DNA of 64,000 nucleotides from the NCBI RefSeq assembly GCF_019670125.1, contig NZ_AP023033.1, positions 3,399,001 through 3,463,000 of the forward strand, given 5' to 3'. Within the stretch, counting starts at the first letter, position 1, and the number at the start of each line of letters is the position of its first letter. Below the pieces are notes generated by a model. That model had not been told where the DNA came from and made no database searches. It saw only the letters and a program-made list of their open reading frames with translations. A program made the translations under genes and the position numbers. Of this stretch, positions 1 through 64,000 are shown piece after piece. The stretch comes from Agarivorans aestuarii (GTDB lineage Bacteria; Pseudomonadota; Gammaproteobacteria; Enterobacterales; Celerinatantimonadaceae).

Positions 1-229
1 CAATCAAGCCTTTATCCACAATAGCTTCAAACACTAATCACTCGCGCTGTTTTGCTCAGTATTTTTCGTATCTTCACTCAGTTAAGTAACTATGGCGGAA
101 GTGATATACTCAACGAACACAGCCATTTAAACCTGTCGCCAATCGGCGACGGAATTTAGCGCTTTATTTACAACAACTTAAATAAACTATCAAAAAGCAT
201 GACTAAGTCGATAGTTGACCTTACAAAAC

Positions 230-263
230 TTGCCTATAAGCAATGATTGTTATAATGTAACGC
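230..263 (+). promoter_or_regulatory. zur promoter overlapping a Zur-box-like palindrome
   Basis: Seen: an imperfect palindrome GTTATAATGTAAC at 249-261 contains a perfect -10 hexamer TATAAT (251-256). A possible -35 TTGCCT lies at 230-235 with a short 15-base spacer. Known: gammaproteobacterial Zur boxes have the form GTTATAATATAAC. Inference: Zur would cover the -10 element of its own promoter. The rest of 1-316 shows no gene. Confidence 0.55.
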
Positions 264-316
264 TCAAATTTTGTGGGTGTATTTCGCTCATCAGCTAAAT
301 TCTATTTCGGTAAAGC

Positions 317-766
317 ATGTCTACAGCCAATTATATACAACGTGTCAGTGATTACTGTAGCCAAAATAAGCTTAAGTTCACGCCAAATCGTGCAGCAGTG
401 TTGGCTATTCTTCATCAGCATCAACAAGCACTTAGCGCTTACGATATTTTGGCAAAGCTGCAACAGCAGCAACAAAATACTAAGCCACCAACGGTATATC
501 GCGCTTTAGATTTTTTATTGCAATACCACTTCATTCAACATATTGAATCAAGTAGCCGTTACATCATTGGCCACCAGCATGCCCCGTTTACTCCACAACC
601 CTTGCTTATTTGCACCGACTGTAAATCTGTCACTCAAATAAGCTTGTCTGAATCATTAAAAATTGAATTAGACCAGTTTGCCGGGCAGCAAGGCTTTAGA
701 TTGCATTCACAAAGTTACGAATTCCAAGGGCTTTGCTCTGGTTGCCAACAAGGGCAAGTGTCGTGA
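317..766 (+). CDS. zur: Zinc uptake regulator Zur (Fur family)
   Basis: A 149-residue Fur-family repressor that senses cytosolic zinc. Residues about 20-75 form the winged helix; the stretch KPPTVYRALDFLL is nearly identical to the DNA-recognition region of E. coli Zur. Two cysteine pairs, CTDC and CSGC, provide the structural zinc site, and a His-rich segment lies between them. It is slightly shorter than E. coli Zur (171 residues), lacking the His-rich tail. The start at 317 gives the usual N-terminus. mepM follows in the same direction after 87 bases. Regulation is probably autogenous through the palindrome at 249-261. Confidence 0.93.
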   Translation: MSTANYIQRVSDYCSQNKLKFTPNRAAVLAILHQHQQALSAYDILAKLQQQQQNTKPPTVYRALDFLLQYHFIQHIESSSRYIIGHQHAPFTPQPLLICTDCKSVTQISLSESLKIELDQFAGQQGFRLHSQSYEFQGLCSGCQQGQVS

Positions 767-853
767 ATAGCACCACGAACCAGCAAAAGTTGCTCACTAG
801 TATTAATACAATAACAGCTGCGTTAAGACAGCGTTTATTAGGTAAAAGATTGT

Positions 854-2293
854 ATGTTTGACAGTAAAACTCGTTTGTTTGGTCGCCCTAGCAGGCTTCC
901 CAATAAACATTGGCAGCTCATTATCGCCTGCGGTGCACTGGTGGGTATTGCCAGTATTTGGCCTAGCCCCAAACAAGTAAGTAGCACCAGCCGCCAGCTA
1001 ATCGAACTGCCGCAAAACGACTTTAAGGCAGAGTCCGACGGCATCACATTTAGCCTAGCCAGTAGCTCTAATGAAGCCATCGATATGGTAAAACAGAATA
1101 CTCAAGCTGAACCCAGTGCCGAGCAGTTTAGACAAGCAGCTGAATCGCCAGTTGTGGACCAACAAAACAAAAGTGAACCAGCACTCGCTGCTGCAAAGCC
1201 AGAGCCTGAACAAGCTGAAGTTTTAGGCGAGCGTAGCTATCAATACACTATTGAGAAAGGCGATACCTTAGGTAAAATTTTCACTCGTTTTAACATAGAC
1301 CAAACCACTATGTATCAAGTACTAGAAGCCGATATTTCGGTACTAGCTTTAGATACCTTAAGTCCTGGTCATGATCTTACCTTTACCATCGACCACGACA
1401 ATCAACAGCTGTTGGCCTTACAACTTGCCTTTAATCCGGCGCAAAAAATCATATTTAAGCGTGTGGATGCAAGCAGCTTCGAATACGAAACCATTAATAT
1501 TGAAGGGCAATGGCAAAAACAAGCCATAGCGGGCACCATTGAAGGTAGCTTTTACGTATCTGCCCGTAAAGCTGGCTTAAGCCCAAGCGAAGTAGAGCAA
1601 GTGGCGCAAATGTTTAAAGACAAACTGCGTTTTTCTCGTGATTTTAGAGCGGGCGATGTATTTCAAGTAGTGCGAAACCGCCAGTATATTGATGACGAAC
1701 TAACCGGCCAAAGTGAGATTAGTGCGGTGCGCATTTTTAACCGCGGCAACGAATACAGCGCCTACTTGTTTAGTAATGGTAACTATTATGACAAAGATGG
1801 CGAAAGCCTAGCGCGCGCCTTTATGCGTGTACCGCTTAAAGGGGCTCATCGCGTTACTTCTGGTTTTAATCCACGTCGCAAGCACCCAATTACCGGGCGT
1901 ATTTCACCGCATAACGGTGCCGATTTTGGCCTTGCCATTGGCACTCCAGTATTAGCCGCTGGTGATGGCGTAGTAACTCGAGTAGAAAACCACCCTTATG
2001 CGGGTAAGTACATCGTGATTCAACACGGCGGTAAGTATCGCTCTCGCTATCTACATTTAAACAAGTTTAAAGTTCGCAAAGGCCAGCGAGTGACTCGCGG
2101 CCAAGTGATTGCAGACTCTGGCAATACCGGCCGCTCAACGGGTCCGCACCTGCATTACGAGTTCCATATAAACGGCCGAGCGGTTAACCCAATGACCGCA
2201 AAAATCCCCCTCGCCTCAGCCATTGATAAGCAGGAGCGCGCCGAGTTCAACCAGCTGGTGAGCAATATGAATAATTTGATTGCAGCTGGCTAA
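854..2293 (+). CDS. mepM: Murein DD-endopeptidase MepM-like (OapA/LysM-type plus M23 peptidase)
   Basis: A 479-residue envelope protein. Residues about 20-40 form an N-terminal membrane anchor, followed by a Gln/Glu-rich linker, a LysM/OapA-like region from about residue 130 (YTIEKGDTLGKIFTRF), and a C-terminal M23 zinc peptidase domain at about 330-450. The zinc ligands are visible in HNGADFG and in GPHLHYEFH. The family cuts D-Ala-mDAP crosslinks so that the murein sacculus can expand. In enterobacteria mepM lies beside the znu zinc-uptake genes; here it sits beside zur, so the zinc link is kept. A strong terminator follows. Confidence 0.9.
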   Translation: MFDSKTRLFGRPSRLPNKHWQLIIACGALVGIASIWPSPKQVSSTSRQLIELPQNDFKAESDGITFSLASSSNEAIDMVKQNTQAEPSAEQFRQAAESPVVDQQNKSEPALAAAKPEPEQAEVLGERSYQYTIEKGDTLGKIFTRFNIDQTTMYQVLEADISVLALDTLSPGHDLTFTIDHDNQQLLALQLAFNPAQKIIFKRVDASSFEYETINIEGQWQKQAIAGTIEGSFYVSARKAGLSPSEVEQVAQMFKDKLRFSRDFRAGDVFQVVRNRQYIDDELTGQSEISAVRIFNRGNEYSAYLFSNGNYYDKDGESLARAFMRVPLKGAHRVTSGFNPRRKHPITGRISPHNGADFGLAIGTPVLAAGDGVVTRVENHPYAGKYIVIQHGGKYRSRYLHLNKFKVRKGQRVTRGQVIADSGNTGRSTGPHLHYEFHINGRAVNPMTAKIPLASAIDKQERAEFNQLVSNMNNLIAAG

Positions 2294-2312
2294 GCCACCT
2301 CGCTAACTCTTT

Positions 2313-2342
2313 AAAAACGGACCTTAATTGGTCCGTTTTTTG
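2313..2342 (+). terminator. Intrinsic terminator after mepM
   Basis: A 10-bp perfect stem AAAACGGACC / GGTCCGTTTT with the loop TTAATT, followed by a T run. Confidence 0.9.
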
Positions 2343-2368
2343 TTACTAAAGCATCACTAAATAAGCCA

Positions 2369-2575
2369 CTACAACGCCGAGCTAAACTGCAGATATGCCG
2401 CTGTTGAATTTTTATGCTGGGCTAAATCAATACCCCATTTCAAGCCTAGTTGGCGGGAAGTTAGCTGCCTAATGCCACCACCATAAATGGTTTGCTGCTC
2501 CAGAAACTGCTCCCAATTCGATTTAGCATCAACCAGCAAGTGCAAACCGTGTTTTAGCATCAGAATGCGCGCCAC
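2369..2575 (-). pseudogene. C-terminal remnant of an Omp85/D15-type outer-membrane barrel
   Basis: This 68-codon ORF ends in LGLKWGIDLAQ followed by AAYLQFSSAL. That pattern is typical of the last two beta-strands of bacterial surface-antigen (D15/Omp85) barrels, including the terminal signature recognised by BAM. Nothing upstream in frame supplies the rest of a barrel or a signal peptide; a stop lies just upstream of the first ATG. I therefore read it as the tail of a deleted gene rather than a functional small protein. An intact relative of the family lies at 59730-60881. Confidence 0.5.
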
Positions 2576-2616
2576 TGACTAAACAGGCTGCTCCTTTAGC
2601 CGTCTCAGCGACATAA

Positions 2617-2970
2617 CTATTCGCCGTAAATCCGCTCAGCATCAAACTCGTCTTCTAGCTGCTGTTGGTAAATATCATCTACTACAACATCTTCAACAAA
2701 TTCACGTTCGTATCGCGCACATTCTTCTTCATCATAAGCACCAGCAATCACTCCAGCCCCTGCGCCTATGGCCGCACCATTGCCAGCATTGCCTACAATA
2801 GCCCCCGCTACACCACCAATAATCGCACCATCTACCGCATCAGTAATCACATTACCATCACAGGGATTCGCGCTAACTAACGCAGTATTAAACACACCGA
2901 ACACTAAAGCGGCCGCCACAAACGCACGTTGTGAAGATGGCTGTTTACGCTGTTTGTTACTCTTTCTCAT
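2617..2970 (-). CDS. Exported glycine-zipper protein
   Basis: A 117-residue protein with a basic N-terminus and a hydrophobic signal segment ending near SANP. A glycine-zipper stretch of alternating Gly/Ala at about 45-78 (IIGGVAGAIVGNAGNG) follows, then an acidic tail with EDVVVDD. Glycine zippers of this type form membrane-associated helical hairpins in YMGG/Rick-17kDa-like proteins. An AGAGAAG ribosome site precedes the ATG. The gene stands alone. The precise function is unknown. Confidence 0.75.
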   Translation of the reverse strand: MRKSNKQRKQPSSQRAFVAAALVFGVFNTALVSANPCDGNVITDAVDGAIIGGVAGAIVGNAGNGAAIGAGAGVIAGAYDEEECARYEREFVEDVVVDDIYQQQLEDEFDAERIYGE

Positions 2971-3261
2971 GAGACTTCTCTTAATCTATTGATTTTTATG
3001 GCACAAGTGTGGCGATAAATAAGAGAAATGGAAAATGAGCAGCTTTAAGCTGAGCTTATAGGAATAAATATTTTGCTACATCAACAGCTGAGCACGAACA
3101 ACTGAAGCACCGAAAAACGATAAGAAAAGGACTACGAAGAACCCAATATCAGTAAATAAAACAGCCTTGGGTGGGCTAAGCGGGACTTGTTGACGTTAAT
3201 TTATGAATGAAATTGCCGTTTACGCGGTCTAATGTAATGTAGGTAGCAAGAGGTCGCCTTT

Positions 3262-3390
3262 ATGAACAGAATTACTCTTACTATATTGTTATTGATCCCG
3301 ATAGCCTTGAGCATTGCGGTAGGTATTGAAGTGAGTCATGGAATTCCACTAAACTCGCCGTTAGTTGTGCAGAGTCAAGCTAACGCTTAG
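3262..3390 (+). CDS. Possible small membrane or exported protein, 42 residues
   Basis: An ATG at 3262 is preceded by AAGAGG with 7-base spacing, a good ribosome site. The product is 42 residues with a hydrophobic N-terminal half (ITLTILLLIPIALSIAV, residues 4-20) and a short polar tail ending QSQANA. It could be a single-pass small protein or a signal-peptide-like fragment. No family is recognised. The interval 2971-3461 holds no other gene. Coding status is unproven. Confidence 0.4.
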   Translation: MNRITLTILLLIPIALSIAVGIEVSHGIPLNSPLVVQSQANA

Positions 3391-3462
3391 CCTCGCACAG
3401 CGTGCCGACACAAGCCAAACAATGGTGTTGGCTAAGCCGTTTCACCTTCTTACTAATATTAA

Positions 3463-5268
3463 CTAATCGAACAATACACTAGCGCCATTTTCGGCAGAGC
3501 CAATTAAGCGGCGGAATGGTTCAAATAGCTCTCTGCCTGTACCAAAGTGCTGTTGAGTTTTGCTGTCTTGCTCAATCTCTCTCGCACTTAACTGCTGCAC
3601 ATCTAGTTGGCAGTTAAGCGTGCCACTTATTGCATCGAGCTTAATCAAATCTCCATCGCGTAACTTAGCTAATATGCCACCTTTAGCAGTTTCCGGACTT
3701 AAATGTAAAGCTGAGGGTATTTTGCCTGAAGCACCCGACAAGCGACCATCAGTTACCAAAGCCACTTTAAAACCTTGTTTCTGAAGGTTACCCAGTATCG
3801 GCATCAACTTGTGCAATTCTGGCATGCCATTGGCTGCAGGCCCGTTATAACGAACCACAACAACCACATCTTGATTCAATAGACCTTGTTGGTAAGCCTT
3901 TACCACTTGATGCTGGCAATCAAAGATTTTAGCGGGCGCTGTAATTACTTGCTGGCTCACGGCTACCGCGCTGGTTTTAATCACCGCCCTGCCTAGGTTA
4001 CCGCTGAGTAATTGTAAGCCACCGTTTTCGGCAAACTGATGCTTGTCGGCTGCAATCACGCTGCTATTTAGGCTTTCACTTGCAATGCGCCAACATAACT
4101 CGCCATTCTCCAAATAAGGAGATTGTAAGTAATCGCTAAGCTGGCCATAAATGGTATTCGCGTCCATATGCAACAAACCGCGTTGCGCTAACAAACGCAA
4201 TAAGCAAGGCACTCCACCCGCTTGCTCAAAGGCATTAATATCTGCTGGGCCATTAGGGTACATACTAGAAAGTTGCGGCACTACCTCGGCAAGTTGCGCA
4301 AAATCATCCCAATTAATGATAATGCCGGCACAACGGGCAATCGCTATCATATGTAAGGTGTGATTAGTGCTGCCTCCAGAAGCCAACAAAGCCACTAAGC
4401 CATTCACAATGGCTCTCTCATCGATAACTTGATACAGCGGGCGATAAGCCGAGCCTCCGCGAGTAATTCCCACCATGTGACTAAGCAAATGTTGATTAAG
4501 CCTATCTCTAAGTGCGGTATTCACATTAACAAAGGCGCTACCCGGTAGCATTAAGCCCATGGTTTCAAATACCAACTGATTGGTATTGGCGGTTCCATAA
4601 AAAGTGCAGGTGCCGGGCGCATGGTAGGCTTTGTTTTCCATCTGCTGTAGCGCCGCTTTATCCACTTCTCCGGCAGCATGCTGTTGGCGAACCGCCACCT
4701 TTTCATCATTGCTAATACCACTGGGCATTGGCCCGCTGGGCATAAAGGCAGTTGGCAAATGGCCAAAAGACAGCGCGCCCATTAACTGCCCTGGTGCAAT
4801 TTTGTCGCAAACCCCTAATAAGACGCAGGCATCAAACCCTTGATGGCTCAAACCAATGACAGTGCTTTGGGCAATAAGGTCGCGAGAATACAGCGATAAA
4901 TCCATACCCTCTTGGCCTTGGGTAACGCCATCACACATCGCTGGCACACCTCCAGCAACTTGCGCGCTATGACCAAGTTCAGCCATTTTTTGCTGAATCA
5001 ACTGAGGGTATTGAGCGTAGGGCTGGTGAGCACTTAACATATCGTTGTAGGCAGTAATAATAGCCAGATTTACTTTGGTAAAATCTAGCAGGCGGTCTTT
5101 TTGTTGCTGACCACAGGCAGCAATGGCATGGGCTAAGTTGCCGCAGCTTAAATGCGCCCTTGCGTTCCCCTGCTCAGCTTGTTTTTCCATTCTTTGAACA
5201 TAAGCGCTCCGTAAGCCTTGGCTGCGCGCAATAATGTTTTGGGTAACGTGTTTGATAGTGCGATTCAT
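3463..5268 (-). CDS. edd: 6-phosphogluconate dehydratase
   Basis: A 601-residue IlvD/Edd-family dehydratase, the usual length for Edd. It converts 6-phosphogluconate to 2-keto-3-deoxy-6-phosphogluconate (KDPG) in the Entner-Doudoroff pathway. The three conserved cysteine segments that ligate the iron-sulfur cluster are visible: VPAMCDGVTQG, GVCDKIAPG and PGTCTFYGTANTN. So are GGSTNHTLH and the C-terminal TDGRLSGASGKIPSA typical of the family. It is the last gene of the lacI-GH94-gntK-edd operon, 7 bases after gntK. KDPG aldolase (eda) is not in this window. Confidence 0.95.
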   Translation of the reverse strand: MNRTIKHVTQNIIARSQGLRSAYVQRMEKQAEQGNARAHLSCGNLAHAIAACGQQQKDRLLDFTKVNLAIITAYNDMLSAHQPYAQYPQLIQQKMAELGHSAQVAGGVPAMCDGVTQGQEGMDLSLYSRDLIAQSTVIGLSHQGFDACVLLGVCDKIAPGQLMGALSFGHLPTAFMPSGPMPSGISNDEKVAVRQQHAAGEVDKAALQQMENKAYHAPGTCTFYGTANTNQLVFETMGLMLPGSAFVNVNTALRDRLNQHLLSHMVGITRGGSAYRPLYQVIDERAIVNGLVALLASGGSTNHTLHMIAIARCAGIIINWDDFAQLAEVVPQLSSMYPNGPADINAFEQAGGVPCLLRLLAQRGLLHMDANTIYGQLSDYLQSPYLENGELCWRIASESLNSSVIAADKHQFAENGGLQLLSGNLGRAVIKTSAVAVSQQVITAPAKIFDCQHQVVKAYQQGLLNQDVVVVVRYNGPAANGMPELHKLMPILGNLQKQGFKVALVTDGRLSGASGKIPSALHLSPETAKGGILAKLRDGDLIKLDAISGTLNCQLDVQQLSAREIEQDSKTQQHFGTGRELFEPFRRLIGSAENGASVLFD

Positions 5269-5275
5269 TTCAACC

Positions 5276-5806
5276 TCAATTAAGCGCGGGCTTGCGACTA
5301 ATACTATTAATACAACGTGCTAGTACCTGCTCTAGGTTAGCGTCAATTTCAATCGGAATAACATCAGCTTCAGCAGCAGTAGGGGCCTCTAAGGTGGCAA
5401 ATTGGCTAGCTAATAAGTGCTGTGGCATAAAATGATTACTGCGCCGCTCTAGCCTTTGCTGAATTAGCGTTTGCTTGCCTTTTAAGTAGATAAACACCAC
5501 TTTATTGCTTACTTGGCGCAATAGATCTCGGTAAGATTTCTTTAAGGCAGAACAAACAATGACTACCATTTTTCGTTGCTGGCTAATAGCATCAGCTTTA
5601 GCCACTATGCTCGCTAGCCAAGGCTTACGGTCCTCATCATCTAGCGCAAGGCCACTGCGCATCTTTTCTATGTTGCTTTGAGGGTGTAGCGCATCTCCGT
5701 CAATAAACTCAGCTTGCAGGTAGTTTGCCAGCCCCTCACCAATGCTAGACTTACCACAGCCAGACACCCCCATAACAAAGTAAACCGTTCCCTGATTAGT
5801 ATTCAT
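5276..5806 (-). CDS. gntK: Gluconokinase
   Basis: A 176-residue carbohydrate kinase of the GntK/IdnK type that phosphorylates D-gluconate with ATP to 6-phosphogluconate. The Walker A motif GVSGCGKS is at residues 13-20. The substrate-loop segment DGDALHPQSNIEKMRSG and the SALKKSYRD segment match the family. The start codon overlaps the end of the GH94 gene by 4 bases, implying translational coupling. Its product is the substrate of edd immediately downstream, which ties the operon to gluconate made by the phosphorylase. Confidence 0.94.
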   Translation of the reverse strand: MNTNQGTVYFVMGVSGCGKSSIGEGLANYLQAEFIDGDALHPQSNIEKMRSGLALDDEDRKPWLASIVAKADAISQQRKMVVIVCSALKKSYRDLLRQVSNKVVFIYLKGKQTLIQQRLERRSNHFMPQHLLASQFATLEAPTAAEADVIPIEIDANLEQVLARCINSISRKPALN

Positions 5807-8253
5807 ACTAAGGCACTCTTTGCTTCTGCTGCTTTAGCTGGGTTCACCTTGTCTTCAAGTGCTTGTGTCACACTTATTTGGTAGCGCTCGCCAGCCTCAA
5901 AGCCACTAAACAGCAACTGTTTATCGGCCTGCTGAGTAATGGTTATCTTGGCTTCTTCGGCGCTCATTAGCTGTTTCGCGCGTAAGGGCTGAGAGCTGCT
6001 AGCATTAACTTGTTGGTATTCAATACTAAAAACCGCTCCTCTAAACTCTCGAACCACCGAGGCTTTTTGCCAATCACTTGGCAGTTGCGGCCGAAGCAGC
6101 AAGCCCTGTGGCGTACCGCGTAGGCCAAACAGCTGCTCAACCACTAATTGGTAATACCAAGCGCAAGTACCAGTATTAAACAAGTTACTAGAGCGCCCAG
6201 CAGTGCGTGGATACTGGTAATAAGCGCCACGATAGTAGTTAGGTAAATAAATTGGCAATTGCCCACGCACTTTCAATTCGTCTGCGGCATTGCTTGGCAG
6301 CATTTTGCGCAATACATGAAATGCGAGCTCCCCTTCTTCACAGGCATACAAAGAAGCCGCGTAAAACGCTGCTGCATGGTTATACACCGAGCCATTTTCG
6401 GCACTGCCTGGCCACTTTTGAGTAACTCGACCAACGTCATCGCGCATTTCGGTAAAGGCAGGCGCACTCATCATTACGCCAAACGGCGTGTCTAACTGTT
6501 CATCAATGGCCTGCAGCATCTGTTTTTTTTGCTCATTACTGGCAGCTCCACATAACATTGCCCAGCTCTGGGCATTGAGAAATATTCGCCCTTCTTTATC
6601 GCTGCTTATGCCAAATAACTTCCCTGCATCGGTAATGCCGCGCCCATACCATGCGCCATCCCAAAAATAGTGATTAATGCGCTGATTCAATTGTTCTGCA
6701 TATTGGCTAAAGGCTTGGGCTAAGGCGGCTTCGCCTAGGTGCTCACACACTGGCACCCACAGCTGTAAGGCATAAGAAATGGCTTCGGCTAACCACCCCG
6801 ACACGCCCTTGCCTTGATAGCCCACCATGTTCATTGGGTCGCACCAATCCCCCTGGGCGATATAAGGCAAACCGCGTTCATCTTTGGCTTCACATAAAAA
6901 TTGCATCGCCTTGCTCACATGCTCAAATACACTTTGCTCGAGTGGGTTATCCGCCCAACAAAGCCTAAGTTGTAGCAAGCTATAGTCGTTGGTTTCTTGA
7001 AGATAGGCGTTTAACACAATGGCTAGCCAAACCGGATGGTCGGTATGGGGCACTTGGTTAATGTACTTAAGCTCCGCCTGTTCACTTAATAAAATACCGT
7101 CGGGCATCTCACCTGAGAACTTTTGCTGTTTTAGCGCGGTTAGCAATGCCTGTTTACAAGCTTCTGGTTTGAGGTAAACCATGCCCATGGCATCTTGCAA
7201 ATAGTTACGGGTTTGAGGATCAGTTGTTAAACGCTGACTATCACCATGATAAAACACCTGCCTAGGCAGCCAATGGTTAACAAAGTGATTAAACTGCTGA
7301 TCGGGTGTCTCTATGGAAATACAGCCTTTGGCCTGAGCAAAGTAAGCTTCGCTAGCTTGGCGTTGTGGCTCTAGCTCGGCGTACAAATACTGCTGGTTGA
7401 GTTGCTTAATTTCGGCCTTATCTTTCGCCGGCCCAAAACTAAGATTAAGCACATCGCTACCATCGGCCGGTAAATTATATTGAAACTGCATAATCGCCGC
7501 TGGCAGCTCATAATGCGCTTCGCCATTATGTAAGTTTCCACCTTGCTGCAAAGCACTGGGGTTATGTAAACCACCCTCTCCTTCAAAAGCCTGTTGCGAG
7601 ACTTCATAGAAATCTGGCAGTCGGCTGGCAGACAAAAAGGTAAGATCTTTGAAGTGCTGATTGTTGAAATAATCAGTGACTTTTTGGTAAGGAGTTACAC
7701 TACTGCAAACAATCGCATTAAGCTCAGCATCATATTGTCCGCCCATATTCATCCACGAGGCATAACCCACTGGGAAATAGGGTATTAAAGAAATGTCTCG
7801 GCGCTGCGAGCTTAGGTTTCGCAAAGTGACTTGCCAACTCTCTAGCACTGCATCAACTGCAAGGCTAAGCCTTATGCTTAGTTCTATATCAAGCTTTTCT
7901 ACCACCCAGCGAATGTCAGCCAAGCCCGGCTCAAAAGCAAAGCGGTCTAACTCCACTTTCATAGGCTCATAGGGAGCAGAAAACATCTCTCCAGTTTGAT
8001 TGTCTCGCAAGTAGAAAAAACGACCAGGGTGATGACTAAAATAAGGCTGCTCCGGCTGCATAAAGCTTTGCCCAGCTAAGTTAGGCACATGAGCATATTT
8101 GCGAGGTTCGGGATCCATATATTGGCTAACCGCAAAGCCACGACAGTTCATGTGCAACATCATCTTTTTGTTCCACAAATAAGCCGCGCTGTTTGGCGCA
8201 ATACAAGGGTCTTCTAAGTGATAACGTGTTCCATCTTCTATAAACTTCGCCAT
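5803..8253 (-). CDS. GH94 phosphorylase, probable cellobionic acid phosphorylase
   Basis: An 816-residue cytoplasmic glycoside phosphorylase without a signal peptide. GH94 hallmarks: an N-terminal beta-sandwich, then an (alpha/alpha)6 barrel with QGDWCDPMN, whose second Asp is residue 472 from this start and is the expected general acid. From memory of the Saccharophagus degradans cellobionic acid phosphorylase structure, Arg609 and Lys613 contact the gluconate carboxylate; this protein has Arg at 609 and Lys at 613 (GRVTQKW). The expected reaction is cellobionate + Pi to glucose-1-phosphate + gluconate, and gluconate is the substrate of gntK next door. The frame is open to 8310, but AAGAAGG sits correctly before the ATG at 8253, so I start there. 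Cellobiose phosphorylase is the main alternative. Confidence 0.82.
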   Translation of the reverse strand: MAKFIEDGTRYHLEDPCIAPNSAAYLWNKKMMLHMNCRGFAVSQYMDPEPRKYAHVPNLAGQSFMQPEQPYFSHHPGRFFYLRDNQTGEMFSAPYEPMKVELDRFAFEPGLADIRWVVEKLDIELSIRLSLAVDAVLESWQVTLRNLSSQRRDISLIPYFPVGYASWMNMGGQYDAELNAIVCSSVTPYQKVTDYFNNQHFKDLTFLSASRLPDFYEVSQQAFEGEGGLHNPSALQQGGNLHNGEAHYELPAAIMQFQYNLPADGSDVLNLSFGPAKDKAEIKQLNQQYLYAELEPQRQASEAYFAQAKGCISIETPDQQFNHFVNHWLPRQVFYHGDSQRLTTDPQTRNYLQDAMGMVYLKPEACKQALLTALKQQKFSGEMPDGILLSEQAELKYINQVPHTDHPVWLAIVLNAYLQETNDYSLLQLRLCWADNPLEQSVFEHVSKAMQFLCEAKDERGLPYIAQGDWCDPMNMVGYQGKGVSGWLAEAISYALQLWVPVCEHLGEAALAQAFSQYAEQLNQRINHYFWDGAWYGRGITDAGKLFGISSDKEGRIFLNAQSWAMLCGAASNEQKKQMLQAIDEQLDTPFGVMMSAPAFTEMRDDVGRVTQKWPGSAENGSVYNHAAAFYAASLYACEEGELAFHVLRKMLPSNAADELKVRGQLPIYLPNYYRGAYYQYPRTAGRSSNLFNTGTCAWYYQLVVEQLFGLRGTPQGLLLRPQLPSDWQKASVVREFRGAVFSIEYQQVNASSSQPLRAKQLMSAEEAKITITQQADKQLLFSGFEAGERYQISVTQALEDKVNPAKAAEAKSALV

Positions 8254-8257
8254 AAGC

Positions 8258-9283
8258 TTAGCCTTCTTTAATCTTAAGATGCGGGGATGCTTGAGTGCTC
8301 GCTCGCGCAATAAAACGCGGCTCAGACACGCTGGGAATAGAGAGTGTTAAGTCGTAAGCTAAATTGAGTACTTGCCTGCTAGCGGCTGTCGCCATTTGCT
8401 TGATAGGAATGGCAATCGTGCTAAGAGGTGGTGAGGCAACTGCGGCAAAATCAACATCATCGTAGCCCAATACCGAAACCTGCTGCGGCACCTTTATGCC
8501 AGCCCCCTGCAAAATTGATAAAGCCACTAAGGCAACTTTGTCGCTACCACAAAACAGTGCATCAAAAGGCAACTGTTTATCCAGTAGCTGCTGTACTGCA
8601 AACTGGCTAGTGGCAAAATCAAAGCTTCCTTCAATACACAATTCCGGGTTAATCGGCCGGCCTTGGCGGGCTAGTTCATCCACAAAACCTTGCTGGCGCT
8701 GCTGCGCATCTTGGGCACTTAAACGACCGCTAATACAGGCGATATTGTTATGGCCTAGCGCCAACAAGCTGTTTGCTGCCAAACAACCACCTGCATAATG
8801 ATCAACACTAAAAGACTGCTTCGACAATAAATCGGTGGAGTGGTTAATAAATACCAGCGGCGGATAATTAGCTTGAGCAATCAGCAGATCTGAAATGGCG
8901 ATTTCTGGGCACACCATCAGCACCCCATCGCAATCACGATTAATTAAATAGTCTAAGTGCTGCAGATATTCTTCATTACTGTTTGCTTCTTCAGCATTGG
9001 CAATAATTAGGTGTTTGTCGTGCAAGCGCAGCTCAAACTCTATGGCTTGTAATATGTGCTGATAAAAAGGGCCGGACAATGAGGGTAACCAAACACCAAT
9101 AATGTTGGAGCGCTGAGTAGATAAAGCCCGAGCAAGACTGTTCGGCCGATAGTTAAGCTGCTGCATGGCTTCGCTTACTTTTAGCTCAGCCTTGGCAGAC
9201 ACTCCGCCCTTGCCAGCTAAGCAGCGAGATACGGTTCCCACACCTACTTGCGCCAACTTAGCCACATCTTTAATCGTTGCCAT
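8258..9283 (-). CDS. LacI-family transcriptional regulator of the sugar-acid operon
   Basis: A 341-residue repressor. The N-terminal helix-turn-helix (TIKDVAKLAQVGVGTVSRCL) and hinge helix (NYRPNSLARALS) precede a periplasmic-binding-protein-like effector domain (residues about 60-335). An in-frame TTG three codons upstream (9292) could also serve, but MATIKDVA is the canonical LacI start. It is the first gene of the operon, 4 bases before the phosphorylase ATG. A palindrome centred on CG at 9363-9374 is the likely autoregulatory operator. The inducer is unknown; cellobionate or gluconate is inferred from the neighbours. Confidence 0.9.
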   Translation of the reverse strand: MATIKDVAKLAQVGVGTVSRCLAGKGGVSAKAELKVSEAMQQLNYRPNSLARALSTQRSNIIGVWLPSLSGPFYQHILQAIEFELRLHDKHLIIANAEEANSNEEYLQHLDYLINRDCDGVLMVCPEIAISDLLIAQANYPPLVFINHSTDLLSKQSFSVDHYAGGCLAANSLLALGHNNIACISGRLSAQDAQQRQQGFVDELARQGRPINPELCIEGSFDFATSQFAVQQLLDKQLPFDALFCGSDKVALVALSILQGAGIKVPQQVSVLGYDDVDFAAVASPPLSTIAIPIKQMATAASRQVLNLAYDLTLSIPSVSEPRFIARASTQASPHLKIKEG

Positions 9284-9362
9284 CGTTTCCAATATTGCTA
9301 ACCCGCCATAACACCAGCATGGTCGCCAAAGCTTAGATGCTCAAGCTTTAAACAAGCAAAAC

Positions 9363-9374
9363 GGAACCGATTCC
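9363..9374. promoter_or_regulatory. LacI-family operator candidate
   Basis: GGAACCGATTCC is a palindrome (GGAA-n-CG-n-TTCC) with the central CG step used by LacI-family repressors. It lies about 80 bases upstream of the lacI start, in the promoter region of the leftward operon. The rest of 9284-9487 shows no gene. Confidence 0.6.
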
Positions 9375-9487
9375 AAATTACTATGAAACCAAGCTTGAAT
9401 TAGCTCTTTAGTTTCACAGCAGCCCTTCAAAACGCTGACAAATTGCCAACAACAAAAGCTCGCGTAGTCGCGTTCAAACAACTACTT

Positions 9488-9653
9488 TATACCAATCACA
9501 CTAAGTAAGTGCTCAGAAAAAACGCAGGAAAAATACTCGAGAATAAGGCAGGATTTTTAGATAAGTAGTTATTCTACAATCAAAAATTCTAACGCAGTTA
9601 TCGAGTATTTTAACCAGATAGTATGAACAGTTATTTAGTACGATTGGTATTAT
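9488..9653. repeat. MITE-like palindromic element
   Basis: The ends are inverted repeats: TATACCAATC at 9488-9497 followed by CACTAAGTAAGTG, mirrored by GATTGGTATTATA at 9642-9654 preceded by CAGTTATTTAGTAC. Inside, AAAATACTCGA near 9530-9541 is mirrored by TCGAGTATTTT near 9600-9611. A small palindrome GTAGTTATTCTAC lies near the centre. There is no ORF. This is the structure of a non-autonomous miniature inverted-repeat element or a large folded repeat, about 166 bp long. Confidence 0.6.
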
Positions 9654-9688
9654 ACAATGCTTGCTAATGCTGAATAGGAACAGTTTGA

Positions 9689-10321
9689 ATGATTACTTTG
9701 TATGGCTCGCCACGCACTCGCTCTTTGCGCGTATCGTGGATGCTGGAAGAGTTACAACTTGAATGGAATTATCACTACCTTAACCTTCAAGCTGGTGAAC
9801 ACCACAGCGATGAATACTTAAGCATTAATCCCTGCGGTAAAGTGCCTGCATTAAAAGATGGCGAGCTAGTCTTTAATGAATCTGCCGCTATTTGCCTTTA
9901 TTTAGCTGAAAAATACGGCCCGCAATTTTTGCCCACCCCAGGTAGCGACCAAGCTGCCCTGCACCACCGCTGGGTAAGCTTTACCATTTGTGAATTAGAA
10001 CAAGCACTTTGGAGTATGGGCAAACACCGTTTTGCTTTACCTGAAGAGCTACGCGTGCCAGAAATGCTAGAAACCGCTACTTGGGAATTTAACAAAGCGG
10101 CTGCCATTGCCGAACAATGGGTGCCAGAACAAGGTTATTTGTTGGGCGAGCAATTTACAGTTGCCGATATACTGCTGTGCCACACCTTAAACTGGGCAAT
10201 GGCGTTTCAGCAGCAACTTCCCACAAAACTCATGGCCTATCGCAAGCGCACTAGCCAACGCTCGGCCTTAAATAAGGGCTTAGAAAAAGAGATGAATAGC
10301 AAAGCCATGAGTAAACTCTAG
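9689..10321 (+). CDS. Glutathione S-transferase family protein
   Basis: A 210-residue cytosolic GST. The thioredoxin-fold N-domain (residues 1-78) contains YGSPRTRSLRVSW with the candidate catalytic Ser/Arg positions, the cis-Pro segment GKVPAL and NESAAICLYLAEKYG for the glutathione gamma-Glu. The C-domain (about 85-205) is all-helical and carries FTVADILLCHTL, the conserved N-capping motif. The natural substrate cannot be told. It is a lone gene with a downstream hairpin and terminator. Confidence 0.88.
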   Translation: MITLYGSPRTRSLRVSWMLEELQLEWNYHYLNLQAGEHHSDEYLSINPCGKVPALKDGELVFNESAAICLYLAEKYGPQFLPTPGSDQAALHHRWVSFTICELEQALWSMGKHRFALPEELRVPEMLETATWEFNKAAAIAEQWVPEQGYLLGEQFTVADILLCHTLNWAMAFQQQLPTKLMAYRKRTSQRSALNKGLEKEMNSKAMSKL

Positions 10322-10375
10322 GGACTGTTTATCTTTCGCGGTTAATTTTGTTCGTGAAAGATAAACAGCCCCTAG
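10318..10375. repeat. Near-perfect 23-bp inverted repeat (REP-like hairpin)
   Basis: The arms at 10318-10340 and 10353-10375 are complementary except for two positions, with a 12-base loop. The left arm begins with the GST stop codon region (CTAGGGACTGTTTATCTTTC). No T run follows, so it is not a classical terminator. A related half-copy occurs at 15203-15225. Confidence 0.7.
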
Positions 10376-10403
10376 ACCACCAGACAAAATTCACTCACTA
10401 AAT

Positions 10404-10428
10404 AGCCAAGCTTCTGCTTGGCTTTTTC
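10404..10428 (+). terminator. Intrinsic terminator after GST gene
   Basis: An 8-bp stem AGCCAAGC / GCTTGGCT with the loop TTCT, followed by TTTT. Confidence 0.8.
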
Positions 10429-10540
10429 ATCGCCTAATAAACCGAGTAAACCTGCCAACGAGTAATAAAGCCAGACTATACTTGGGTTTTGCTAAGCATG
10501 GCGCTTATAATGCGCGGCATTAATCATTAGGAAGCAGAAC

Positions 10541-11731
10541 ATGAGCGGCATCATCACCCTTAAGGCCAAGCGCGACAAAGCTTTGTTACGTCGTCACCCT
10601 TGGATTTTTTCAAACGGCATTCACAAAGTATCGGGCAAGCCACTTTCTGGCGAAACCGTAGAAGTTTACAGCGCCGAAGGGAAATACTTGGCTACTGCTG
10701 CCTACTCGCCAGAATCGCAAATTAGAGCGCGAGTTTGGAGCTTTGATCAGCTGCAAGATATTGATAAGCAGTTTTTTATTGACCGCTTAGAAGATGCTCA
10801 AGCGGCTCGACAAATTCTCGGTGAGTTTGCCGATACCAATGCTTATCGTTTAGTTGCTGGTGAAAACGATGGCCTACCAGGCATCACCATTGATCGCTAT
10901 GCAAATGTATTGGTATTGCAGCTGCTAAGTGCTGGAGCAGAGTTTCAGCGTACTAACCTTATTGAAGCGCTAAAACACTGCTTCCCAGATGATGTTATCT
11001 ACGAACGCTCAGACGTAGATGTTCGCAAAAAAGAAGGTTTAGCTCCTCAACAAGGGTTGATTCATGGTGAGCTACCCGCTCAACCAATGGAAATAAATGA
11101 AAACGGTTTGCGCCTACTCATTAACGTGGAAACCGGCCATAAAACCGGTTACTACCTTGATCAACGTAATAACCGCAAACTGGTTGGCCAGCTCGCCAAG
11201 GGCAAAAAAATACTTAACTGTTTTTGTTACACCGGCGGCTTTGGCACCTATGCCTTGGCTGGCGGCGCTAAAAAGGTAGTCAACGTAGATGTCTCTGACG
11301 CCGCGTTAGAGATAGCCGCCAAAAACGTTGAATTAAACGACTTAGACACTAGCAAAATAACCCAGCTAAATGCCGATGTATTTAAGCAGCTGCGCGCCTA
11401 CCGCGACTGTGATGAGCAGTTCGACATGATAGTGCTAGACCCACCAAAATTTGTTGATAGTAAAGCCAGTTTAAACCGCGCTAGCCGAGGTTATAAAGAT
11501 ATCAACATGCTAGCGATGCAGATGTTACGTCCTGGTGGAATATTGCTGACTTACTCCTGTTCTGGCCTTATGCCAACGAGTTTGTTTCAAAAAATCGTGG
11601 CCGATGCAGCCATTGATGCCAAACGAGAGATGCAGTTTCTTAAAACCCTAGAGCAAGCCGAAGATCACCCAGTTGGCGGCCCCTATCCAGAAGGTCACTA
11701 CCTGAAAGGCTTTTTGTGTAGAGTTAAATAA
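10541..11731 (+). CDS. rlmI: 23S rRNA (cytosine-C5) methyltransferase RlmI-like
   Basis: A 396-residue SAM-dependent methyltransferase, the length of E. coli RlmI, which methylates C1962 of 23S rRNA. An N-terminal PUA domain (residues about 1-80, [11 protein letters not shown]) and a middle EEHEE-like region are followed by a Rossmann methyltransferase domain. That domain has [18 protein letters not shown] for SAM binding, VLDPPKF as motif IV and the Cys-containing YSCSG. A good GGAAGCAG ribosome site precedes the ATG. It has its own terminator. Confidence 0.92.
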
Positions 11732-11755
11732 CTCTAGCCTCTTAACGCTTCAAAG

Positions 11756-11780
11756 ACGCTGCTTTTGCAGCGTTTTTTTA
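11756..11780 (+). terminator. Intrinsic terminator after rlmI
   Basis: ACGCTGC / GCAGCGT stem with a TTTT loop and a seven-T tail. Confidence 0.9.
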
Positions 11781-11963
11781 TTCTATCAACATATCTCGCT
11801 AAGCAAGTCTCACTAGCCATATTTCGCTACAAACGCTGACATATCCGCCACGGATTAAACAAGAAGACGACAGTTCTATACAAAAGATTTAGCGTATTAG
11901 TTTCATAATAAGTTTCACTAACTTAATGTAGGCAGCTAAGCGCTTAACAAGGGACATTAAAGC

Positions 11964-13013
11964 ATGAGCAGATCAACGATTTATCGCTATGGTTTGTTAC
12001 TCCTCTTCGTTGGAGTGGTGTTTTCCTGCTTGGATGATTCACCTCGAGTTAATGAAAAGAAAATTAGTTTCCCCTCCGGTGAGCTTAAGATAAGTGGCTC
12101 ACTAATTACTCCCACCAATCTTCCAGGCCCTTACCCAGTTGTTGTGCTAATACACGGCGACGGTGCGATGCCTTATGATGCCTATGGCTATTACAAACCG
12201 ATATGGACCGAGTTTGCCAAACGAGGCATTGCTACTTTAAGTTGGGATAAACCCGGTGTTGGCGGTTCAAGTGGAAACTGGTTAGAGTATTCTATGGAAG
12301 AGCGAGCGGAGATTGTAAGAAATGCAATAAGCTACCTACGCACGCAAAATGCCGTTATCGACCAGCAACACATCGGTTTAATGGGCTTTAGTCAAGCTGG
12401 CTGGGTACTGCCTAAAATAAGCAATCAACAGCAACAAGTTGATTTCGCTGTGTTTGTAGGTACTGCGATTAACTGGTTGCGCCAAGGCCAATACCACCGC
12501 AGCATCAGTAATGGTACTGGCAGTAATCCAGAATTCTATAAAACGCTACCTGATTCCTTGCTCACTCAAGCAGTAAAACAAAACTTGTCTTTCGCAGCTT
12601 ACCAAAACGCACACCAAGATATGCTCACAAACGATCCCAACTTTAATGAGGGCTTGTTTACTGATGAAGCTCGTTACGGTTTTATCGCAAAAAACTGGAT
12701 GAATGACGCAAGCTCAGAGTTAAGCCAAATAGACATTCCTATTCTCGCAGCTTTTGGACAAGACGATCTTAATGTAGATATCAACGATAGCATTTACCAT
12801 TATCGCCAAGCCTTCGCCCATAACGACCCGGAGCTGCTAAGTATTAAGCCGTTTTCTGGAGCCAGTCATGGGCTATTGCAATCCTGGTTTTGGAATACTC
12901 AAAGCCCTGGAATCGCGCATATCTTAATGATTGAGTTTTTTGGCAAAAGCATGTTTGCCGACAACTCGCTTGACCAAATTGCGACTTGGGTGGAGCGCCA
13001 AGTTCAACACTAA
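11964..13013 (+). CDS. Alpha/beta-hydrolase lipoprotein
   Basis: A 349-residue protein with a lipoprotein signal peptide: hydrophobic residues 9-20 and the lipobox VFSC, giving acylated Cys22. The alpha/beta-hydrolase fold shows the oxyanion segment LIHGDG, the nucleophile elbow GFSQAG (Ser143), a candidate acid in GQDDLNVD and the catalytic His in SGASHG. It resembles dienelactone-hydrolase/acyl-peptide-hydrolase-like esterases. The substrate is unknown. The upstream 230 bases contain no other gene. Confidence 0.82.
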   Translation: MSRSTIYRYGLLLLFVGVVFSCLDDSPRVNEKKISFPSGELKISGSLITPTNLPGPYPVVVLIHGDGAMPYDAYGYYKPIWTEFAKRGIATLSWDKPGVGGSSGNWLEYSMEERAEIVRNAISYLRTQNAVIDQQHIGLMGFSQAGWVLPKISNQQQQVDFAVFVGTAINWLRQGQYHRSISNGTGSNPEFYKTLPDSLLTQAVKQNLSFAAYQNAHQDMLTNDPNFNEGLFTDEARYGFIAKNWMNDASSELSQIDIPILAAFGQDDLNVDINDSIYHYRQAFAHNDPELLSIKPFSGASHGLLQSWFWNTQSPGIAHILMIEFFGKSMFADNSLDQIATWVERQVQH

Positions 13014-13070
13014 CGACTTAAGTCACTAGGCCTTAATCGCTGCATACTAAATCTTAAGGTCAGCATTAAA

Positions 13071-13319
13071 TTAAATCACTTTAAACACCACTCGCTCATT
13101 GTCTTCAATATCTTCTATTTCGAGGATCACCCCAGAACTATCACGATTTAGCAGCGACGCTTTGAGGGTTGCCAAGCTATCGGCGTCATCGGAGAAATAA
13201 GCAGCCAATTTAGGCGGTAAGCATTTAAACAAAGTTTTTGCGATATATATGGGCAAATTGACCGAGTCAGAAAGGCTTCCGGTATCTAGCTGATAAGTTT
13301 CTATTCTTAATTTTTTCAT
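13071..13319 (-). CDS. Conserved hypothetical small protein (82 residues)
   Basis: A soluble 82-residue protein without signal or membrane segment. The pattern is an N-terminal strand, the segment VNLPIYIAKTLFKCLPPKL, a short helix and a C-terminal strand VILEIEDIEDNERVVFKVI. It vaguely recalls SHOCT-like domains attached to anti-sigma or YvlB-type proteins, but I cannot assign it. AAGGAAG precedes the ATG. It is convergent with the hydrolase gene upstream in the window. Confidence 0.65.
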   Translation of the reverse strand: MKKLRIETYQLDTGSLSDSVNLPIYIAKTLFKCLPPKLAAYFSDDADSLATLKASLLNRDSSGVILEIEDIEDNERVVFKVI

Positions 13320-13547
13320 ACAGTCGCTTCCTTAGTGACTAACTACCATTGCTAACTAAAGCAACATCCATAAGAGATTTGAAATTAAACCATCCACAAG
13401 CCTTAGTGATAAAGAAATCACTAACAACTCTATAATAGTCAAAATTTTTATGAGCAGCTTGAAATGTATGAAACTAATTGCAGTGTTTACCCATAGCTAT
13501 ACAGGCAACAACAAGGATAGGAACTCTCTCAATCATAACTAGAGTAA

Positions 13548-13937
13548 CTAGATAGACTCTGTTTTTAAGAAAGCACTTAATACATCAGAGGCAGAGATAA
13601 TGCCAACACAGGCCGAACCTTCGGTAACAATAAGGTGATGGATTTTTTCATAACTCATAATTTCTGCGGCTTGCTGAATACTAATATCAGGCGCAACCTC
13701 TATCACCCGATGTGTACACAATTCCCAAGCATGTTCCAACTTTGGATTAGCTCGCTGCGTACTAAAGTGCACTAAATCACTTGCACTAATTACACCAAAA
13801 ATGGCCCCGTCAGGGCTAAATACTGGAACACAACAAAGCTTGTTGTCATCTAATACTTGGCATACTTTTTCAACCGAATCGTCCAGCGCAACTCCGATTA
13901 CATTGGTTTCCATGAAGCTGCTAATTTGAGTGCTCAT
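13548..13937 (-). CDS. CBS-domain-pair protein
   Basis: A 129-residue protein made of two CBS motifs (residues about 10-60 and 75-125) and nothing else. FGVISASDLV and VGIISASDVLSAFL are the characteristic ends of each repeat. CBS pairs bind adenine nucleotides and usually act as energy or ligand sensors. The frame is open to 13955, but a perfect AAGGAGG precedes the ATG at 13937, which fixes the start. The flanking stretches 13320-13547 and 13938-14172 show nothing else. The partner protein is unknown. Confidence 0.85.
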   Translation of the reverse strand: MSTQISSFMETNVIGVALDDSVEKVCQVLDDNKLCCVPVFSPDGAIFGVISASDLVHFSTQRANPKLEHAWELCTHRVIEVAPDISIQQAAEIMSYEKIHHLIVTEGSACVGIISASDVLSAFLKTESI

Positions 13938-14172
13938 TAGATTCCTCCTTAGCATTTAGTTCTCTAACCAAAAGGTTATTGATACTTTAATAGTAGTTGG
14001 ATTTAATGCCTTAGGTGGCCACTCTAGTGTAAATGAGGCTCTAGCTTGTTGAAGATCAATATTGCTTAAACGAGCACACACATAGGCTGGCGATTAGGCT
14101 TGGTTATGCGGGTGAGCAGCCAGTGGTAACTAAGCGCCCTTATTTACCCCAACCACTAGCACCAACGTGATT

Positions 14173-15156
14173 TTACTCTGGTAAGTTATTCCAAAGCTTT
14201 ACGCAGTAATAGATGGGCATGTGATCGGTAAAACTAATTTTACTGTCGGCTTGCCACTGTTTAAGGTTATCTCGCCATTCTTTGAATGACTCAAGTAAGT
14301 GCTGGTTTATCTCGGTAAGATCAACACTCAAGCTCTTACGCCGTTGTTCTTGAGCTTTAAAAGTATTAACAATAAGCGCTTTGTACTCGGTAGGGCTCTT
14401 TTCCGGTCGTTGGTAATCTATTTGCTGATTGCTGTGAATGTAAACCAGCTCGCCAACATCCTCAAAACCAAAGCTTATCGCGGGCAAATTAGGCGGTAAC
14501 ATCGGGATAGGATCTTTAGCGTGTTCTACTCGCCAAATAGGCCGGTGATTAATCTGCTCGATAAATTGTTGATTACCGACTCTGGGAGAACCATAAATAT
14601 ATAAACCCATTGCTTGTGGCACTTTAGCAAAACATAAGCTTGCTAAAGCACCACCCAAGCTATGGCCGGTAAGCCAAATGGGGCGGTCTGGGAAGTCTAC
14701 TATCTGCTGCTCAATAAACTGCTGTAAGCCTTGCTCGCCACTCCAAACTTCGTCGAGCGCTTTGGCAAAGCCTTGATGTACTTTTCCACCTTCTGCAAAA
14801 GCTACAGGCATGCTGTCTAAATCTGTTTTTAACTCGTATAAGGCAGACAAAGATTTAAGCTCTGTGCCGCGAAAGGCAATAATTAAGGCTTCTTGATTAC
14901 CGGCTGCCATGCATTCGGTGCCGGTGCCCTCAAAAAAAGTAAACTGCTCAAAACCAGCTAGTTTAAAAGCCATACGAGCAAAACCAGGGTGACAATAAGC
15001 AAGCAGTGAACATTCGGCCAACCACCAAGCATTTACCTCTGAGAACTCGGTATTGTTGGGCTGAAACGGATATTGATTAGCGCCTTCAAAATAAAGGTAA
15101 TTCATATCGGGCGGAACAATGTCGTAGTTTTTGGCTTCGGGGATTGGCTTCTTCAT
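14173..15156 (-). CDS. Lipase family (class 3) protein
   Basis: A 327-residue alpha/beta-hydrolase of the fungal-lipase-like class 3 family. Visible: the FRGTE oxyanion region at about residue 95, the GHSLGG elbow with Ser166 and the acid in KDPIPMLPP (Asp215), plus GSPRVGN between them as in class 3 lipases. There is no signal peptide, so the protein appears cytosolic or is exported by another route. The promoter region carries a REP-like half-copy (15203-15225). The substrate is not known. Confidence 0.85.
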   Translation of the reverse strand: MKKPIPEAKNYDIVPPDMNYLYFEGANQYPFQPNNTEFSEVNAWWLAECSLLAYCHPGFARMAFKLAGFEQFTFFEGTGTECMAAGNQEALIIAFRGTELKSLSALYELKTDLDSMPVAFAEGGKVHQGFAKALDEVWSGEQGLQQFIEQQIVDFPDRPIWLTGHSLGGALASLCFAKVPQAMGLYIYGSPRVGNQQFIEQINHRPIWRVEHAKDPIPMLPPNLPAISFGFEDVGELVYIHSNQQIDYQRPEKSPTEYKALIVNTFKAQEQRRKSLSVDLTEINQHLLESFKEWRDNLKQWQADSKISFTDHMPIYYCVKLWNNLPE

Positions 15157-15202
15157 GGCTAAAGCTGCTACTGTTAAGCGAACGATTAGCTTAACGCATT
15201 TA

Positions 15203-15225
15203 CTAGGGGCTGTTGACCTTTCGAG
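15203..15225. repeat. Half-copy of the REP-like palindrome at 10318-10375
   Basis: CTAGGGGCTGTTGACCTTTC at 15203-15222 matches one arm of the 10318-10375 hairpin with two differences in the first 20 bases. No complementary arm was found within 15226-15438. That stretch otherwise holds no gene and ends with the promoter region of the lipoprotein gene at 15439. Confidence 0.5.
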
Positions 15226-15438
15226 CTGATTTTTGCGGCTTATATATACAAGGCAAAAGCTTTAATGTGTAGCAAGCCTAAATGAGAAGCTGAAAACGCC
15301 TTAGAAATAAGCCACAAACGCTGCCCGAAGGCTTCGGCTAAAACAGTAACACTCGCCTAGTTTTGAGTTACAAACGTAAGTTTGGCGGTGACTATCAGTA
15401 TATAAAACTTAGCTAACAATAAAATTGGAGAACAAGTA

Positions 15439-16155
15439 ATGGCAATGATTGCTGGCAAAATCCGCCTTATTGCAACAATGGCTTTGAGCTCATTATTGTT
15501 AGCATGTGTACCTACCATTCAAACCGTTTACCTCACACCACAAGTGCAAGGGAAGGTAGTGTTATTTACCCCAGGTGAGAGCACTAACTTTAGCCCTTTA
15601 AGTGGTATTACTGCTTACCACCCTTCTTCACCGGAAGCGGCGACACAATCCAATCAGCAAGGTGAATTTCTACTGGAGGCAAGCAGTACGGTGGAAGCCA
15701 GTTTATTGATGCCAGGGCACTCATTAAATTACTACCCAGTAACAGTACAAACCGAAACATTTAGTTATACAGTGTTAGCGCAAGCCTCAACTAAGATGTT
15801 AGATCTAGAAACTGTTAAGCTAAGCAGTGTAGTTGTTAGCGATGAACTCGAAGGTAAACAGCTGTTAGCTGATTCTGGCCCAAACGCACTTAAGTACTGT
15901 AATCTGAATTCGGTTAAACAGCTGCGCAGAGAACAAGCTGTTCATCAACTGATAAAGCAATACTATCCAGCGCCAGAGCGACTTGAACAGCCCGTGCTTA
16001 GCTATATCAAAGACCAACAGCAACAAACTTTAATGTGGTTAGAATACGTAAAGCGCTCATGCAATTGGGAGGATGAAGACGGCTACCCTCGCTACCGTGA
16101 TATGAAAGACGCTCGCGAGTATTTTGCTAAATTAGAAACAAGCTTGCTCAACTAA
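15439..16155 (+). CDS. Hypothetical lipoprotein
   Basis: A 238-residue protein. Its signal peptide ends in the lipobox LLAC (Cys about 23), so it is predicted to be lipid-anchored. Residues about 35-115 look like a small beta-sandwich (SGITAYHPSSPEAATQSN, then QGEFLLEASSTVEASLLMPG) resembling carboxypeptidase-regulatory-like folds. The C-terminal half is helical and Gln-rich with a Trp/Tyr-rich end. GGAGAACAAGT precedes the ATG. No function is recognised. Confidence 0.75.
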   Translation: MAMIAGKIRLIATMALSSLLLACVPTIQTVYLTPQVQGKVVLFTPGESTNFSPLSGITAYHPSSPEAATQSNQQGEFLLEASSTVEASLLMPGHSLNYYPVTVQTETFSYTVLAQASTKMLDLETVKLSSVVVSDELEGKQLLADSGPNALKYCNLNSVKQLRREQAVHQLIKQYYPAPERLEQPVLSYIKDQQQQTLMWLEYVKRSCNWEDEDGYPRYRDMKDAREYFAKLETSLLN

Positions 16156-16170
16156 AGCGTCAAGTAAAAA

Positions 16171-16205
16171 CAAAAACGCTGCTTATAATAAGCAGCGTTT
16201 TTATT
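16171..16205. terminator. Bidirectional intrinsic terminator
   Basis: Stem ACGCTGCTTA / TAAGCAGCGT with loop TAA is flanked by A and T runs. It can serve both the lipoprotein gene and the convergent exonuclease gene. A run of nine G (16212-16220) follows immediately. Confidence 0.85.
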
Positions 16206-16223
16206 TAGTTCGGGGGGGGGAAA

Positions 16224-16988
16224 TTAAACCGCGACATCCACTTGCACAGGGCAATGATCAGAGCCCATAACATCATTCAAAATGTCAGCATCACTAACTT
16301 GAGCAGCAAAGACTTCACTCACCAAGAAGTAATCAATTCTCCAGCCAATGTTTCGGCCACGTGCGCCAGCTCGGTAACTCCACCAGCTGTATTTAACCTC
16401 ATCCTGTTTCTTTAAGCGGAAGGTATCAACAAAACCAGCAGCGGTTAAATTATCAATGCCGTCAATTTCTGCCTGCATATAGCCAGCGCTTTTGTTGTAG
16501 TTAGGTTTTGGACGGGCTAAGTCGATGTCTTTGTGAGCAACGTTTAAATCACCACAAACTAATACCGGTTTACGCTCTTCTAAAGCTTTTAGATACGCTA
16601 AGAAGTCGGCGTCCCACTGTTGACGGTATTCTAGGCGTTTTAGTTCACTGCCTGAGTTAGGGGTATATACCGTTACCAAGATGAATTGCTCGTATTCTGC
16701 AGCAATCACCCGACCTTCTTGGTCGTGCTCTTCAATGCCCATGTCATATTCAACATTTATTGGCTGTTGCTTGCTTAAAATGGCAGTGCCTGAGTAGCCT
16801 TTTTTTACCGCAGAGTTGCTGTAAATATGGTAGCCCTCAAGTTCATTTAAGGCCTCTACCACCTGATCGTCTTGTGCTTTGGTTTCTTGTAGACACAAGA
16901 TATCAGTTTGCATTGATTCCAACGACGCCATGAAGTCTTTTTTCATCACAGCTCTAATGCCATTTACGTTCCACGATACTAAACGCAT
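16224..16988 (-). CDS. xthA: Exodeoxyribonuclease III / AP endonuclease
   Basis: A 254-residue EEP-fold nuclease that repairs abasic sites and acts as a 3'-5' exonuclease on duplex DNA. Family motifs: SWNVNGIRA at the N-terminus, LQETKAQ (metal-binding Glu35), [16 protein letters not shown] with the catalytic Asp/Asn, [10 protein letters not shown] and the terminal GSDHCPV His. It resembles the ExoA type of the Xth family. GGAAGG precedes the ATG. The gene is monocistronic. Confidence 0.93.
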
Positions 16989-17203
16989 TCGCCCTTCCTT
17001 CAGAAAGTAAAAAAGTGGTGTTCAATAGCTGCCAAACAACAGCGCACTGAATCAAATAAGGCAAGTATTGTAGCAGGCTTGAAGCAAATGAAACAAAACA
17101 TTCAATAGCTAAGGACGATTAAAAACACAAAACCAATAGGTTGGCATGAGTGAGTATTTTATAATCAAGTGGTGGCTAAACCACAATACAATGAGGATGA
17201 AAT

Positions 17204-17413
17204 ATGGCTAAGAACATTAATGGTAACAAAGATGGCACTAATGGTGAAAACCAATCCTATACAATTCGTGGCCGCGGAGTAGTCTCTCGCTCTAAGCTAG
17301 TACAAGAAATCAATGCTGGGCGACATCCCGATTTCCATGTGATCGATGTAAATGGACAAAAATTCGCTAGAGCAAACAGAGACTGCAGCACTAATAACAA
17401 TATAGACAAGTAG
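17204..17413 (+). CDS. DUF3892 domain protein
   Basis: A 69-residue basic, polar protein. The core YTIRGRGVVSRSKLVQEINAG followed by HPDFHVIDVNGQKFARANRD matches the DUF3892 pattern as I remember it. There is no signal or membrane segment. GAGGATGAAAT precedes the ATG. The function of the family is unknown. A short hairpin GGAAA-TGGA-TTTCC at 17423-17436, followed by CTTTTC, may be a weak terminator. Confidence 0.75.
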   Translation: MAKNINGNKDGTNGENQSYTIRGRGVVSRSKLVQEINAGRHPDFHVIDVNGQKFARANRDCSTNNNIDK

Positions 17414-17471
17414 CAAGAGACCGGAAATGGATTTCCCTTTTCTATATTACTGCTTGAACCTGAATAATATC

Positions 17472-18638
17472 CTACAAAATAATATGTGGTAGGTAGCGGC
17501 TCATATCTTGGGTTACCAAACTACTATCTTCACGAATAGAGATGCCTGCTGCTTGGTCGTCCACCAGCCAACTGCCGATTAGGGTAAAGTTATCGCCATA
17601 GCGTGGTAGCTCATGCAGGGCTTGGTATATGTAGCCTTCTTCACCATAAGGGCCATGAGTATTGGCTATTTTTTCTTCGCCGCGCAGTATTGAAATATTG
17701 GCACCCTCACGGGAGAAGATAGGCTTCTTAACAATTCCTGCACTAAAGTTGGCTTGCGAAAGTTGGTCTTCGAAAAATGACGGCAGCAAGTTAGGATGGT
17801 TAGGAAACATTTTCCACAACATTGGCAATAAAGCCTTATTAGAAATAATGCTTTTCCAGGCAGGCTCTAACCAACGTATATTTTGCTTACCTAAGCTGTC
17901 ACCAAACTCTTCATCAAACATAAACTCCCACGGATAGAGTTTAAACATCCAAGTGATGACTTCATCGTTTAGGTTGGTAAAGCGTTTCTCGGCGTCGATA
18001 CCGATATCTTCGACAAACACAAATTTGGTATCTAAGCCCGCCGCTATCGCACAATCCTCCATGTATTGCACGGTGCCGCGATCCTCATCGGTATCTTTAC
18101 AACAAGCAAAGTGCAACTCCCTACCTGGGGTCAAGTACTGTAAATCGCTAAAGCGATTTACCAGCTTTTCTTGCAGGCTATTAAACTGATCACTGGCTGG
18201 ACTTAATACGCCTTGGTCAACGTTGTCTTTTAGCCACAACCATTGCCAAAAACCACTTTCGTATACCGATGTAGGCGTGTCAGCATTATTTTCGTATAAC
18301 TTAGCGTCACCTTTGCCGTCGTAACAAAAGTCTAAACGCGAGTACAGACAAGGCTCGCCGTTCAACCAAGACTGACGAACAAAATCCCAGTGTTTTTCTG
18401 GAATACAAAAACGGCGCATTAACTGTTCGTCACGCACTACTTTGTCCACTACTTCAAGACACATTTGATGTATCTCTTCGGTAGGAGCTTCTATGCCGTT
18501 TTCAATTTGCTCTAGAGAAAACTGATAATAGGCCGACTCGTCCCAGTACTTGTCGCCGTACATGGTGTGGTAGTTAAAACCATATTCTTTGGCTTGCTGC
18601 TGCCAGTTTAGTCGTTCTTTTATCGGTACTCGTAACAC
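17472..18638 (-). CDS. yjfC: Glutathionylspermidine-synthase-family ATP-grasp protein (YjfC/YgiC-like)
   Basis: A 388-residue protein corresponding to the synthetase (ATP-grasp) domain of Gsp without the amidase domain. Motifs typical of the family include RLDFCYDGKGDAKLYENNADTPT, IKPIFSREGANI-like KKPIFSREGANISIL and YIYQALHELPRYGDNFTLIGSWLVDDQAAGI near the end. It probably ligates a carboxylate to an amine using ATP. The true substrates are not known for YjfC-type proteins. It is the last gene of the seven-gene operon, 2 bases after the DUF1190 gene, as in E. coli. Confidence 0.88.
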   Translation of the reverse strand: MLRVPIKERLNWQQQAKEYGFNYHTMYGDKYWDESAYYQFSLEQIENGIEAPTEEIHQMCLEVVDKVVRDEQLMRRFCIPEKHWDFVRQSWLNGEPCLYSRLDFCYDGKGDAKLYENNADTPTSVYESGFWQWLWLKDNVDQGVLSPASDQFNSLQEKLVNRFSDLQYLTPGRELHFACCKDTDEDRGTVQYMEDCAIAAGLDTKFVFVEDIGIDAEKRFTNLNDEVITWMFKLYPWEFMFDEEFGDSLGKQNIRWLEPAWKSIISNKALLPMLWKMFPNHPNLLPSFFEDQLSQANFSAGIVKKPIFSREGANISILRGEEKIANTHGPYGEEGYIYQALHELPRYGDNFTLIGSWLVDDQAAGISIREDSSLVTQDMSRYLPHIIL

Positions 18639-18640
18639 GC

Positions 18641-19240
18641 TTAACCGCCCCAGCTAGATTTAGAGCCACCCCAAGATGACTTAGCCGAGGCTTTTGCACC
18701 AAATCCGCCACGAGACACGGTTCTGCTTACCGTTGCCTTAGGTTTATAAGCTGACTGATTAACCTTGTAACCATTTTGTCCGGCTTTACCAATCACAGAA
18801 CCATCGGCAGTGATAATAGAATCACGATACGAGGAACCACGTTGATTATATTTATATACCGATGACGGGCGGTTGGTATCCATCATACGGCCGAACAAGT
18901 AACCGTACATAATCGGTGTAAAAATACCATTACTGTTAGCTCGACAACCTTCGTAACCAAAAGCTTCTTCACAATCTTGGCGGCTATTATATTTAGGCGC
19001 AGTGCGGGCTGCTTCGGCTTCGGCATTTTGGTAGACAGCAACACACTGTTGCTCGTTGAATGTAGTTTTAGTAACGCAATCGTCCACCGACTCAATCACA
19101 ATTGCGTCGTCTTGAGGTTCAGAACAAGCGCTCAGTATCGCGGTAGATACCGCAATTACCAAAGGTTTAACAATAAACGAAGGCCTAGTCGCGGGTAACT
19201 TACGCATTACAGCTAAGTTAATAAACTTAGAACGTTTCAT
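18641..19240 (-). CDS. yjfM: DUF1190 family lipoprotein (YjfM/YgiB-like)
   Basis: A 199-residue exported protein. A long basic n-region precedes the signal segment and the lipobox LSAC (Cys about 39). A Cys-rich middle (CVTKTTFNEQQC, then CEEAFGYEGC) precedes a Ser/Gly-rich low-complexity tail ending in repeated SSWGG, all typical of DUF1190. In E. coli the gene pairs with the YjfC/YgiC ATP-grasp gene, and the pair is kept here. It probably sits in the envelope. The function is unknown. Confidence 0.85.
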   Translation of the reverse strand: MKRSKFINLAVMRKLPATRPSFIVKPLVIAVSTAILSACSEPQDDAIVIESVDDCVTKTTFNEQQCVAVYQNAEAEAARTAPKYNSRQDCEEAFGYEGCRANSNGIFTPIMYGYLFGRMMDTNRPSSVYKYNQRGSSYRDSIITADGSVIGKAGQNGYKVNQSAYKPKATVSRTVSRGGFGAKASAKSSWGGSKSSWGG

Positions 19241-19248
19241 AAGGCCTC

Positions 19249-19662
19249 CTAGTAGGTCATGCAGGCTGCATTTAATAAACCTACCGACACACTGGTAGCA
19301 GCTAGCATAATACCTGCGCTAACTTCGTTAGCTTCAATGCGTGACACAATGCCCGGGATAAATACAAAACGCACAATCACAAAGGCAGCAATTTGCGCGA
19401 TTAAAGCAATAGTGCCCCATAAGGTGAAATCAACAAACGAAATTGAGTTACTGGCAGCACCAGCTAAGGCTAATGCGAAACCAAGTACTGCACCACCAAA
19501 GGCTATCGCGGCGCTGGTATTTTTACCTTCTTTAATTAGCTTCCACTCATCATGTGGCGTAACTCGCACATAAATCACTTTAAATAGCATTAAGAAAACG
19601 ATTGAAGCAGCAAAGTAAATCGCAAAGTTAGCTACTGCTATGAGTAAATCCGACTGTTCCAT
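19249..19662 (-). CDS. yjfL: DUF350 membrane protein (YjfL-like)
   Basis: A 137-residue integral membrane protein with four hydrophobic segments at about 10-28, 50-70, 82-100 and 115-135. The Gly/Ala-rich pattern AAIAFGGAVLGFALALAGA is characteristic of DUF350. Family members are small membrane proteins of unknown activity that often travel with PspA-type and DUF1190 genes. It is spaced 8 bases from the next gene of the operon. Confidence 0.88.
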   Translation of the reverse strand: MEQSDLLIAVANFAIYFAASIVFLMLFKVIYVRVTPHDEWKLIKEGKNTSAAIAFGGAVLGFALALAGAASNSISFVDFTLWGTIALIAQIAAFVIVRFVFIPGIVSRIEANEVSAGIMLAATSVSVGLLNAACMTY

Positions 19663-19673
19663 TTTCTGGTCCT

Positions 19674-20321
19674 TTATCCGTGAATTGTAATTTGAGTTGG
19701 TGATACGGTCATGCCGGTACTAATAACTAAACAACGCTCTAAAGCGTTGTTATTTACTACTTCTTCGGCAGACAAAAATAACGATTCCATTTCACCATTG
19801 TCCAGCTCTCGCTCAAACAGCATGGTGAATTGATCGGTAGTAGAAAAATCCGTGTTGTCTTGGTAGGTTTTTTCTTCCATATGTACTGGATTGTGGTACT
19901 CAGTGGTAGACGTCCATACTCGTTGATAGGTATGCCCTTCCAACTGATAGCTACTAGCGCCTATTTTGTTATTCAGCAACTGCTCCCACTCAGCTTGATT
20001 AGCAATGTCTAAGGTGTCGTAGTAATGAAACATTTTTACGTCAACTACGTCTTCTTCACCGCTGCCATTTGCAACCACCTGCAGAAAACCTTCGTCATCG
20101 GTGTAAAAGCGGTACAAAGTTGTCCCGTCTAAATCAACAATGCCTGCAGACTGAATAATTTGGGTAGCGGCTACTTTGCTCACTACCATATCAGCCATCA
20201 CTAACCTAAGCGCTAAGGCGTCTAGCTCAAAGCTTCCGCCTAACTTAAGCCCCATCACATTGGGTGTTCCCGCATACTTATCTGTTTCGGGTTTATTTCT
20301 TTTGAACAAAGACTTAAACAT
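19674..20321 (-). CDS. yjfK: DUF2491 family protein (YjfK-like)
   Basis: A 215-residue soluble protein. The core from about residue 22 (NVMGLKLGGSFELDALALRLV) through YRFYTDDEGFLQVVANG to the Glu-rich C-terminus follows the DUF2491 pattern. There is no signal peptide or membrane helix. In E. coli it lies between yjfJ and yjfL; here the ion-channel gene separates it from the PspA-like gene. The function is unknown. It may bind the channel or the PspA coat, which is inference from position only. Confidence 0.85.
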   Translation of the reverse strand: MFKSLFKRNKPETDKYAGTPNVMGLKLGGSFELDALALRLVMADMVVSKVAATQIIQSAGIVDLDGTTLYRFYTDDEGFLQVVANGSGEEDVVDVKMFHYYDTLDIANQAEWEQLLNNKIGASSYQLEGHTYQRVWTSTTEYHNPVHMEEKTYQDNTDFSTTDQFTMLFERELDNGEMESLFLSAEEVVNNNALERCLVISTGMTVSPTQITIHG

Positions 20322-20326
20322 GATGC

Positions 20327-21367
20327 TTATCCATTTTTAAAGTTAAAACACTCAGCGTCACTTAAGCGCCGCTCGGCAATGTAATACAACGAGTCGGCCT
20401 GATGCAGCTGAGTATCTAAACTGGGATTTAACTGTAGCTGGCTATCTCCGGCAGCTTTAAAACCGATAATAGTGGCTTGTAAATTTTCTTTAAAGTGACG
20501 AAATACCGCGGCAAACTCAATTGATGCAGAGCCTGAATACTGTACCGAATATTGGGTCATACCATGGGTGGTATCCAATAGCTGCTGATGAACTTGCGCA
20601 GAGCCAGGATCCATTGCCGAACGCGCCAGCATTTCAACCGTTACCGAGGGAATCACTTCTACCTTAGGGCAATGGCTGCGCAATAGTTCAGCGACGGTTT
20701 GGTCTTTCAGATAGGCGGTTTTGTGGCAACTGGGGTTGAGCTTAGCGCAGTACAATGCACAGGTTAGCGTGACATCATCTTGGTCGGTATCGATAATAAT
20801 CCGACTAGCTTCCGCCAAATTAGTCCGCGCCATTGTTTCCGCATGAGAATATGAATCAACCTGAGCAAACTCTATTTGCCCGGGTAAGGGATTTTCTATC
20901 TCGCTATCTACACACAATAGAATTGAGTCTGAAGAGCCATTGGTAGACGCCTTAAGCAACTCAATTAAACGCAGTGTTCTATTGCCATTCCAACCAATAA
21001 TAACGGTATGATTTGATAGTTTCAGCATGCGATGGCCTCGCGCTCCTTTGGTGTAGATGTCGTTGATGATAAATCCGGCTTTAGTCACCACTATTGCAAA
21101 AATACTGATGCCAATGGGGATTACCCACATGCTAACAATAAGTCGCCCTAAGGGAGTTGACGGGCCAAAATCGCCGTAACCTACTGTAGAAGCGGTAACG
21201 ACCATCCAATAAAGAAAGGTTTCACTGTTGATGAGGTCATGCTCGCCTACCAGCATTAAACTGAAGTAGGAAATTAGCACATAAAATAGCACCGAGAGGG
21301 CTATTGCGGTGCCATTAGCACGAAAAAAAAGCGCCGAAAATATTCGGCGCACTTTATAAAGCAGCAC
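20327..21367 (-). CDS. Two-TM potassium channel with RCK/TrkA-N domain
   Basis: A 346-residue channel subunit. TM1 at about 20-40 and TM2 at about 78-102 flank a pore helix with the K+ selectivity filter TVGYGD (61-66). The C-terminus contains a Rossmann-type RCK domain (TVIIGWNGNRTLRLIELL at about 132-150), then a weaker second regulatory region. The usual GxGxxG nucleotide motif is altered to GWNGNR. It is absent from the E. coli yjf operon but sits tightly inside this one (0 bases from pspA-like, 5 from yjfK-like), so it is probably a functional part of it. Confidence 0.9.
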   Translation of the reverse strand: MLLYKVRRIFSALFFRANGTAIALSVLFYVLISYFSLMLVGEHDLINSETFLYWMVVTASTVGYGDFGPSTPLGRLIVSMWVIPIGISIFAIVVTKAGFIINDIYTKGARGHRMLKLSNHTVIIGWNGNRTLRLIELLKASTNGSSDSILLCVDSEIENPLPGQIEFAQVDSYSHAETMARTNLAEASRIIIDTDQDDVTLTCALYCAKLNPSCHKTAYLKDQTVAELLRSHCPKVEVIPSVTVEMLARSAMDPGSAQVHQQLLDTTHGMTQYSVQYSGSASIEFAAVFRHFKENLQATIIGFKAAGDSQLQLNPSLDTQLHQADSLYYIAERRLSDAECFNFKNG

Positions 21368-22063
21368 TTATTTTGCCTGTTTTTGGGCCAGTATCTGCTT
21401 AAGCTTATCACTACCTGAAGATTGACCGCCAGACTCAATGCCCGCTTGCTTCAATTTTGCGTCTAAACTGCTACCGCTATCTTCAGCTGCTAACTCTTCG
21501 GCTGCCGATAATTCAGCACTGCGTAGCGCTTGTTTTTCTTTAATTCGCTCTAAGCTATCTAAAGCCGTTTTCACTTTAGAGTTAGCGCCTACATGGTGCG
21601 AAGAACCGGCAACTTGGGCTTTTTGCAAAGACTCAGTGGCTTTTACTTGGTCAATTTGAATACCTAAACGCTTAACGCTAGCTTTAGCAGTCGCGATATT
21701 CGCTTTAAGCGAGGTTTCGGTGCTTAGATAGCTATTGTAAATCTCTTGTTCGGTGGCTAGTTGCACTTCTAAATTCGCTACTCGCTCGGCACATTCTAAA
21801 GCTAATGCTTCATCATTTTTCTCACTGGCCGCAACCGCATGGTTGGTGTAAGTGTCGATATCTGAAGTTAAGCTTTCTACCTTAGTTTGCGCCAACTTAC
21901 GTTTAGCCATAATAGTAGTAAGGTTACGATCACAGGCTTCAAGCTCTGATTTAGCATCGCGCATTTCTTGATCTAAGATACGCATAGATTGGCTATCTGC
22001 CACTGCTTCCAAACCTTCATTGGTTGCACCTCGAAGTGCATTCCAAATTCGTTTCAAGCTCAT
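21368..22063 (-). CDS. yjfJ: PspA/IM30 family protein (YjfJ-like)
   Basis: A 231-residue PspA/Vipp1-family protein. The N-terminal segment SLKRIWNALRGATNEGLEAV is an amphipathic membrane-binding helix, followed by a long coiled coil (about 25-190). Members polymerise on damaged or stressed membranes (ESCRT-III-like fold). It sits 11 bases downstream of the DUF2170 gene. It has no pspF/pspBC partners here, so it belongs to the yjf branch rather than the classic phage-shock operon. Confidence 0.9.
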   Translation of the reverse strand: MSLKRIWNALRGATNEGLEAVADSQSMRILDQEMRDAKSELEACDRNLTTIMAKRKLAQTKVESLTSDIDTYTNHAVAASEKNDEALALECAERVANLEVQLATEQEIYNSYLSTETSLKANIATAKASVKRLGIQIDQVKATESLQKAQVAGSSHHVGANSKVKTALDSLERIKEKQALRSAELSAAEELAAEDSGSSLDAKLKQAGIESGGQSSGSDKLKQILAQKQAK

Positions 22064-22074
22064 ACTGTTCTCTC

Positions 22075-22464
22075 CTACTGGGTAAACTCGCTGTACAATT
22101 CGACAAATTCACTAACATTTGAATATAGCGTTTCTATCTCTTCTATTACTACTTCGTCTAGGCTCTTAGTGGATAAAGCACCAAAAGCGATGTAGTAATC
22201 TTGATCACCAATATGCTTAATGCCAATAGCTGATAAAGGTAATAAGTGATGAGTGCGTAAAATCAAGGCATTCAGTTTGGCGCTATCAGTTACGACCTCG
22301 CAGCCAAATAGCACAACTTCAATAAGCATTTGTTGCTCGCCAATGTATGCAAAGGCATCAATGCCTTCGTCATTGGTGATACACAAACAGCCACCGTCAT
22401 TATCTACTGTCCAATCAGGATGAGCCTTAGCAAGTAATTCAAGTGATGCTGAATTCCACGACAT
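22075..22464 (-). CDS. yjfI: DUF2170 family protein (YjfI-like)
   Basis: A 129-residue soluble protein, first gene of the operon. DGGCLCITNDEGIDAFAYIGEQQ and the following segment fit DUF2170. The frame extends to 22524, but AAGGAA lies correctly before the ATG at 22464, and the promoter at 22497-22524 lies inside the longer frame, so the shorter start is preferred. The family is reminiscent of secretion-chaperone-like folds; its role with PspA is unknown. Confidence 0.87.
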   Translation of the reverse strand: MSWNSASLELLAKAHPDWTVDNDGGCLCITNDEGIDAFAYIGEQQMLIEVVLFGCEVVTDSAKLNALILRTHHLLPLSAIGIKHIGDQDYYIAFGALSTKSLDEVVIEEIETLYSNVSEFVELYSEFTQ

Positions 22465-22496
22465 AACGTTTCCTTGAGTGTTAGTTATAGCTAACA

Positions 22497-22524
22497 AATA
22501 TAGCAAGTTTGACTCCTGTGTCAA
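22497..22524 (-). promoter_or_regulatory. Sigma-70 promoter of the yjf-like operon with overlapping palindrome
   Basis: On the minus strand TTGACA (22519-22524) and TATATT (22497-22502) are separated by 16 bases. TTGAC-N6-GTCAA (22509-22524) is an inverted repeat covering the -35 element, a candidate operator. Confidence 0.6.
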
Positions 22525-22560
22525 CGTTTACTAACATTCGTTACAAGTTATAAAAAAGTA

Positions 22561-22854
22561 ATGAGTGCCCAAAGAGCAATGAACCCAGAACAGAGTATTA
22601 GAAATCGACAAGCCTTGCAGCCTTATAAAGACAGTATTAAGCGATATATCCGTTCTGCGATGCAACTAAAAGGGGTTCAATATAAATATCTGTCTGATGA
22701 ATTGGCCAAACGAAACATTGAAATGAAAGAGGGCAATCTTCGCAGTAAAGTCTATGCAGGCACCCTACCCACAGACCTCTTTATTATTTTGGTAGAAATA
22801 TTGGATATGCCAGAACATGCACTTAGCGACATAATTGCTAATAAAAACAAATAA
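22561..22854 (+). CDS. DUF6471 helix-turn-helix-like protein
   Basis: A 97-residue basic protein. The region from about residue 27 (RYIRSAMQLKGVQYKYLSDE followed by LAKRNIEMKEGNLRSKVYAG) fits DUF6471 and reads like a lambda-repressor-type helix-turn-helix. It is divergent from the yjf-like operon, with 96 bases between the starts. It could therefore regulate that operon, but this is positional inference. No strong ribosome site precedes the ATG at 22561; an ATG at 22579 is an alternative. Confidence 0.7.
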   Translation: MSAQRAMNPEQSIRNRQALQPYKDSIKRYIRSAMQLKGVQYKYLSDELAKRNIEMKEGNLRSKVYAGTLPTDLFIILVEILDMPEHALSDIIANKNK

Positions 22855-23120
22855 GCGTTGAGCATTTTATCGCCTTTCTAGGCAGCTTGATCATGGCTAA
22901 AGTTCATTAAACCTTCACAAAGCCTATTTCCCTATGTATTCATAGCTTAGGCAAACGATGAATATCGCCTCTATACTGGCAACTCCTCTAACAAGATAGC
23001 CATACCGTCTTCTGCAATACATGATTAAAACCTACCATCAATAATTTCTTGTCTATGATCTAGAGAGTAATAGAGGCTCTTATTGTCTTTAGAATAAGCG
23101 GCAAGTTACCGTAAAATAAC

Positions 23121-23135
23121 GTAAACTACGTTTAC
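23121..23135. promoter_or_regulatory. Operator-like palindrome before the BCCT gene
   Basis: GTAAAC-TAC-GTTTAC is a perfect inverted repeat 35 bases upstream of the transporter ATG. The remainder of 22855-23169 shows no gene. The cognate regulator is unknown. Confidence 0.45.
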
Positions 23136-23169
23136 AAAATCGCATGGACGTTGTGCTAATTGAGGATAA

Positions 23170-24744
23170 ATGACTACCAACAAAGATAAATACAGTATTG
23201 ATAATACAGATTACACTGTCGGACAAGATAATGTTCAGAAATGGGGCTTTGATGTACATAACCCAGTTTTTGGCATTAGCGCATCTTTAATCGGGGTGTT
23301 CTTGATCGCCATACTACTGGTTGACCCAGAAACATCTAAAGCCGCACTAGATGGAATAAAGTGGCAAATCATCGGCGCATTTGATGGCCTATTTATGTGG
23401 TCAGCCAACATATTTGTGGTGTTCTGCTTAGCCATGATTGTTTCTCCCTTCGGCAAAATTCGCCTCGGCGGTGAAAACGCTAAAACCGACTATTCAATGA
23501 TGTCGTGGATAGCCATGCTATTTGCTGCAGGCATGGGCATTGGCCTAATGTTTTGGGGAGTTGCTGAACCCGTTGCTTACTTCACCGGTTGGTACGAGAC
23601 CCCACTTAACGTTACCGCCAATACGCCAGAAGCCGCTAAATTAGCGCTAGGTGCCACCATGTTCCACTGGGGTCTGCACCCTTGGGCTATCTATGGTGTG
23701 GTTTCTTTATCACTGGCTTTTTTTGCCTTTAACAAAGGCCTACCGCTTTCTATGCGTTCGGTGTTTTACCCAATTTTAGGTGACCGCACTTGGGGCTGGC
23801 CAGGACACGTTGTAGATATTCTAGCGGTGCTTGCCACGTTATTTGGTTTGGCCACATCTTTAGGTTTAGGTGCGCAACAAGCAGCCAGTGGCTTCCACCA
23901 TATATTTGGTGCCGATAACGGTTTATTGCTACAAATTGGCATCATCTTTTTGGTGACCTTACTGGCGGTAGTGTCGGTTGTTCGTGGTATTGATGGTGGT
24001 GTAAAAGTCATTAGTAATGTGAACATGTTGCTTGCTGCAGCATTGTTGGTATTTGTTGCCTTAGTGACTTTTGCGGTATCTATGGGCACTGTGCCAACTA
24101 CTGTTATGGGTTACATCGAAAACATTATTCCACTAAGTAACCCTATAGGTCGTGAAGACTCAGCATGGATGCACGGCTGGACTGTGTTCTACTGGGCATG
24201 GTGGATTTCTTGGTCCCCATTTGTAGGCATGTTCATTGCGCGTATTTCTCGCGGCCGTACTATTCGTGAATTTGTTATCGCGGTACTTATTGTACCTACC
24301 GTAGTAACAACCCTTTGGATGTCAGTATTTGGTGGCGTTGCGATTGATCAAATTGTGAATAAAGTGGGTACCTTAGGCGAACAAGGCCTAACTGACGTCC
24401 CCCTAGCGATGTTTCAAATGTTTGATGCCCTACCAATGGGCAGCATTCTATCTTTACTGGCCATTGTTTTAGTATTGGTATTCTTTGTGACCTCTTCGGA
24501 CTCAGGTTCGCTGGTTATCGATAGTATTACTTCGGGCGGTAAAGTGGATGCTCCGGTTCCTCAACGAGTATTTTGGGCAACCATTGAAGGCGCAATTGCT
24601 GCGGCTCTTGTGTGGGTTGGCGGCACCGAAGCGATTCAAGCGCTGCAGGCTGGCGCTATATCTACGGCCTTGCCATTCACCATAATATTACTGGTGATGT
24701 GTGTGAGCTTGTTTATGGGCCTTCGCACCGAGAAACGTAGCTAA
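23170..24744 (+). CDS. BCCT family osmolyte transporter
   Basis: A 524-residue, 12-TM carrier of the betaine/choline/carnitine family that brings in quaternary-amine or sulfonium osmolytes, usually with Na+. The glycine-rich TM segment GMGIGLMFWGVAEP and the TM8 aromatic box WTVFYWAWWISWSPFVGMF, with the following RISRGRT loop, are diagnostic. Long BetT-type C-terminal regulatory domains are absent. Substrate (glycine betaine, DMSP or similar) cannot be fixed from sequence. It has its own terminator and an upstream palindrome. Confidence 0.92.
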   Translation: MTTNKDKYSIDNTDYTVGQDNVQKWGFDVHNPVFGISASLIGVFLIAILLVDPETSKAALDGIKWQIIGAFDGLFMWSANIFVVFCLAMIVSPFGKIRLGGENAKTDYSMMSWIAMLFAAGMGIGLMFWGVAEPVAYFTGWYETPLNVTANTPEAAKLALGATMFHWGLHPWAIYGVVSLSLAFFAFNKGLPLSMRSVFYPILGDRTWGWPGHVVDILAVLATLFGLATSLGLGAQQAASGFHHIFGADNGLLLQIGIIFLVTLLAVVSVVRGIDGGVKVISNVNMLLAAALLVFVALVTFAVSMGTVPTTVMGYIENIIPLSNPIGREDSAWMHGWTVFYWAWWISWSPFVGMFIARISRGRTIREFVIAVLIVPTVVTTLWMSVFGGVAIDQIVNKVGTLGEQGLTDVPLAMFQMFDALPMGSILSLLAIVLVLVFFVTSSDSGSLVIDSITSGGKVDAPVPQRVFWATIEGAIAAALVWVGGTEAIQALQAGAISTALPFTIILLVMCVSLFMGLRTEKRS

Positions 24745-24766
24745 GGCTTAAACGCCTAGCCACAAT

Positions 24767-24800
24767 AAGCCGAGTAAGCTAACGCTACTCGGCTTTTTTA
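24767..24800 (+). terminator. Intrinsic terminator after the BCCT gene
   Basis: A 10-bp stem AAGCCGAGTA / TACTCGGCTT followed by a T run. The convergent exonuclease gene ends inside its tail (24798). Confidence 0.88.
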
Positions 24801-25514
24801 TAACCACAGTTTATTGATAGGGGTATCGGGGCTAAAGTGATAATGAATCTGCGCTTGTAATAGCTCCGCAGTTGCAATGGCGTCAGTAAGCGCGTCGTGT
24901 GGCGGGTAATCGGGCAAATTATAGCGGCTTCGAGAATTAGCTAAACGAATTGACACCGGCTTGGGTTTTCGTATCCAATCCATCATCTTTTTCGGTCGAG
25001 CTTCTAGTATGTCGGCCTCTATTTGCATGGTATCGACGATCGGGAAAATTATCCCTTCATTGATTAAACCGCGCAGGGTTTCATACAAAAAATCACGCTC
25101 AATTCTACGGTAATGCACCACCACCACTTTACCGGCTAGCTCATCTAATAATTGCTCCAAAATACGTAATAAACTGGGTGCACCTTTTAGATCTGAGTGA
25201 GTAATACCATGAATCACTATCGAGTCTTCTTGTAGCTTATCTTCGGGCGTTACAAACCAGTGCTTAGCCTGCCTACAAGCAATACGTTGCAGGGTGAATG
25301 GCACTAAACCGATGCTAATAATGCTATTTTTCTTGGCATCCAAACCGGTGGTTTCAAAGTCTAAGGCAACAAACTCAATATCTTTTAGCTTGGTTTCAGC
25401 ATGGTAAGTACTGGCATTGTAAAAATTGCTTAAGCGCTTATCTTTGCTCTCTGAGGCCTTAATTTTGAGAAAGGCCTTCCAGTTTAAAACTTCTTGATGA
25501 GTAATATTAGGCAT
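24798..25514 (-). CDS. DnaQ-like 3'-5' exonuclease
   Basis: A 238-residue protein with a DEDDh exonuclease domain (residues about 45-225). ExoI is ALDFETTGLDAKKNSIISIG, ExoII lies around VVVHYRRIERDFLYE and ExoIII is PPHDALTDAIATAELL. It resembles the DNA polymerase III epsilon-like proteins that accompany the CBS/nucleotidyltransferase gene in many gammaproteobacteria. The start overlaps the upstream stop (TAATG), implying coupled translation. The substrate is unknown. Confidence 0.88.
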   Translation of the reverse strand: MPNITHQEVLNWKAFLKIKASESKDKRLSNFYNASTYHAETKLKDIEFVALDFETTGLDAKKNSIISIGLVPFTLQRIACRQAKHWFVTPEDKLQEDSIVIHGITHSDLKGAPSLLRILEQLLDELAGKVVVVHYRRIERDFLYETLRGLINEGIIFPIVDTMQIEADILEARPKKMMDWIRKPKPVSIRLANSRSRYNLPDYPPHDALTDAIATAELLQAQIHYHFSPDTPINKLWL

Positions 25515-27400
25515 TAGCTATTCTGCATACTATTGGCGGTGTAACGGAACTTTAGAAAGTTTTGCGCACTGCTAAGTACCAAAAACGCATCCTTAAGATT
25601 GCGGCGCTCAAAATCCGACATGTTCTCTGGCTCTATGTTGTTATCCGGTTCTTGGTCAGATTCAATATCTAAGGCTTGGTGGCGGATCCGCACCAAAGAA
25701 ATAAACTCCATGGCATGCTGTAGATCCTTGCCTTTAGAAGAAGGCAAAATACCCGCCTCGATAATGTCTTCTAAGCGGTCAAAAGAGTTCTGCGATTGCG
25801 AGCCAATAGCTAAACCATGCACACGAATTAAGTCCGCCAAGGGAGCAGTCCCGCGACGTTTTAAGTTGATTGAGTTTCTATGTCGGCCATCTTTTTCCAT
25901 CACAAAGTCTTTAAAAAACCCTAATGGCGGTGTGCGATTCAAGGCATTTCGGGCTAAACAAGCTAAAAAGCGATTATTCTTTTTGGCTTTTCGCAAGATA
26001 AACGCATTTAACTGCTCAGCCCATTTAGGGCGACCGAACACTCCATATAAATCAAAGAATATGGAGCAGTTAAGTAAGGCTTGCGGGTTGGGGTTATCTA
26101 TCCAATCGGCAAAGCATTCTTCCCACTGGCTTTGAGTTTTACGGTACTCAGGATTAGTGGCCATAATCTCGCCGCTACAATAGGTGTAACCACAAGCCGC
26201 TAAGCCATCACATACATAAGTCGCCAGTTCCTCAAAGTACTTACCATGCAAGTCTTCTTGATACTCGTTACTCAAAATAATCGCATTATCTTGGTCGGTA
26301 ACAATTAGCTGCTCGTCTCGCGCCATTGAGCCAAGCGCTAAAAAGCAGTATGGCACCGGCGGCGGGCCAAGTTTTTCTTCGGCCAACTCTAACAGCCGCT
26401 GCTTAAAGCTTCTGCCAATTTCCGACATGGCTCGGCCAATCATGTGTGAATTGGCGTCTTCGTGAATCATCCGCACAAAACAATCTTTAGTTTGATGCGA
26501 CAGTAGAATAAGATCATCAATACTGTTTTGCTGGAAAATACTGCTTACTATCAGCAAGCTGTTTTTTGATTCATAACGGATCAGGTCTGTGACTTCAATG
26601 AGTCCAATTGGTCGCTTGTTTTTAAGAATAGGCAGGTGATGCACGTTGTAACGCAACATCATTAACATTGCTTCAAAGATATAGGCATTGTGGTCGAGGG
26701 AAACCAGCTCGGTAGACATCACCTCATCCACTTGGGTATCTACATCCAAGCCCTGAGCAATCACTTTGGCGCACAAATCACGCTGGGTAATAATGCCCAC
26801 AAAGCTTTCACCACCTTCGTCATCCAAGCTTAGATCTTTAATCAGCGCAGCCGAAACATTCTCTTCCGACATAACCATGGCTACGTCTTTAATCGAAGTG
26901 CTAGAGGCTAACATCACCGGCGCACCACTCAATATGGTTTTCACCTTAGACGTGGTGAGTGAGTTGGCATCTTCACTATTGTCTTCAACGGCTTGTTGCA
27001 GGCGAATACTGCCTTCAACTTCTACAAAATCAGCAAAAACCTCGTAGCGTTCGCATAGGTCTTCAAAGATGGTTTCAGGAATACAATACAGCAGCGTGTC
27101 TTTAACCGCCTTTGCGGGAAAGCGCACTTTATTGCTGGTTAGCAGCCCCATTTGACCAAACAGGCCACCTTGATCGAGGCGATTATATAACTCTCCAGTT
27201 CGGCGATATATTTCCACCACCCCACTACGGATCATGAACAAATCATGAATTCTGTCGCCAAACTCAATGATCATGCTATCGGCGCGATAGTAGGAAATTT
27301 CGACACTTTTAGAGACCTCAATCAACACTTCGTCTGGCAACTGATCAAACGGTGGGTATTGGCAGATGAAATTACGAATCTCAAGCAGTTCGACGGTCAT
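25514..27400 (-). CDS. cNMP-binding / CBS / DUF294 putative nucleotidyltransferase
   Basis: A 628-residue signalling protein. An N-terminal cyclic-nucleotide-binding domain (about 10-130, GGLFGQMGLL) is followed by a CBS pair (about 155-275). A DUF294 nucleotidyltransferase domain (about 305-450) has GSMARDEQLIVTDQDNAII, with the GS and DxD metal site intact, and a DUF294 C-terminal helical domain (about 460-625) completes it. This GlnD/GlnE-like architecture suggests transfer of a nucleotide to a protein target in response to bound nucleotide. It forms a two-gene operon with the exonuclease. The partner is unknown. Confidence 0.88.
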   Translation of the reverse strand: MTVELLEIRNFICQYPPFDQLPDEVLIEVSKSVEISYYRADSMIIEFGDRIHDLFMIRSGVVEIYRRTGELYNRLDQGGLFGQMGLLTSNKVRFPAKAVKDTLLYCIPETIFEDLCERYEVFADFVEVEGSIRLQQAVEDNSEDANSLTTSKVKTILSGAPVMLASSTSIKDVAMVMSEENVSAALIKDLSLDDEGGESFVGIITQRDLCAKVIAQGLDVDTQVDEVMSTELVSLDHNAYIFEAMLMMLRYNVHHLPILKNKRPIGLIEVTDLIRYESKNSLLIVSSIFQQNSIDDLILLSHQTKDCFVRMIHEDANSHMIGRAMSEIGRSFKQRLLELAEEKLGPPPVPYCFLALGSMARDEQLIVTDQDNAIILSNEYQEDLHGKYFEELATYVCDGLAACGYTYCSGEIMATNPEYRKTQSQWEECFADWIDNPNPQALLNCSIFFDLYGVFGRPKWAEQLNAFILRKAKKNNRFLACLARNALNRTPPLGFFKDFVMEKDGRHRNSINLKRRGTAPLADLIRVHGLAIGSQSQNSFDRLEDIIEAGILPSSKGKDLQHAMEFISLVRIRHQALDIESDQEPDNNIEPENMSDFERRNLKDAFLVLSSAQNFLKFRYTANSMQNS

Positions 27401-27567
27401 AGGTACTCGATGTTGAAGAGGGGTTTGTAGCTTAAGCTCTAGTATATGGTATCTGTTAGATAGTTGCAGTTAAGCGGGAGCGCTAAGTATTAAAATTTAA
27501 TGGCTTATCGCATTAACCATTCACTTACTGCTGGCCATAACTTTCTAAGCTCGCTAGCAAAAAGCTA

Positions 27568-27627
27568 CAAAAACGCCCATTACTCTTATTGCTTTAGGTT
27601 AGAACCTTGCGATAAGGGCAATGGGCG
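27568..27627 (-). terminator. Terminator of the dcuA gene
   Basis: A long stem pairs GCGCCCATT...CTTATCGC with GCAATAAG...AATGGGCG (minus-strand reading), followed by TTTTTG, just downstream of the dcuA stop. Confidence 0.75.
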
Positions 27628-27662
27628 CAGCGGCCCCGCTTAGGCTAGTATCAAGCTTATTG

Positions 27663-28964
27663 CTAGAGAATGATCTCGGCAAATATAAAGCCTAAAATAA
27701 CCGAGCTAGTAATGGTAGCAACACCAGGAACAAAGAAGGGATGGTTAAATACCCATTTGCCAATTCGAGTAGAACCAGTGTCATCCATTTCTACGGCTGC
27801 TAACAAGGTTGGGTAAGTAGGTAATACAAACAGCGCGCTAACTGCGGCAAAAGAGGCAATCGCCGCTTCTGGGCTTACACCTAGCATAAAGGCTGAAGGC
27901 ATTAATGCCGCGGTAGTAGCCGCTTGTGAATACAACAGCATACTGGCAAAGAATAAAATCAGCGCCAACATCCACGGATGCTCTTCTAATAAACCGCCCG
28001 ACAAGGCTTTAATCTCTTCCAAATGACCCGATACAAAAGTATCGCCCAACCACGCTACACCAAGTACACAAATACAAGCGCTCATGCCCGATTTAAAGGT
28101 AGCGGCATTTAGTACTTCACCAGTATCAACCTTGCAAAACAGCGCAATGGCGGTAGCAGCCGTTAACATAAACACCATGATGGCTTCGTTACGTGGCAGG
28201 GTTGGGTTTTCAATTAGTCCAACAGCATCGCTAATGGCCGTGGCGTAAAACACTACCGCTACAATCGCCACCAAAAAAATAAGCACCGAACGTTTGGCGC
28301 TGGCCGGTAACTCGCTGGCTTGCTTATCACGCTGGCTAACTAAGCCATGGGCTAAACGCTCTTGGTAAATAGGATCGTCTTTTAACTCTTTGCCCATAAA
28401 TTGAGCAACAAAGGCACCCACCATACAGGCTAAGAAAGTGGCTGGAATACATATCATCAGCAAGCTGATGTAGCCCACGCCTTTATCTTCCAACATGCCA
28501 CTCATTAGCACTACTGCAGCAGAAATAGGCGAAGCGGTAATGGCGATTTGCGAGGCAACAACAGCAATGCTTAAGGGCCGTGAAGGGCGGATCCCCTGCT
28601 CTTTAGCTACCTCGGCTATCACCGGTAAAGTTGAAAATGCAGTATGCCCGGTGCCAGCAAACAAGGTCATAACGTAAGTGACGATGGGGGCAAGAAAGGT
28701 CACCTGTTTGGGGTTACTGCGCAGCACGCGCTCGGCAATATTTACCAAAAACTGTAAGCCGCCCGCCACTTGCATGGCAGCAATGGCGGCAATCACCGAC
28801 ATAATAATTAAGATCACTTCAATAGGAATAGTGCCTGGGGTCATGCCCAAACCAAGGGTAAGAACCAGTACCCCTAAACCACCCGCAAAACCAATTCCAA
28901 TGCCGCCTAATCGGGCACCTAAAAATATGGCTGCTAATACCACCAGCAACTCAATTGTGATCAT
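27663..28964 (-). CDS. dcuA: Anaerobic C4-dicarboxylate transporter DcuA-like
   Basis: A 433-residue polytopic inner-membrane carrier, exactly the E. coli DcuA length. The N-terminus IFLGARLGGIGIGFAGG, the segment MQVAGGLQFLV and the APIVTYVMTLFAGTGHTAFS region match DcuA more closely than DcuB. It exchanges fumarate, aspartate or malate for succinate during fumarate respiration. A GTG at 28976 is in frame, but GGGAGG sits before the ATG at 28964, which is preferred. The 230 bases upstream hold no gene. Confidence 0.88.
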   Translation of the reverse strand: MITIELLVVLAAIFLGARLGGIGIGFAGGLGVLVLTLGLGMTPGTIPIEVILIIMSVIAAIAAMQVAGGLQFLVNIAERVLRSNPKQVTFLAPIVTYVMTLFAGTGHTAFSTLPVIAEVAKEQGIRPSRPLSIAVVASQIAITASPISAAVVLMSGMLEDKGVGYISLLMICIPATFLACMVGAFVAQFMGKELKDDPIYQERLAHGLVSQRDKQASELPASAKRSVLIFLVAIVAVVFYATAISDAVGLIENPTLPRNEAIMVFMLTAATAIALFCKVDTGEVLNAATFKSGMSACICVLGVAWLGDTFVSGHLEEIKALSGGLLEEHPWMLALILFFASMLLYSQAATTAALMPSAFMLGVSPEAAIASFAAVSALFVLPTYPTLLAAVEMDDTGSTRIGKWVFNHPFFVPGVATITSSVILGFIFAEIIL

Positions 28965-29202
28965 AATTCCTCCCACGCTTTAATTGCGACGCACTTTACG
29001 TGAAAGCCAACGCCAACAATAGATGATTAAATCAAACTAACGGCAAAAATCAGACAAATAAACCCAAAAATACAAAATCAACAGAACTTAAATCCATTTA
29101 AAATGTAAGGGAAATATCATTTGTTTTTAACCTATATGCAGCATTTGTTAGTAAGACTAGCACTAATTATGTCTATGTATTGATTAAATTTTTGACAAAA
29201 CA

Positions 29203-29697
29203 ATGATAGAAATTTGCCATGAAAATCCTAACAGCGAACAAAGCAAACAACTGTTAAAAGCCCAAGCCGATTCCTTAATGAAATTAACTGGAAACAGCGC
29301 GGTTGAATGTTTTAATGAAAGTGAGTTTTTAGCTGAAGATGCAGTATTTCTATTAGTTAAACGTAAGGGTGTAGCCCTCGCCTGCGGTGGTTTTAGGTAT
29401 CTACAACCAGGTATTTGTGAAATGAAGCGAATTTACTCGCATCAGGCTGGATTGGGTAAGGTTATTTTGCAAGCTCTAGAGCAATACGCTGTAACTCTGG
29501 GTTATCAACAAATAAATTTAGCCACCCGTAACTCAAACACTCAAGCCATCCAGTTTTACGCTAAACACGGCTACCGAGCTATCTCGCCTTTTGGTGTTTA
29601 TAGTCACCATCCTCATTATTTGAGTTTGGCTAAATCACTCGCCAATGCTGAGCAGACGCTAAGCATAAAAAAAGCGCAGCTTAGTCGCTGCGCTTAA
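29203..29697 (+). CDS. GNAT family N-acetyltransferase
   Basis: A 164-residue acetyltransferase. The core shows MKRIYSHQAGLGKVILQALE, in which motif A is altered from the usual Q/RxxGxG/A to HQAGLG, then the beta5-alpha4 region NLATRNSNTQAIQFYAKHGY typical of the family. The substrate is unknown. The last codons (KKAQLSRCA) lie inside the terminator hairpin of the convergent GH14 gene, so the 3' end is doubly used. Confidence 0.85.
   Translation: MIEICHENPNSEQSKQLLKAQADSLMKLTGNSAVECFNESEFLAEDAVFLLVKRKGVALACGGFRYLQPGICEMKRIYSHQAGLGKVILQALEQYAVTLGYQQINLATRNSNTQAIQFYAKHGYRAISPFGVYSHHPHYLSLAKSLANAEQTLSIKKAQLSRCA
29667..29695 (-). terminator. Terminator of the GH14 gene, inside the GNAT 3' end
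   Basis: AAGCGCAGC / GCTGCGCTT stem with loop TTAGTC; on the minus strand a seven-T run follows. It lies within the coding sequence of the convergent acetyltransferase. Confidence 0.85.
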
Positions 29698-29714
29698 TCA
29701 ATATTACTCATCTA

Positions 29715-32378
29715 TCAGCTAATGCGGTTAATCAGCTTTCTTAGCTCACGCATTGGCGTTGGCTCATCATCAAAGAAGTTTTGCATTCTTAACAAGGTTA
29801 AACCATCGTAGCCAGGTGCGCGCGTTAGCGCTCGTGCCATTTGCTTCCAACCCTGCTCGCCATATAACTCACCAGCAAGGGCATTTTCACCCATCAGTGA
29901 TACTTGGCATTCGTCCGCTGCATCGGCCATCCAGTCCACTAAATCAGCTGCGCGAGAATAACCTTCATAGTCTTTGTTTATCATTTCTAAACAAGTGAAA
30001 TGAATCGCGGCACGCGCTTGCTTGCCTTCTGGCAACAAGGCTTTTAGCAAACCAAGATATTCTTGTTGGTTATTGCTGCTTAGCGTTGGGTGCACCGCAA
30101 TTAAGCCAGCAGTAATTTCGGCCGCACGTGGCAATTCGGGGTCACTCACTACCCAGTGAATGCCTGGAATTTTAATCCCAATAGGTACCTGACCAAATGA
30201 GTCATCGTCAAACACGCCCAGCGCATTTTCAAAAATACGTCGACCATGAGCCACCAAGGCTTTGTGGTACCAAGTTAAAAACTCGCGCGCCCAAGAGTTA
30301 TGAATATAGCGCTTGTGACTAAATAGCCAATCTGCATCGGGTATTTCGGCTTGTTCAAAACTGTCCCAAGTGAAGCCAAAGCTGCCATTTAGCGCGGCAA
30401 TGCTGTGGTACTTCTCTTTTAAGTAACGCAACCAATCTTGTTTGGCTAAGCGGCTGTAACACTGCAAGGTGCCGCGGTTAGGGTAATTACCCCAATCGTG
30501 GGCGTTGTAGCTTGGATAACGCAACTCACCGGCAGGGCCTAGGCTTACGTTGATTTCATCCATCAAACCAGCTTGGTTAATGTAATGCTGCTTAAAGGCT
30601 TCCATAAAGCGCTGGTAATAAGGCATCACAAATTCGTCGGCCCACAGCGATACGTACTCCATGGAGGCATCACCGGTTTCCGAAACATATTGCAGATCTT
30701 GCACCGAATTTAGCTGATCGTTACTCTCTAGCAAACGGCCCCACAACCACAAGGGAATGGCTTGCATAAAGTCATCGTTCACATTGCCGCCCGCCTGGTG
30801 GAACGACAAAATAGGTACCCATTGCAAACCTAAACGCTTAAGCAGGCTAACTACGCGATCGTAATAACTCCAGTCAAACTTTCCTGGCTTGTCACCTTCA
30901 ACCAAACCCCACCAAATATCGGTAGAAATAGCGGTAACACCAATACTGCGAAGCTGGCGTAGTTGCGCTTCAAACTGTTTCCAGTTTTCTTCATCCAGCA
31001 ACTGCTTTTGGTTGGCCACTTTAAGATGTAACGGCCCCATAACACGGAATTGCTTTTTACCTAATTGCTTAGTTTCGGCAATTTGATACTTAAACTTATT
31101 TAATTGCGACAAGCGGCCTTTAACAATCGCCTGCTCATTAAGCTGCGACATATCGTTAAAGATCCAGCCTTCAAATGCACTGCCATGTAATACCGAATGA
31201 TAGAGCTGATCCCAACCAGGGTGGCTAGCCAGCGCCTGTGGTTGCGAGTTTTGCACTAATGCCGGTATTTTAAGCTTACGCATTGCAGTAAGTAAGGCTT
31301 GGTTAACGCGAGTGGCATGGCTTGATTCTGCACCACTGGCCACAATTAACAAACGACCTGCAGCTTGAACATGCCAATACTCTAATTGAGCAATGTGGTA
31401 ATCGAGCAACTGCGGGCGATCTAGCCACGGCTGTGGATTAATCCCGGTTAAACAGCCCAACCAAGGGTGATCACTGGCAGTAAGCTCTGGCATAGGAATG
31501 TTTAAACACAACTGGCTGTGCGCCCATACATCAGCAAATTGCTGCTCAGCAGTGGCCAATACCTTACCCACATAGGCTTGCCAATTGCTGGCATACCATG
31601 CATTAAACTCTTTAAAGCAGGTATTACTAGTTTTGTTCTTGTAACAACGGCTTAGGGTTTCAGCCAGTTGTTCTTGCCAAGGCGTATCGCCGTTTAGCTC
31701 CCACAAACTCAACCACGCTTGTTGCGAACCATATTGTAGCTGCATGTCGTCGGCTAAGGCTGCCAATGCTGTTGGGCTAAAGCTTTGATAGATAGGTTGG
31801 CCATCACGCTCGCCCCAAGGAATACAAGCCTCGCCATTTGGGCCTAAACCCAGTAATAAGGCATCACAACGTGGGGCAAACTCGGCCATGTGCTGGGCAA
31901 AGCAGCCCATCCATTGGCCAAACATGTCCACCAAACCAGCTTCAGCCCATAAACTTGGGCTTTGGGTATTGTCGCGGCCATATTGGTTAACGTACTTAAT
32001 CGCATCAGCGCTTTGGTTTTTCGGCAAGGCGGCCAGCATAGAGCCCCAAAACCAATCAGGAAGACGTTGTTCAACCCCTTGCTGGGTATCGGAAGAAAAG
32101 AACAACTGGTATTGCAGCTTAAAGCCATGCGACACCAAATGCGCAGACAAGCGCTTAAGAGAGGCCCAGCACTCTGCCTGATCTAATTGTTCGGCACTAA
32201 ATGGTGCGATATAGCGCCAATGCACTGGCACTACCAAGGCATCTACGCCATTTTGGCGCAAATTACGAAGTTGTGGAGATAAGCTCTGAAGCTGAGCTTG
32301 ATTACATGAAGCGGCATACTCAGCCAGTGGTAAAGAACCCTTTACCCAAGCTTTGCGTGCTGAAATTGGATTAGCCAT
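29715..32378 (-). CDS. Beta-amylase-family (GH14) protein with two tandem GH14 modules
   Basis: An 887-residue protein without a signal peptide. The C-terminal module (about 445-870) is a clear GH14 catalytic domain: STDIWWGLVEG, LSFHQAGGNV, SLGPAGELRYPSY with the acid Glu618, IPGIHW and FTCLEM with the base Glu798. The N-terminal half (about 35-415) aligns to it by eye along its length: SLWAEAGLVDMFGQWM versus SLWADEFVMPYYQRFM, LGLGPNGEACIPW versus SLGPAGELRYPSY, and GWDQLYHSVL versus GWKQMARALT. It keeps Glu at both catalytic positions (183, 351) but has lost the DIWWG, FHQAGGN and GIHW sugar-binding motifs. The expected reaction is release of beta-maltose from alpha-1,4-glucan, probably intracellular. 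It is a lone gene with its own terminator. Confidence 0.85.
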   Translation of the reverse strand: MANPISARKAWVKGSLPLAEYAASCNQAQLQSLSPQLRNLRQNGVDALVVPVHWRYIAPFSAEQLDQAECWASLKRLSAHLVSHGFKLQYQLFFSSDTQQGVEQRLPDWFWGSMLAALPKNQSADAIKYVNQYGRDNTQSPSLWAEAGLVDMFGQWMGCFAQHMAEFAPRCDALLLGLGPNGEACIPWGERDGQPIYQSFSPTALAALADDMQLQYGSQQAWLSLWELNGDTPWQEQLAETLSRCYKNKTSNTCFKEFNAWYASNWQAYVGKVLATAEQQFADVWAHSQLCLNIPMPELTASDHPWLGCLTGINPQPWLDRPQLLDYHIAQLEYWHVQAAGRLLIVASGAESSHATRVNQALLTAMRKLKIPALVQNSQPQALASHPGWDQLYHSVLHGSAFEGWIFNDMSQLNEQAIVKGRLSQLNKFKYQIAETKQLGKKQFRVMGPLHLKVANQKQLLDEENWKQFEAQLRQLRSIGVTAISTDIWWGLVEGDKPGKFDWSYYDRVVSLLKRLGLQWVPILSFHQAGGNVNDDFMQAIPLWLWGRLLESNDQLNSVQDLQYVSETGDASMEYVSLWADEFVMPYYQRFMEAFKQHYINQAGLMDEINVSLGPAGELRYPSYNAHDWGNYPNRGTLQCYSRLAKQDWLRYLKEKYHSIAALNGSFGFTWDSFEQAEIPDADWLFSHKRYIHNSWAREFLTWYHKALVAHGRRIFENALGVFDDDSFGQVPIGIKIPGIHWVVSDPELPRAAEITAGLIAVHPTLSSNNQQEYLGLLKALLPEGKQARAAIHFTCLEMINKDYEGYSRAADLVDWMADAADECQVSLMGENALAGELYGEQGWKQMARALTRAPGYDGLTLLRMQNFFDDEPTPMRELRKLINRIS

Positions 32379-32574
32379 GTTTAGCTTACTCTAAAAAAAC
32401 TGTGCTAGTTATCCCTAGTCCGCGTCTTAACAGCAAGGCTGCAAAGCTTTTCAGCTGAACAAAAGGAGATCGAGATCACATTACATATTGGCTGTAGTGT
32501 AGCCTAAGTGCTTAATTTACCAAATTGATCTGGCTTAAAAGTCACTCCGTAAAGTTAAAAAACCTGCACTTTTG

Positions 32575-33045
32575 CTAAAGCCAACGTCGAACATTGCGGC
32601 AATATTGCAGGTATTGTTCATTAAATTGCTGCGTAAGTAGCTTTTCTTCAGGCTTTATCTGTAAACGATTGATAAGCAGCACAAACACTACGCAGCTTAA
32701 TAAGCTTAACCCCGCTTGCAAATGTAAACACCAGGCCGTTAACAGTAGCAGCAAACTTAAATACATTGGATTACGGCTATAACGATATAGCCCTTCCACG
32801 ACTAAATGCTTACTGCGTTCCGGGTGATGAGGATTGATAGTTGTGTGTTTTCTAGCAAAACCAATCAGGCTAGTTACTGCGATAAATGCCGCCAAAAACA
32901 CCAAAGGCCACTGCAGCTTTACCAAGCCCAATGGCAGTATTAGCCAACTCCACTGCGTACTTAAGTGCGCCAAGCCGTAAGCTATAGCTACACATAACAA
33001 TAGCCAAAGGGGAGGAGGAACCAACAGTTCTAAGCGTTTAAGCAC
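32575..33045 (-). CDS. Isoprenylcysteine carboxyl methyltransferase-like membrane methyltransferase
   Basis: A 156-residue integral membrane protein with about four helices. The SAM-binding signature LYRYSRNPMYLSLLLLL and the C-terminal EEKLLTQQFNEQYLQYCRNVRRWL match the ICMT/PEMT-like methyltransferase family. The substrate in bacteria is usually unknown. It sits 13 bases downstream of the membrane protein gene at 33059-33601, probably in one transcript. The stretch 32379-32574 has no gene. Confidence 0.85.
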   Translation of the reverse strand: MLKRLELLVPPPLWLLLCVAIAYGLAHLSTQWSWLILPLGLVKLQWPLVFLAAFIAVTSLIGFARKHTTINPHHPERSKHLVVEGLYRYSRNPMYLSLLLLLTAWCLHLQAGLSLLSCVVFVLLINRLQIKPEEKLLTQQFNEQYLQYCRNVRRWL

Positions 33046-33058
33046 TAAGCCTCTCTAA

Positions 33059-33601
33059 TTAGTTATCGGCGTTATCGGATTTTTCCACTTGCTGATAAAT
33101 ATAGTGCCCTCGGCCAGTAATTGCAGTATGAAATAGATTCTGGAAAGGAAACAAACGCTTTTTAAGGTAATAAGTAAAACCGGCAAACAGTGCACTTAAA
33201 GCTACATTAATTAGCCCTTCTAGCTGAAAGATATAGGGCAAACTCTGATAGATAGAAAAGCCCGCAAATACCATCAACAACAAATAACCATTAGCTGCAT
33301 TTTTGTAGATCATAAAAATAATTAACAAAGGCACCAAGGCTGGCATTAGTAAGGCCATTAACAACTGGGCACTCACTTGTTCTGCGGCCATTAGGCCAAA
33401 TACCAATTTACTGAGCACCATAAACTGCAGTACTGCCAGCAAAAAGGCTTTCTGCTTGGAATACTGCTGCAAGGTGCCGGGCTCGGGAATAGAGGCTAAG
33501 GCTTTAGTCACCTTTCGCAGATTCCACTGCTGCTGTTCTGCGTGTTCGTAGACTTGTTGTTTGTTTAGCCCTTGAGCTAGTAATTGATCAACTTGTTTCA
33601 T
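33059..33601 (-). CDS. Hypothetical membrane protein
   Basis: A 180-residue protein. A soluble N-terminal part (about 1-50, MKQVDQLLAQGLNKQQVYEHA) is followed by three or four hydrophobic segments (about 57-150) and a short cytosolic tail. The frame opens at 33622, but GGAGGT lies five bases before the ATG at 33601, which I take as the start. It is cotranscribed with the methyltransferase gene. No family is recognised. Confidence 0.7.
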   Translation of the reverse strand: MKQVDQLLAQGLNKQQVYEHAEQQQWNLRKVTKALASIPEPGTLQQYSKQKAFLLAVLQFMVLSKLVFGLMAAEQVSAQLLMALLMPALVPLLIIFMIYKNAANGYLLLMVFAGFSIYQSLPYIFQLEGLINVALSALFAGFTYYLKKRLFPFQNLFHTAITGRGHYIYQQVEKSDNADN

Positions 33602-33777
33602 TGCACCTCCGTAAAGACTCACTTTACCTCAGTAAGCACATTAGCGACATCTTCAGGCGCACAAATAGCAACTAGCATAAGCCACAAAACAGATCCGATA
33701 ATCAGCCAAGGATCCTTAGTACAAATTACATACAGCTAAGCATAAATCAGCGCTTTACTCTTGATTATCGCCAAACT

Positions 33778-33786
33778 TATTCACAT
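33778..33786 (+). other. DnaA-box-like 9-mer (TTATTCACA)
   Basis: An exact match to the TTATNCACA consensus in the long non-coding interval 33602-34656. See the companion site at 34258. Confidence 0.35.
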
Positions 33787-33908
33787 AAGCGCAAGTTATT
33801 AACATTTAATCGTTCTACGCAACCAAATCATCTAGAGAATCGAAATACTTTAAACTGAGAAAATACGCAATATGCTATTGAGTTACTACCGTTTTACAGT
33901 GCTTATCT

Positions 33909-33947
33909 CTTAAGCAAGCTGCTGTAATAGCGCTCAGCTTGCTTAAG
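33909..33947. repeat. Perfect 13-bp inverted repeat (hairpin)
   Basis: CTTAAGCAAGCTG at 33909-33921 and CAGCTTGCTTAAG at 33935-33947 are perfectly complementary with a 13-base loop. There is no T run. A third partial copy (TAGCTTGCTTA) lies at about 34025. Role unknown. Confidence 0.6.
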
Positions 33948-34097
33948 CCAACAGCATAAAAGTAACAATTATTGAACACTCCTGTGAAAAAACACGCTTA
34001 GACTAGTACTTCACTATCAGTAGCTTAGCTTGCTTATTTGCGATACAGGTCAATATAGACTTAGTTTTTTAGCCATTACATTCTAAAAACAAGGCTC

Positions 34098-34238
34098 ATG
34101 AAACGTTCTATTTTTGTATTTATTTTAACTAACAGAAAAATGTCAACGCCACGAAACAAAGAAGCAGTAAAAAAGAATTTTTTACTAATTTTAGGTGACA
34201 TTATTGACGCTAAAAACCGATCCGCTGCAAGCCACTAA
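34098..34238 (+). CDS. Doubtful 46-residue basic ORF
   Basis: ATG at 34098 preceded by AAGG; a 46-residue basic product with no recognised family. It is the only plausible small ORF I see in 33602-34656. Chance occurrence is likely in this AT-rich stretch. Confidence 0.2.
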   Translation: MKRSIFVFILTNRKMSTPRNKEAVKKNFLLILGDIIDAKNRSAASH

Positions 34239-34257
34239 CTTCACCGCGTAGAGAATT

Positions 34258-34266
34258 TTATCCACA
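34258..34266 (+). other. Consensus DnaA box (TTATCCACA)
   Basis: A perfect high-affinity DnaA box, with weaker relatives nearby (TCATCCACA at about 34419-34427 and TTTTGTGGGAAAA at about 34281-34293) and several GATC sites in 34200-34510. The surrounding 1-kb interval is AT-rich and lacks a convincing gene. It is not a standard oriC locus, because dnaA, mnmG and rpmH are absent. Confidence 0.4.
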
Positions 34267-34656
34267 GCTTTGTGCACTGTTTTTGTGGGAAAAGCTGTTT
34301 GGATTATTCAGCTTATTTCAGTGAAATATATTGTAGTGAAGGAAATAGGCAGTTGTTACTCTCATTGACAAGTAAAAAATCAACTAAGGCTTCTATTTTT
34401 ATTTGTTAACTAAGTCTTGTCATCCACATAAATCTAATCTTCCGCGCCAATGCTGGGCTGCGCCTAAGATCACCAGCGGATCGCCAAAACTTTTGATAGA
34501 TCTTTTTGCCTAAAATTTATTGTCACTAAGTTTTCACAATTGAATGCAATAATAAGCAGTCATCCAAGTTGTTGTCTCACAATCATTAAATTGCTTTGCC
34601 ACTGAATCAAGTCAACGTAAACTAATCACCACAGACTCATCACATTTGGTTGCCTG

Positions 34657-35586
34657 TTGTTTAAGCCATCTCCGGTACAGTTGGTACATTTTCAGCATAA
34701 GAAAATCTACGTAAAGCGAGATGATTTACTGCACCCGCAGTTCTCTGGCAACAAAGCGCGTAAGTTCTACCACTTCTTAAATCACCCGCAACCGGGCGTA
34801 AGCACCCTGGTTGGCAGTGGCTCTGCACAAGCCAACTCCCTGTATTCCTTGGCTGCGTTGGCAAAGCTCAAGCAGTGGAAATGCGAGTTCTACGTTGACC
34901 ATATTCCCAGCTGGCTAAAGCAAAACCCTTGTGGCAACTATCAAGCTGCTCTAGAGCTAGGCGCGCGGATCATTGAAGTAAGTAGCTTGCATCGACAACA
35001 GCAAGCTAATTTAGACAGTTTTATGCAAACCATTGTTAAGCCAAGCTTATCGCCGCAGCAATTGTTTATCCCTGAAGGTGGCCGTTGTGAATACGCCCGA
35101 GAAGGGGTGGTTACCCTAGCGGAAGAAATTGAACAGTGGCAGCATCAAAACCACATTGGTCGTTTAAATGTAATGCTGCCAGCGGGCACCGGTACTACGG
35201 CCTTGTTTTTGAATGAATATTTTAGTCAAATGAATCCCTGCATAAGGGTATATAGCTGCGCCTGTGTTGGAGATGAAAACTACCTAAGCCTGCAATTTAC
35301 CCAACTTAATAGTAATACCTCCACCCACCCAATTATTCTGCCGCGTGAAAAGAAGTATCACTTTGGCAAGTTATATAAAGAACACTACCAAACCTGGCTA
35401 GACCTTAAGCAGCAAACCGAGCTTGAGTTTGAACTGCTCTACGACCCCATTGGTTGGCAATGTTTAATGCGCTTTCTTGAAGAACCAGCTGATGACACCC
35501 CAACTTTATATATTCACCAAGGTGGTTTATTGGGTAACCAAAGCATGCTGCCACGTTATAAACGTAAATACCCCGAATTAACTTAA
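34657..35586 (+). CDS. ACC deaminase / D-cysteine desulfhydrase family PLP enzyme
   Basis: A 309-residue fold-type II PLP enzyme. The segment VKRDDLLHPQFSGNKARKF holds the PLP-binding Lys (GNK). GSGSAQANS and LPAGTGTTALFL supply the phosphate-binding contacts, and YIHQGGLLGN closes the site. The family includes ACC deaminases and D-cysteine desulfhydrases; gammaproteobacterial members are usually of unknown substrate. The first usable codon is TTG at 34657, with no ATG or clear ribosome site upstream, so the start is uncertain. Its 3' end overlaps the convergent gene by 4 bases. Confidence 0.8.
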   Translation: MFKPSPVQLVHFQHKKIYVKRDDLLHPQFSGNKARKFYHFLNHPQPGVSTLVGSGSAQANSLYSLAALAKLKQWKCEFYVDHIPSWLKQNPCGNYQAALELGARIIEVSSLHRQQQANLDSFMQTIVKPSLSPQQLFIPEGGRCEYAREGVVTLAEEIEQWQHQNHIGRLNVMLPAGTGTTALFLNEYFSQMNPCIRVYSCACVGDENYLSLQFTQLNSNTSTHPIILPREKKYHFGKLYKEHYQTWLDLKQQTELEFELLYDPIGWQCLMRFLEEPADDTPTLYIHQGGLLGNQSMLPRYKRKYPELT

Positions 35587-36338
35587 CGCCAATCTAACCA
35601 ATAACTGTAAGGAAACCTTTCGGACAAACTCACTGTTTCTTGATAGTGAGGACTAGGGCTATTTAAGCACTCAGTGCCATGAAACTCGGGTTCGGCCCAG
35701 CCAGTATTTTCGTCCAGGTATTCGCGGCTATAACCCCAGCGGCCACAAGACAAAATGGTGTCATAGCCTTGGTCTCGTTGGCACACCACGCAGGTTTCAA
35801 ACTCCACCATGATATCTTGGCCTTCTTTACCTAAGGCGTCAGACACAAAAGGCGTATCATAAATTGCTAAGGTAGAAGCCCTAGAAGGCGGCTCATTCCA
35901 AGGTTTATCGCTGGTATCTGCAGGCGTTTGGTGCACACCACTGCCATGTTCTAGTGGAGAGGCGTCATAAAAAGGTTCTACAAAGCTAGACGGCGCATCA
36001 ATTTGCGCCCTCTGTTCATCACCTAATAAGCGGCGATTAGTGGTGCGAATTTGCAGCATTCGGTATTGATTACACTGGGCTTGGTTGGCTAAGTCTAACT
36101 CACCTAAACGATTGGCAAATAGGTGGATTTCTAGACCTACTCCAGTAGCGTTATCGCGTGGAATATAGGACGCTTGTTGGCGACTGCTGTGATACCAGGC
36201 TTCTGAAAAGACCAATACGCCCAGCGTTTGCTGCTGATAAGTAACCGGGCACACCTTGCCCACCCATAACTCTTCAGCGACTAGAGCTGAACTTAAGCTG
36301 CAATAGCTTAGTGTTATCCATAAGCAAGCTCGAGTCAT
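35583..36338 (-). CDS. Hypothetical secreted protein
   Basis: A 251-residue protein with a signal peptide (TRACLWITLSYCSLSSALVA) and a mature part rich in Trp, Tyr and acidic residues. It has several cysteines, including CVVC and CGRWGYSREYLDENTGW, suggesting disulfides in the periplasm or outside the cell. The frame opens at a TTG (36353), but the ATG at 36338 gives the natural signal peptide. No family is recognised. Confidence 0.7.
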   Translation of the reverse strand: MTRACLWITLSYCSLSSALVAEELWVGKVCPVTYQQQTLGVLVFSEAWYHSSRQQASYIPRDNATGVGLEIHLFANRLGELDLANQAQCNQYRMLQIRTTNRRLLGDEQRAQIDAPSSFVEPFYDASPLEHGSGVHQTPADTSDKPWNEPPSRASTLAIYDTPFVSDALGKEGQDIMVEFETCVVCQRDQGYDTILSCGRWGYSREYLDENTGWAEPEFHGTECLNSPSPHYQETVSLSERFPYSYWLDWR

Positions 36339-36456
36339 AAGCCATTCCCGCAACCACTTTCATGCAAATGTCATTTAAGTGTAGTCGCTATGACACAAGC
36401 TAATAGTAAAGAGCGAGCTTTAAATCATTACAAGCGCTAGCTTAGAAGGCTTAATG

Positions 36457-37224
36457 CTAGCGTTCTTGAATCGCTTTAGGCAGGTAACTCTCTACAATAT
36501 CTTGAATTTCGCCACTTTTGAGAAGCTGTTGTACGCTCAGCTCAATATCTTGCAAAATTTGCTCGGCATTGGCGGTATTGGGGGCAATAGAAATAGTGAT
36601 ATATGACTTCGTCGAAGTTAAATAAGCAGGCTGGGCAAGCTCAATATCCATCTCTTGTGCTAGATTCGAAATAAGCCCAAGGTTGCCTGCAAAGCCATCA
36701 ACTCTCCCAGCCTCTAACAACTTAAGCGCCTGTGAGTAGGTCGACGCCGACAGCATGGTCACTTGCCCCTGCTCGGCTGCATCATACAACTTTGGCCCAT
36801 AAACTTTGCTAGCCCCTCTTAACGAAGCCACCCTTTTACCCTCAAAGTTATCCCAGGTAAATGGCTTGTCCGCTAGGCTAACTACTGCCGTTTGGAAACT
36901 GGCTACGGCAATTGGCTGGTGAATCGATTGGTCGAACTTTTTATTGGGAAACAAGCAAGAAATCACCACTCCTTGTTCGTTATGCAGCAGCTCATTTACA
37001 ATTCTTGGGTAAGGAACCACCGCAACTTTGGCATCATCTAAGGCCAAACGCTGAGCAACAAGCTTAAGTATATCGGCATAATAGCCTTTCGGCTCACCGC
37101 CTTCCTCAAAGCCAGCGGGTTTAGAGTTCAAGGCATAAAAACGATAGAACTCGCCTGAATGCTTGGCGCTCAAACAGCTGCTAAAGCTAAAAATAATTAT
37201 GGCTATCAGAAACTTAAGCGCCAT
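36457..37224 (-). CDS. Periplasmic amino-acid-type substrate-binding protein (SBP_bac_3)
   Basis: A 255-residue protein with an N-terminal signal peptide (KFLIAIIIFSFSSCLSA) and the two-lobed family 3 solute-binding fold. Visible: KGYYADILKLVAQRL, then FEGKRVASLRGASKVYG and DGFAGNLG in the second lobe, with a C-terminal IVESYLP. No ABC permease or ATPase genes are adjacent, so it may act as an orphan receptor or sensor domain protein. The ligand is unknown. Confidence 0.82.
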   Translation of the reverse strand: MALKFLIAIIIFSFSSCLSAKHSGEFYRFYALNSKPAGFEEGGEPKGYYADILKLVAQRLALDDAKVAVVPYPRIVNELLHNEQGVVISCLFPNKKFDQSIHQPIAVASFQTAVVSLADKPFTWDNFEGKRVASLRGASKVYGPKLYDAAEQGQVTMLSASTYSQALKLLEAGRVDGFAGNLGLISNLAQEMDIELAQPAYLTSTKSYITISIAPNTANAEQILQDIELSVQQLLKSGEIQDIVESYLPKAIQER

Positions 37225-37379
37225 AGGCTAATCATGTCCGTCAACATTTAGGATAAGTAAGTAAAGCGACAGCTAGGCTTATATGTCAAGTAAGCCTAGG
37301 GGAGATATTTTTGACAAATGACTTAGTTTTCTTAAAAGAACAATGGCAAGCTGATGAAATGTAGCACTAGGACTCACTA

Positions 37380-38414
37380 ATGACTCAAATTACCCAACGT
37401 AAATTACAACAAGCCGTTGAAGCCAATATCATCAACCAGCAGCAAGCTGAAAACTTGCTCAGCTTTTTAGAGCTGCAATCAAACACCACGGCTAATTTCA
37501 GCTTTAGTCATTTGTTGTATTACTTTGGCGGATTAATCGCTATAGGTGCCATGACCTTGTTTATGAACTTAGCTTGGGAAGGTTTTGGAGGCTGGGGCAT
37601 CGTTAGCATTAGCCTGTTGTATTCGGTGTTGGCACTACTTCTTTGCCAACGCTTTAAACAACAAGGTCATATAATTCCAGCGGGTTTATGCGCCACTTTT
37701 GTTATTTGCCTTACCCCTTTGGCAACATATGGCTTGCAGCAAGCCATGGGTTGGTGGCCCAGCTCTAGTCAATATCATGATTACCACCGCTATATACAAT
37801 GGCACTGGCTATATATGGAAGCTGCTACCTTGATCGTTGGCCTAGTGCTTTGCTGGCGTTATCGTTACCCCTTTATGTTAATGCCGCTAGCCATCACCCT
37901 TTGGTATATGAGCATGGACATCGCTGCCATGTTGGCAGGTGAACGGCCCGACTTTCACTTGCGAAGTCTGGTCTCTTTGTATTTTGGTTTAGCGATGATC
38001 TTGCTGGCCTTTTGGGTGGATATACGCAGTCGCCACAGCGCCGATTTTGCATTTTGGCTTTATATCTTTGGCGTACTCACCTTTTGGTGTGGTTTAAGCT
38101 TTCAAGAATCCAATAGTGAGTGGGCAAAATTTGGCTACTTTCTCTCTAACTTAGCCTTGATGCTTACAGGGGTTATTCTTGCCCGCCGAGTATTTGTCGT
38201 TTTTGCGGCCATGGGCTGCTTTTATTACTTTTACCACCTTGCTGATCAAGTATTTAAAGACAGTTGGCTGTTTCCAATATCGCTAACATTGATTGGTTTA
38301 GCGATGGTGTATCTAGGTATTCTCTGGCAGAAACATCAAAAAACAATAAGCCTGCGTTTGCGCGGATATTTACCCTTAGCCTTACAAGAGTTACTCGCCA
38401 ACAAAATGCATTAG
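37380..38414 (+). CDS. DUF2157-like polytopic membrane protein
   Basis: A 344-residue protein. A short cytosolic N-terminus with a helix-rich segment (TQITQRKLQQAVEANIINQQ) is followed by about nine or ten transmembrane helices (residues 42-325) rich in Trp and Tyr. The soluble N-terminal segment followed by helices is the DUF2157 layout. Function unknown. A 215-base gap separates it from the upstream divergent binding-protein gene. Confidence 0.7.
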   Translation: MTQITQRKLQQAVEANIINQQQAENLLSFLELQSNTTANFSFSHLLYYFGGLIAIGAMTLFMNLAWEGFGGWGIVSISLLYSVLALLLCQRFKQQGHIIPAGLCATFVICLTPLATYGLQQAMGWWPSSSQYHDYHRYIQWHWLYMEAATLIVGLVLCWRYRYPFMLMPLAITLWYMSMDIAAMLAGERPDFHLRSLVSLYFGLAMILLAFWVDIRSRHSADFAFWLYIFGVLTFWCGLSFQESNSEWAKFGYFLSNLALMLTGVILARRVFVVFAAMGCFYYFYHLADQVFKDSWLFPISLTLIGLAMVYLGILWQKHQKTISLRLRGYLPLALQELLANKMH

Positions 38415-38647
38415 CGCTTAAGGGGGATTGCTTGGCTAAACATCCCTCCTGCACTTTAGTCCTTATGTATGACCAACCAGCCAGTAAACCATGAAAAAAT
38501 CTAAACCCACGCTCAAATATGTAAAAAAATTTAACATCCATACAAATTTAATTTTGTTTGCCTACAATTTAAACTTATAACTTAGGCTATATCGCTTTGT
38601 TTTATATAAGCTAATTATCAGTAATATGTTTGATACGGACGGTAACC

Positions 38648-40279
38648 ATGAATGTTAAGAGTTTGAGATTTAAGTATTCGGTAGTTTTTGCCGTGAATGC
38701 TTTGTTATTAATTTTGGTATCGCTGATTGGTTTTAATGTTGGCAAAAGTACTTACAACAGTTTAGTCACCGTAGAGGAAAAGATTCTACCCGCCCTTGCA
38801 GCCGTGCTAAACGCTGATAGGGACCTATACCAAGCAAGAGTAGCCGAGCTAGAAGCCCTAAAAGCACCGAGTTCAGCAATCGCTGGTCTCATAGATAATT
38901 ACCAAGAAAATGCTGAACAAGCCCAACAACGCATGCAAAAGTTTAAAGACTTACTAAGCGACTACCCTGCAGCCACTCAGGGCTTACTAAGTTTCGAGCA
39001 AAAATTTAATCAATGGAAGAAACCCAGCAGCGAAGTATTTACCTTACTTAAAGACGGCAAGCAAAAGCAGGCCATTGCCTTAAGTGCCGGCCAAAGTGTG
39101 CAAAATTTTGAAAGCCTACGCGAGCTTTACGACATCGCTACCGAAGCCGCCGAAAAACTGGCCGATGATATTGAGCAGCAATCCTCTGCCGATGTAACCA
39201 GTCAACTCAGCATGCTAGGTGTTGTGGCAAGCATTGCCGTAGTGCTGTCTATTTTGTTGGCTTACTTTGGACCTAAAATTCTAGTTGATTCAATTACTCG
39301 CATTACCGTCCGAATTAATGACATTTCTCAAGGCGATGGCGACTTAACTCAACGCCTAGAAGTGCAACGTAATGATGAAATAGGCGAGCTAGCCACCAGC
39401 TTTAACCAATTTGTAGATTTGCTAGAAGGCCTAATTGGCAATGTAAACAAATTCTCGGTGGAGCTTAACCAGTCTATCGCTGGCATTGCTCAAAAATCTG
39501 AGCAAACAACCGAAGTCAGTAAAGAGCAAAATCAGTCGGTAGAAATGATAGCCACAGCGGTAACACAAATGGCGGCAGCCATTAGAGAAGTGGCCAATAA
39601 TGCCAACCACGCCGCCGAAGAAATCAATACAGTGAATAGCCAAACCGAGCAAGGGCAAAACGTTACTAAAGAATCGGTGGAACACATTAGTTTACTCTCA
39701 AACACCGTTCAAGAAGCCGCCAATGTAGTTGAAAACCTATCGCAAGACTCCGACCGCATCGCCTCAGTATTAGATGTTATTCGCGGGATTGCCGAGCAAA
39801 CCAACTTACTCGCTTTAAACGCCGCCATTGAAGCAGCGCGCGCTGGCGAGCAAGGCCGCGGATTTGCCGTGGTAGCCGACGAAGTAAGAAGCCTCGCCAG
39901 TAAAACTCAACAATCTACCGAAGACATTCAGAAAATGATTGAAGCGCTACAAAGCGGCGTAACCCAAGCAGTAGATGCTATTAATAAAGGCTCCACAGTT
40001 GCCGAAGGCACCGTTGATTTAGCAGGGCAAACCTTAGAAGCGCTTAATCAGATCTTAGAGTCTACTTCTAAAGTGAGCGAGGTTTCGGTCTCAACCGCCA
40101 CCTCAACCGAAGAGCAAAGTCATGTAACCGAAGATATCGACCGCAACCTAACGGAGCTAGCCGATAAAACCCGCATTAACTTGGAAAACTCCAGCGACTC
40201 TTTAGCTGCTGCGCAATTAGCAATAGAGAAAGCGGAACAACTAAACCAGCAACTTAGCCGCTTTAAAGTATCGGTTTAG
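38648..40279 (+). CDS. Methyl-accepting chemotaxis protein
   Basis: A 543-residue chemoreceptor. TM1 lies at about 9-31, a helical periplasmic sensor at about 32-185, TM2 at about 186-210, HAMP at about 212-265, and a long cytoplasmic coiled coil with the conserved hairpin tip [20 protein letters not shown]. There is no CheR-binding pentapeptide at the end (QLSRFKVSV). The frame opens at a TTG (38630); the ATG at 38648 is chosen for its GGACGG spacing and the usual [10 protein letters not shown] start. The ligand is unknown. Confidence 0.92.
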
Positions 40280-40309
40280 TTAAATAAGTAACCGGAGTGA
40301 TCTATCAAG

Positions 40310-40337
40310 GAGTAAGCAGCAATGCTTGCTCTTTTTT
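40310..40337 (+). terminator. Terminator after the chemoreceptor gene
   Basis: A 9-bp stem GAGTAAGCA / TGCTTGCTC with one G-T pair, loop GCAA, and six T. Confidence 0.82.
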
Positions 40338-40432
40338 ATTGCTATCTAACCTAAACTTGGGATAAGTAAGTGACCATAACTCTGCAGGCCAGTACTTAAT
40401 CTAGCTTCATGTTTCTGGTGAGATAGTTTGGC

Positions 40433-41380
40433 TTATTTATATAGCTGTTGGTAGTTGGGTAGGTGCTCAAGCCAAAATGGTGGAGTACCAATATATTGCT
40501 GCACAGCACCAATAAACTCTTTCACTAACACCGTTTGCTTGCGATGTGGATACACCGCATAAATGCCTGTATCCATGGTAGAAATTTGGTAGTTGGTAAG
40601 CAGTGGCACTAAACCCAAAGTTTCGGTTGAAGCCTCAAGATTAAACAAGTCAATCATGCTGTAGCCTAAACCATCACACACCGCACCCATTAAGGCTCGT
40701 ACATCGCTTACCTTATAATTGCCACGCATTCGATAGCTTTGATTGGGTTCACTATGTGGAGTTGCACCTAGTTTGATATGATCGAGCACCCGCTCACCAT
40801 TGCTATACACAACTGCGGGTAACGCCAATAATTGTTCTGGCGTTTCGGGCATACCGTGCTGCTCAACAAAGCTTTTAGAGGCAACCAAAGCAAAGTGAGT
40901 ATTTGCTAACTTTTTTGCAATCAAGTTAGAGGCGCTCAGCTTTCCAATACGAAATGCCAAATCAAAGTGGTCGGCAATAATGTCTGAGCGGCGATCTTCC
41001 AATACCATGCTAATTTTTACCTGTGGGTATTGCTTCATAAACTGCGATACCACGGGTTGTAAGTATTGCTGGCCAAAAAATATTGGCGCGACAATTCTTA
41101 AGGTGCCCTTAGGCTCCAGTTGGTAAGAGTCAGCAATAATCTGAATGTCGCCCAAGGTATCTAACAACAGCAAGGCTTTATCGAAAATCTCTTCACCAGC
41201 TGGAGTTAAGGAAAAGGAACGGGTAGAACGATTAAGTAGCTGCACACCAAGTTCAGTTTCTAACTTTTTTATCTGCTTAGAGAGCAAAGAATTATCCATA
41301 TTGTGCAAGGCAGCAGCTTTAACAAATGAACCTTGCTGCACAACATCAACAAACAAAGACAATTGCTTGGTATTCGACAT
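40433..41380 (-). CDS. LysR-family transcriptional regulator
   Basis: A 315-residue LTTR. The N-terminal winged helix (KQLSLFVDVVQQGSFVKAAA, then LSKQIKKLETELGVQLLNRSTRSFSLT) is followed by an effector-binding domain from about residue 90 (GTLRIVAPIFFGQQYLQPVV). GGAGAGGG precedes the ATG. It faces the divergent RND efflux operon at 41735, whose expression it probably controls; the inducer is unknown. The intergenic 41381-41734 carries a tandem 14-bp repeat and no believable ORF. Confidence 0.9.
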   Translation of the reverse strand: MSNTKQLSLFVDVVQQGSFVKAAALHNMDNSLLSKQIKKLETELGVQLLNRSTRSFSLTPAGEEIFDKALLLLDTLGDIQIIADSYQLEPKGTLRIVAPIFFGQQYLQPVVSQFMKQYPQVKISMVLEDRRSDIIADHFDLAFRIGKLSASNLIAKKLANTHFALVASKSFVEQHGMPETPEQLLALPAVVYSNGERVLDHIKLGATPHSEPNQSYRMRGNYKVSDVRALMGAVCDGLGYSMIDLFNLEASTETLGLVPLLTNYQISTMDTGIYAVYPHRKQTVLVKEFIGAVQQYIGTPPFWLEHLPNYQQLYK

Positions 41381-41423
41381 TCCCTCTCCTTAACACAAAG
41401 TTTTGACTAGACCGCACATCCAC

Positions 41424-41451
41424 TTACAAGCACTTACTTACAAGCACTTAC
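41424..41451. repeat. Tandem 14-bp direct repeat in the LysR-RND intergenic region
   Basis: Two exact consecutive copies of TTACAAGCACTTAC. It may be a slippage product or hold regulator half-sites. Confidence 0.6.
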
Positions 41452-41734
41452 TTAAACAAACAGGCGCTTGCCAACATACCCTATTTGGCCTATTTACCCT
41501 AGAGCAACAACTCAGCTAGGCCGCACAATGGCGCAAACACACACCGCTGTACTTGCACAGAAACAACCTTTGAACAATTCCATCCAGATGCCTTTGTCAG
41601 TGTATGTCATTTCCAAAAATACAAAATCGCCAGTAAGTCGCGACAGTACTTACCGCGAGCAATTTTATAATTTGTGCATTGTAAATCATTAAGCGATTAA
41701 GCCCCATTTCAACAATAGATGCCAAGGAGCTTTT

Positions 41735-42859
41735 GTGAAAAAACTGGCGATTAAACCCATCTTAATGGCGATAGGCTTATTAGTACTCTCGTTAGCCACC
41801 ATTGTAATTTTGGAACCGAAAGCAATAGAAGATGCTCCCGCGAAGGTTGGTTATCTACCTCTTAGCGCGGTAGAGGTAAGCCCCACTAATTATCAGCCCA
41901 AATTGTTATTAAGCGGCATTACCAAGGCCCGTTGGTTTAACCAAGTTAAAGCCCAAAGCAGTGGCCAGATTATTAACTTTGATGAGCAGTTAACCCCCGG
42001 CAGTTTAGTCTCTAAACAACAACTGTTGCTTAAAGTCGACCCCATTCATTTGCAAGCCGAGCTTAGCGCGGCCTTAAGCCAAATAAAGCTAGCCGAACTT
42101 AACTACCAGCGAGAAAAGCACGAACAAACCGTTGCGCTTAGTATGTTATCTAATACAGCCAGTTCGGCCTTTGCTCGACGCGAACCTCAATTGGCGGCAG
42201 CCAAAGCCGAGCTAGCCCAAGCCAAAAGCAGCTACCAAAGTATTCTGCAACGCCTGCACGATAGCCAAGTAGACGCGCCGTTTAACGCCATCATCATTAA
42301 TAGCTACGTTAGCCCCAAGCAGCAATTAGATGTGGGCGATCCACTGTTTGATATAGCTTCAAGCGAAAGCATCGACATTACCTTGCCAGTGTCTGAGCTG
42401 CACTGGTCGCGGATTCAAGCCAGTTTAGCCGAGCCGCAAATTACCATTATCGACCGCCAAAATAAAACTTGGCCCGCCAGCGTGCGTTATATTGCGCCAC
42501 AAGTAGACGCCACCACTCGCCAACGGCAAGTGGTGTTAAGTGTGGCTAAGCCCTATCAAAGCAAACCTCGGCTATTGCCCGAGCAACAAGTAAACATTCA
42601 GGTCAGTTTAAGTGTGCAATCTGCGGTGGCCAAACTGCCAATGAGCGCATTAACCAAAGATGGCGAAGTATGGACCATCGACAGCAAGCAACAATTACAG
42701 CTTGAACAAGTAACAATTCTGGATGAAAACGAAAGCACAGTATGGCTAAAGTTTGTCAATCAGCCGGAGCAAACTCGCAGCGTAGTAGTTTATCCCCTGC
42801 CCTCATTACTACCGGGATTACGCGTTAAGCCAAGCTTTGTGCAGGAGAGCCAAATATGA
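41735..42859 (+). CDS. RND efflux membrane-fusion (periplasmic adaptor) protein
   Basis: A 374-residue adaptor. It has an N-terminal membrane anchor (residues about 9-26), a biotinyl-lipoyl half (SSGQIINFDEQLTPGSLVSK), a helical hairpin (about 105-165), the second lipoyl half VDAPFNAIIINSYVSPKQQL and beta-barrel and membrane-proximal domains. It links the inner-membrane pump to an outer-membrane channel, which is not encoded here. The stop overlaps the next start (ATGA), so it is coupled to the pump gene. Confidence 0.92.
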   Translation: MKKLAIKPILMAIGLLVLSLATIVILEPKAIEDAPAKVGYLPLSAVEVSPTNYQPKLLLSGITKARWFNQVKAQSSGQIINFDEQLTPGSLVSKQQLLLKVDPIHLQAELSAALSQIKLAELNYQREKHEQTVALSMLSNTASSAFARREPQLAAAKAELAQAKSSYQSILQRLHDSQVDAPFNAIIINSYVSPKQQLDVGDPLFDIASSESIDITLPVSELHWSRIQASLAEPQITIIDRQNKTWPASVRYIAPQVDATTRQRQVVLSVAKPYQSKPRLLPEQQVNIQVSLSVQSAVAKLPMSALTKDGEVWTIDSKQQLQLEQVTILDENESTVWLKFVNQPEQTRSVVVYPLPSLLPGLRVKPSFVQESQI

Positions 42860-45800
42860 GACAGCTAAGCCATTGGTTTTTGCATAATAACGTCGCGGCA
42901 AACCTCCTTATGCTGGCAATTATTGTGGCGGGGATGCTCTCGCTTAGCCATTTAAGGGTTGAATCCTTTCCTCAAATTGCGCCGTCGAGTTTGGTTATTA
43001 GCGTTGCCTATCCCGGTGGAACCGCCGAACAAATTGACCAAAGCGTTACCCAGCGTATCGAGCAAGCCATTGGTGATTTAACTGGCATTAAACAAATAGT
43101 GAGCGAATCTTCAGCGGGCTTTTCTCAAGTGAGAGTGCGTAAAACCTCTGGTACCGATTTAAACCGTTTAATAGAAGATGTTCGCAATCGGGTAAATGCC
43201 ATTGCTAACTTTCCGGTACAGGCAGAAAGCCCGCAAATAAGCCGTGATGAATACACCAACCTTGCAGCATTTGTGATTATCTCCGCCCCTCGGCCCGACC
43301 AACAATTGCAGCCGATTGCTCGCCAAGTAGAGCTAGCCCTGAAGAAGCACCCCAAAATAGCCAAAGTTAGCAATTGGGGGGCGCGTATGCCCCTAATTGT
43401 TATTGAGCCAAAATTAGAGCAGCTTAAAAACTACCGGCTGAGCTTAGAAGAACTGTCGACACGCATTGAACAAATGTCGATAGAAACCCGCAGCGGTGAA
43501 CTAAAAAGCGCCCGCGGCCGCATGGTGTTGCGCGGCGATGGCTACGCCGACAATCTGCAAGAACTCAAGCAGCTAGGCATTTTATCTAGCCCAACCGGCA
43601 GCGTAACCTTGGGTGATTTAGCCCATGTTTATCGCGATTACGAAGCCAGCGGTTCAATTGTACGTAATAACGGCGAGTCTGCCATTGCTTTGCTCATTAG
43701 CACCAGCCAACAAGACAACTTACTCGAAGTAAGCCAAGCGGTTAAACAAGTACTTGGCCAACAAGCAGAGCATTTACCAAATGATGTAAGCCTATCCACC
43801 ATGGCCGACATGGCGCCCTATATCGAGGACCAACTCAGCCGATTAGCCGACAACGCCTGGCAAGGTTTGCTGATTGTGTTAATTCTGCTGGGCATATTCT
43901 TAGAGCTAAAAGTGGCAATTTGGGTAGCGATGGGTATTCCGGTCGCTATCGCGGGTACCTTTGCCGCCATGGGTTTTATGAACTACAGCATTAACGACAT
44001 CACCCTATTTGGCATTATTTTGGTATTAGGAATTTTAGTCGACGACGCCGTAGTGGTGGGCGAAAGCATTCACGAACAACGCAGTAAAAGTAAGCAAGCA
44101 CTAAAGGCTACATGGCGCGGCTTAGAGTCGGTCTCTGTTGCTACGGTATTTGGCGCACTAACCACCATTGCTGCGTTTTCACCCATGTTATGGATAGATA
44201 ACGAGCTAGCCAAATTACTCGCTAGTTTTTCAGCGGTAGTTATTTTTGCCCTGATCTTTTCCCTAATCGAAAGTAAATTGATTTTGCCGGCCCATTTAGC
44301 GGCAATTCGCTACCCCTCAACAGCCAATAAGCAATCGGCATCGTGGTTTCGCCGAGTACAACAGCTGGCTCAAGCTGGGCTCAATCGCTTTAGCCAAAAA
44401 ATCTATAGCCCCATATTGAGCAAAGCCATCGATAACAAAACCGCTACCCTTATTAGCTTTTTTGCCTTAGTGCTTTTAGCTTACGGCTTTTGGTCTACAG
44501 GGCTTATTCGTAGTGCTATTTTCCCAGAAATTCCCGGTCGTTATATCAGTGCCAACGTAAGTTTGGAAGACGGCGCTCCACTGCCCCTACAACAAAAAAC
44601 CTTGTTTAAATTAGAACAAAGCGCACTGCAACTAAACCAGCAAGTTCAAGAGAAATATCAGTTACAGCAACACCCCATTAGCAACCTACTCATTTGGTCA
44701 GACGGTTACGGCTCGATAGAAGCCACCTTAGAAATTAGTAATGAAGCGCTTAGCAACTTGCCAAACAACTTATTACTTAATCAGTGGCGCGAACTTAACG
44801 GCAGTATAGAAGGGGCTTACTCCAGTGAGTTTACCGCCGACGATGAACCAGCGGGCGGCACTAGCCTTGCCATTAGCGCAGAAGATCGCCAACTTGCAGT
44901 ATTAGCCGCTACCGCACTAAGCGAACAAGTTAGTCGCCTAGCGGGCGCGCAAGATGTGCGCCACGATGCACGTGGCGGTAGCCAACAATTGCGCATAGAG
45001 CTAAACGACTTTGGCCGCCAACTAGGCTTAACTCAACGACAACTAGCACTATTTGCCGGCGGCGCCTTTGGCGAGCGTGAAATCCACCGTTTGTTGCAAC
45101 AAGGCCAAGAAACCAAAGTTATCGTGCGTTATAACCACAGCCAAAAAACCACTACCCAACAGCTTCTCGCCACGCCGATATTTTTAGAAAACGGCGAATC
45201 ATTAATGCTGGGCGACGTGGCTAAGCTGCGTTTTGAGCAACACGCAGAAGTGCTCTATCGCCGCAATCAAGAGCAAGTAGTTAATTTGTACTGGCGCCAA
45301 GACCGCGGCGTTCAATCACCCGAAGAGGTGCTAGCCAAGCTACACCCCATTTTTAAAGACATTGAACAACGCTACCCAGGAGTAAGCATAAACCCCGATG
45401 GCGAGTTTGAAGAGCTAGGCGAGGTACAAGCAGGATTTAAATCGGCCATGATCATGACCCTGCTGTTGATCTACATTTTGTTGGCAGTGCCTTTAAAATC
45501 TTATTGGCAGCCGCTCATCATTATGGCGGTTATCCCTTTTGGTTTTGCTGGCGCCATATTTGGCCACGGCATTATGGACTTGCCCTTAAGCATTTTGTCG
45601 ATGTTTGGCATGATGGCCATGACCGGTATCGTAATTAACGATTCACTGGTGCTCATTACCCGCTTCAACCAATATTACCGCGCTGGCATGCCTTTAAAAC
45701 AAGCTTTAATTAAAGCCGGCACTAGTCGCTTACGGGCAATATTTTTAACCACCATCACCACCGTGTGTGGCCTGCTCCCTTTATTGTTAGAAAGCGCCGA

Positions 45801-45957
45801 ACAAGCGCAATACCTAAAACCAGCCGCCGTATCTTTAGTGTTTGGCGAGCTGTTTGCCACAGGGGTAACCTTGGTAATTATTCCTACTTTGCTGGGGGTA
45901 TTTACTCGCCGAGATGTAGCCAAACTCCCGGCAAAAGTGGCCGTGTTTAACTCGTAA
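42856..45957 (+). CDS. RND family efflux transporter (AcrB-like inner-membrane pump)
   Basis: A 1033-residue proton-driven pump, full AcrB-type length, with two six-TM halves and two large periplasmic loops. The proton-relay Asp pair is in the TM4 segment LVLGILVDDAVVVGESIHEQ. The C-terminal half has FGMMAMTGIVINDSLVLITRFNQ. It belongs to the HAE/hydrophobe branch rather than the heavy-metal branch. Substrate unknown. Only adaptor and pump are present; an outer-membrane TolC must come from elsewhere. The LysR gene opposite is the probable regulator. Confidence 0.93.
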   Translation: MRQLSHWFLHNNVAANLLMLAIIVAGMLSLSHLRVESFPQIAPSSLVISVAYPGGTAEQIDQSVTQRIEQAIGDLTGIKQIVSESSAGFSQVRVRKTSGTDLNRLIEDVRNRVNAIANFPVQAESPQISRDEYTNLAAFVIISAPRPDQQLQPIARQVELALKKHPKIAKVSNWGARMPLIVIEPKLEQLKNYRLSLEELSTRIEQMSIETRSGELKSARGRMVLRGDGYADNLQELKQLGILSSPTGSVTLGDLAHVYRDYEASGSIVRNNGESAIALLISTSQQDNLLEVSQAVKQVLGQQAEHLPNDVSLSTMADMAPYIEDQLSRLADNAWQGLLIVLILLGIFLELKVAIWVAMGIPVAIAGTFAAMGFMNYSINDITLFGIILVLGILVDDAVVVGESIHEQRSKSKQALKATWRGLESVSVATVFGALTTIAAFSPMLWIDNELAKLLASFSAVVIFALIFSLIESKLILPAHLAAIRYPSTANKQSASWFRRVQQLAQAGLNRFSQKIYSPILSKAIDNKTATLISFFALVLLAYGFWSTGLIRSAIFPEIPGRYISANVSLEDGAPLPLQQKTLFKLEQSALQLNQQVQEKYQLQQHPISNLLIWSDGYGSIEATLEISNEALSNLPNNLLLNQWRELNGSIEGAYSSEFTADDEPAGGTSLAISAEDRQLAVLAATALSEQVSRLAGAQDVRHDARGGSQQLRIELNDFGRQLGLTQRQLALFAGGAFGEREIHRLLQQGQETKVIVRYNHSQKTTTQQLLATPIFLENGESLMLGDVAKLRFEQHAEVLYRRNQEQVVNLYWRQDRGVQSPEEVLAKLHPIFKDIEQRYPGVSINPDGEFEELGEVQAGFKSAMIMTLLLIYILLAVPLKSYWQPLIIMAVIPFGFAGAIFGHGIMDLPLSILSMFGMMAMTGIVINDSLVLITRFNQYYRAGMPLKQALIKAGTSRLRAIFLTTITTVCGLLPLLLESAEQAQYLKPAAVSLVFGELFATGVTLVIIPTLLGVFTRRDVAKLPAKVAVFNS

Positions 45958-45965
45958 ATAGAAAA

Positions 45966-45997
45966 CCAATAAAGGCCGAGCCCTCGGCCTTTATTGG
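45966..45997. terminator. Bidirectional terminator between RND and ybjQ genes
   Basis: A perfect 15-bp stem CCAATAAAGGCCGAG / CTCGGCCTTTATTGG with a 2-base loop between two convergent genes; T-rich on both sides. Confidence 0.8.
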
Positions 45998-46308
45998 CTT
46001 AACTTAACGGCAGTGCCAAACACCATTATTTCTGAAGAGCCATCCATAATTGCACTGGTAGTAAAACGGATCCCCACCACCGCGTCAGCACCTTTGTTTT
46101 TGGCACTCTCCACCATGCGTTGAATCGCCACATCACGCGCTTCGCTTAGCATTTCGGTATAACCACGAATTTCGCCACCCACTATGCTCTTAAAACCCGC
46201 CATAATATCGCGCCCAATATGTTTAGACTGCACCACGCTGCCAGTCACCACACCTAATACTTCGCTAGTAGGTTTGCCGGCTATTGATTCGGTAGTAGTA
46301 AAGATCAT
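45991..46308 (-). CDS. YbjQ family protein (UPF0145)
   Basis: A 105-residue YbjQ-type protein of the heavy-metal-binding-domain superfamily. The core EVLGVVTGSVVQSKHIGRDI and KNKGADAVVGIRFTTSAI is highly characteristic; members assemble into rings. Function remains unclear. It is the last ordinary gene before the plus-strand island of short genes. Confidence 0.9.
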   Translation of the reverse strand: MIFTTTESIAGKPTSEVLGVVTGSVVQSKHIGRDIMAGFKSIVGGEIRGYTEMLSEARDVAIQRMVESAKNKGADAVVGIRFTTSAIMDGSSEIMVFGTAVKLSQ

Positions 46309-46505
46309 CTTGATTCCTTAGGTCGAGTGACTTGGTTTGTACTTTGGCATGATAGCTTAAAAGCAAAGCTTCCAGTACTTTCAGCCAATGTTCTACAGAC
46401 ACAACCGCTATTGACAATTTTGTTACTTTTAACGCTAGACAACTGATGTACATAAGAAAAAGTGGTAAGCTATTTTTTGGAAAAGTGTTAACTAAAGAGG
46501 GAGTT

Positions 46506-46907
46506 ATGTACAAGGAAGCAGATTTCAAACTAAGCCAAGAAGTGTTTAGCTTTAAAAAAGACTCATATCCTTTATCAAAAATAAATAATGTGAGAGTTAA
46601 AAAACTGAGCTTGCTCGATAATTTGGGGCAAATCATCTTTTGGCTATTTATCTTCTCTGGAGCAGTTTGGCTTGCCATTCCAAGCTTAGACAGTTCACCA
46701 ATTTGGTTAAAGGTTTTAGTCATATCCTTAACGATCATAGGTTTGGTTTTTGGTCTGTATTGTTGTTCAAAATACGCATTACAAATTGAGTTTCGTCATA
46801 TAGATGAAACGGGAATTCAGTGGATAAATGTTGCCAGATCTTACTCTAAATCTGACCATGTTTTATTTGAGCAACAAGCGGCAATACTGAAGGCTGCGTT
46901 CTTATGA
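46506..46907 (+). CDS. DUF6232-like membrane protein, first gene of the small-gene island
   Basis: A 134-residue protein. The N-terminal beta-rich segment (FSFKKDSYPLSKINNVRVKK) and two adjacent transmembrane helices (about 45-65 and 72-95) followed by a C-terminal strand region match the DUF6232 layout. AGAGGGAG precedes the ATG at 46506; the frame open from 46446 is ignored. It is visibly AT-richer than the flanking RND genes. Function unknown. Confidence 0.7.
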   Translation: MYKEADFKLSQEVFSFKKDSYPLSKINNVRVKKLSLLDNLGQIIFWLFIFSGAVWLAIPSLDSSPIWLKVLVISLTIIGLVFGLYCCSKYALQIEFRHIDETGIQWINVARSYSKSDHVLFEQQAAILKAAFL

Positions 46908-46979
46908 CATATAAATATCAACCGCAAACGCGCTTACGTAACTCGCTTCGCTCAAACAGTGCTCTGCTTGAACACTTGT

Positions 46980-47040
46980 CACTTCCGCGACTCGGCAATA
47001 ATGGAGGAAGTGGGCAGGACGAATAAACACATACCTGCCC
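46980..47040. repeat. Two adjoining inverted repeats in the island
   Basis: CACTTCC (46980-46986) pairs with GGAAGTG (47006-47012), and GGGCAGG (47012-47018) pairs with CCTGCCC (47034-47040). An outer pair AAACGCGCTT (about 46926) / AAGCGTGTTT (about 47043) encloses both. The structure recalls a long folded recombination site, but I cannot fit attC core sites. Confidence 0.4.
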
Positions 47041-47142
47041 CGAAGCGTGTTTAGACAAAGCTATTCATAAGCTATTAACATCAAATTTGACAAACAATAA
47101 CTAATGCTAGAACTTAACCTTATGGGTTTCAGAGAGGTATAT

Positions 47143-47370
47143 ATGGATAGGTTCAAAAGTCTGCTGATGATAGCGATATGCGTGTTGTTGACCTTGTCGC
47201 TAATGGAACGATCGATTTTGATAGTAAAGCAGTCAGAGCCAACAACGAGAATCGATTACTTACTTAAAGTTAATAAGATTACAGGTCATCGCTGCTTTAT
47301 GGTTGATTCATCGATATCGAGAACATACTTGAAAGCCACTGCAGATTTTGAGATCGAAGAGTGTGACTAA
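47143..47370 (+). CDS. Hypothetical small protein with membrane anchor (75 residues)
   Basis: An AT-rich gene encoding a 75-residue protein. The N-terminal hydrophobic segment (LLMIAICVLLTLSLM, residues 6-20) is a signal anchor, followed by a polar domain with two cysteines (HRCF and EECD). GAGAGG precedes the ATG at 47143; an in-frame ATG at 47104 lacks a ribosome site. No family is recognised. It lies in the cassette-like island. Confidence 0.55.
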   Translation: MDRFKSLLMIAICVLLTLSLMERSILIVKQSEPTTRIDYLLKVNKITGHRCFMVDSSISRTYLKATADFEIEECD

Positions 47371-47523
47371 CTTTTGCCCCATTAGTGATACAGCTTCCTT
47401 AAAACTACCCTTAATAAACCTAAGAACCCTGCATTCTTTTGTGCTGACATTCTTGTTATTTTTCGAGCTAGGTGGCTGATGTAACTTAGGAAAGGTGATA
47501 ATCTGGGTTTTATCAAATGTATG

Positions 47524-47569
47524 ATAAGAGGAAAAATTCCTTGTTTAAACAAGGAATCTTTCCTCTTAT
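47524..47569. repeat. Near-perfect 46-bp palindrome
   Basis: The centre is GTTTAAAC at 47543-47550. All 23 base pairs except 47535/47558 are complementary, and there is no loop. The inner 22 bp (47536-47557) are perfect. It lies 20 bases before the ATG of the gene at 47590. It could be a recombination or binding site, or an unusual terminator. Confidence 0.85.
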
Positions 47570-47589
47570 TAAGCTGTTAATTGTACTCA

Positions 47590-47883
47590 ATGAATACTTG
47601 CACTGATATCGAACTGATAATTTTAATTACCTTTGTCATATCCCTTATAGCAGGGAACTTGGCATCATCTCGTATGCAAAAATTTGCAAAACTAGAAGGC
47701 TATGATGGGCCGCAATGGAAGCTCTTATTGGGAGATATCTCACTGCCTGACTCAGTGTTATCTTACAAAGGAAAGTTTTGGCGCAAGGTCTCAATTACAC
47801 TATTCGTTTGCCTAGCAATCTCAGCTTTTACTATTGGTATTCTAAATACAGAGGGAAGCCAATGCTTTGGCCTCAACAGTTAA
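47590..47883 (+). CDS. Hypothetical two-TM membrane protein (cassette gene)
   Basis: A 97-residue protein with hydrophobic segments at about 9-25 and 69-88, separated by a loop containing YDGPQWKLLLGDISLPDS. No strong ribosome site precedes the ATG; the palindrome at 47524-47569 ends 20 bases upstream. Its stop codon is the TAA of the attC-like site that follows, an arrangement usual for integron cassettes. No family is recognised. Confidence 0.55.
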   Translation: MNTCTDIELIILITFVISLIAGNLASSRMQKFAKLEGYDGPQWKLLLGDISLPDSVLSYKGKFWRKVSITLFVCLAISAFTIGILNTEGSQCFGLNS

Positions 47884-47936
47884 CAAGCAGCTCTAGTAAG
47901 GACGCGCTTTGCGAGCGACTTAGCTGAGGGTTATGT
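47878..47936 (+). other. attC-like recombination site 1
   Basis: Begins TTAACAAGCAGCTCT with the preceding gene's stop and ends TTAGCTGAGGGTTATGT. The ends are imperfect inverted repeats (TAAC...CAGCT against AGCTG...GTTA) with mismatched spacer bases as in attC. The right core GTTATGT resembles Vibrio-type cores. The next ORF starts in the core. Confidence 0.5.
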
Positions 47937-48187
47937 GTAAAAGTATGCGGATTACAATTATCCATCTCGAAGATGATATGCTCATATCAAAAGTGAGTTA
48001 CGAATCTTGGCGACAAATTCAGGACGTTTATGAGAGCTATAAAGCCTCTTTAGGACCTTGGGATGCTGAAGAGGTTATAGAATACTTGCGCGATGAATAC
48101 ACTAACTTGAATCCAAGCGCAGAGGTTCAAGTAGAGAGTTTGTTACAAGATGCTGAACAGACACGGAAGCTCATTTTCAATGAATAA
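47933..48187 (+). CDS. Hypothetical acidic protein (cassette gene)
   Basis: An 84-residue soluble acidic protein (SYESWRQIQDVYESYKASLG, EEVIEYLRDEY, Glu-rich C-terminus), probably helical. The ATG at 47933 lies inside the attC-like core; an ATG at 47945 is an alternative start. It ends a few bases before the next attC-like site. No family is recognised. Small acidic cassette proteins are common in chromosomal integrons, and some are immunity or antitoxin proteins, but nothing here proves that. Confidence 0.55.
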   Translation: MCKSMRITIIHLEDDMLISKVSYESWRQIQDVYESYKASLGPWDAEEVIEYLRDEYTNLNPSAEVQVESLLQDAEQTRKLIFNE

Positions 48188-48197
48188 GTATCAACAC

Positions 48198-48267
48198 ATA
48201 ACAAGCAAAAGCAGCATTGCCCTGCGGGCTGGACTTTCTAATGCTCGCCACTGCTTTAGGCGTTCGA
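48198..48267 (+). other. attC-like recombination site 2
   Basis: The most convincing of the sites: TAACAAGCAAAAGCAG at the left is mirrored by CTGCTTTAGGCGTTCGAT at the right (AAC..C.AAAGCAG pairing), with a GC-rich imperfect centre. About 70 bases long, directly between two short ORFs. Confidence 0.6.
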
Positions 48268-48271
48268 TTTC

Positions 48272-48667
48272 ATGAAGAAGACCCGTATAGCTTTTGAACC
48301 AGAATTTATTCCGGGTCCAATGACCTTCTGGGTGCACAAACAAGTGGGTGATGTACCCTGGATATATGCAGAGGAATACGAGCCGGCATTACCCAAACCG
48401 GTACGTGGATTAGGTTATCCATGTTGTTATGTAGAGTTCAACGGGTTTGAGTTTAGGTTTTGCTCTGTTGCGGAGCTTAAAGAAGCGATACGGGTGCTTA
48501 GTCTGAAAAATCTTCCAACTACGCATCAATTGTCAGCGGGCAGAATAAAGGGACCAAATTCTCATTGGCTTAGCCGGCTTCCAGCATCTGTAAAGCCGTG
48601 GCGTTACAGGCAAAAAGCGGTCAAGTATCTAATGGAAGCGTTGGCGCAGTTTCAACATGAAATCTAA
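48272..48667 (+). CDS. Hypothetical protein (cassette gene)
   Basis: A 131-residue soluble basic protein rich in Trp, Pro and Tyr (PGPMTFWVHKQVGDVPWIYA, GYPCCYVEFNGFEFRF, PASVKPWRYRQKAVKYL). It begins 4 bases after attC-like site 2. Its stop TAA is part of ATCTAAC, a left core of attC-like site 3. No family is recognised, although the compact YVEFNGFEFRFCSVAELKEA pattern suggests a small alpha/beta fold. Confidence 0.6.
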   Translation: MKKTRIAFEPEFIPGPMTFWVHKQVGDVPWIYAEEYEPALPKPVRGLGYPCCYVEFNGFEFRFCSVAELKEAIRVLSLKNLPTTHQLSAGRIKGPNSHWLSRLPASVKPWRYRQKAVKYLMEALAQFQHEI

Positions 48668-48735
48668 CAAAGCAAATCCACAATCTCTCGTCGTTGCGCT
48701 CCTCGCGTGGACAAAGGCCACAACGAGGCGTGATG
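48662..48735 (+). other. attC-like recombination site 3 (degenerate)
   Basis: The left core ATCTAAC matches RYYYAAC exactly. The right end GGCGTGATGG lacks the GTT needed for a functional core. Internal complementarity is partial (CTCGTCGTTG against CAACGAGG). Read as a decayed site. Confidence 0.4.
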
Positions 48736-48743
48736 GAAATATC

Positions 48744-49199
48744 GTGATCAATCGGCACATCGCAATAACAAATGGAATCATTACGCTGGTAGTTTGGTCA
48801 TCAATTGGAATATTACTGGCTTCTGACTGGTGGGGTGCACTACCCGCAATGCTATTTGTTTTAGTTCCTATTTCAACCTTGGTATCTTACCGTTCTTCTT
48901 TTTTGGCTAAGTCTTTGATTGAAGGGAAGGCAACGCCCAAACTTTACGCAATTGATGGCTTTAAATGGGCTTTTATAGCTGCTGTCATATTTTGGCTTTG
49001 GAGTATATCTTCTGAAGTTATGGCTGCTGGAAGTGCGCTACTTGGCGCTAATTGGTGGCAAGTAATAAAGTACATTTTTACAATTTCACTTCCAGTAAGC
49101 TTGGTAGTTGGTTTAATTGGTAGTGTGCATGGTGTCGTATTCTTTTATTTAAATAGCTGGCAAATTACAGCTAACAAACAAATCAACGTGGACGAATAA
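48744..49199 (+). CDS. Hypothetical polytopic membrane protein (cassette gene)
   Basis: A 151-residue membrane protein with four hydrophobic segments. The frame extends back to an ATG at 48657, but that part would translate attC-like site 3; a GTG at 48744 after ATGGAAAT gives a more natural start. Features include SSIGILLASDWWGALPAMLF and GANWWQVIKYIFTISLPVSL. No family is recognised. It is the last gene of the island. 49200-49319 shows no gene and no clear attC. Confidence 0.5.
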   Translation: MINRHIAITNGIITLVVWSSIGILLASDWWGALPAMLFVLVPISTLVSYRSSFLAKSLIEGKATPKLYAIDGFKWAFIAAVIFWLWSISSEVMAAGSALLGANWWQVIKYIFTISLPVSLVVGLIGSVHGVVFFYLNSWQITANKQINVDE

Positions 49200-49319
49200 A
49201 GCTTGGTTTTACCCAAAACATCACAGCATAAATTACTTTCAAAGCTTGTTTGTCTCCAAAAACAAGTGAGCAACCTGCCGAATTAAACTTAGTCAGGACA
49301 ATTAGTTGTTTTAAAGGCA

Positions 49320-49350
49320 TAAAAAAAGCTGCACCAATACTAGTGCAGCT
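49320..49350 (-). terminator. Terminator of the hutXZ transcript
   Basis: AGCTGCAC / GTGCAGCT stem with an 8-base loop, followed on the minus strand by seven T. Confidence 0.82.
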
Positions 49351-49451
49351 ACAGTCTAATAAGACCCAAGGTTTCAGCTTTCGCTGAGTGTGGAGAGAGT
49401 ACTTACGTACAAGGGCAGCTAAGCCCCAACGGGTGTAAAACCCACGGGCAA

Positions 49452-49964
49452 TTAAGCCCGCTTTTTATGCCCTTCCTTCAAGTGCACAAAATCGACATCG
49501 TCTAGGCCTTTAATATCAAAGGCTTGACCAAATCCTTTTACATAACGTCCTTTAATCGGTTCTAAAGCAAACAGGCTAAAGTCGGCTAGTTGGCGTAAGT
49601 TGCCAACAATTTCGCCGTGGCGCTGTTCGAGTAAATCAATCACTTGCTCGCGCGGTTCGTCGTCTACTTGCTTGGCAATAACGTCGTAACTTAGGCGTTT
49701 ACGGGCATAAATTTGCTTAGTATCGGCTTCGTCGTCAATTAGCATTACGGCGGCTTTATTGTGAGCGCGCAAGTAATCGGCATGCTTGGAAATATCGCTA
49801 ATTAAAATGTAAAACGCCCCTTGGTAACAAATAAATGGCGAGTACGAGCTATGTGGGAATTCATCTTCCCCCAGCGAGGCAATCAAAATACTCTGCTTGC
49901 TAGCAACAAACTCTGCTATTTCGGGGCCTAGGCGCGATGCCAAGCGTGCTTTTTTATCAATCAT
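49452..49964 (-). CDS. hutZ: Haem utilisation protein HutZ
   Basis: A 170-residue flavin-reductase-like split-barrel protein of the HutZ/HugZ family, which binds and breaks down haem in the cytosol. The segments SLGEDEFPHSSYSPFICYQG and IKGRYVKGFGQAFDIKG, with conserved His and Arg, match the family. The start overlaps the hutX stop. It works with HutX, the haem carrier, on haem brought in by HutBCD encoded divergently. Confidence 0.9.
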   Translation of the reverse strand: MIDKKARLASRLGPEIAEFVASKQSILIASLGEDEFPHSSYSPFICYQGAFYILISDISKHADYLRAHNKAAVMLIDDEADTKQIYARKRLSYDVIAKQVDDEPREQVIDLLEQRHGEIVGNLRQLADFSLFALEPIKGRYVKGFGQAFDIKGLDDVDFVHLKEGHKKRA

Positions 49965-50479
49965 TACTGTTGGTTCTCTAGTTCCGTTAGTGCCATGTTT
50001 TGCTTTAGCAATTCAAAGCGTTCTACTTGTTCTGGCAACAATACGCGTTTGCGATCTCGCCCTAAATAAATCTTAAATATAGTGCTGCCATTATCATCAA
50101 AGAACTGAAAACAGTAACTTTGGGTGCCGCGCAAGGGCTTACTAATTAAGGCAATGCTAGCAATGTTGTCTAGCTTTAAATGGCCATGTAAATGGCTTTG
50201 CTTATCCATTAAATTGTAATAACCGTGGCCTGGTTTACCACAAGGAAAGTTATCTTTTATTTCAAATACTGAACCAGCCACTTGAATGATGGTGGTCATT
50301 GGTCCCCAGCTTGGGAGATCGTACATTAGCCATTGCAGCTGCTCGTTAGGTAACCAACAGGCCCATTCTTCCGGCAGAGCTTGTACAATTTCTGCTTCGC
50401 TGCATTGCGCTTTTTCTGCCAATTGAGCCACACTTAATTCGCTGTGCTGCTCTACTACTTCGGCTGGCGTTAAGGCCAT
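49964..50479 (-). CDS. hutX: Haem carrier protein HutX
   Basis: A 171-residue cytosolic haem-trafficking protein of the HutX/HuvX family. WGPMTTIIQVAGSVFEIKDN and FPCGKPGHGYYNLMD are characteristic, as is the C-terminal FKIYLGRDRKRVLLPEQV. A GGAGAG site precedes the ATG. It shares the Fur-box-containing region with tonB. Many Vibrio loci carry hutW upstream of hutX; it is missing here. Confidence 0.88.
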   Translation of the reverse strand: MALTPAEVVEQHSELSVAQLAEKAQCSEAEIVQALPEEWACWLPNEQLQWLMYDLPSWGPMTTIIQVAGSVFEIKDNFPCGKPGHGYYNLMDKQSHLHGHLKLDNIASIALISKPLRGTQSYCFQFFDDNGSTIFKIYLGRDRKRVLLPEQVERFELLKQNMALTELENQQ

Positions 50480-50573
50480 TTAACTCTCCTATCTTGCTTG
50501 CTATTAGCGGCTTGTTTGGACAATAGGCCAAACTGCTTAACTGTTTGCCACCTTAACCTAGCAACAAATCAAA

Positions 50574-50594
50574 TGCAAATCATTATCATTTGTA
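50574..50594. promoter_or_regulatory. Fur box between hutX and tonB
   Basis: TGCAAATCATTATCATTTGTA is a strong match to the Fur consensus (alternating AT-rich NATNAT units) and lies between the divergent hutX and tonB starts. Inference: Fur with iron represses both transcripts. Confidence 0.8.
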
Positions 50595-50659
50595 TTTACT
50601 TATTTTTTGTTTGCCAGTATCCTAGGCCCAATGTCGGGTTAATGGTGTAAGGGTAAAAG

Positions 50660-51484
50660 ATGGGGAAGCTTAGTTTGGCCGTGCTAATTTCAGCGGCTAT
50701 ACATGGCTACTTTATGTATATGCAGCCCAACATCAAAGAGATAACACAAAGTAGTGGCGGCCAAACGGCAGCGCCAAGTTTAAGTGTTGTGGCAATAAAT
50801 ACCTCGGTGGTGGCAACAGAACAAACTGAAACACCTTCAGAAAAGGCCTTAACCCCTGAGACTCTGCCAGTAAAGCCCTTAGTAAAACCAGAGCCAGCAA
50901 GCCCAAAGGCGCTAACAAACAAGCCTACACCTCGCCCAGTTGAGCAAAAAACAGCGGAAGTAAAACCTGTAGTAAAGGACACACCGAGTGAAAAACAGCC
51001 CCCTAAACCTAGAGAGCAAAATCAACTTGCCCAGCATAAACCGCCGCAGCCGGAGCAAGTTAAAAAGACGCCTACAGAACCCCTTAAACCCGCAGCAAAG
51101 CCTGATCCTAAGCGCGAGCCTGTTGAAGAGTTAGACACCGCTCAAGCAAGTGCTAGCCAAGTAAATAGTCAGGCGCAAACCGAGCAAGGTTTGTCTAAAT
51201 TGCCGCGCATTAATACCCAGCCTCGCTTTGCTCAACCGCCTACTGCGCCAGTGTATCCAAGGGTGGCTAAAAAACGCGGTTTAGAAGGCACAGTAATGGT
51301 AGAAGTTTGGTTAGACCCAACAGGTCGACAAACCAAACGTGAAATAAACAGTAGTTCGGGCGTAAAAAGCTTGGACAAAGCGGCATTAAAGGCGGTGAAG
51401 CGCTGGCAGTTTAAGGGCCTGATTGTAGATGGCCAAGCTCAAGCTTCGCGCGCGCTTATCCCTATTCGTTTCAATTTGAGTTAA
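50660..51484 (+). CDS. tonB: TonB energy-transducing protein
   Basis: A 274-residue TonB. An N-terminal signal anchor (residues 4-18, with the usual His in the AAIHGYFMYM segment) precedes a long Pro/Lys/Glu-rich periplasm-spanning region (about 65-165). The globular C-terminal domain has YPRVAKKRGLEGTVMVEVWL and GVKSLDKAALKAVKRWQF. It transmits proton-motive force to haem/siderophore receptors. First gene of a six-gene operon, 4 bases before exbB. Confidence 0.93.
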   Translation: MGKLSLAVLISAAIHGYFMYMQPNIKEITQSSGGQTAAPSLSVVAINTSVVATEQTETPSEKALTPETLPVKPLVKPEPASPKALTNKPTPRPVEQKTAEVKPVVKDTPSEKQPPKPREQNQLAQHKPPQPEQVKKTPTEPLKPAAKPDPKREPVEELDTAQASASQVNSQAQTEQGLSKLPRINTQPRFAQPPTAPVYPRVAKKRGLEGTVMVEVWLDPTGRQTKREINSSSGVKSLDKAALKAVKRWQFKGLIVDGQAQASRALIPIRFNLS

Positions 51485-51488
51485 GTTT

Positions 51489-52226
51489 ATGCAAATAATA
51501 TCTTCTGAACAGCTTGGTGCGCTAAGCAACATTTTAACGTCGGAGCAATTGGGCGATTTACGCTGGCCAATTGTACTTTGCTCGGTATTGGCCTGCGCCA
51601 TCATCATTGAGCGCATCGCCAGTTTAGCCTTTACTCACATTGCTATTCACCAACGTAACTGGCTTAAGCTTGCCACCCATTTACTTACCAGTAAAAAAGC
51701 CCCCTGCAAAAATCAAAAGCAGTGTTTTTCGCAATCTCGCAGTTTGGCGCGCAAAGCCATTTGCTTGTTATTAGTACATAAAGATCAAGCTAAGAACCTA
51801 CGAGAAGAAATCGCCGCAGTATGGCTGCGCCAGCAGCAACAAAAACTGGCTAGAGGTTTAAAAGCCTTACACATACTGGCCTTAATTAGCCCTTTGTTGG
51901 GCTTACTGGGCACGGTACTCGGCTTAATAGAAATGTTTGATGCGCTGGCAGTAAGCGAGCAAGCCGTTAACCCCGCCATGTTATCGCAAGGTTTAGGCAC
52001 AGCCATGTATACCACTGCCGCTGGCCTATTAGTTACAGTGCCGGCACTGGCTTTTGCTCATGGTTTAAGCCTTTGGAAAGACCGGATTATTCATGAATTA
52101 GAAACCACCATTAACCAAGCAAATCTAATGATTGAAGGGGTAAATACTCTTGCCGATGATGCTCGTACTTTAGCGGCATTTCAGCCTGAAGCGAAGACTA
52201 AAGAGCTAGAGCACGCGCCAGCATGA
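51489..52226 (+). CDS. exbB: TonB-system proton channel ExbB
   Basis: A 245-residue MotA/TolQ/ExbB-family protein, inner-membrane proton channel with ExbD. TM1 is at about 25-45, with a long cytosolic region, then two C-terminal helices LHILALISPLLGLLGTVLGLIEMF and GLGTAMYTTAAGLLVTVPALAF carrying the family's conserved Thr/Gly motifs. The C-terminal cytosolic tail is short. Its stop overlaps the exbD start. Confidence 0.92.
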   Translation: MQIISSEQLGALSNILTSEQLGDLRWPIVLCSVLACAIIIERIASLAFTHIAIHQRNWLKLATHLLTSKKAPCKNQKQCFSQSRSLARKAICLLLVHKDQAKNLREEIAAVWLRQQQQKLARGLKALHILALISPLLGLLGTVLGLIEMFDALAVSEQAVNPAMLSQGLGTAMYTTAAGLLVTVPALAFAHGLSLWKDRIIHELETTINQANLMIEGVNTLADDARTLAAFQPEAKTKELEHAPA

Positions 52227-52645
52227 TCCGCATCGAACAACAGCACAATAGTTTTAGCATGGTGCCCGACTTAACCGCCCTACTCGATATTATTTTTATC
52301 GTATTGGTTTTTTTGCTACTCACCGCTAATAGCCGGGTTTACCAAATGGATATGGATTTACCCAGCACCAGCCAAGAGCAAAGCAGCGTAGCCAGTGAAC
52401 CTGCCGAGCTGCAGCTTAGTTTGTTTCAAGATAACCCTATTTGGGGCTTGGATGAGCAGCGTTATCAAACGTTTGCCGACTTTGAACAAGCCATAAAACA
52501 ACAAACTAGTCAGCAAAGTGATCCCAGCGTGAGCTTAGCCAGCGAGCGCCAAGTGCCCGTTGAACACCTATTAAAAATGTTAGAGCTGTTGCAACAGCTA
52601 GATATTAAAACCACCCAAATACTTATGGAAAAGAACAATGATTAA
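52223..52645 (+). CDS. exbD: TonB-system proton channel subunit ExbD
   Basis: A 140-residue ExbD/TolR-type protein with one TM helix containing the proton-carrying Asp (LTALLDIIFIVLVFLLLTAN, Asp about residue 17) and a periplasmic domain ending in HLLKMLELLQQLDIKTTQI. It overlaps exbB by 4 and hutB by 8 bases, so translation is coupled through the operon. Confidence 0.92.
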   Translation: MIRIEQQHNSFSMVPDLTALLDIIFIVLVFLLLTANSRVYQMDMDLPSTSQEQSSVASEPAELQLSLFQDNPIWGLDEQRYQTFADFEQAIKQQTSQQSDPSVSLASERQVPVEHLLKMLELLQQLDIKTTQILMEKNND

Positions 52646-53492
52646 GCGCCATCTCTCCCCGCTGTTTTCTGCCTGTTTAGGGCTAAGCCTTATTGCCAGC
52701 ACAGCGCTGCAAGCTGAACCGCTAAAACGCGTAGTAAGCGCTGGCGCTAACATCACTGAAATCATAATTGCCTTAGATGCTGAGCAACAGATTGTTGCGG
52801 TAGATTCTACCAGCCAGTTACCCAGCAACCTTTCGCTGCCAGTAGTGGGTTATCATCGCCAACTTAGTGCCGAAGGTTTGTTAGCTCTTGCGCCCGACGC
52901 AGTAATTGGCAGTGATGAAATGGGCCCCGACAGCAGTCTTAATCAGCTGCAGCAAGCTGGCGTTCAGATCCACCGATTAAACAGCCAGTCTACGGTTGCC
53001 AGCCTAGAGCAGCGGATTGATGCCTTAGCTACACTGCTAGGTCACCCAGCCAAAGCCACGGAGTTGCATCAAAAGCTAAAACAACAGCTAACTCAGCTAG
53101 ACGAATATTCACAATCGGCCAAGCCAATGAATACTCTGTTTTTTATGAGCCACGATGCGAAAAAGCTACTCACTGCGGGCAGCGATACAACTGCCAATAG
53201 CATTATGGAGCTAGCAGGTGCGGTAAACCTCGCCAAACCACATTTAAACAGCTACAAGCCGCTATCAGATGAAGCGATACTTTCTATGCAGCCAGAGCTC
53301 TTGCTGTTTAGCCAACGCAGCTTAGATAAATTAGGTGGTGTACAAGGTGTGTTAAGCAGTTTTCCGGTATTAGCTGCGACCCCTGCTGGAAAAACCAAGG
53401 CAATTTATGCGATTGATGGACATGCACTTATTGGTGGCTTAGGCTTGGCAAGCATAGATGAAGCGGTGCGCCTAAGCCAACGCTTGCAGTAA
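52638..53492 (+). CDS. hutB: Haem ABC transporter substrate-binding protein HutB
   Basis: A 284-residue BtuF/FhuD-like periplasmic binding protein with a signal peptide (residues 1-26, cleaved near LQAEP). KRVVSAGANITEIIIAL and VGYHRQLSAEGLLALAPDAV are typical of haemin-binding HutB/HmuT; the Tyr in GYH is a candidate haem ligand. It delivers haem to HutCD. It overlaps exbD and is separated from hutC by a small hairpin. Confidence 0.9.
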   Translation: MIKRHLSPLFSACLGLSLIASTALQAEPLKRVVSAGANITEIIIALDAEQQIVAVDSTSQLPSNLSLPVVGYHRQLSAEGLLALAPDAVIGSDEMGPDSSLNQLQQAGVQIHRLNSQSTVASLEQRIDALATLLGHPAKATELHQKLKQQLTQLDEYSQSAKPMNTLFFMSHDAKKLLTAGSDTTANSIMELAGAVNLAKPHLNSYKPLSDEAILSMQPELLLFSQRSLDKLGGVQGVLSSFPVLAATPAGKTKAIYAIDGHALIGGLGLASIDEAVRLSQRLQ

Positions 53493-53509
53493 ATCGTTAA
53501 CCCCTTGCT

Positions 53510-53531
53510 GGCGAAGGCTCAAACCTTCGCC
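53510..53531 (+). promoter_or_regulatory. Intra-operon hairpin between hutB and hutC
   Basis: GGCGAAGG / CCTTCGCC with loop CTCAAA, and no T run. It may stabilise or partly attenuate the mRNA so that the binding protein is made in excess, as in other ABC operons; this is inference. Confidence 0.5.
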
Positions 53532-53554
53532 ATTGTAATTACTAGGTTGTATTA

Positions 53555-54622
53555 ATGTCTCTATTTTCTCAGCATTCGGCTAACCCCAATGCCTTGTTTT
53601 CAGGATGGCTACTGCCCGTGGCTTTGCTGGTATTGTTAGCCACTGCGTTGTTGTCTGTCACCCAAGGGCCAATGAGTATTCCGGTGAGTGATGCCCTAAG
53701 TGCTTTGCTGCCCTTTAACTTAGAAAGCGATGCACCGGCGCATTATCAATTAGTGGTAACGGGCATTCGCTTACCGCGAACCCTATTATGTATTGCGGTT
53801 GGCGCAATATTGGCAATGTGTGGCGCGGTAATGCAAGGGCTATTTCGCAACCCGCTGGCCGACCCCGGCATTATTGGTGTGTCTAGCGGCAGTGCTGCTG
53901 GTGCAGCTATCGCGATTGTATTGCTGGGCTTGGTAAACTGGCAACTGCCCGATTTTATTAGCGCCTTAGCAGTGCCACTGTTCGCCTTTATTGGCGGCTT
54001 TGTAACAACGGTATTGGTATATCGTTTAGGTACTACACCTAACGGTACTTCGGTAGTAATGATGCTATTAGCCGGTATTGCTGTTGGCGCATTATCTGGC
54101 GCAGGCATAGGCTTATTAAGCTATTTAGCCAATGATCAAATGCTACGTGATTTAAGCTTGTGGCAAATGGGTTCCTTAGCTGGCGCCACCTGGAGCAACA
54201 TAGTATTAGCCTTTGTCACTTTAGCTATTTTGCTAGTGGTATTTATGCGCAAAGCCCAAGCCTTAAATGCTTTGTTGTTAGGCGAAGCCGAAGCTGGCCA
54301 CTTAGGTATTCAAGTTCAAAAACTTAAAAGCCAATTAATTTTCTTTACTGCTTTAGGTGTTGGTATCGCTGTATCGGTATCAGGTTTAATTGGCTTTGTG
54401 GGCTTGGTCGTTCCGCACTTAATTCGCATGCTGCTAGGGCCTAATCATCAACGCTTAATTCCTTATAGCGCATTATTGGGCGCAGCCTTATTGTTACTGG
54501 CTGATTTGCTTTCTCGCTTAGTGATAAGCCCTGCCGAGCTGCCTGTTGGCATTGTTACGGCCTTGGTTGGCGCACCGTTTTTCATCTTCTTGCTGTTACA
54601 ACAGCGCCAGCGAATTGCTTAG
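53555..54622 (+). CDS. hutC: Haem ABC transporter permease HutC
   Basis: A 355-residue FecCD/BtuC-family permease with about ten TM helices. VTGIRLPRTLLCIAVGAILAM, GLFRNPLADPGIIGVSSGSA and the EAxxLG-type loop LLLGEAEAGHLGIQV, which contacts the ATPase, are all present. The C-terminus ELPVGIVTALVGAPFFIFLL is typical. It is followed by hutD after 7 bases. Confidence 0.93.
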   Translation: MSLFSQHSANPNALFSGWLLPVALLVLLATALLSVTQGPMSIPVSDALSALLPFNLESDAPAHYQLVVTGIRLPRTLLCIAVGAILAMCGAVMQGLFRNPLADPGIIGVSSGSAAGAAIAIVLLGLVNWQLPDFISALAVPLFAFIGGFVTTVLVYRLGTTPNGTSVVMMLLAGIAVGALSGAGIGLLSYLANDQMLRDLSLWQMGSLAGATWSNIVLAFVTLAILLVVFMRKAQALNALLLGEAEAGHLGIQVQKLKSQLIFFTALGVGIAVSVSGLIGFVGLVVPHLIRMLLGPNHQRLIPYSALLGAALLLLADLLSRLVISPAELPVGIVTALVGAPFFIFLLLQQRQRIA

Positions 54623-54629
54623 GGTTTCT

Positions 54630-55412
54630 ATGTCGTCTTTATCAAACAGTATTCAACTGCAAGGCTTAGATTTTTCGCTAGGCAATAAGCAGCTTTTTAA
54701 GCAACTTTCATTAAGCTTTGCCGCTGGCCAACATACCGCATTATTGGGCGCCAACGGCGCCGGTAAAAGCTCACTACTTAAACTTATTTGTGGCGATAGG
54801 CAGCAACAAGCTGGTGCAATAAATATTCTTGGCAAACCCCGCACCGAGTGGGATAAGCCAGAGCTTAGCCGCCACTTAGCCGTGTTGCCACAAAGCTCTG
54901 AGTTAAGCTTTGCTTTTAGCGTTAGTGAAGTGGTTGGCCTTGGGCTTATCAACAGCCGTTTGAGCTACCAAGATCAACAACAGATCATCAAGCAGCAGCT
55001 CGAGCTAATGGACATTTGGCATTATAAGGATACGCCCTACCCGCAGCTTTCTGGCGGTGAAAAGCAGCGCGTCCACTATGCGCGTGTTACCGCCCAATTA
55101 GCCACTACGCCGGTTGAGCAACAAATTCTGCTATTGGATGAACCCACCAGCGCTCTGGATTTAAGCCACCAGCAAGTATTAATGGAACACGCCGAAAAGC
55201 TAAGCCGGCAAGGCGCTACGGTGATTAGCGTAGTGCACGACTTAAACCTTGCCTCACGTTACTGCCAGCGAATTTTACTGCTTAAAGATGGTGAAATTTG
55301 CAGTGACGGAACGCCAGAAAAAGTACTTAATCAAGCCAACATTAAGCATGTATTTGATTACCAAGCTGAGATTTTGCGCCACCCAGAACAAGACTTTCCG
55401 GTAGTTATTTAA
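54630..55412 (+). CDS. hutD: Haem ABC transporter ATPase HutD
   Basis: A 260-residue ABC ATPase. Walker A GANGAGKSS, signature LSGGEKQRVHYAR, Walker B ILLLDEPTSALD and the switch His in VVHDLN are all intact, as in HmuV/HutD. The frame opens upstream inside hutC (54546), but the ATG at 54630 is the natural start. It is the last gene of the tonB-exbB-exbD-hutBCD unit, with the convergent AraC gene 20 bases beyond. Confidence 0.93.
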   Translation: MSSLSNSIQLQGLDFSLGNKQLFKQLSLSFAAGQHTALLGANGAGKSSLLKLICGDRQQQAGAINILGKPRTEWDKPELSRHLAVLPQSSELSFAFSVSEVVGLGLINSRLSYQDQQQIIKQQLELMDIWHYKDTPYPQLSGGEKQRVHYARVTAQLATTPVEQQILLLDEPTSALDLSHQQVLMEHAEKLSRQGATVISVVHDLNLASRYCQRILLLKDGEICSDGTPEKVLNQANIKHVFDYQAEILRHPEQDFPVVI

Positions 55413-55431
55413 GAATGCCTAAGCGCGAAAG

Positions 55432-56331
55432 CTAGCTTTTATTACGAAAGCTGGCTGGGCTGTTGCCAGTTAGTTGCTTAAAGCGAGCACTAAAATGCGC
55501 TTGGGAAGAAAACCCGGTTTGATAAGCCACTTCTGCCAAACATAATTCACCTGTATGCAATAAGCTTTTAGCCCGCTCGATACGGCGCTGGCTTAGGTAT
55601 TGATGAGGGCTTAACCCGCTGCTTTGTTTAAACATACGGGCAAAGTGATAGTCACTTAAATCCACCAACTGGGCTAACTGATGCAAACTCAGTTTGTCGG
55701 CTAAATGGGCCTCTATAAACTCTTGGCAACGGGCAAGCTGAAACGGCGCAAGCCCCCCACTTAAGCTTGGTTCAGTTAACTGTTTAGTTAGATAGTGTTT
55801 GCTTATATGGCCAAGCAGCAGTTGGCTAAGTTGGTCCAAGGCTAAACGGTCGGCATCGTCTTGCCAATTAAGCTTAAGTAGCCACTGCTGAATGAGACTG
55901 CTTACGGCGAGATCGTCAGCAAAAGTAAGATCTTGCACATCAAAACCTGTGCTGCTTTTATCCCAAATTTGCTCAATACTTTGGCTCAGATCTTTATCAC
56001 TAAAATATAAATGCACAAAAGCCAAATCGCCATCTACTTGCCAACGAGATTCATGCCCAGCAGGCATTAAACAAAGTTTACCCGGAGCACCGCCACTCAC
56101 CAGGTCTGAGCCAATCAGCCGCTTAGTTTGATAACCACCAGCAAGATAAACACTTAAGGTGTGATGCTCAGGGCGGTGATAAGAGGTGCGGTCATCTTGA
56201 TTAGACCAACTAGCAAAGCCTAACTGTTCGCCAAGGCTAACGCTATTATGCAACACCGCCCGTGCTTGATTAAGTCGCTCAAATACATGGCTACCTTGAA
56301 TAAAGCGATGGTCTGAAAGTTTATTGCTCAT
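55432..56331 (-). CDS. AraC-family transcriptional regulator
   Basis: A 299-residue regulator with an N-terminal ligand or dimerisation region (about 30-150) and a C-terminal AraC/XylS double helix-turn-helix (about 195-297). That region includes LSLHQLAQLVDLSDYHFARMFKQ and LAEVAYQTGFSSQAHFSARFKQLTGNSP. It is transcribed towards the hut operon. Whether it regulates haem genes or the divergent envelope operon (56626 onwards) is open. 56332-56625 holds no other gene. Confidence 0.9.
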   Translation of the reverse strand: MSNKLSDHRFIQGSHVFERLNQARAVLHNSVSLGEQLGFASWSNQDDRTSYHRPEHHTLSVYLAGGYQTKRLIGSDLVSGGAPGKLCLMPAGHESRWQVDGDLAFVHLYFSDKDLSQSIEQIWDKSSTGFDVQDLTFADDLAVSSLIQQWLLKLNWQDDADRLALDQLSQLLLGHISKHYLTKQLTEPSLSGGLAPFQLARCQEFIEAHLADKLSLHQLAQLVDLSDYHFARMFKQSSGLSPHQYLSQRRIERAKSLLHTGELCLAEVAYQTGFSSQAHFSARFKQLTGNSPASFRNKS

Positions 56332-56625
56332 ACCACCTCCTTATGGTGCTGCGCATTAAGTATAGAAAATATCACCAACATTCCCTGCTAAGCAAGTTAA
56401 TGAATTTCAGTAATTACTTGCATTAGAGTTATTGCCCTACTAAGATCTCGCCAACTTTTATAAGCATAGAACCTGAGTACTTCAGGCTACGTAGCGCGTA
56501 TTAAGAATACTCTCCAATGCGCTACCCTCCAAACCACAAGGACGTAAACACGCTACCGTGCAAGTAGAGTGATGTTGGCGATCTTTGCTTTGTTGTTTTT
56601 ACGCAAAATTGAGACAAGCTCGTAC

Positions 56626-57501
56626 ATGAAACTACCTAATTTTCTGCCGGGATTTAGCGCTTTAACGCTATTGGTTCCCCTATTTAGCTTTGCAGAAAAC
56701 TCGACGCAGCCCAGTAGCGAAAGTGAGCAATACCAGGCTTTTTTCCCCATTTGGGCGCAAGAGGCCATCGATTTGGGCCACAAACTGCCAAAGCCTTATG
56801 GCTTTAGCATTAACTACATGAGCATGTCGCAGCCGCTAATTGTGGATAGCGTGGCCTTTTCTGGCCTTGGTAGCGCCATCGACAATCTGGTCGGTGTTAG
56901 TGGTAGCCACGCTATTCAAGACTCAGAAACTCTTACTCTGCGCGGAGATGTTTGGGTATTGCCCTTCATGAATGTATATGGGGTACTTGGGCAAACCAAA
57001 GGCAGCAGTGTTGCCAATGTTCAAGTAGATCTCGCTGGTATGCCTATCGGAGACCCCTTCGATTTCAGCTTAAACTTTAGCGGTATAACCTACGGTGCAG
57101 GCACAACAATAGTGGGCGGCGTGGGGAACTGGTTTGCTTTGCTTGATGTTAACTACACCAATACCGATCTCGATATTTTAGACGGGGAAATCAGCACCAT
57201 TGTGGTCACCCCACGCGCAGGTTACCGCTGGGAAGTGGGCGGGCGTGATATTCAGGTTTGGGGCGGTGCGATGTATCAAAACGTTGAGCAAACCTTTAGC
57301 GGCAACCTCAACGACATAGGTATTAATCTTCCACCACCACTGCCTAGTGGCGGTAAGTTTGTGGTTACGCAACACCTAGAAGAAAAATGGAATGCCTTAG
57401 TGGGCGGACAAATGTCGCTTACCGAGCATGTAGATGCTTTGCTGGAAGTAGGCTTTGGCAAACGCAGTAGCTTTATGCTTGGTCTAGGCTACCGCTTCTA
57501 A
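56626..57501 (+). CDS. Outer-membrane beta-barrel protein
   Basis: A 291-residue exported protein with a signal peptide (ALTLLVPLFSFA). The mature part has alternating beta-strands rich in Gly, aromatic and polar residues, ending in LGLGYRF, the terminal Phe used for barrel assembly. The frame opens at 56569; the ATG at 56626 is chosen because it starts a normal signal peptide. No family is recognised. First gene of a four-gene unit, with a TAATG overlap to the hydrolase gene. Confidence 0.7.
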   Translation: MKLPNFLPGFSALTLLVPLFSFAENSTQPSSESEQYQAFFPIWAQEAIDLGHKLPKPYGFSINYMSMSQPLIVDSVAFSGLGSAIDNLVGVSGSHAIQDSETLTLRGDVWVLPFMNVYGVLGQTKGSSVANVQVDLAGMPIGDPFDFSLNFSGITYGAGTTIVGGVGNWFALLDVNYTNTDLDILDGEISTIVVTPRAGYRWEVGGRDIQVWGGAMYQNVEQTFSGNLNDIGINLPPPLPSGGKFVVTQHLEEKWNALVGGQMSLTEHVDALLEVGFGKRSSFMLGLGYRF

Positions 57502-58430
57502 TGCGCATAATGAATATGTTTCCCCGCTGGTTGCTCCGTTTGGCTTTACTGTTAAGCCTAAGCGGCTGTTCTGCCTTAGCGGTTAAAGAGCAATTAGATG
57601 CCAAGCAACTGCAAAAAGCGCAGTTTACCGAAAGTGAACTCAGTTTGGCTGAAGGCGGTCAGCTGCGTTACTGGGTGGGCGGCCACGGTGAGCCATTAGT
57701 ATTGCTGCATGGCTTTGGCGGTACAGCCACCACAACCTGGTTGCCAATGATGCTAGAACTTAGCCAGCACTATCGAGTAATAGCCCCAGATTTAGCGTGG
57801 TTTGGTGACTCTTATAGTCAAGGCGATGCGAACATTAGCACCCAACGAGAAGCGGTTGATCAACTCTTGGCGCAATTGCGCGTAGAGCAATTTAATTTGG
57901 TAGGCATCTCCTATGGGGGGCTAGTCGCTTACGACATGATGGCCCAGCAAACAGGCATTAAAAAAGCAGTAATACTCTCTAGTCCAGGCACCTTTATCAG
58001 TGACCAAGAGCTGCTTGAACTTAGTCAGCGTTTTGAGCGAGAGCAGCCAGCCGATATTTTTGTACCTGAAAATCGCCAGCAAATGCGCCATTTACTAAAG
58101 GGCGTATTTAGTCATTTTCCACCGCTGCCCCACGCTATCGATGAGCAAATCTATCAACGCTACTTTGCTCTTTGGCAGGCTCAGAAACGCCAACTAATAG
58201 AAACCTTGCCGGAATACCGAGACCAACTCGCCCCGCAAGTAGAACCACAAAAGATGCCACCTACCCTGGTTATTTGGGGAGAGAACGATCGAGTATTTCC
58301 CTTACAGCAAGGCAAACAATTGGCGCGCTATTTAGATGCCCCCATGATGGTGATACCAAACGCCCCGCATAACATTAGCAATGAACATCCCAGCACTGTT
58401 AGCCAAGCAATAACGCTTTTTATTGAATGA
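57501..58430 (+). CDS. Lipoprotein alpha/beta-hydrolase
   Basis: A 309-residue protein with a signal peptide and the lipobox LSGC (Cys23), so it is predicted to be membrane-anchored in the envelope. The alpha/beta-hydrolase fold shows the oxyanion segment LLHGFGGTATTTW, the nucleophile elbow GISYGG (Ser137), the acid in WGENDRVFP and His in PNAPHNISNEHP. It could act on lipids or esters in the outer membrane. Both ends overlap neighbouring genes by 1-4 bases. Confidence 0.82.
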   Translation: MRIMNMFPRWLLRLALLLSLSGCSALAVKEQLDAKQLQKAQFTESELSLAEGGQLRYWVGGHGEPLVLLHGFGGTATTTWLPMMLELSQHYRVIAPDLAWFGDSYSQGDANISTQREAVDQLLAQLRVEQFNLVGISYGGLVAYDMMAQQTGIKKAVILSSPGTFISDQELLELSQRFEREQPADIFVPENRQQMRHLLKGVFSHFPPLPHAIDEQIYQRYFALWQAQKRQLIETLPEYRDQLAPQVEPQKMPPTLVIWGENDRVFPLQQGKQLARYLDAPMMVIPNAPHNISNEHPSTVSQAITLFIE

Positions 58431-59737
58431 GAACCATGAACAAACTTTGCACTGCCAATACAACTAACAACGGTCGCTTAATTAACCCGCTGGCTTTGTT
58501 AGCTTTAATCGCCCTATTAACTGGCTGTTCGAGCAATAATTGGCAGACTCGCAACCAACCAACAACGGAAGCGGTGCAAAGTGCGCTAAGCGAGCAACCT
58601 GATTTACAGCTACTTAGCCAACAAACTCCGCAACAATTTAGCTTAGCCAGAATGCCAGAAGACGTAAGACCTTGCTGCGCTTTTGGCAACGCCCACAAGG
58701 TTAAAGTAGGCAGCGTACAGGTACCTTTTTTCCGTTATGCCAATACTTTATCACTAGATGAAATTGGCCCACACGCCTATGAAGCGGGCACCTGGAGCTT
58801 TCAACGTGGCGAACCTAAGGGTCGCCGCAGCGGCGAAAACAATGGCCAACTTTATACCTTGCGTGGCGGCTTTATCGACTTAGCCCATGTTCGTGATACT
58901 GCCGACAACACCGTGGCCTTGTTTCAGCGCATTTATCCACAGTTAGGCCAAGCATTTACTATTGAGCTACCCGCGGAAATCGGCCCCAGAGAAATTCGCA
59001 TTAAAGCCTTTAAGGTTGAGCATTTAAGCCACCAGCAACGCTGGGAGTTAGCCGCGCAATTAGCAGCGAGAATGGCGTATTCAATGGCCGAAGCACACGA
59101 AATTGCCCAATGGCATGGTTACCGTAGCTGGCGTCCATGGTCTGAAGAAGTATCAGCCTATTCGCCAGAAGATCTCTACTCAAACATGCTAGGCGCAAAA
59201 ATTGGTTTGGCTTTGGTGGTAAACAACCTAAGCATGACCAGAGAGCTCTATAACCAGCACATGAGCCAATGGTTAAGCGCGTCTATTGTGCAGTTGGAGC
59301 CAGTATCAAAGCAGCAAACTAATGCCATGTTTGATGCCATAGACGGCCACTGGTGGGATTCAAATCAAGCACTGCCCAGTAAGTTTATGCTACTAAAACG
59401 CCATTATCGCTTAGGCAAAGAACAGCATCCTTACTTAGTGCCGGAGCAGCTTGCTCAGCAAGATGTGAACTGGCCATTGCTTGAACCGCTGTTTGCCAAA
59501 ACAGCTAGCCCTATGCCACTTTCGCTGCCCGCGATTGTTCATGGCATCGATATGGGCGGCGTTGCCCAACAGTGGCTAGAAGTAGCCCCCAAGTACCAAG
59601 CAAGCTTTAGCCACATACCCAATCACCTTTGGCAAAACGGTTTTAGCAACCGCAAGTTTTTGGCGATATCTGCTTATAACCAGCTGCAAGATGAGTTAGA
59701 GCTGCAAGCCCATATTGGTGCCCAATTAAATGATTAA
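58427..59737 (+). CDS. DUF4056 family lipoprotein
   Basis: A 436-residue exported lipoprotein (lipobox LTGC, Cys34 from the first ATG; an ATG at 58436 is an alternative). The region PEDVRPCCAFGNAHKVKVG through GGFIDLAHVRDTADNTVALF and MAYSMAEAHEIAQWHGYRSW matches DUF4056 as I recall it. The conserved His, Asp and Glu (AHVRD, EAHEIAQWHG) look like a metal site or hydrolase centre. Function is undescribed as far as I know. It overlaps both neighbours. Confidence 0.8.
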   Translation: MRTMNKLCTANTTNNGRLINPLALLALIALLTGCSSNNWQTRNQPTTEAVQSALSEQPDLQLLSQQTPQQFSLARMPEDVRPCCAFGNAHKVKVGSVQVPFFRYANTLSLDEIGPHAYEAGTWSFQRGEPKGRRSGENNGQLYTLRGGFIDLAHVRDTADNTVALFQRIYPQLGQAFTIELPAEIGPREIRIKAFKVEHLSHQQRWELAAQLAARMAYSMAEAHEIAQWHGYRSWRPWSEEVSAYSPEDLYSNMLGAKIGLALVVNNLSMTRELYNQHMSQWLSASIVQLEPVSKQQTNAMFDAIDGHWWDSNQALPSKFMLLKRHYRLGKEQHPYLVPEQLAQQDVNWPLLEPLFAKTASPMPLSLPAIVHGIDMGGVAQQWLEVAPKYQASFSHIPNHLWQNGFSNRKFLAISAYNQLQDELELQAHIGAQLND

Positions 59738-60881
59738 ACTGGTTTATTTTATTGCCGCTGTAAGTGGCAGTGCCTTGGCTTCAGCAGATTTAGCCGAACA
59801 GCAGCAAAGCCAAGCCGATGGCAGCTTTATCGATAACATTCTAGAAAAGCTAGGCGCCGACGGCGGTTATGATAGCAGCAAAGCCATCGATTTTAGCGTA
59901 CTGCCCGGGCCATTTTATAATCCAGAACTGTCTTTAGGAGTGGGCATTTCCGCCATTGGTTTGTACCAAATTGATGAAAGCGACCAAGTAAGCCAAACCT
60001 CTTCTTTGGTGATTAACGGCTTTGCTTCGATTAATGGCTCAATCGGCATGACCATCGACAACCGCAGCTTTTTCAAAGAAGACCAGTGGCGCCTTTATGT
60101 TGATGCAGATATCGCCGATGCTCCCGATGTTTTCTATGGGGTGGGATATCAGCAAAACCATCAAGACAATAACCGGGTTGATTTTAATCATCGGGAATTT
60201 TCGTTACGCCCTATGTTACTTGGTCGTGTGGCTGACTCAGCCTTTATCGGCGCAGGCTTTGACTTTAGCTACGCGAAAGCCAGTGAGATCGCCCCAGCCC
60301 AAAGCGAAGTAGATAGCAGCATTCTTGAATCAAGTTCTAGTGCAGTAGGCCTTACCCTCCAAGCCAACTACGACACCCGAGACGTGGTACGAAATCCCTA
60401 TGAAGGAAGATTATTGCAACTAGATGCTGGCTGGTATCACCCGCATATTGGTAGCAACGATAGCTTTCAAACTCTTAGCTTTAATTATAGCGAGTATTAC
60501 CGCTTAGGCCCGCGAGATAGCGTGCTTGCTTGGCAATATAAAAGCCGCTTTAGCTATGGTGATGTACCTTGGCACATGCTTTCTACCGTAGGTGGAGGCT
60601 CGGCCTTACGTGGCTATACCACAGGCCGATATCGTGACAAACAAATGATGATGAGCCAAATAGAGTATCGCTGGGATTTACCCAGACGGCACGGCTTAGT
60701 ATTTTGGCTAGGTGCCGGCGCAGTAGCCCCGACATTGGATGAATTTAGCAGCCAAGAAATACTGCCCAACGCCGGCTTTGGCTACCGCTTCGAAGTAAAA
60801 AGCCGAGTGAACTTGCGCTTAGACATGGGCTTTGGTGATGGTGAAAGCGGCTTCTACTTTAATGTAGATGAGGCTTTTTAA
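59730..60881 (+). CDS. Omp85/BamA-TamA-like outer-membrane barrel without POTRA domains
   Basis: A 383-residue exported protein with a signal peptide (LVYFIAAVSGSALASA) and a D15-type barrel filling the remainder. It has NYDTRDVVRNPYEGRLLQL, a motif near GGGSALRGYTTGRYRD that matches the conserved RGY of the Omp85 L6 loop, and the terminal strand ending NVDEAF. No POTRA domains precede the barrel. It may be a transporter or channel for the products or lipoproteins of the operon. It is the last gene of the unit. Confidence 0.82.
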   Translation: MIKLVYFIAAVSGSALASADLAEQQQSQADGSFIDNILEKLGADGGYDSSKAIDFSVLPGPFYNPELSLGVGISAIGLYQIDESDQVSQTSSLVINGFASINGSIGMTIDNRSFFKEDQWRLYVDADIADAPDVFYGVGYQQNHQDNNRVDFNHREFSLRPMLLGRVADSAFIGAGFDFSYAKASEIAPAQSEVDSSILESSSSAVGLTLQANYDTRDVVRNPYEGRLLQLDAGWYHPHIGSNDSFQTLSFNYSEYYRLGPRDSVLAWQYKSRFSYGDVPWHMLSTVGGGSALRGYTTGRYRDKQMMMSQIEYRWDLPRRHGLVFWLGAGAVAPTLDEFSSQEILPNAGFGYRFEVKSRVNLRLDMGFGDGESGFYFNVDEAF

Positions 60882-60991
60882 ACCATAAAGGCATAACCAC
60901 AAACGATTTACGATTAGGAATTGCTTTGCATTTGGTATAATGAATTTATACACTTCGCCCTCGCCATAAGCTGTAGTAATGGAGCGCTTAA

Positions 60992-61627
60992 ATGAAACCA
61001 GCAGAAAAACTAAGTAGTATTCGCACTCGCGTCCCCTTTCAGGTGGGCCGACGTAGCGATATTCCTGCTGAAATGCTCTCATTTACCGACCTAAACAGCG
61101 ACAAAGAACACGTTGCCTTGGTATTTAAAAATGCCGATAGCCAACAAACTACCCCATTGGTGCGGATCCATTCAGAATGCCTAACCGGCGACGTATTTGG
61201 CTCATCTCGCTGTGATTGTGGCGAACAGCTAAACGAAGCTATCGAAAAAATGGCTGAGCAAGGCGGCATTATTTTATATATGCGCCAAGAAGGCCGCGGC
61301 ATTGGTTTGTACAACAAGCTAGATGCTTATGAATTACAGATTAAAGGCGTAGATACTTACTCGGCGAACAATCAATTGGGCTTTGATGACGATTTACGCG
61401 ACTTTAGCGAAGCGGCACAAATGCTTAAAGCCATGGGAGTGTCGGAATTAAAGTTACTTAGCAATAACCCCAAAAAACAAGCCGCTTTAGAGCAAAATGG
61501 TATTGCGGTAAAAGAGCTGCAAAGCACCGGTGTATATCGAAAAGTAGATAACCATTACTACTTAGAAACCAAAGCCAGCCGCGGCAAACACCGCTTAAAA
61601 CTTACCAAAGACATGCAACCGTCTTAA
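60992..61627 (+). CDS. ribA: GTP cyclohydrolase II
   Basis: A 211-residue RibA, catalysing GTP to 2,5-diamino-6-ribosylamino-pyrimidinone 5'-phosphate plus formate and PPi in riboflavin synthesis. The zinc cysteines are in [20 protein letters not shown]. The motif [14 protein letters not shown] supplies the GTP-binding Arg/Glu, and the late Tyr/Asp segment [13 protein letters not shown] is conserved. The length is near that of E. coli RibA (196). It stands alone with no FMN riboswitch visible in the short upstream gap. Confidence 0.94.
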
Positions 61628-61734
61628 AAAACGCAATAATCTATAAAAACGACTAAGGCAGCGCAATAATCTGAAATACTTCCTAGCGACCACCTGAGAC
61701 ACTACGCTTTTAGTGACACCAGCAGGAGGCTGTA

Positions 61735-62643
61735 ATGATAGGCTTTATTTATTTCGCAACCGTATTTATATGGGGCACCACTTGGTTAGCCATTGCCTAT
61801 CAAATTGGCGACGTGCCGATTGCCAACTCTATCATGTACCGCTTTGCCCTTGCCTCCTTGGTATTGGTGCTGTTTCTGCTTATTACCAAACGCCTACAAA
61901 GGCTTAGCTTAAAACAACATGGCAGCTGCTTATTGCTGGGTTTATGTTTGTTTAGCTGTAATTTTATGCTGTTTTACCATGCTGCCCAGTACATCCCAAG
62001 TGGCTTAATCTCAATAGTATTTTCCATCGCGACAATTATGAACATGGGCAACAGCTGGCTGTTTCATGGGCAAAAACCTAGCTTGCGTTTAATCTGCGGA
62101 GGCATATTGGGTATAAGCGGCATTATCCTGTTGTTTTACCCTGATATCAGCCATAGCGAAACCGCCAGCCAACAATTGCTTGGTTTAGTAATGGCGCTAG
62201 CAGGGACCTACTGCTTTTCGCTGGGTAACATGCTCTCGGCCAAACAACAAAAACAAGGTTTATCGGTACTCTCGGTCAACGCTTATGGCATGGCTTATGG
62301 CGCAGCGCTGCTATTAGTTTGGGGCTTGTTAAGTGGCCAAGAGTTTGGTTTTAGCACCGAGCCGCTGTACTTAGGTAGTTTGATATATCTGGCGATAATT
62401 GGCTCGGTATTAGGCTTTAGCTTTTATTTGGTATTAGTGGGGAAATTAGGCCCGCAAAAAGCCGCCTATGCCACTGTGCTTTTCCCAGTAGTGGCGCTAG
62501 GTTTATCAACCGTTTTCGAAGGCTACCAATGGACATTAGTAAGCTTAAGCGGCGTTGCAATAGTGTTACTTGGCAACTTACTGGTATTTACCAAAGCCAG
62601 CCCATGGCAAAAGTGGCGCTTAAAGCTCGCTAAAGTTGATTGA
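61735..62643 (+). CDS. EamA/DMT-family transporter
   Basis: A 302-residue protein with ten TM helices in two EamA repeats. YFATVFIWGTTWLAIAYQIG opens repeat 1, with YRFALASLVLVLFLL next, and repeat 2 begins near LLGLVMALAGTYCFSLGNML. Members export metabolites or amino acids, and the substrate is not predictable. AGGAGG precedes the ATG. In 61628-61734 the 10-mer GCAATAATCT occurs twice. Confidence 0.88.
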   Translation: MIGFIYFATVFIWGTTWLAIAYQIGDVPIANSIMYRFALASLVLVLFLLITKRLQRLSLKQHGSCLLLGLCLFSCNFMLFYHAAQYIPSGLISIVFSIATIMNMGNSWLFHGQKPSLRLICGGILGISGIILLFYPDISHSETASQQLLGLVMALAGTYCFSLGNMLSAKQQKQGLSVLSVNAYGMAYGAALLLVWGLLSGQEFGFSTEPLYLGSLIYLAIIGSVLGFSFYLVLVGKLGPQKAAYATVLFPVVALGLSTVFEGYQWTLVSLSGVAIVLLGNLLVFTKASPWQKWRLKLAKVD

Positions 62644-62783
62644 ATGGACAACATTTTTGAGCATCCCTGCACTTTAGTAACATACAAATGTGAGCATTAG
62701 CAGAATACACCAATAGTATTATTAAATATCACTTACAAGTTGTTCTATACTGATTAAGTTATTAATTTGCAAGGATAGCTTTC

Positions 62784-64000
62784 ATGCTCAAATCTATATC
62801 GATTCGTAAAAAACTCTTTGTTCTTCCTTTACTGCTAGCAGCGGCAATGATGGGTGAAGTAATCCTTGTAACAAGCTCTCTGCAACAAAACCATGACGAC
62901 GCTCAAATAGTAAATATTGCCGGTCGCCAACGCATGCTTACTAAGAAATATTCAGCTGAAGAGTTGCATAGAAGCTACTTAAAAGAACAAGAATTTCCAG
63001 GCATTCTTAGTGCCGACAACACGGTAAAGCTATATGAAGCCTCACTCAGTGCGTTAATGAGGGGCGGCCAGACCTACGCTGATTTAGGCCTCAAACAGCC
63101 TATTAACTTACCCGCTCCTAGTTACCAACCCTTCATCGACCAACTTCAACTCGTTGAGCGTTTATGGAAACAACAGTTAACTGCAGCACATAAGCTGGAA
63201 AGCGAGCCTACAGGCGCTAATGCCAACGCTTTTTTAGAAATAAACCACAAGAGTATGGCGGCCATGAACAAAGCGGTACTCATTTACGCCGATTACGCAG
63301 AACTTAAACTAAACAACCTGGTTAATAACAGCATCGGGCTCGCTGTAATTATGGTGATTTTGGCCTCGCTAGTGGCTTGGGTTGTCATTAGAGACACTAC
63401 TCAGCCAATTAATCTATTGGTAGGAATTAGCCGAAAAATTAGCCGCGGTGACTTAAAGTCATCTGCTGAACTCACCCAAATTATCAGCAAAAATGAATTA
63501 GGCATGTTGGCGCACCACATCGAATTAATGCGTGAGTCGCTGCAAGAAGCATTAAACGAAATTCAGCAGGCTTCTAGCAGCATTAACTTGTCGTCAAACC
63601 AGGTGTCGGAGTTATCCAGTCAAATTAGCCAAGCTAACCGCAACGAGCAACAACGCTTTAGCAATATGTATGAAAACTCTCAAACTCTTGAAGAATCCAC
63701 CGCTCGCTTAAGCGAGATTGCCGCCGAAACCTTAACCATGGTGACCCAATGTAACGAGTTATCCACTAACGCCTCTGCCTTAGTGGGCGAAAACATCACC
63801 ATGATGACCACCACCTCGGAAGAAACAGTTAAAGCCAGCAGCTTTATTCAAGATCTAAGCAACACTGCTGAGCAAGTTTATGGCATTGTTGATGCCATTC
63901 GAGCCATTTCAGAGCAAACTAACCTACTTGCACTAAATGCCGCAATTGAGGCCGCCAGAGCCGGTGAACAAGGCCGTGGATTTGCCGTAGTTGCCGACGA
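62784..64000 (+). CDS. Methyl-accepting chemotaxis protein with PilJ-type sensor (cut by window end)
   Basis: At least 405 codons; the reading frame runs off the window end. The ATG at 62784 follows AAGGA. TM1 lies at about 11-32. A PilJ-type helical sensor begins with [12 protein letters not shown] (residues about 45-56), TM2 is near 185-208, HAMP at about 210-260, and the signalling domain reaches the hairpin tip [24 protein letters not shown] and VVADE before the end. NIAGRQRM sensor modules are shared with NarX-like nitrate sensors. The ligand is unknown. Confidence 0.9.

Follow-up and report, generated by a model that had tools for sequence, protein, structure and literature searches.

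The gene at positions 29715-32378 (minus strand) of the window, by which we mean the whole stretch of 64,000 nucleotides analysed here (positions 3399001-3463000 of the 4.69 Mb single-contig genome of Agarivorans aestuarii), probably encodes a cytoplasmic beta-amylase in which the C-terminal GH14 module is active and is joined, in one chain, to a GH14 pseudoenzyme at the N-terminal end. The gene is a single uninterrupted open reading frame of 887 codons, and its product is made up of an N-terminal module (N-module; residues 1-443, 31050-32378, minus strand) and a putatively catalytic C-terminal module (C-module; residues 444-887, 29718-31049, minus strand). In the mechanism proposed, the protein would stay in the cytoplasm, the C-module would cleave maltose from the chain ends of glycogen or maltodextrin, and the N-module would act without catalysis, as a fold partner, an allosteric control or a glucan-holding surface for the C-module.

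Two GH14 modules in one chain

Both halves of the protein are GH14 in sequence, and the N-terminal half is also GH14 in its predicted fold. The C-half, scanned together with five extra linker residues, matched Pfam PF01373 at 294.1 bits over profile positions 8-392 of 402 and the N-half at 46.2 bits over residues 27-284, against a cut-off of 27. When the two halves were compared with each other, BLASTP gave E = 1e-16 with 24% identity across 289 columns. The profile-profile comparison of N-modules (18 rows, 17 of them used) with C-modules (18 rows, one truncated), a check proposed in the preliminary description of this DNA, gave E = 1.2e-34 over 392 columns. The tandem arrangement claimed there is borne out. 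The motif pairs it quoted as matching between the halves are present and aligned, and its self-alignment offset of about 435 residues is exact at Trp144/Trp579 and Glu183/Glu618 and grows to 455 at Trp389/Trp844.

Consistent with this, the N-half on its own retrieved beta-amylases from the PDB (3voc best, E = 4.4e-07; the C-module matched the same entry at E = 9.3e-63), and every one of the 29 distinct sequences that a 21-row N-module profile picked up there at E <= 0.001 is a beta-amylase. All 21 N-modules matched PF01373 at E <= 1, and in the sample of the host order each of the 22 two-module genomes has an N-module above the curated cut-off. The predicted structure of the N-module (pLDDT 86.8, pTM 0.89) had solved GH14 structures as its first 31 matches, with TM 0.68-0.75 by query length; other TIM-barrel, glycosidase-like folds followed from rank 32 onwards at E = 2e-07 and weaker. 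The first ~430 residues do, then, resemble GH14, the point on which the tandem proposal had been made to depend. In the full-length model (pLDDT 83.2, pTM 0.72) several C-module loops, including 529-538 and 800-807, are of low confidence. Searches with this model also returned Klotho, at ranks 35, 44 and 50. Klotho is an animal membrane receptor with tandem, non-catalytic GH1 modules and, as two glycosidase folds in one chain, offers no more than an analogy.

Just 3' of the gene a 9-pair stem followed by TTTTT (29672-29695, minus strand) is a weak candidate for an intrinsic terminator, because such sites are no commoner in the region than in shuffled sequence (5 found, 5.0 expected). The promoter scan of the region returned fewer sites than the shuffles did (2 against 5.6).

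Active-site residues of the two modules

The two modules were compared residue by residue in one alignment that combined 21 N-modules and 21 C-modules with five single-module proteins. Asp487, His527, Glu618, Lys736, Thr795, Glu831, Asn832 and Arg864 are kept in every one of the C-modules; we take Asp487, His527, Lys736 and Arg864 to correspond to numbered residues of soybean beta-amylase. Alignment to the Bacillus cereus beta-amylase places Glu618 (codon 30525-30527, minus strand) at Glu172 and Glu831 (29886-29888, minus strand) at Glu367, given as the acid and the base, respectively, in the available text on that enzyme (PMC6394054). Both the general acid and the general base glutamates of GH14 are thus present in the C-module, which, as judged from the alignment, has a complete inverting active site. 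Bacillus and Paenibacillus GH14 enzymes (1b90, 3voc) have the same catalytic residues as the C-module and one GH14 module each.

As first described, the C-copy carries the expected GH14 motifs and the N-copy lacks equivalents of DIWWG, FHQAGGNV and GIHW. The further claim that the N-copy keeps both acid and base, as Glu183 and Glu351, stands in its first half only. Glu183 (31830-31832, minus strand) does align with the acid Glu618; Glu351, a position occupied by Glu in 9 of the 21 N-modules, aligns with Glu798 of the FTCLEM motif and not with the base. Since the true base lies in the GENAL motif (Glu831), where the N-module has Gln376 (31251-31253, minus strand), the first half has lost its base. 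In addition, the A. aestuarii N-module has Ser at the inner-loop Thr, is devoid of the GGNVGD flexible loop and has replacements at the counterparts of Lys736 and Arg864, so that it falls short of an active beta-amylase on each of these points.

Across the 21 N-modules the counterpart of Asp487 is invariably Pro, that of Lys736 is Arg (16), Asn (3) or Leu (2), and that of Arg864 is Asp (15), Asn (5) or Ser (1). The acid position is more often retained (Glu 18, Asp 2, Gln 1), as is the base (Glu 14, Gln 5, Gly 2). Gln at the base is confined to the A. aestuarii protein, Agarivorans T001, Alginatibacterium and two Aliagarivorans proteins, and the most GH14-like N-module is that of Persicobacter. 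Loss of the active site is, on this alignment, graded across the N-modules, with the group of the Agarivorans protein among the furthest gone. Glu is found at acid and base together in 13 of the 21, so that beyond the Agarivorans group, and in Persicobacter most of all, the loss of activity is less certain.

A glucan-binding or regulatory role for the first module, suggested in the preliminary description, is plausible. In its simplest form the N-module would merely hold glucan and affect the C-module solely by concentrating substrate, which we regard as possible but on the whole doubtful. Seven Trp residues kept in all 21 N-modules could provide such a surface; however, they are also common to the C-module and may serve the fold alone. 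Moreover, the residues lost from the N-module are those that we take to hold the sugar at subsite -1, which argues against glucan holding. In its favour, the catalytically inactive plant protein BAM4 is reported to bind starch, as far as the available text of two papers goes (PMC12892837, PMC8774843).

Alternatively, the N-module could be a second enzyme of other specificity with a rebuilt active site. The glutamates that persist at the acid and base positions in many N-modules are what this reading can draw on, but the A. aestuarii protein has Gln376 at the base, and none of the 21 N-modules keeps any of the three residues Asp487, Lys736 and Arg864. Nor does any new conserved polar cluster stand out among them: 29 positions are alike in at least 19 of the 21 N-module rows, and at 21 of these 29 the residue agrees with the C-module consensus and seems to serve the fold. 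A second enzyme is therefore improbable, and the earlier suggestion of a differently specific first module is unlikely to hold for the Agarivorans protein, which has lost the base together with the counterparts of Asp487, Lys736 and Arg864.

Selection, distribution and descent of the N-module

When the A. aestuarii gene was compared with those of three close congeners (dS 0.42-0.56), dN/dS was 0.031-0.040 for the N-module and 0.004-0.010 for the C-module. In one further congener pair (G001/G003) the order was reversed (N 0.010, C 0.064), on few changes. The N-module value was 0.044 in Aliagarivorans and 0.095 and 0.114 in two Psychromonas pairs, with the C-module lower in each case, and Aeromonas simiae and A. 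diversa gave 0.30 for the N-module against 0.13 for the C-module. Pairs with saturated dS, meaning a value of about 2 and above or none computable, were set aside for this question. In the pairs with unsaturated dS the N-module is under purifying selection. At the protein level, identity to the Agarivorans T001 protein is 86.5% for the N-module against 96.2% for the C-module.

That the N-module is a functionless relic in the course of being lost is very improbable and was rejected on the dN/dS values against the close congeners (0.03-0.04), for although in each of the 15 pairs compared it changes faster in protein sequence than the C-module does, none of the 22 two-module genes contains an internal stop and the module is retained in several families and two phyla. 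The word 'decayed', applied to the first copy in the preliminary description, fits its active-site motifs but not the module as a whole, which looks like a maintained pseudoenzyme. Being kept by selection despite the apparent loss of catalysis, the N-module probably assists the active half or regulates it.

Two-module proteins form a family found in many genera, in answer to a question raised at the outset. Among 394 genomes of the host order searched with the Pfam GH14 model, 24 gave a full-length match (E below 1e-80), and in 22 of these the two-module form is present as a single frame of 862-952 codons, a count that rests on the Pfam model and not on patterns derived from two-module proteins. 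The remaining two genomes (G039 and G739) have a full GH14 match in a single-module protein of ~485 codons, with no N-module and with a hydrophobic N-terminus. Of 369 genomes sampled across the class, that of A. aestuarii alone passed the PF01373 cut-off. A scan of named genomes returned 26 loci, of which 21 are two-module, four were classed as single-module because little sequence precedes the GH14 match, without a Pfam scan, and one is undecidable; the ratio is biased because the scan patterns were built from two-module proteins. The two-module loci belong to Agarivorans, Alginatibacterium, Aliagarivorans, Neiella, Psychromonas, Aeromonas, Aeromonadaceae metagenome-assembled genomes, Flammeovirga and Persicobacter, and the single-module loci to Nostocaceae, Melainabacteria, Obscuribacterales and Cytophagales. 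Flammeovirga and Persicobacter belong to a phylum other than that of the host. Two loci were left out of the 21-row tables, one (L066) at which the contig ends before the N-module and one two-module locus (L079) with its C-module cut.

The tree resolves three groups, comprising the N-modules (support 100/99), the single-module proteins (100/99) and the C-modules (89/85). Because the tree is unrooted and carries flags for long branches and uneven composition, it does not separate duplication inside one gene from fusion of older paralogues. A likely dead GH14 gene is represented by a fragment with two internal stops (G656:C48:87643-87903) from a different family of the order.

Plant parallels and cellular setting

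GH14 pseudoenzymes are already known from plants; a tandem GH14 protein, with a dead and a live module in one bacterial chain, was not found described in the open-access literature searched. The available portion of a paper on Flammeovirga pacifica lists one GH14 beta-amylase, with two modules unmentioned there (PMC5385347). The A. aestuarii protein also illustrates how a pseudoenzyme can be hidden under annotation as one GH14 beta-amylase.

The closest parallels are BAM9 and BAM4, described as follows in the accessible text of one paper (PMC8774843). In BAM9 the first Glu is retained, Gln replaces the second and the flexible loop is missing; the protein promotes starch breakdown without measurable activity, and in one study did not bind starch firmly. 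BAM4 has Arg at the second Glu position and likewise promotes starch breakdown without activity, by a mechanism then not known. Binding of BAM9 to BAM1 and to starch granules is cited in the part of a review that was available (PMC12892837). The A. aestuarii N-module shows the BAM9/BAM4 type of residue pattern, with a GH14 fold, the first Glu kept (Glu183) and the second lost, and it is like BAM9 in having Gln (Gln376) at that place and in the absence of the flexible loop; some other N-modules differ. Unlike the bacterial N-module, BAM9 and BAM4 are separate plastid proteins and are not fused to an active GH14 module. A non-catalytic GH14 module inside a larger protein is found in the BZR1-type BAM7 and BAM8, but these are fused to a DNA-binding domain and are nuclear, according to the same accessible text (PMC8774843). 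A maize structure of the BZR1-type beta-amylase (7upv), identified by its entry title, was among the matches in the fold searches.

Taken further, and with distinctly more reserve than the two-module reading itself, these parallels allow the tentative proposal that a beta-amylase in two bacterial phyla carries its own pseudoenzyme regulator as a permanent part of the chain, forming an intramolecular and independently evolved counterpart of BAM9/BAM4, whose dead module would sense or hold glucan and so control the release of maltose from the cell's own glycogen. Non-catalytic beta-amylases are a puzzle in plants, and a dead and a live module in one bacterial chain, with a BAM9-like change of the base to Gln, give a simple system for direct measurement of how one module affects the other. 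The C-module itself would be a starch- or glycogen-trimming enzyme in a marine bacterium.

A cytoplasmic location is suggested by the N-termini. By a hydropathy count, which is not a signal-peptide predictor, a strongly hydrophobic N-terminal stretch was found in none of 21 two-module proteins (best 15-residue mean <= 1.11) and in three of six single-module proteins (1.95-2.45), G039 and G739 included, as for export; the N-termini used are uncertain where an inner ATG was chosen (Aeromonas diversa) or the start is probably too late (Psychromonas GLG-1). The genes for glycogen synthase (glgA), phosphorylase (glgP) and malQ are present in the host and in 24 of 24 genomes tested, consistent with a role on internal glycogen or maltodextrin. 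They are also found in two genomes of the same family without GH14 (G008 and G010), so that a role on glycogen is not singled out, and they were dropped as a marker of GH14 function. The malQ gene of one genome, placed by inference in the Psychromonas group, is seemingly split into two adjoining frames (G611:C1:1268692-1270451), by a frameshift or a sequencing error.

Clustering of neighbouring open reading frames at 27 loci found no family common to more than two genera, and neighbouring genes were dropped as a functional clue. In both Agarivorans and Aliagarivorans a PLP-dependent enzyme (Pfam PALP; 34657-35586 in the window, listed with a TTG start) and a protein of 250-256 residues (35583-36353) are encoded upstream of the GH14 gene. 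Single two-genus families link Aliagarivorans with Neiella, Psychromonas with an Aeromonadaceae metagenome-assembled genome, Psychromonas with Melainabacteria, and Alginatibacterium with Neiella. Among 20 chosen neighbours scanned with Pfam, 19 had matches, mostly to unrelated metabolism; those related to sugars were, in Neiella, a GH94 enzyme and an MFS sugar transporter and, in Aeromonas diversa, a gene resembling GDP-mannose dehydratase. At three Neiella loci (L068:9526-13286, L070 and L071) the two-module GH14 gene is followed by the MFS_2 sugar transporter and the GH94-like enzyme, as established by Pfam in L068 alone and by clustering in the other two, a pairing not seen at the loci of other genera.

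Elsewhere in the window, a cNMP-binding/CBS/DUF294 nucleotidyltransferase-like protein (by Pfam) is encoded at 25514-27400 (minus strand) and is adjoined at 24798-25514 (minus strand) by the gene for a small protein that, by eye, resembles a DnaQ-type exonuclease.
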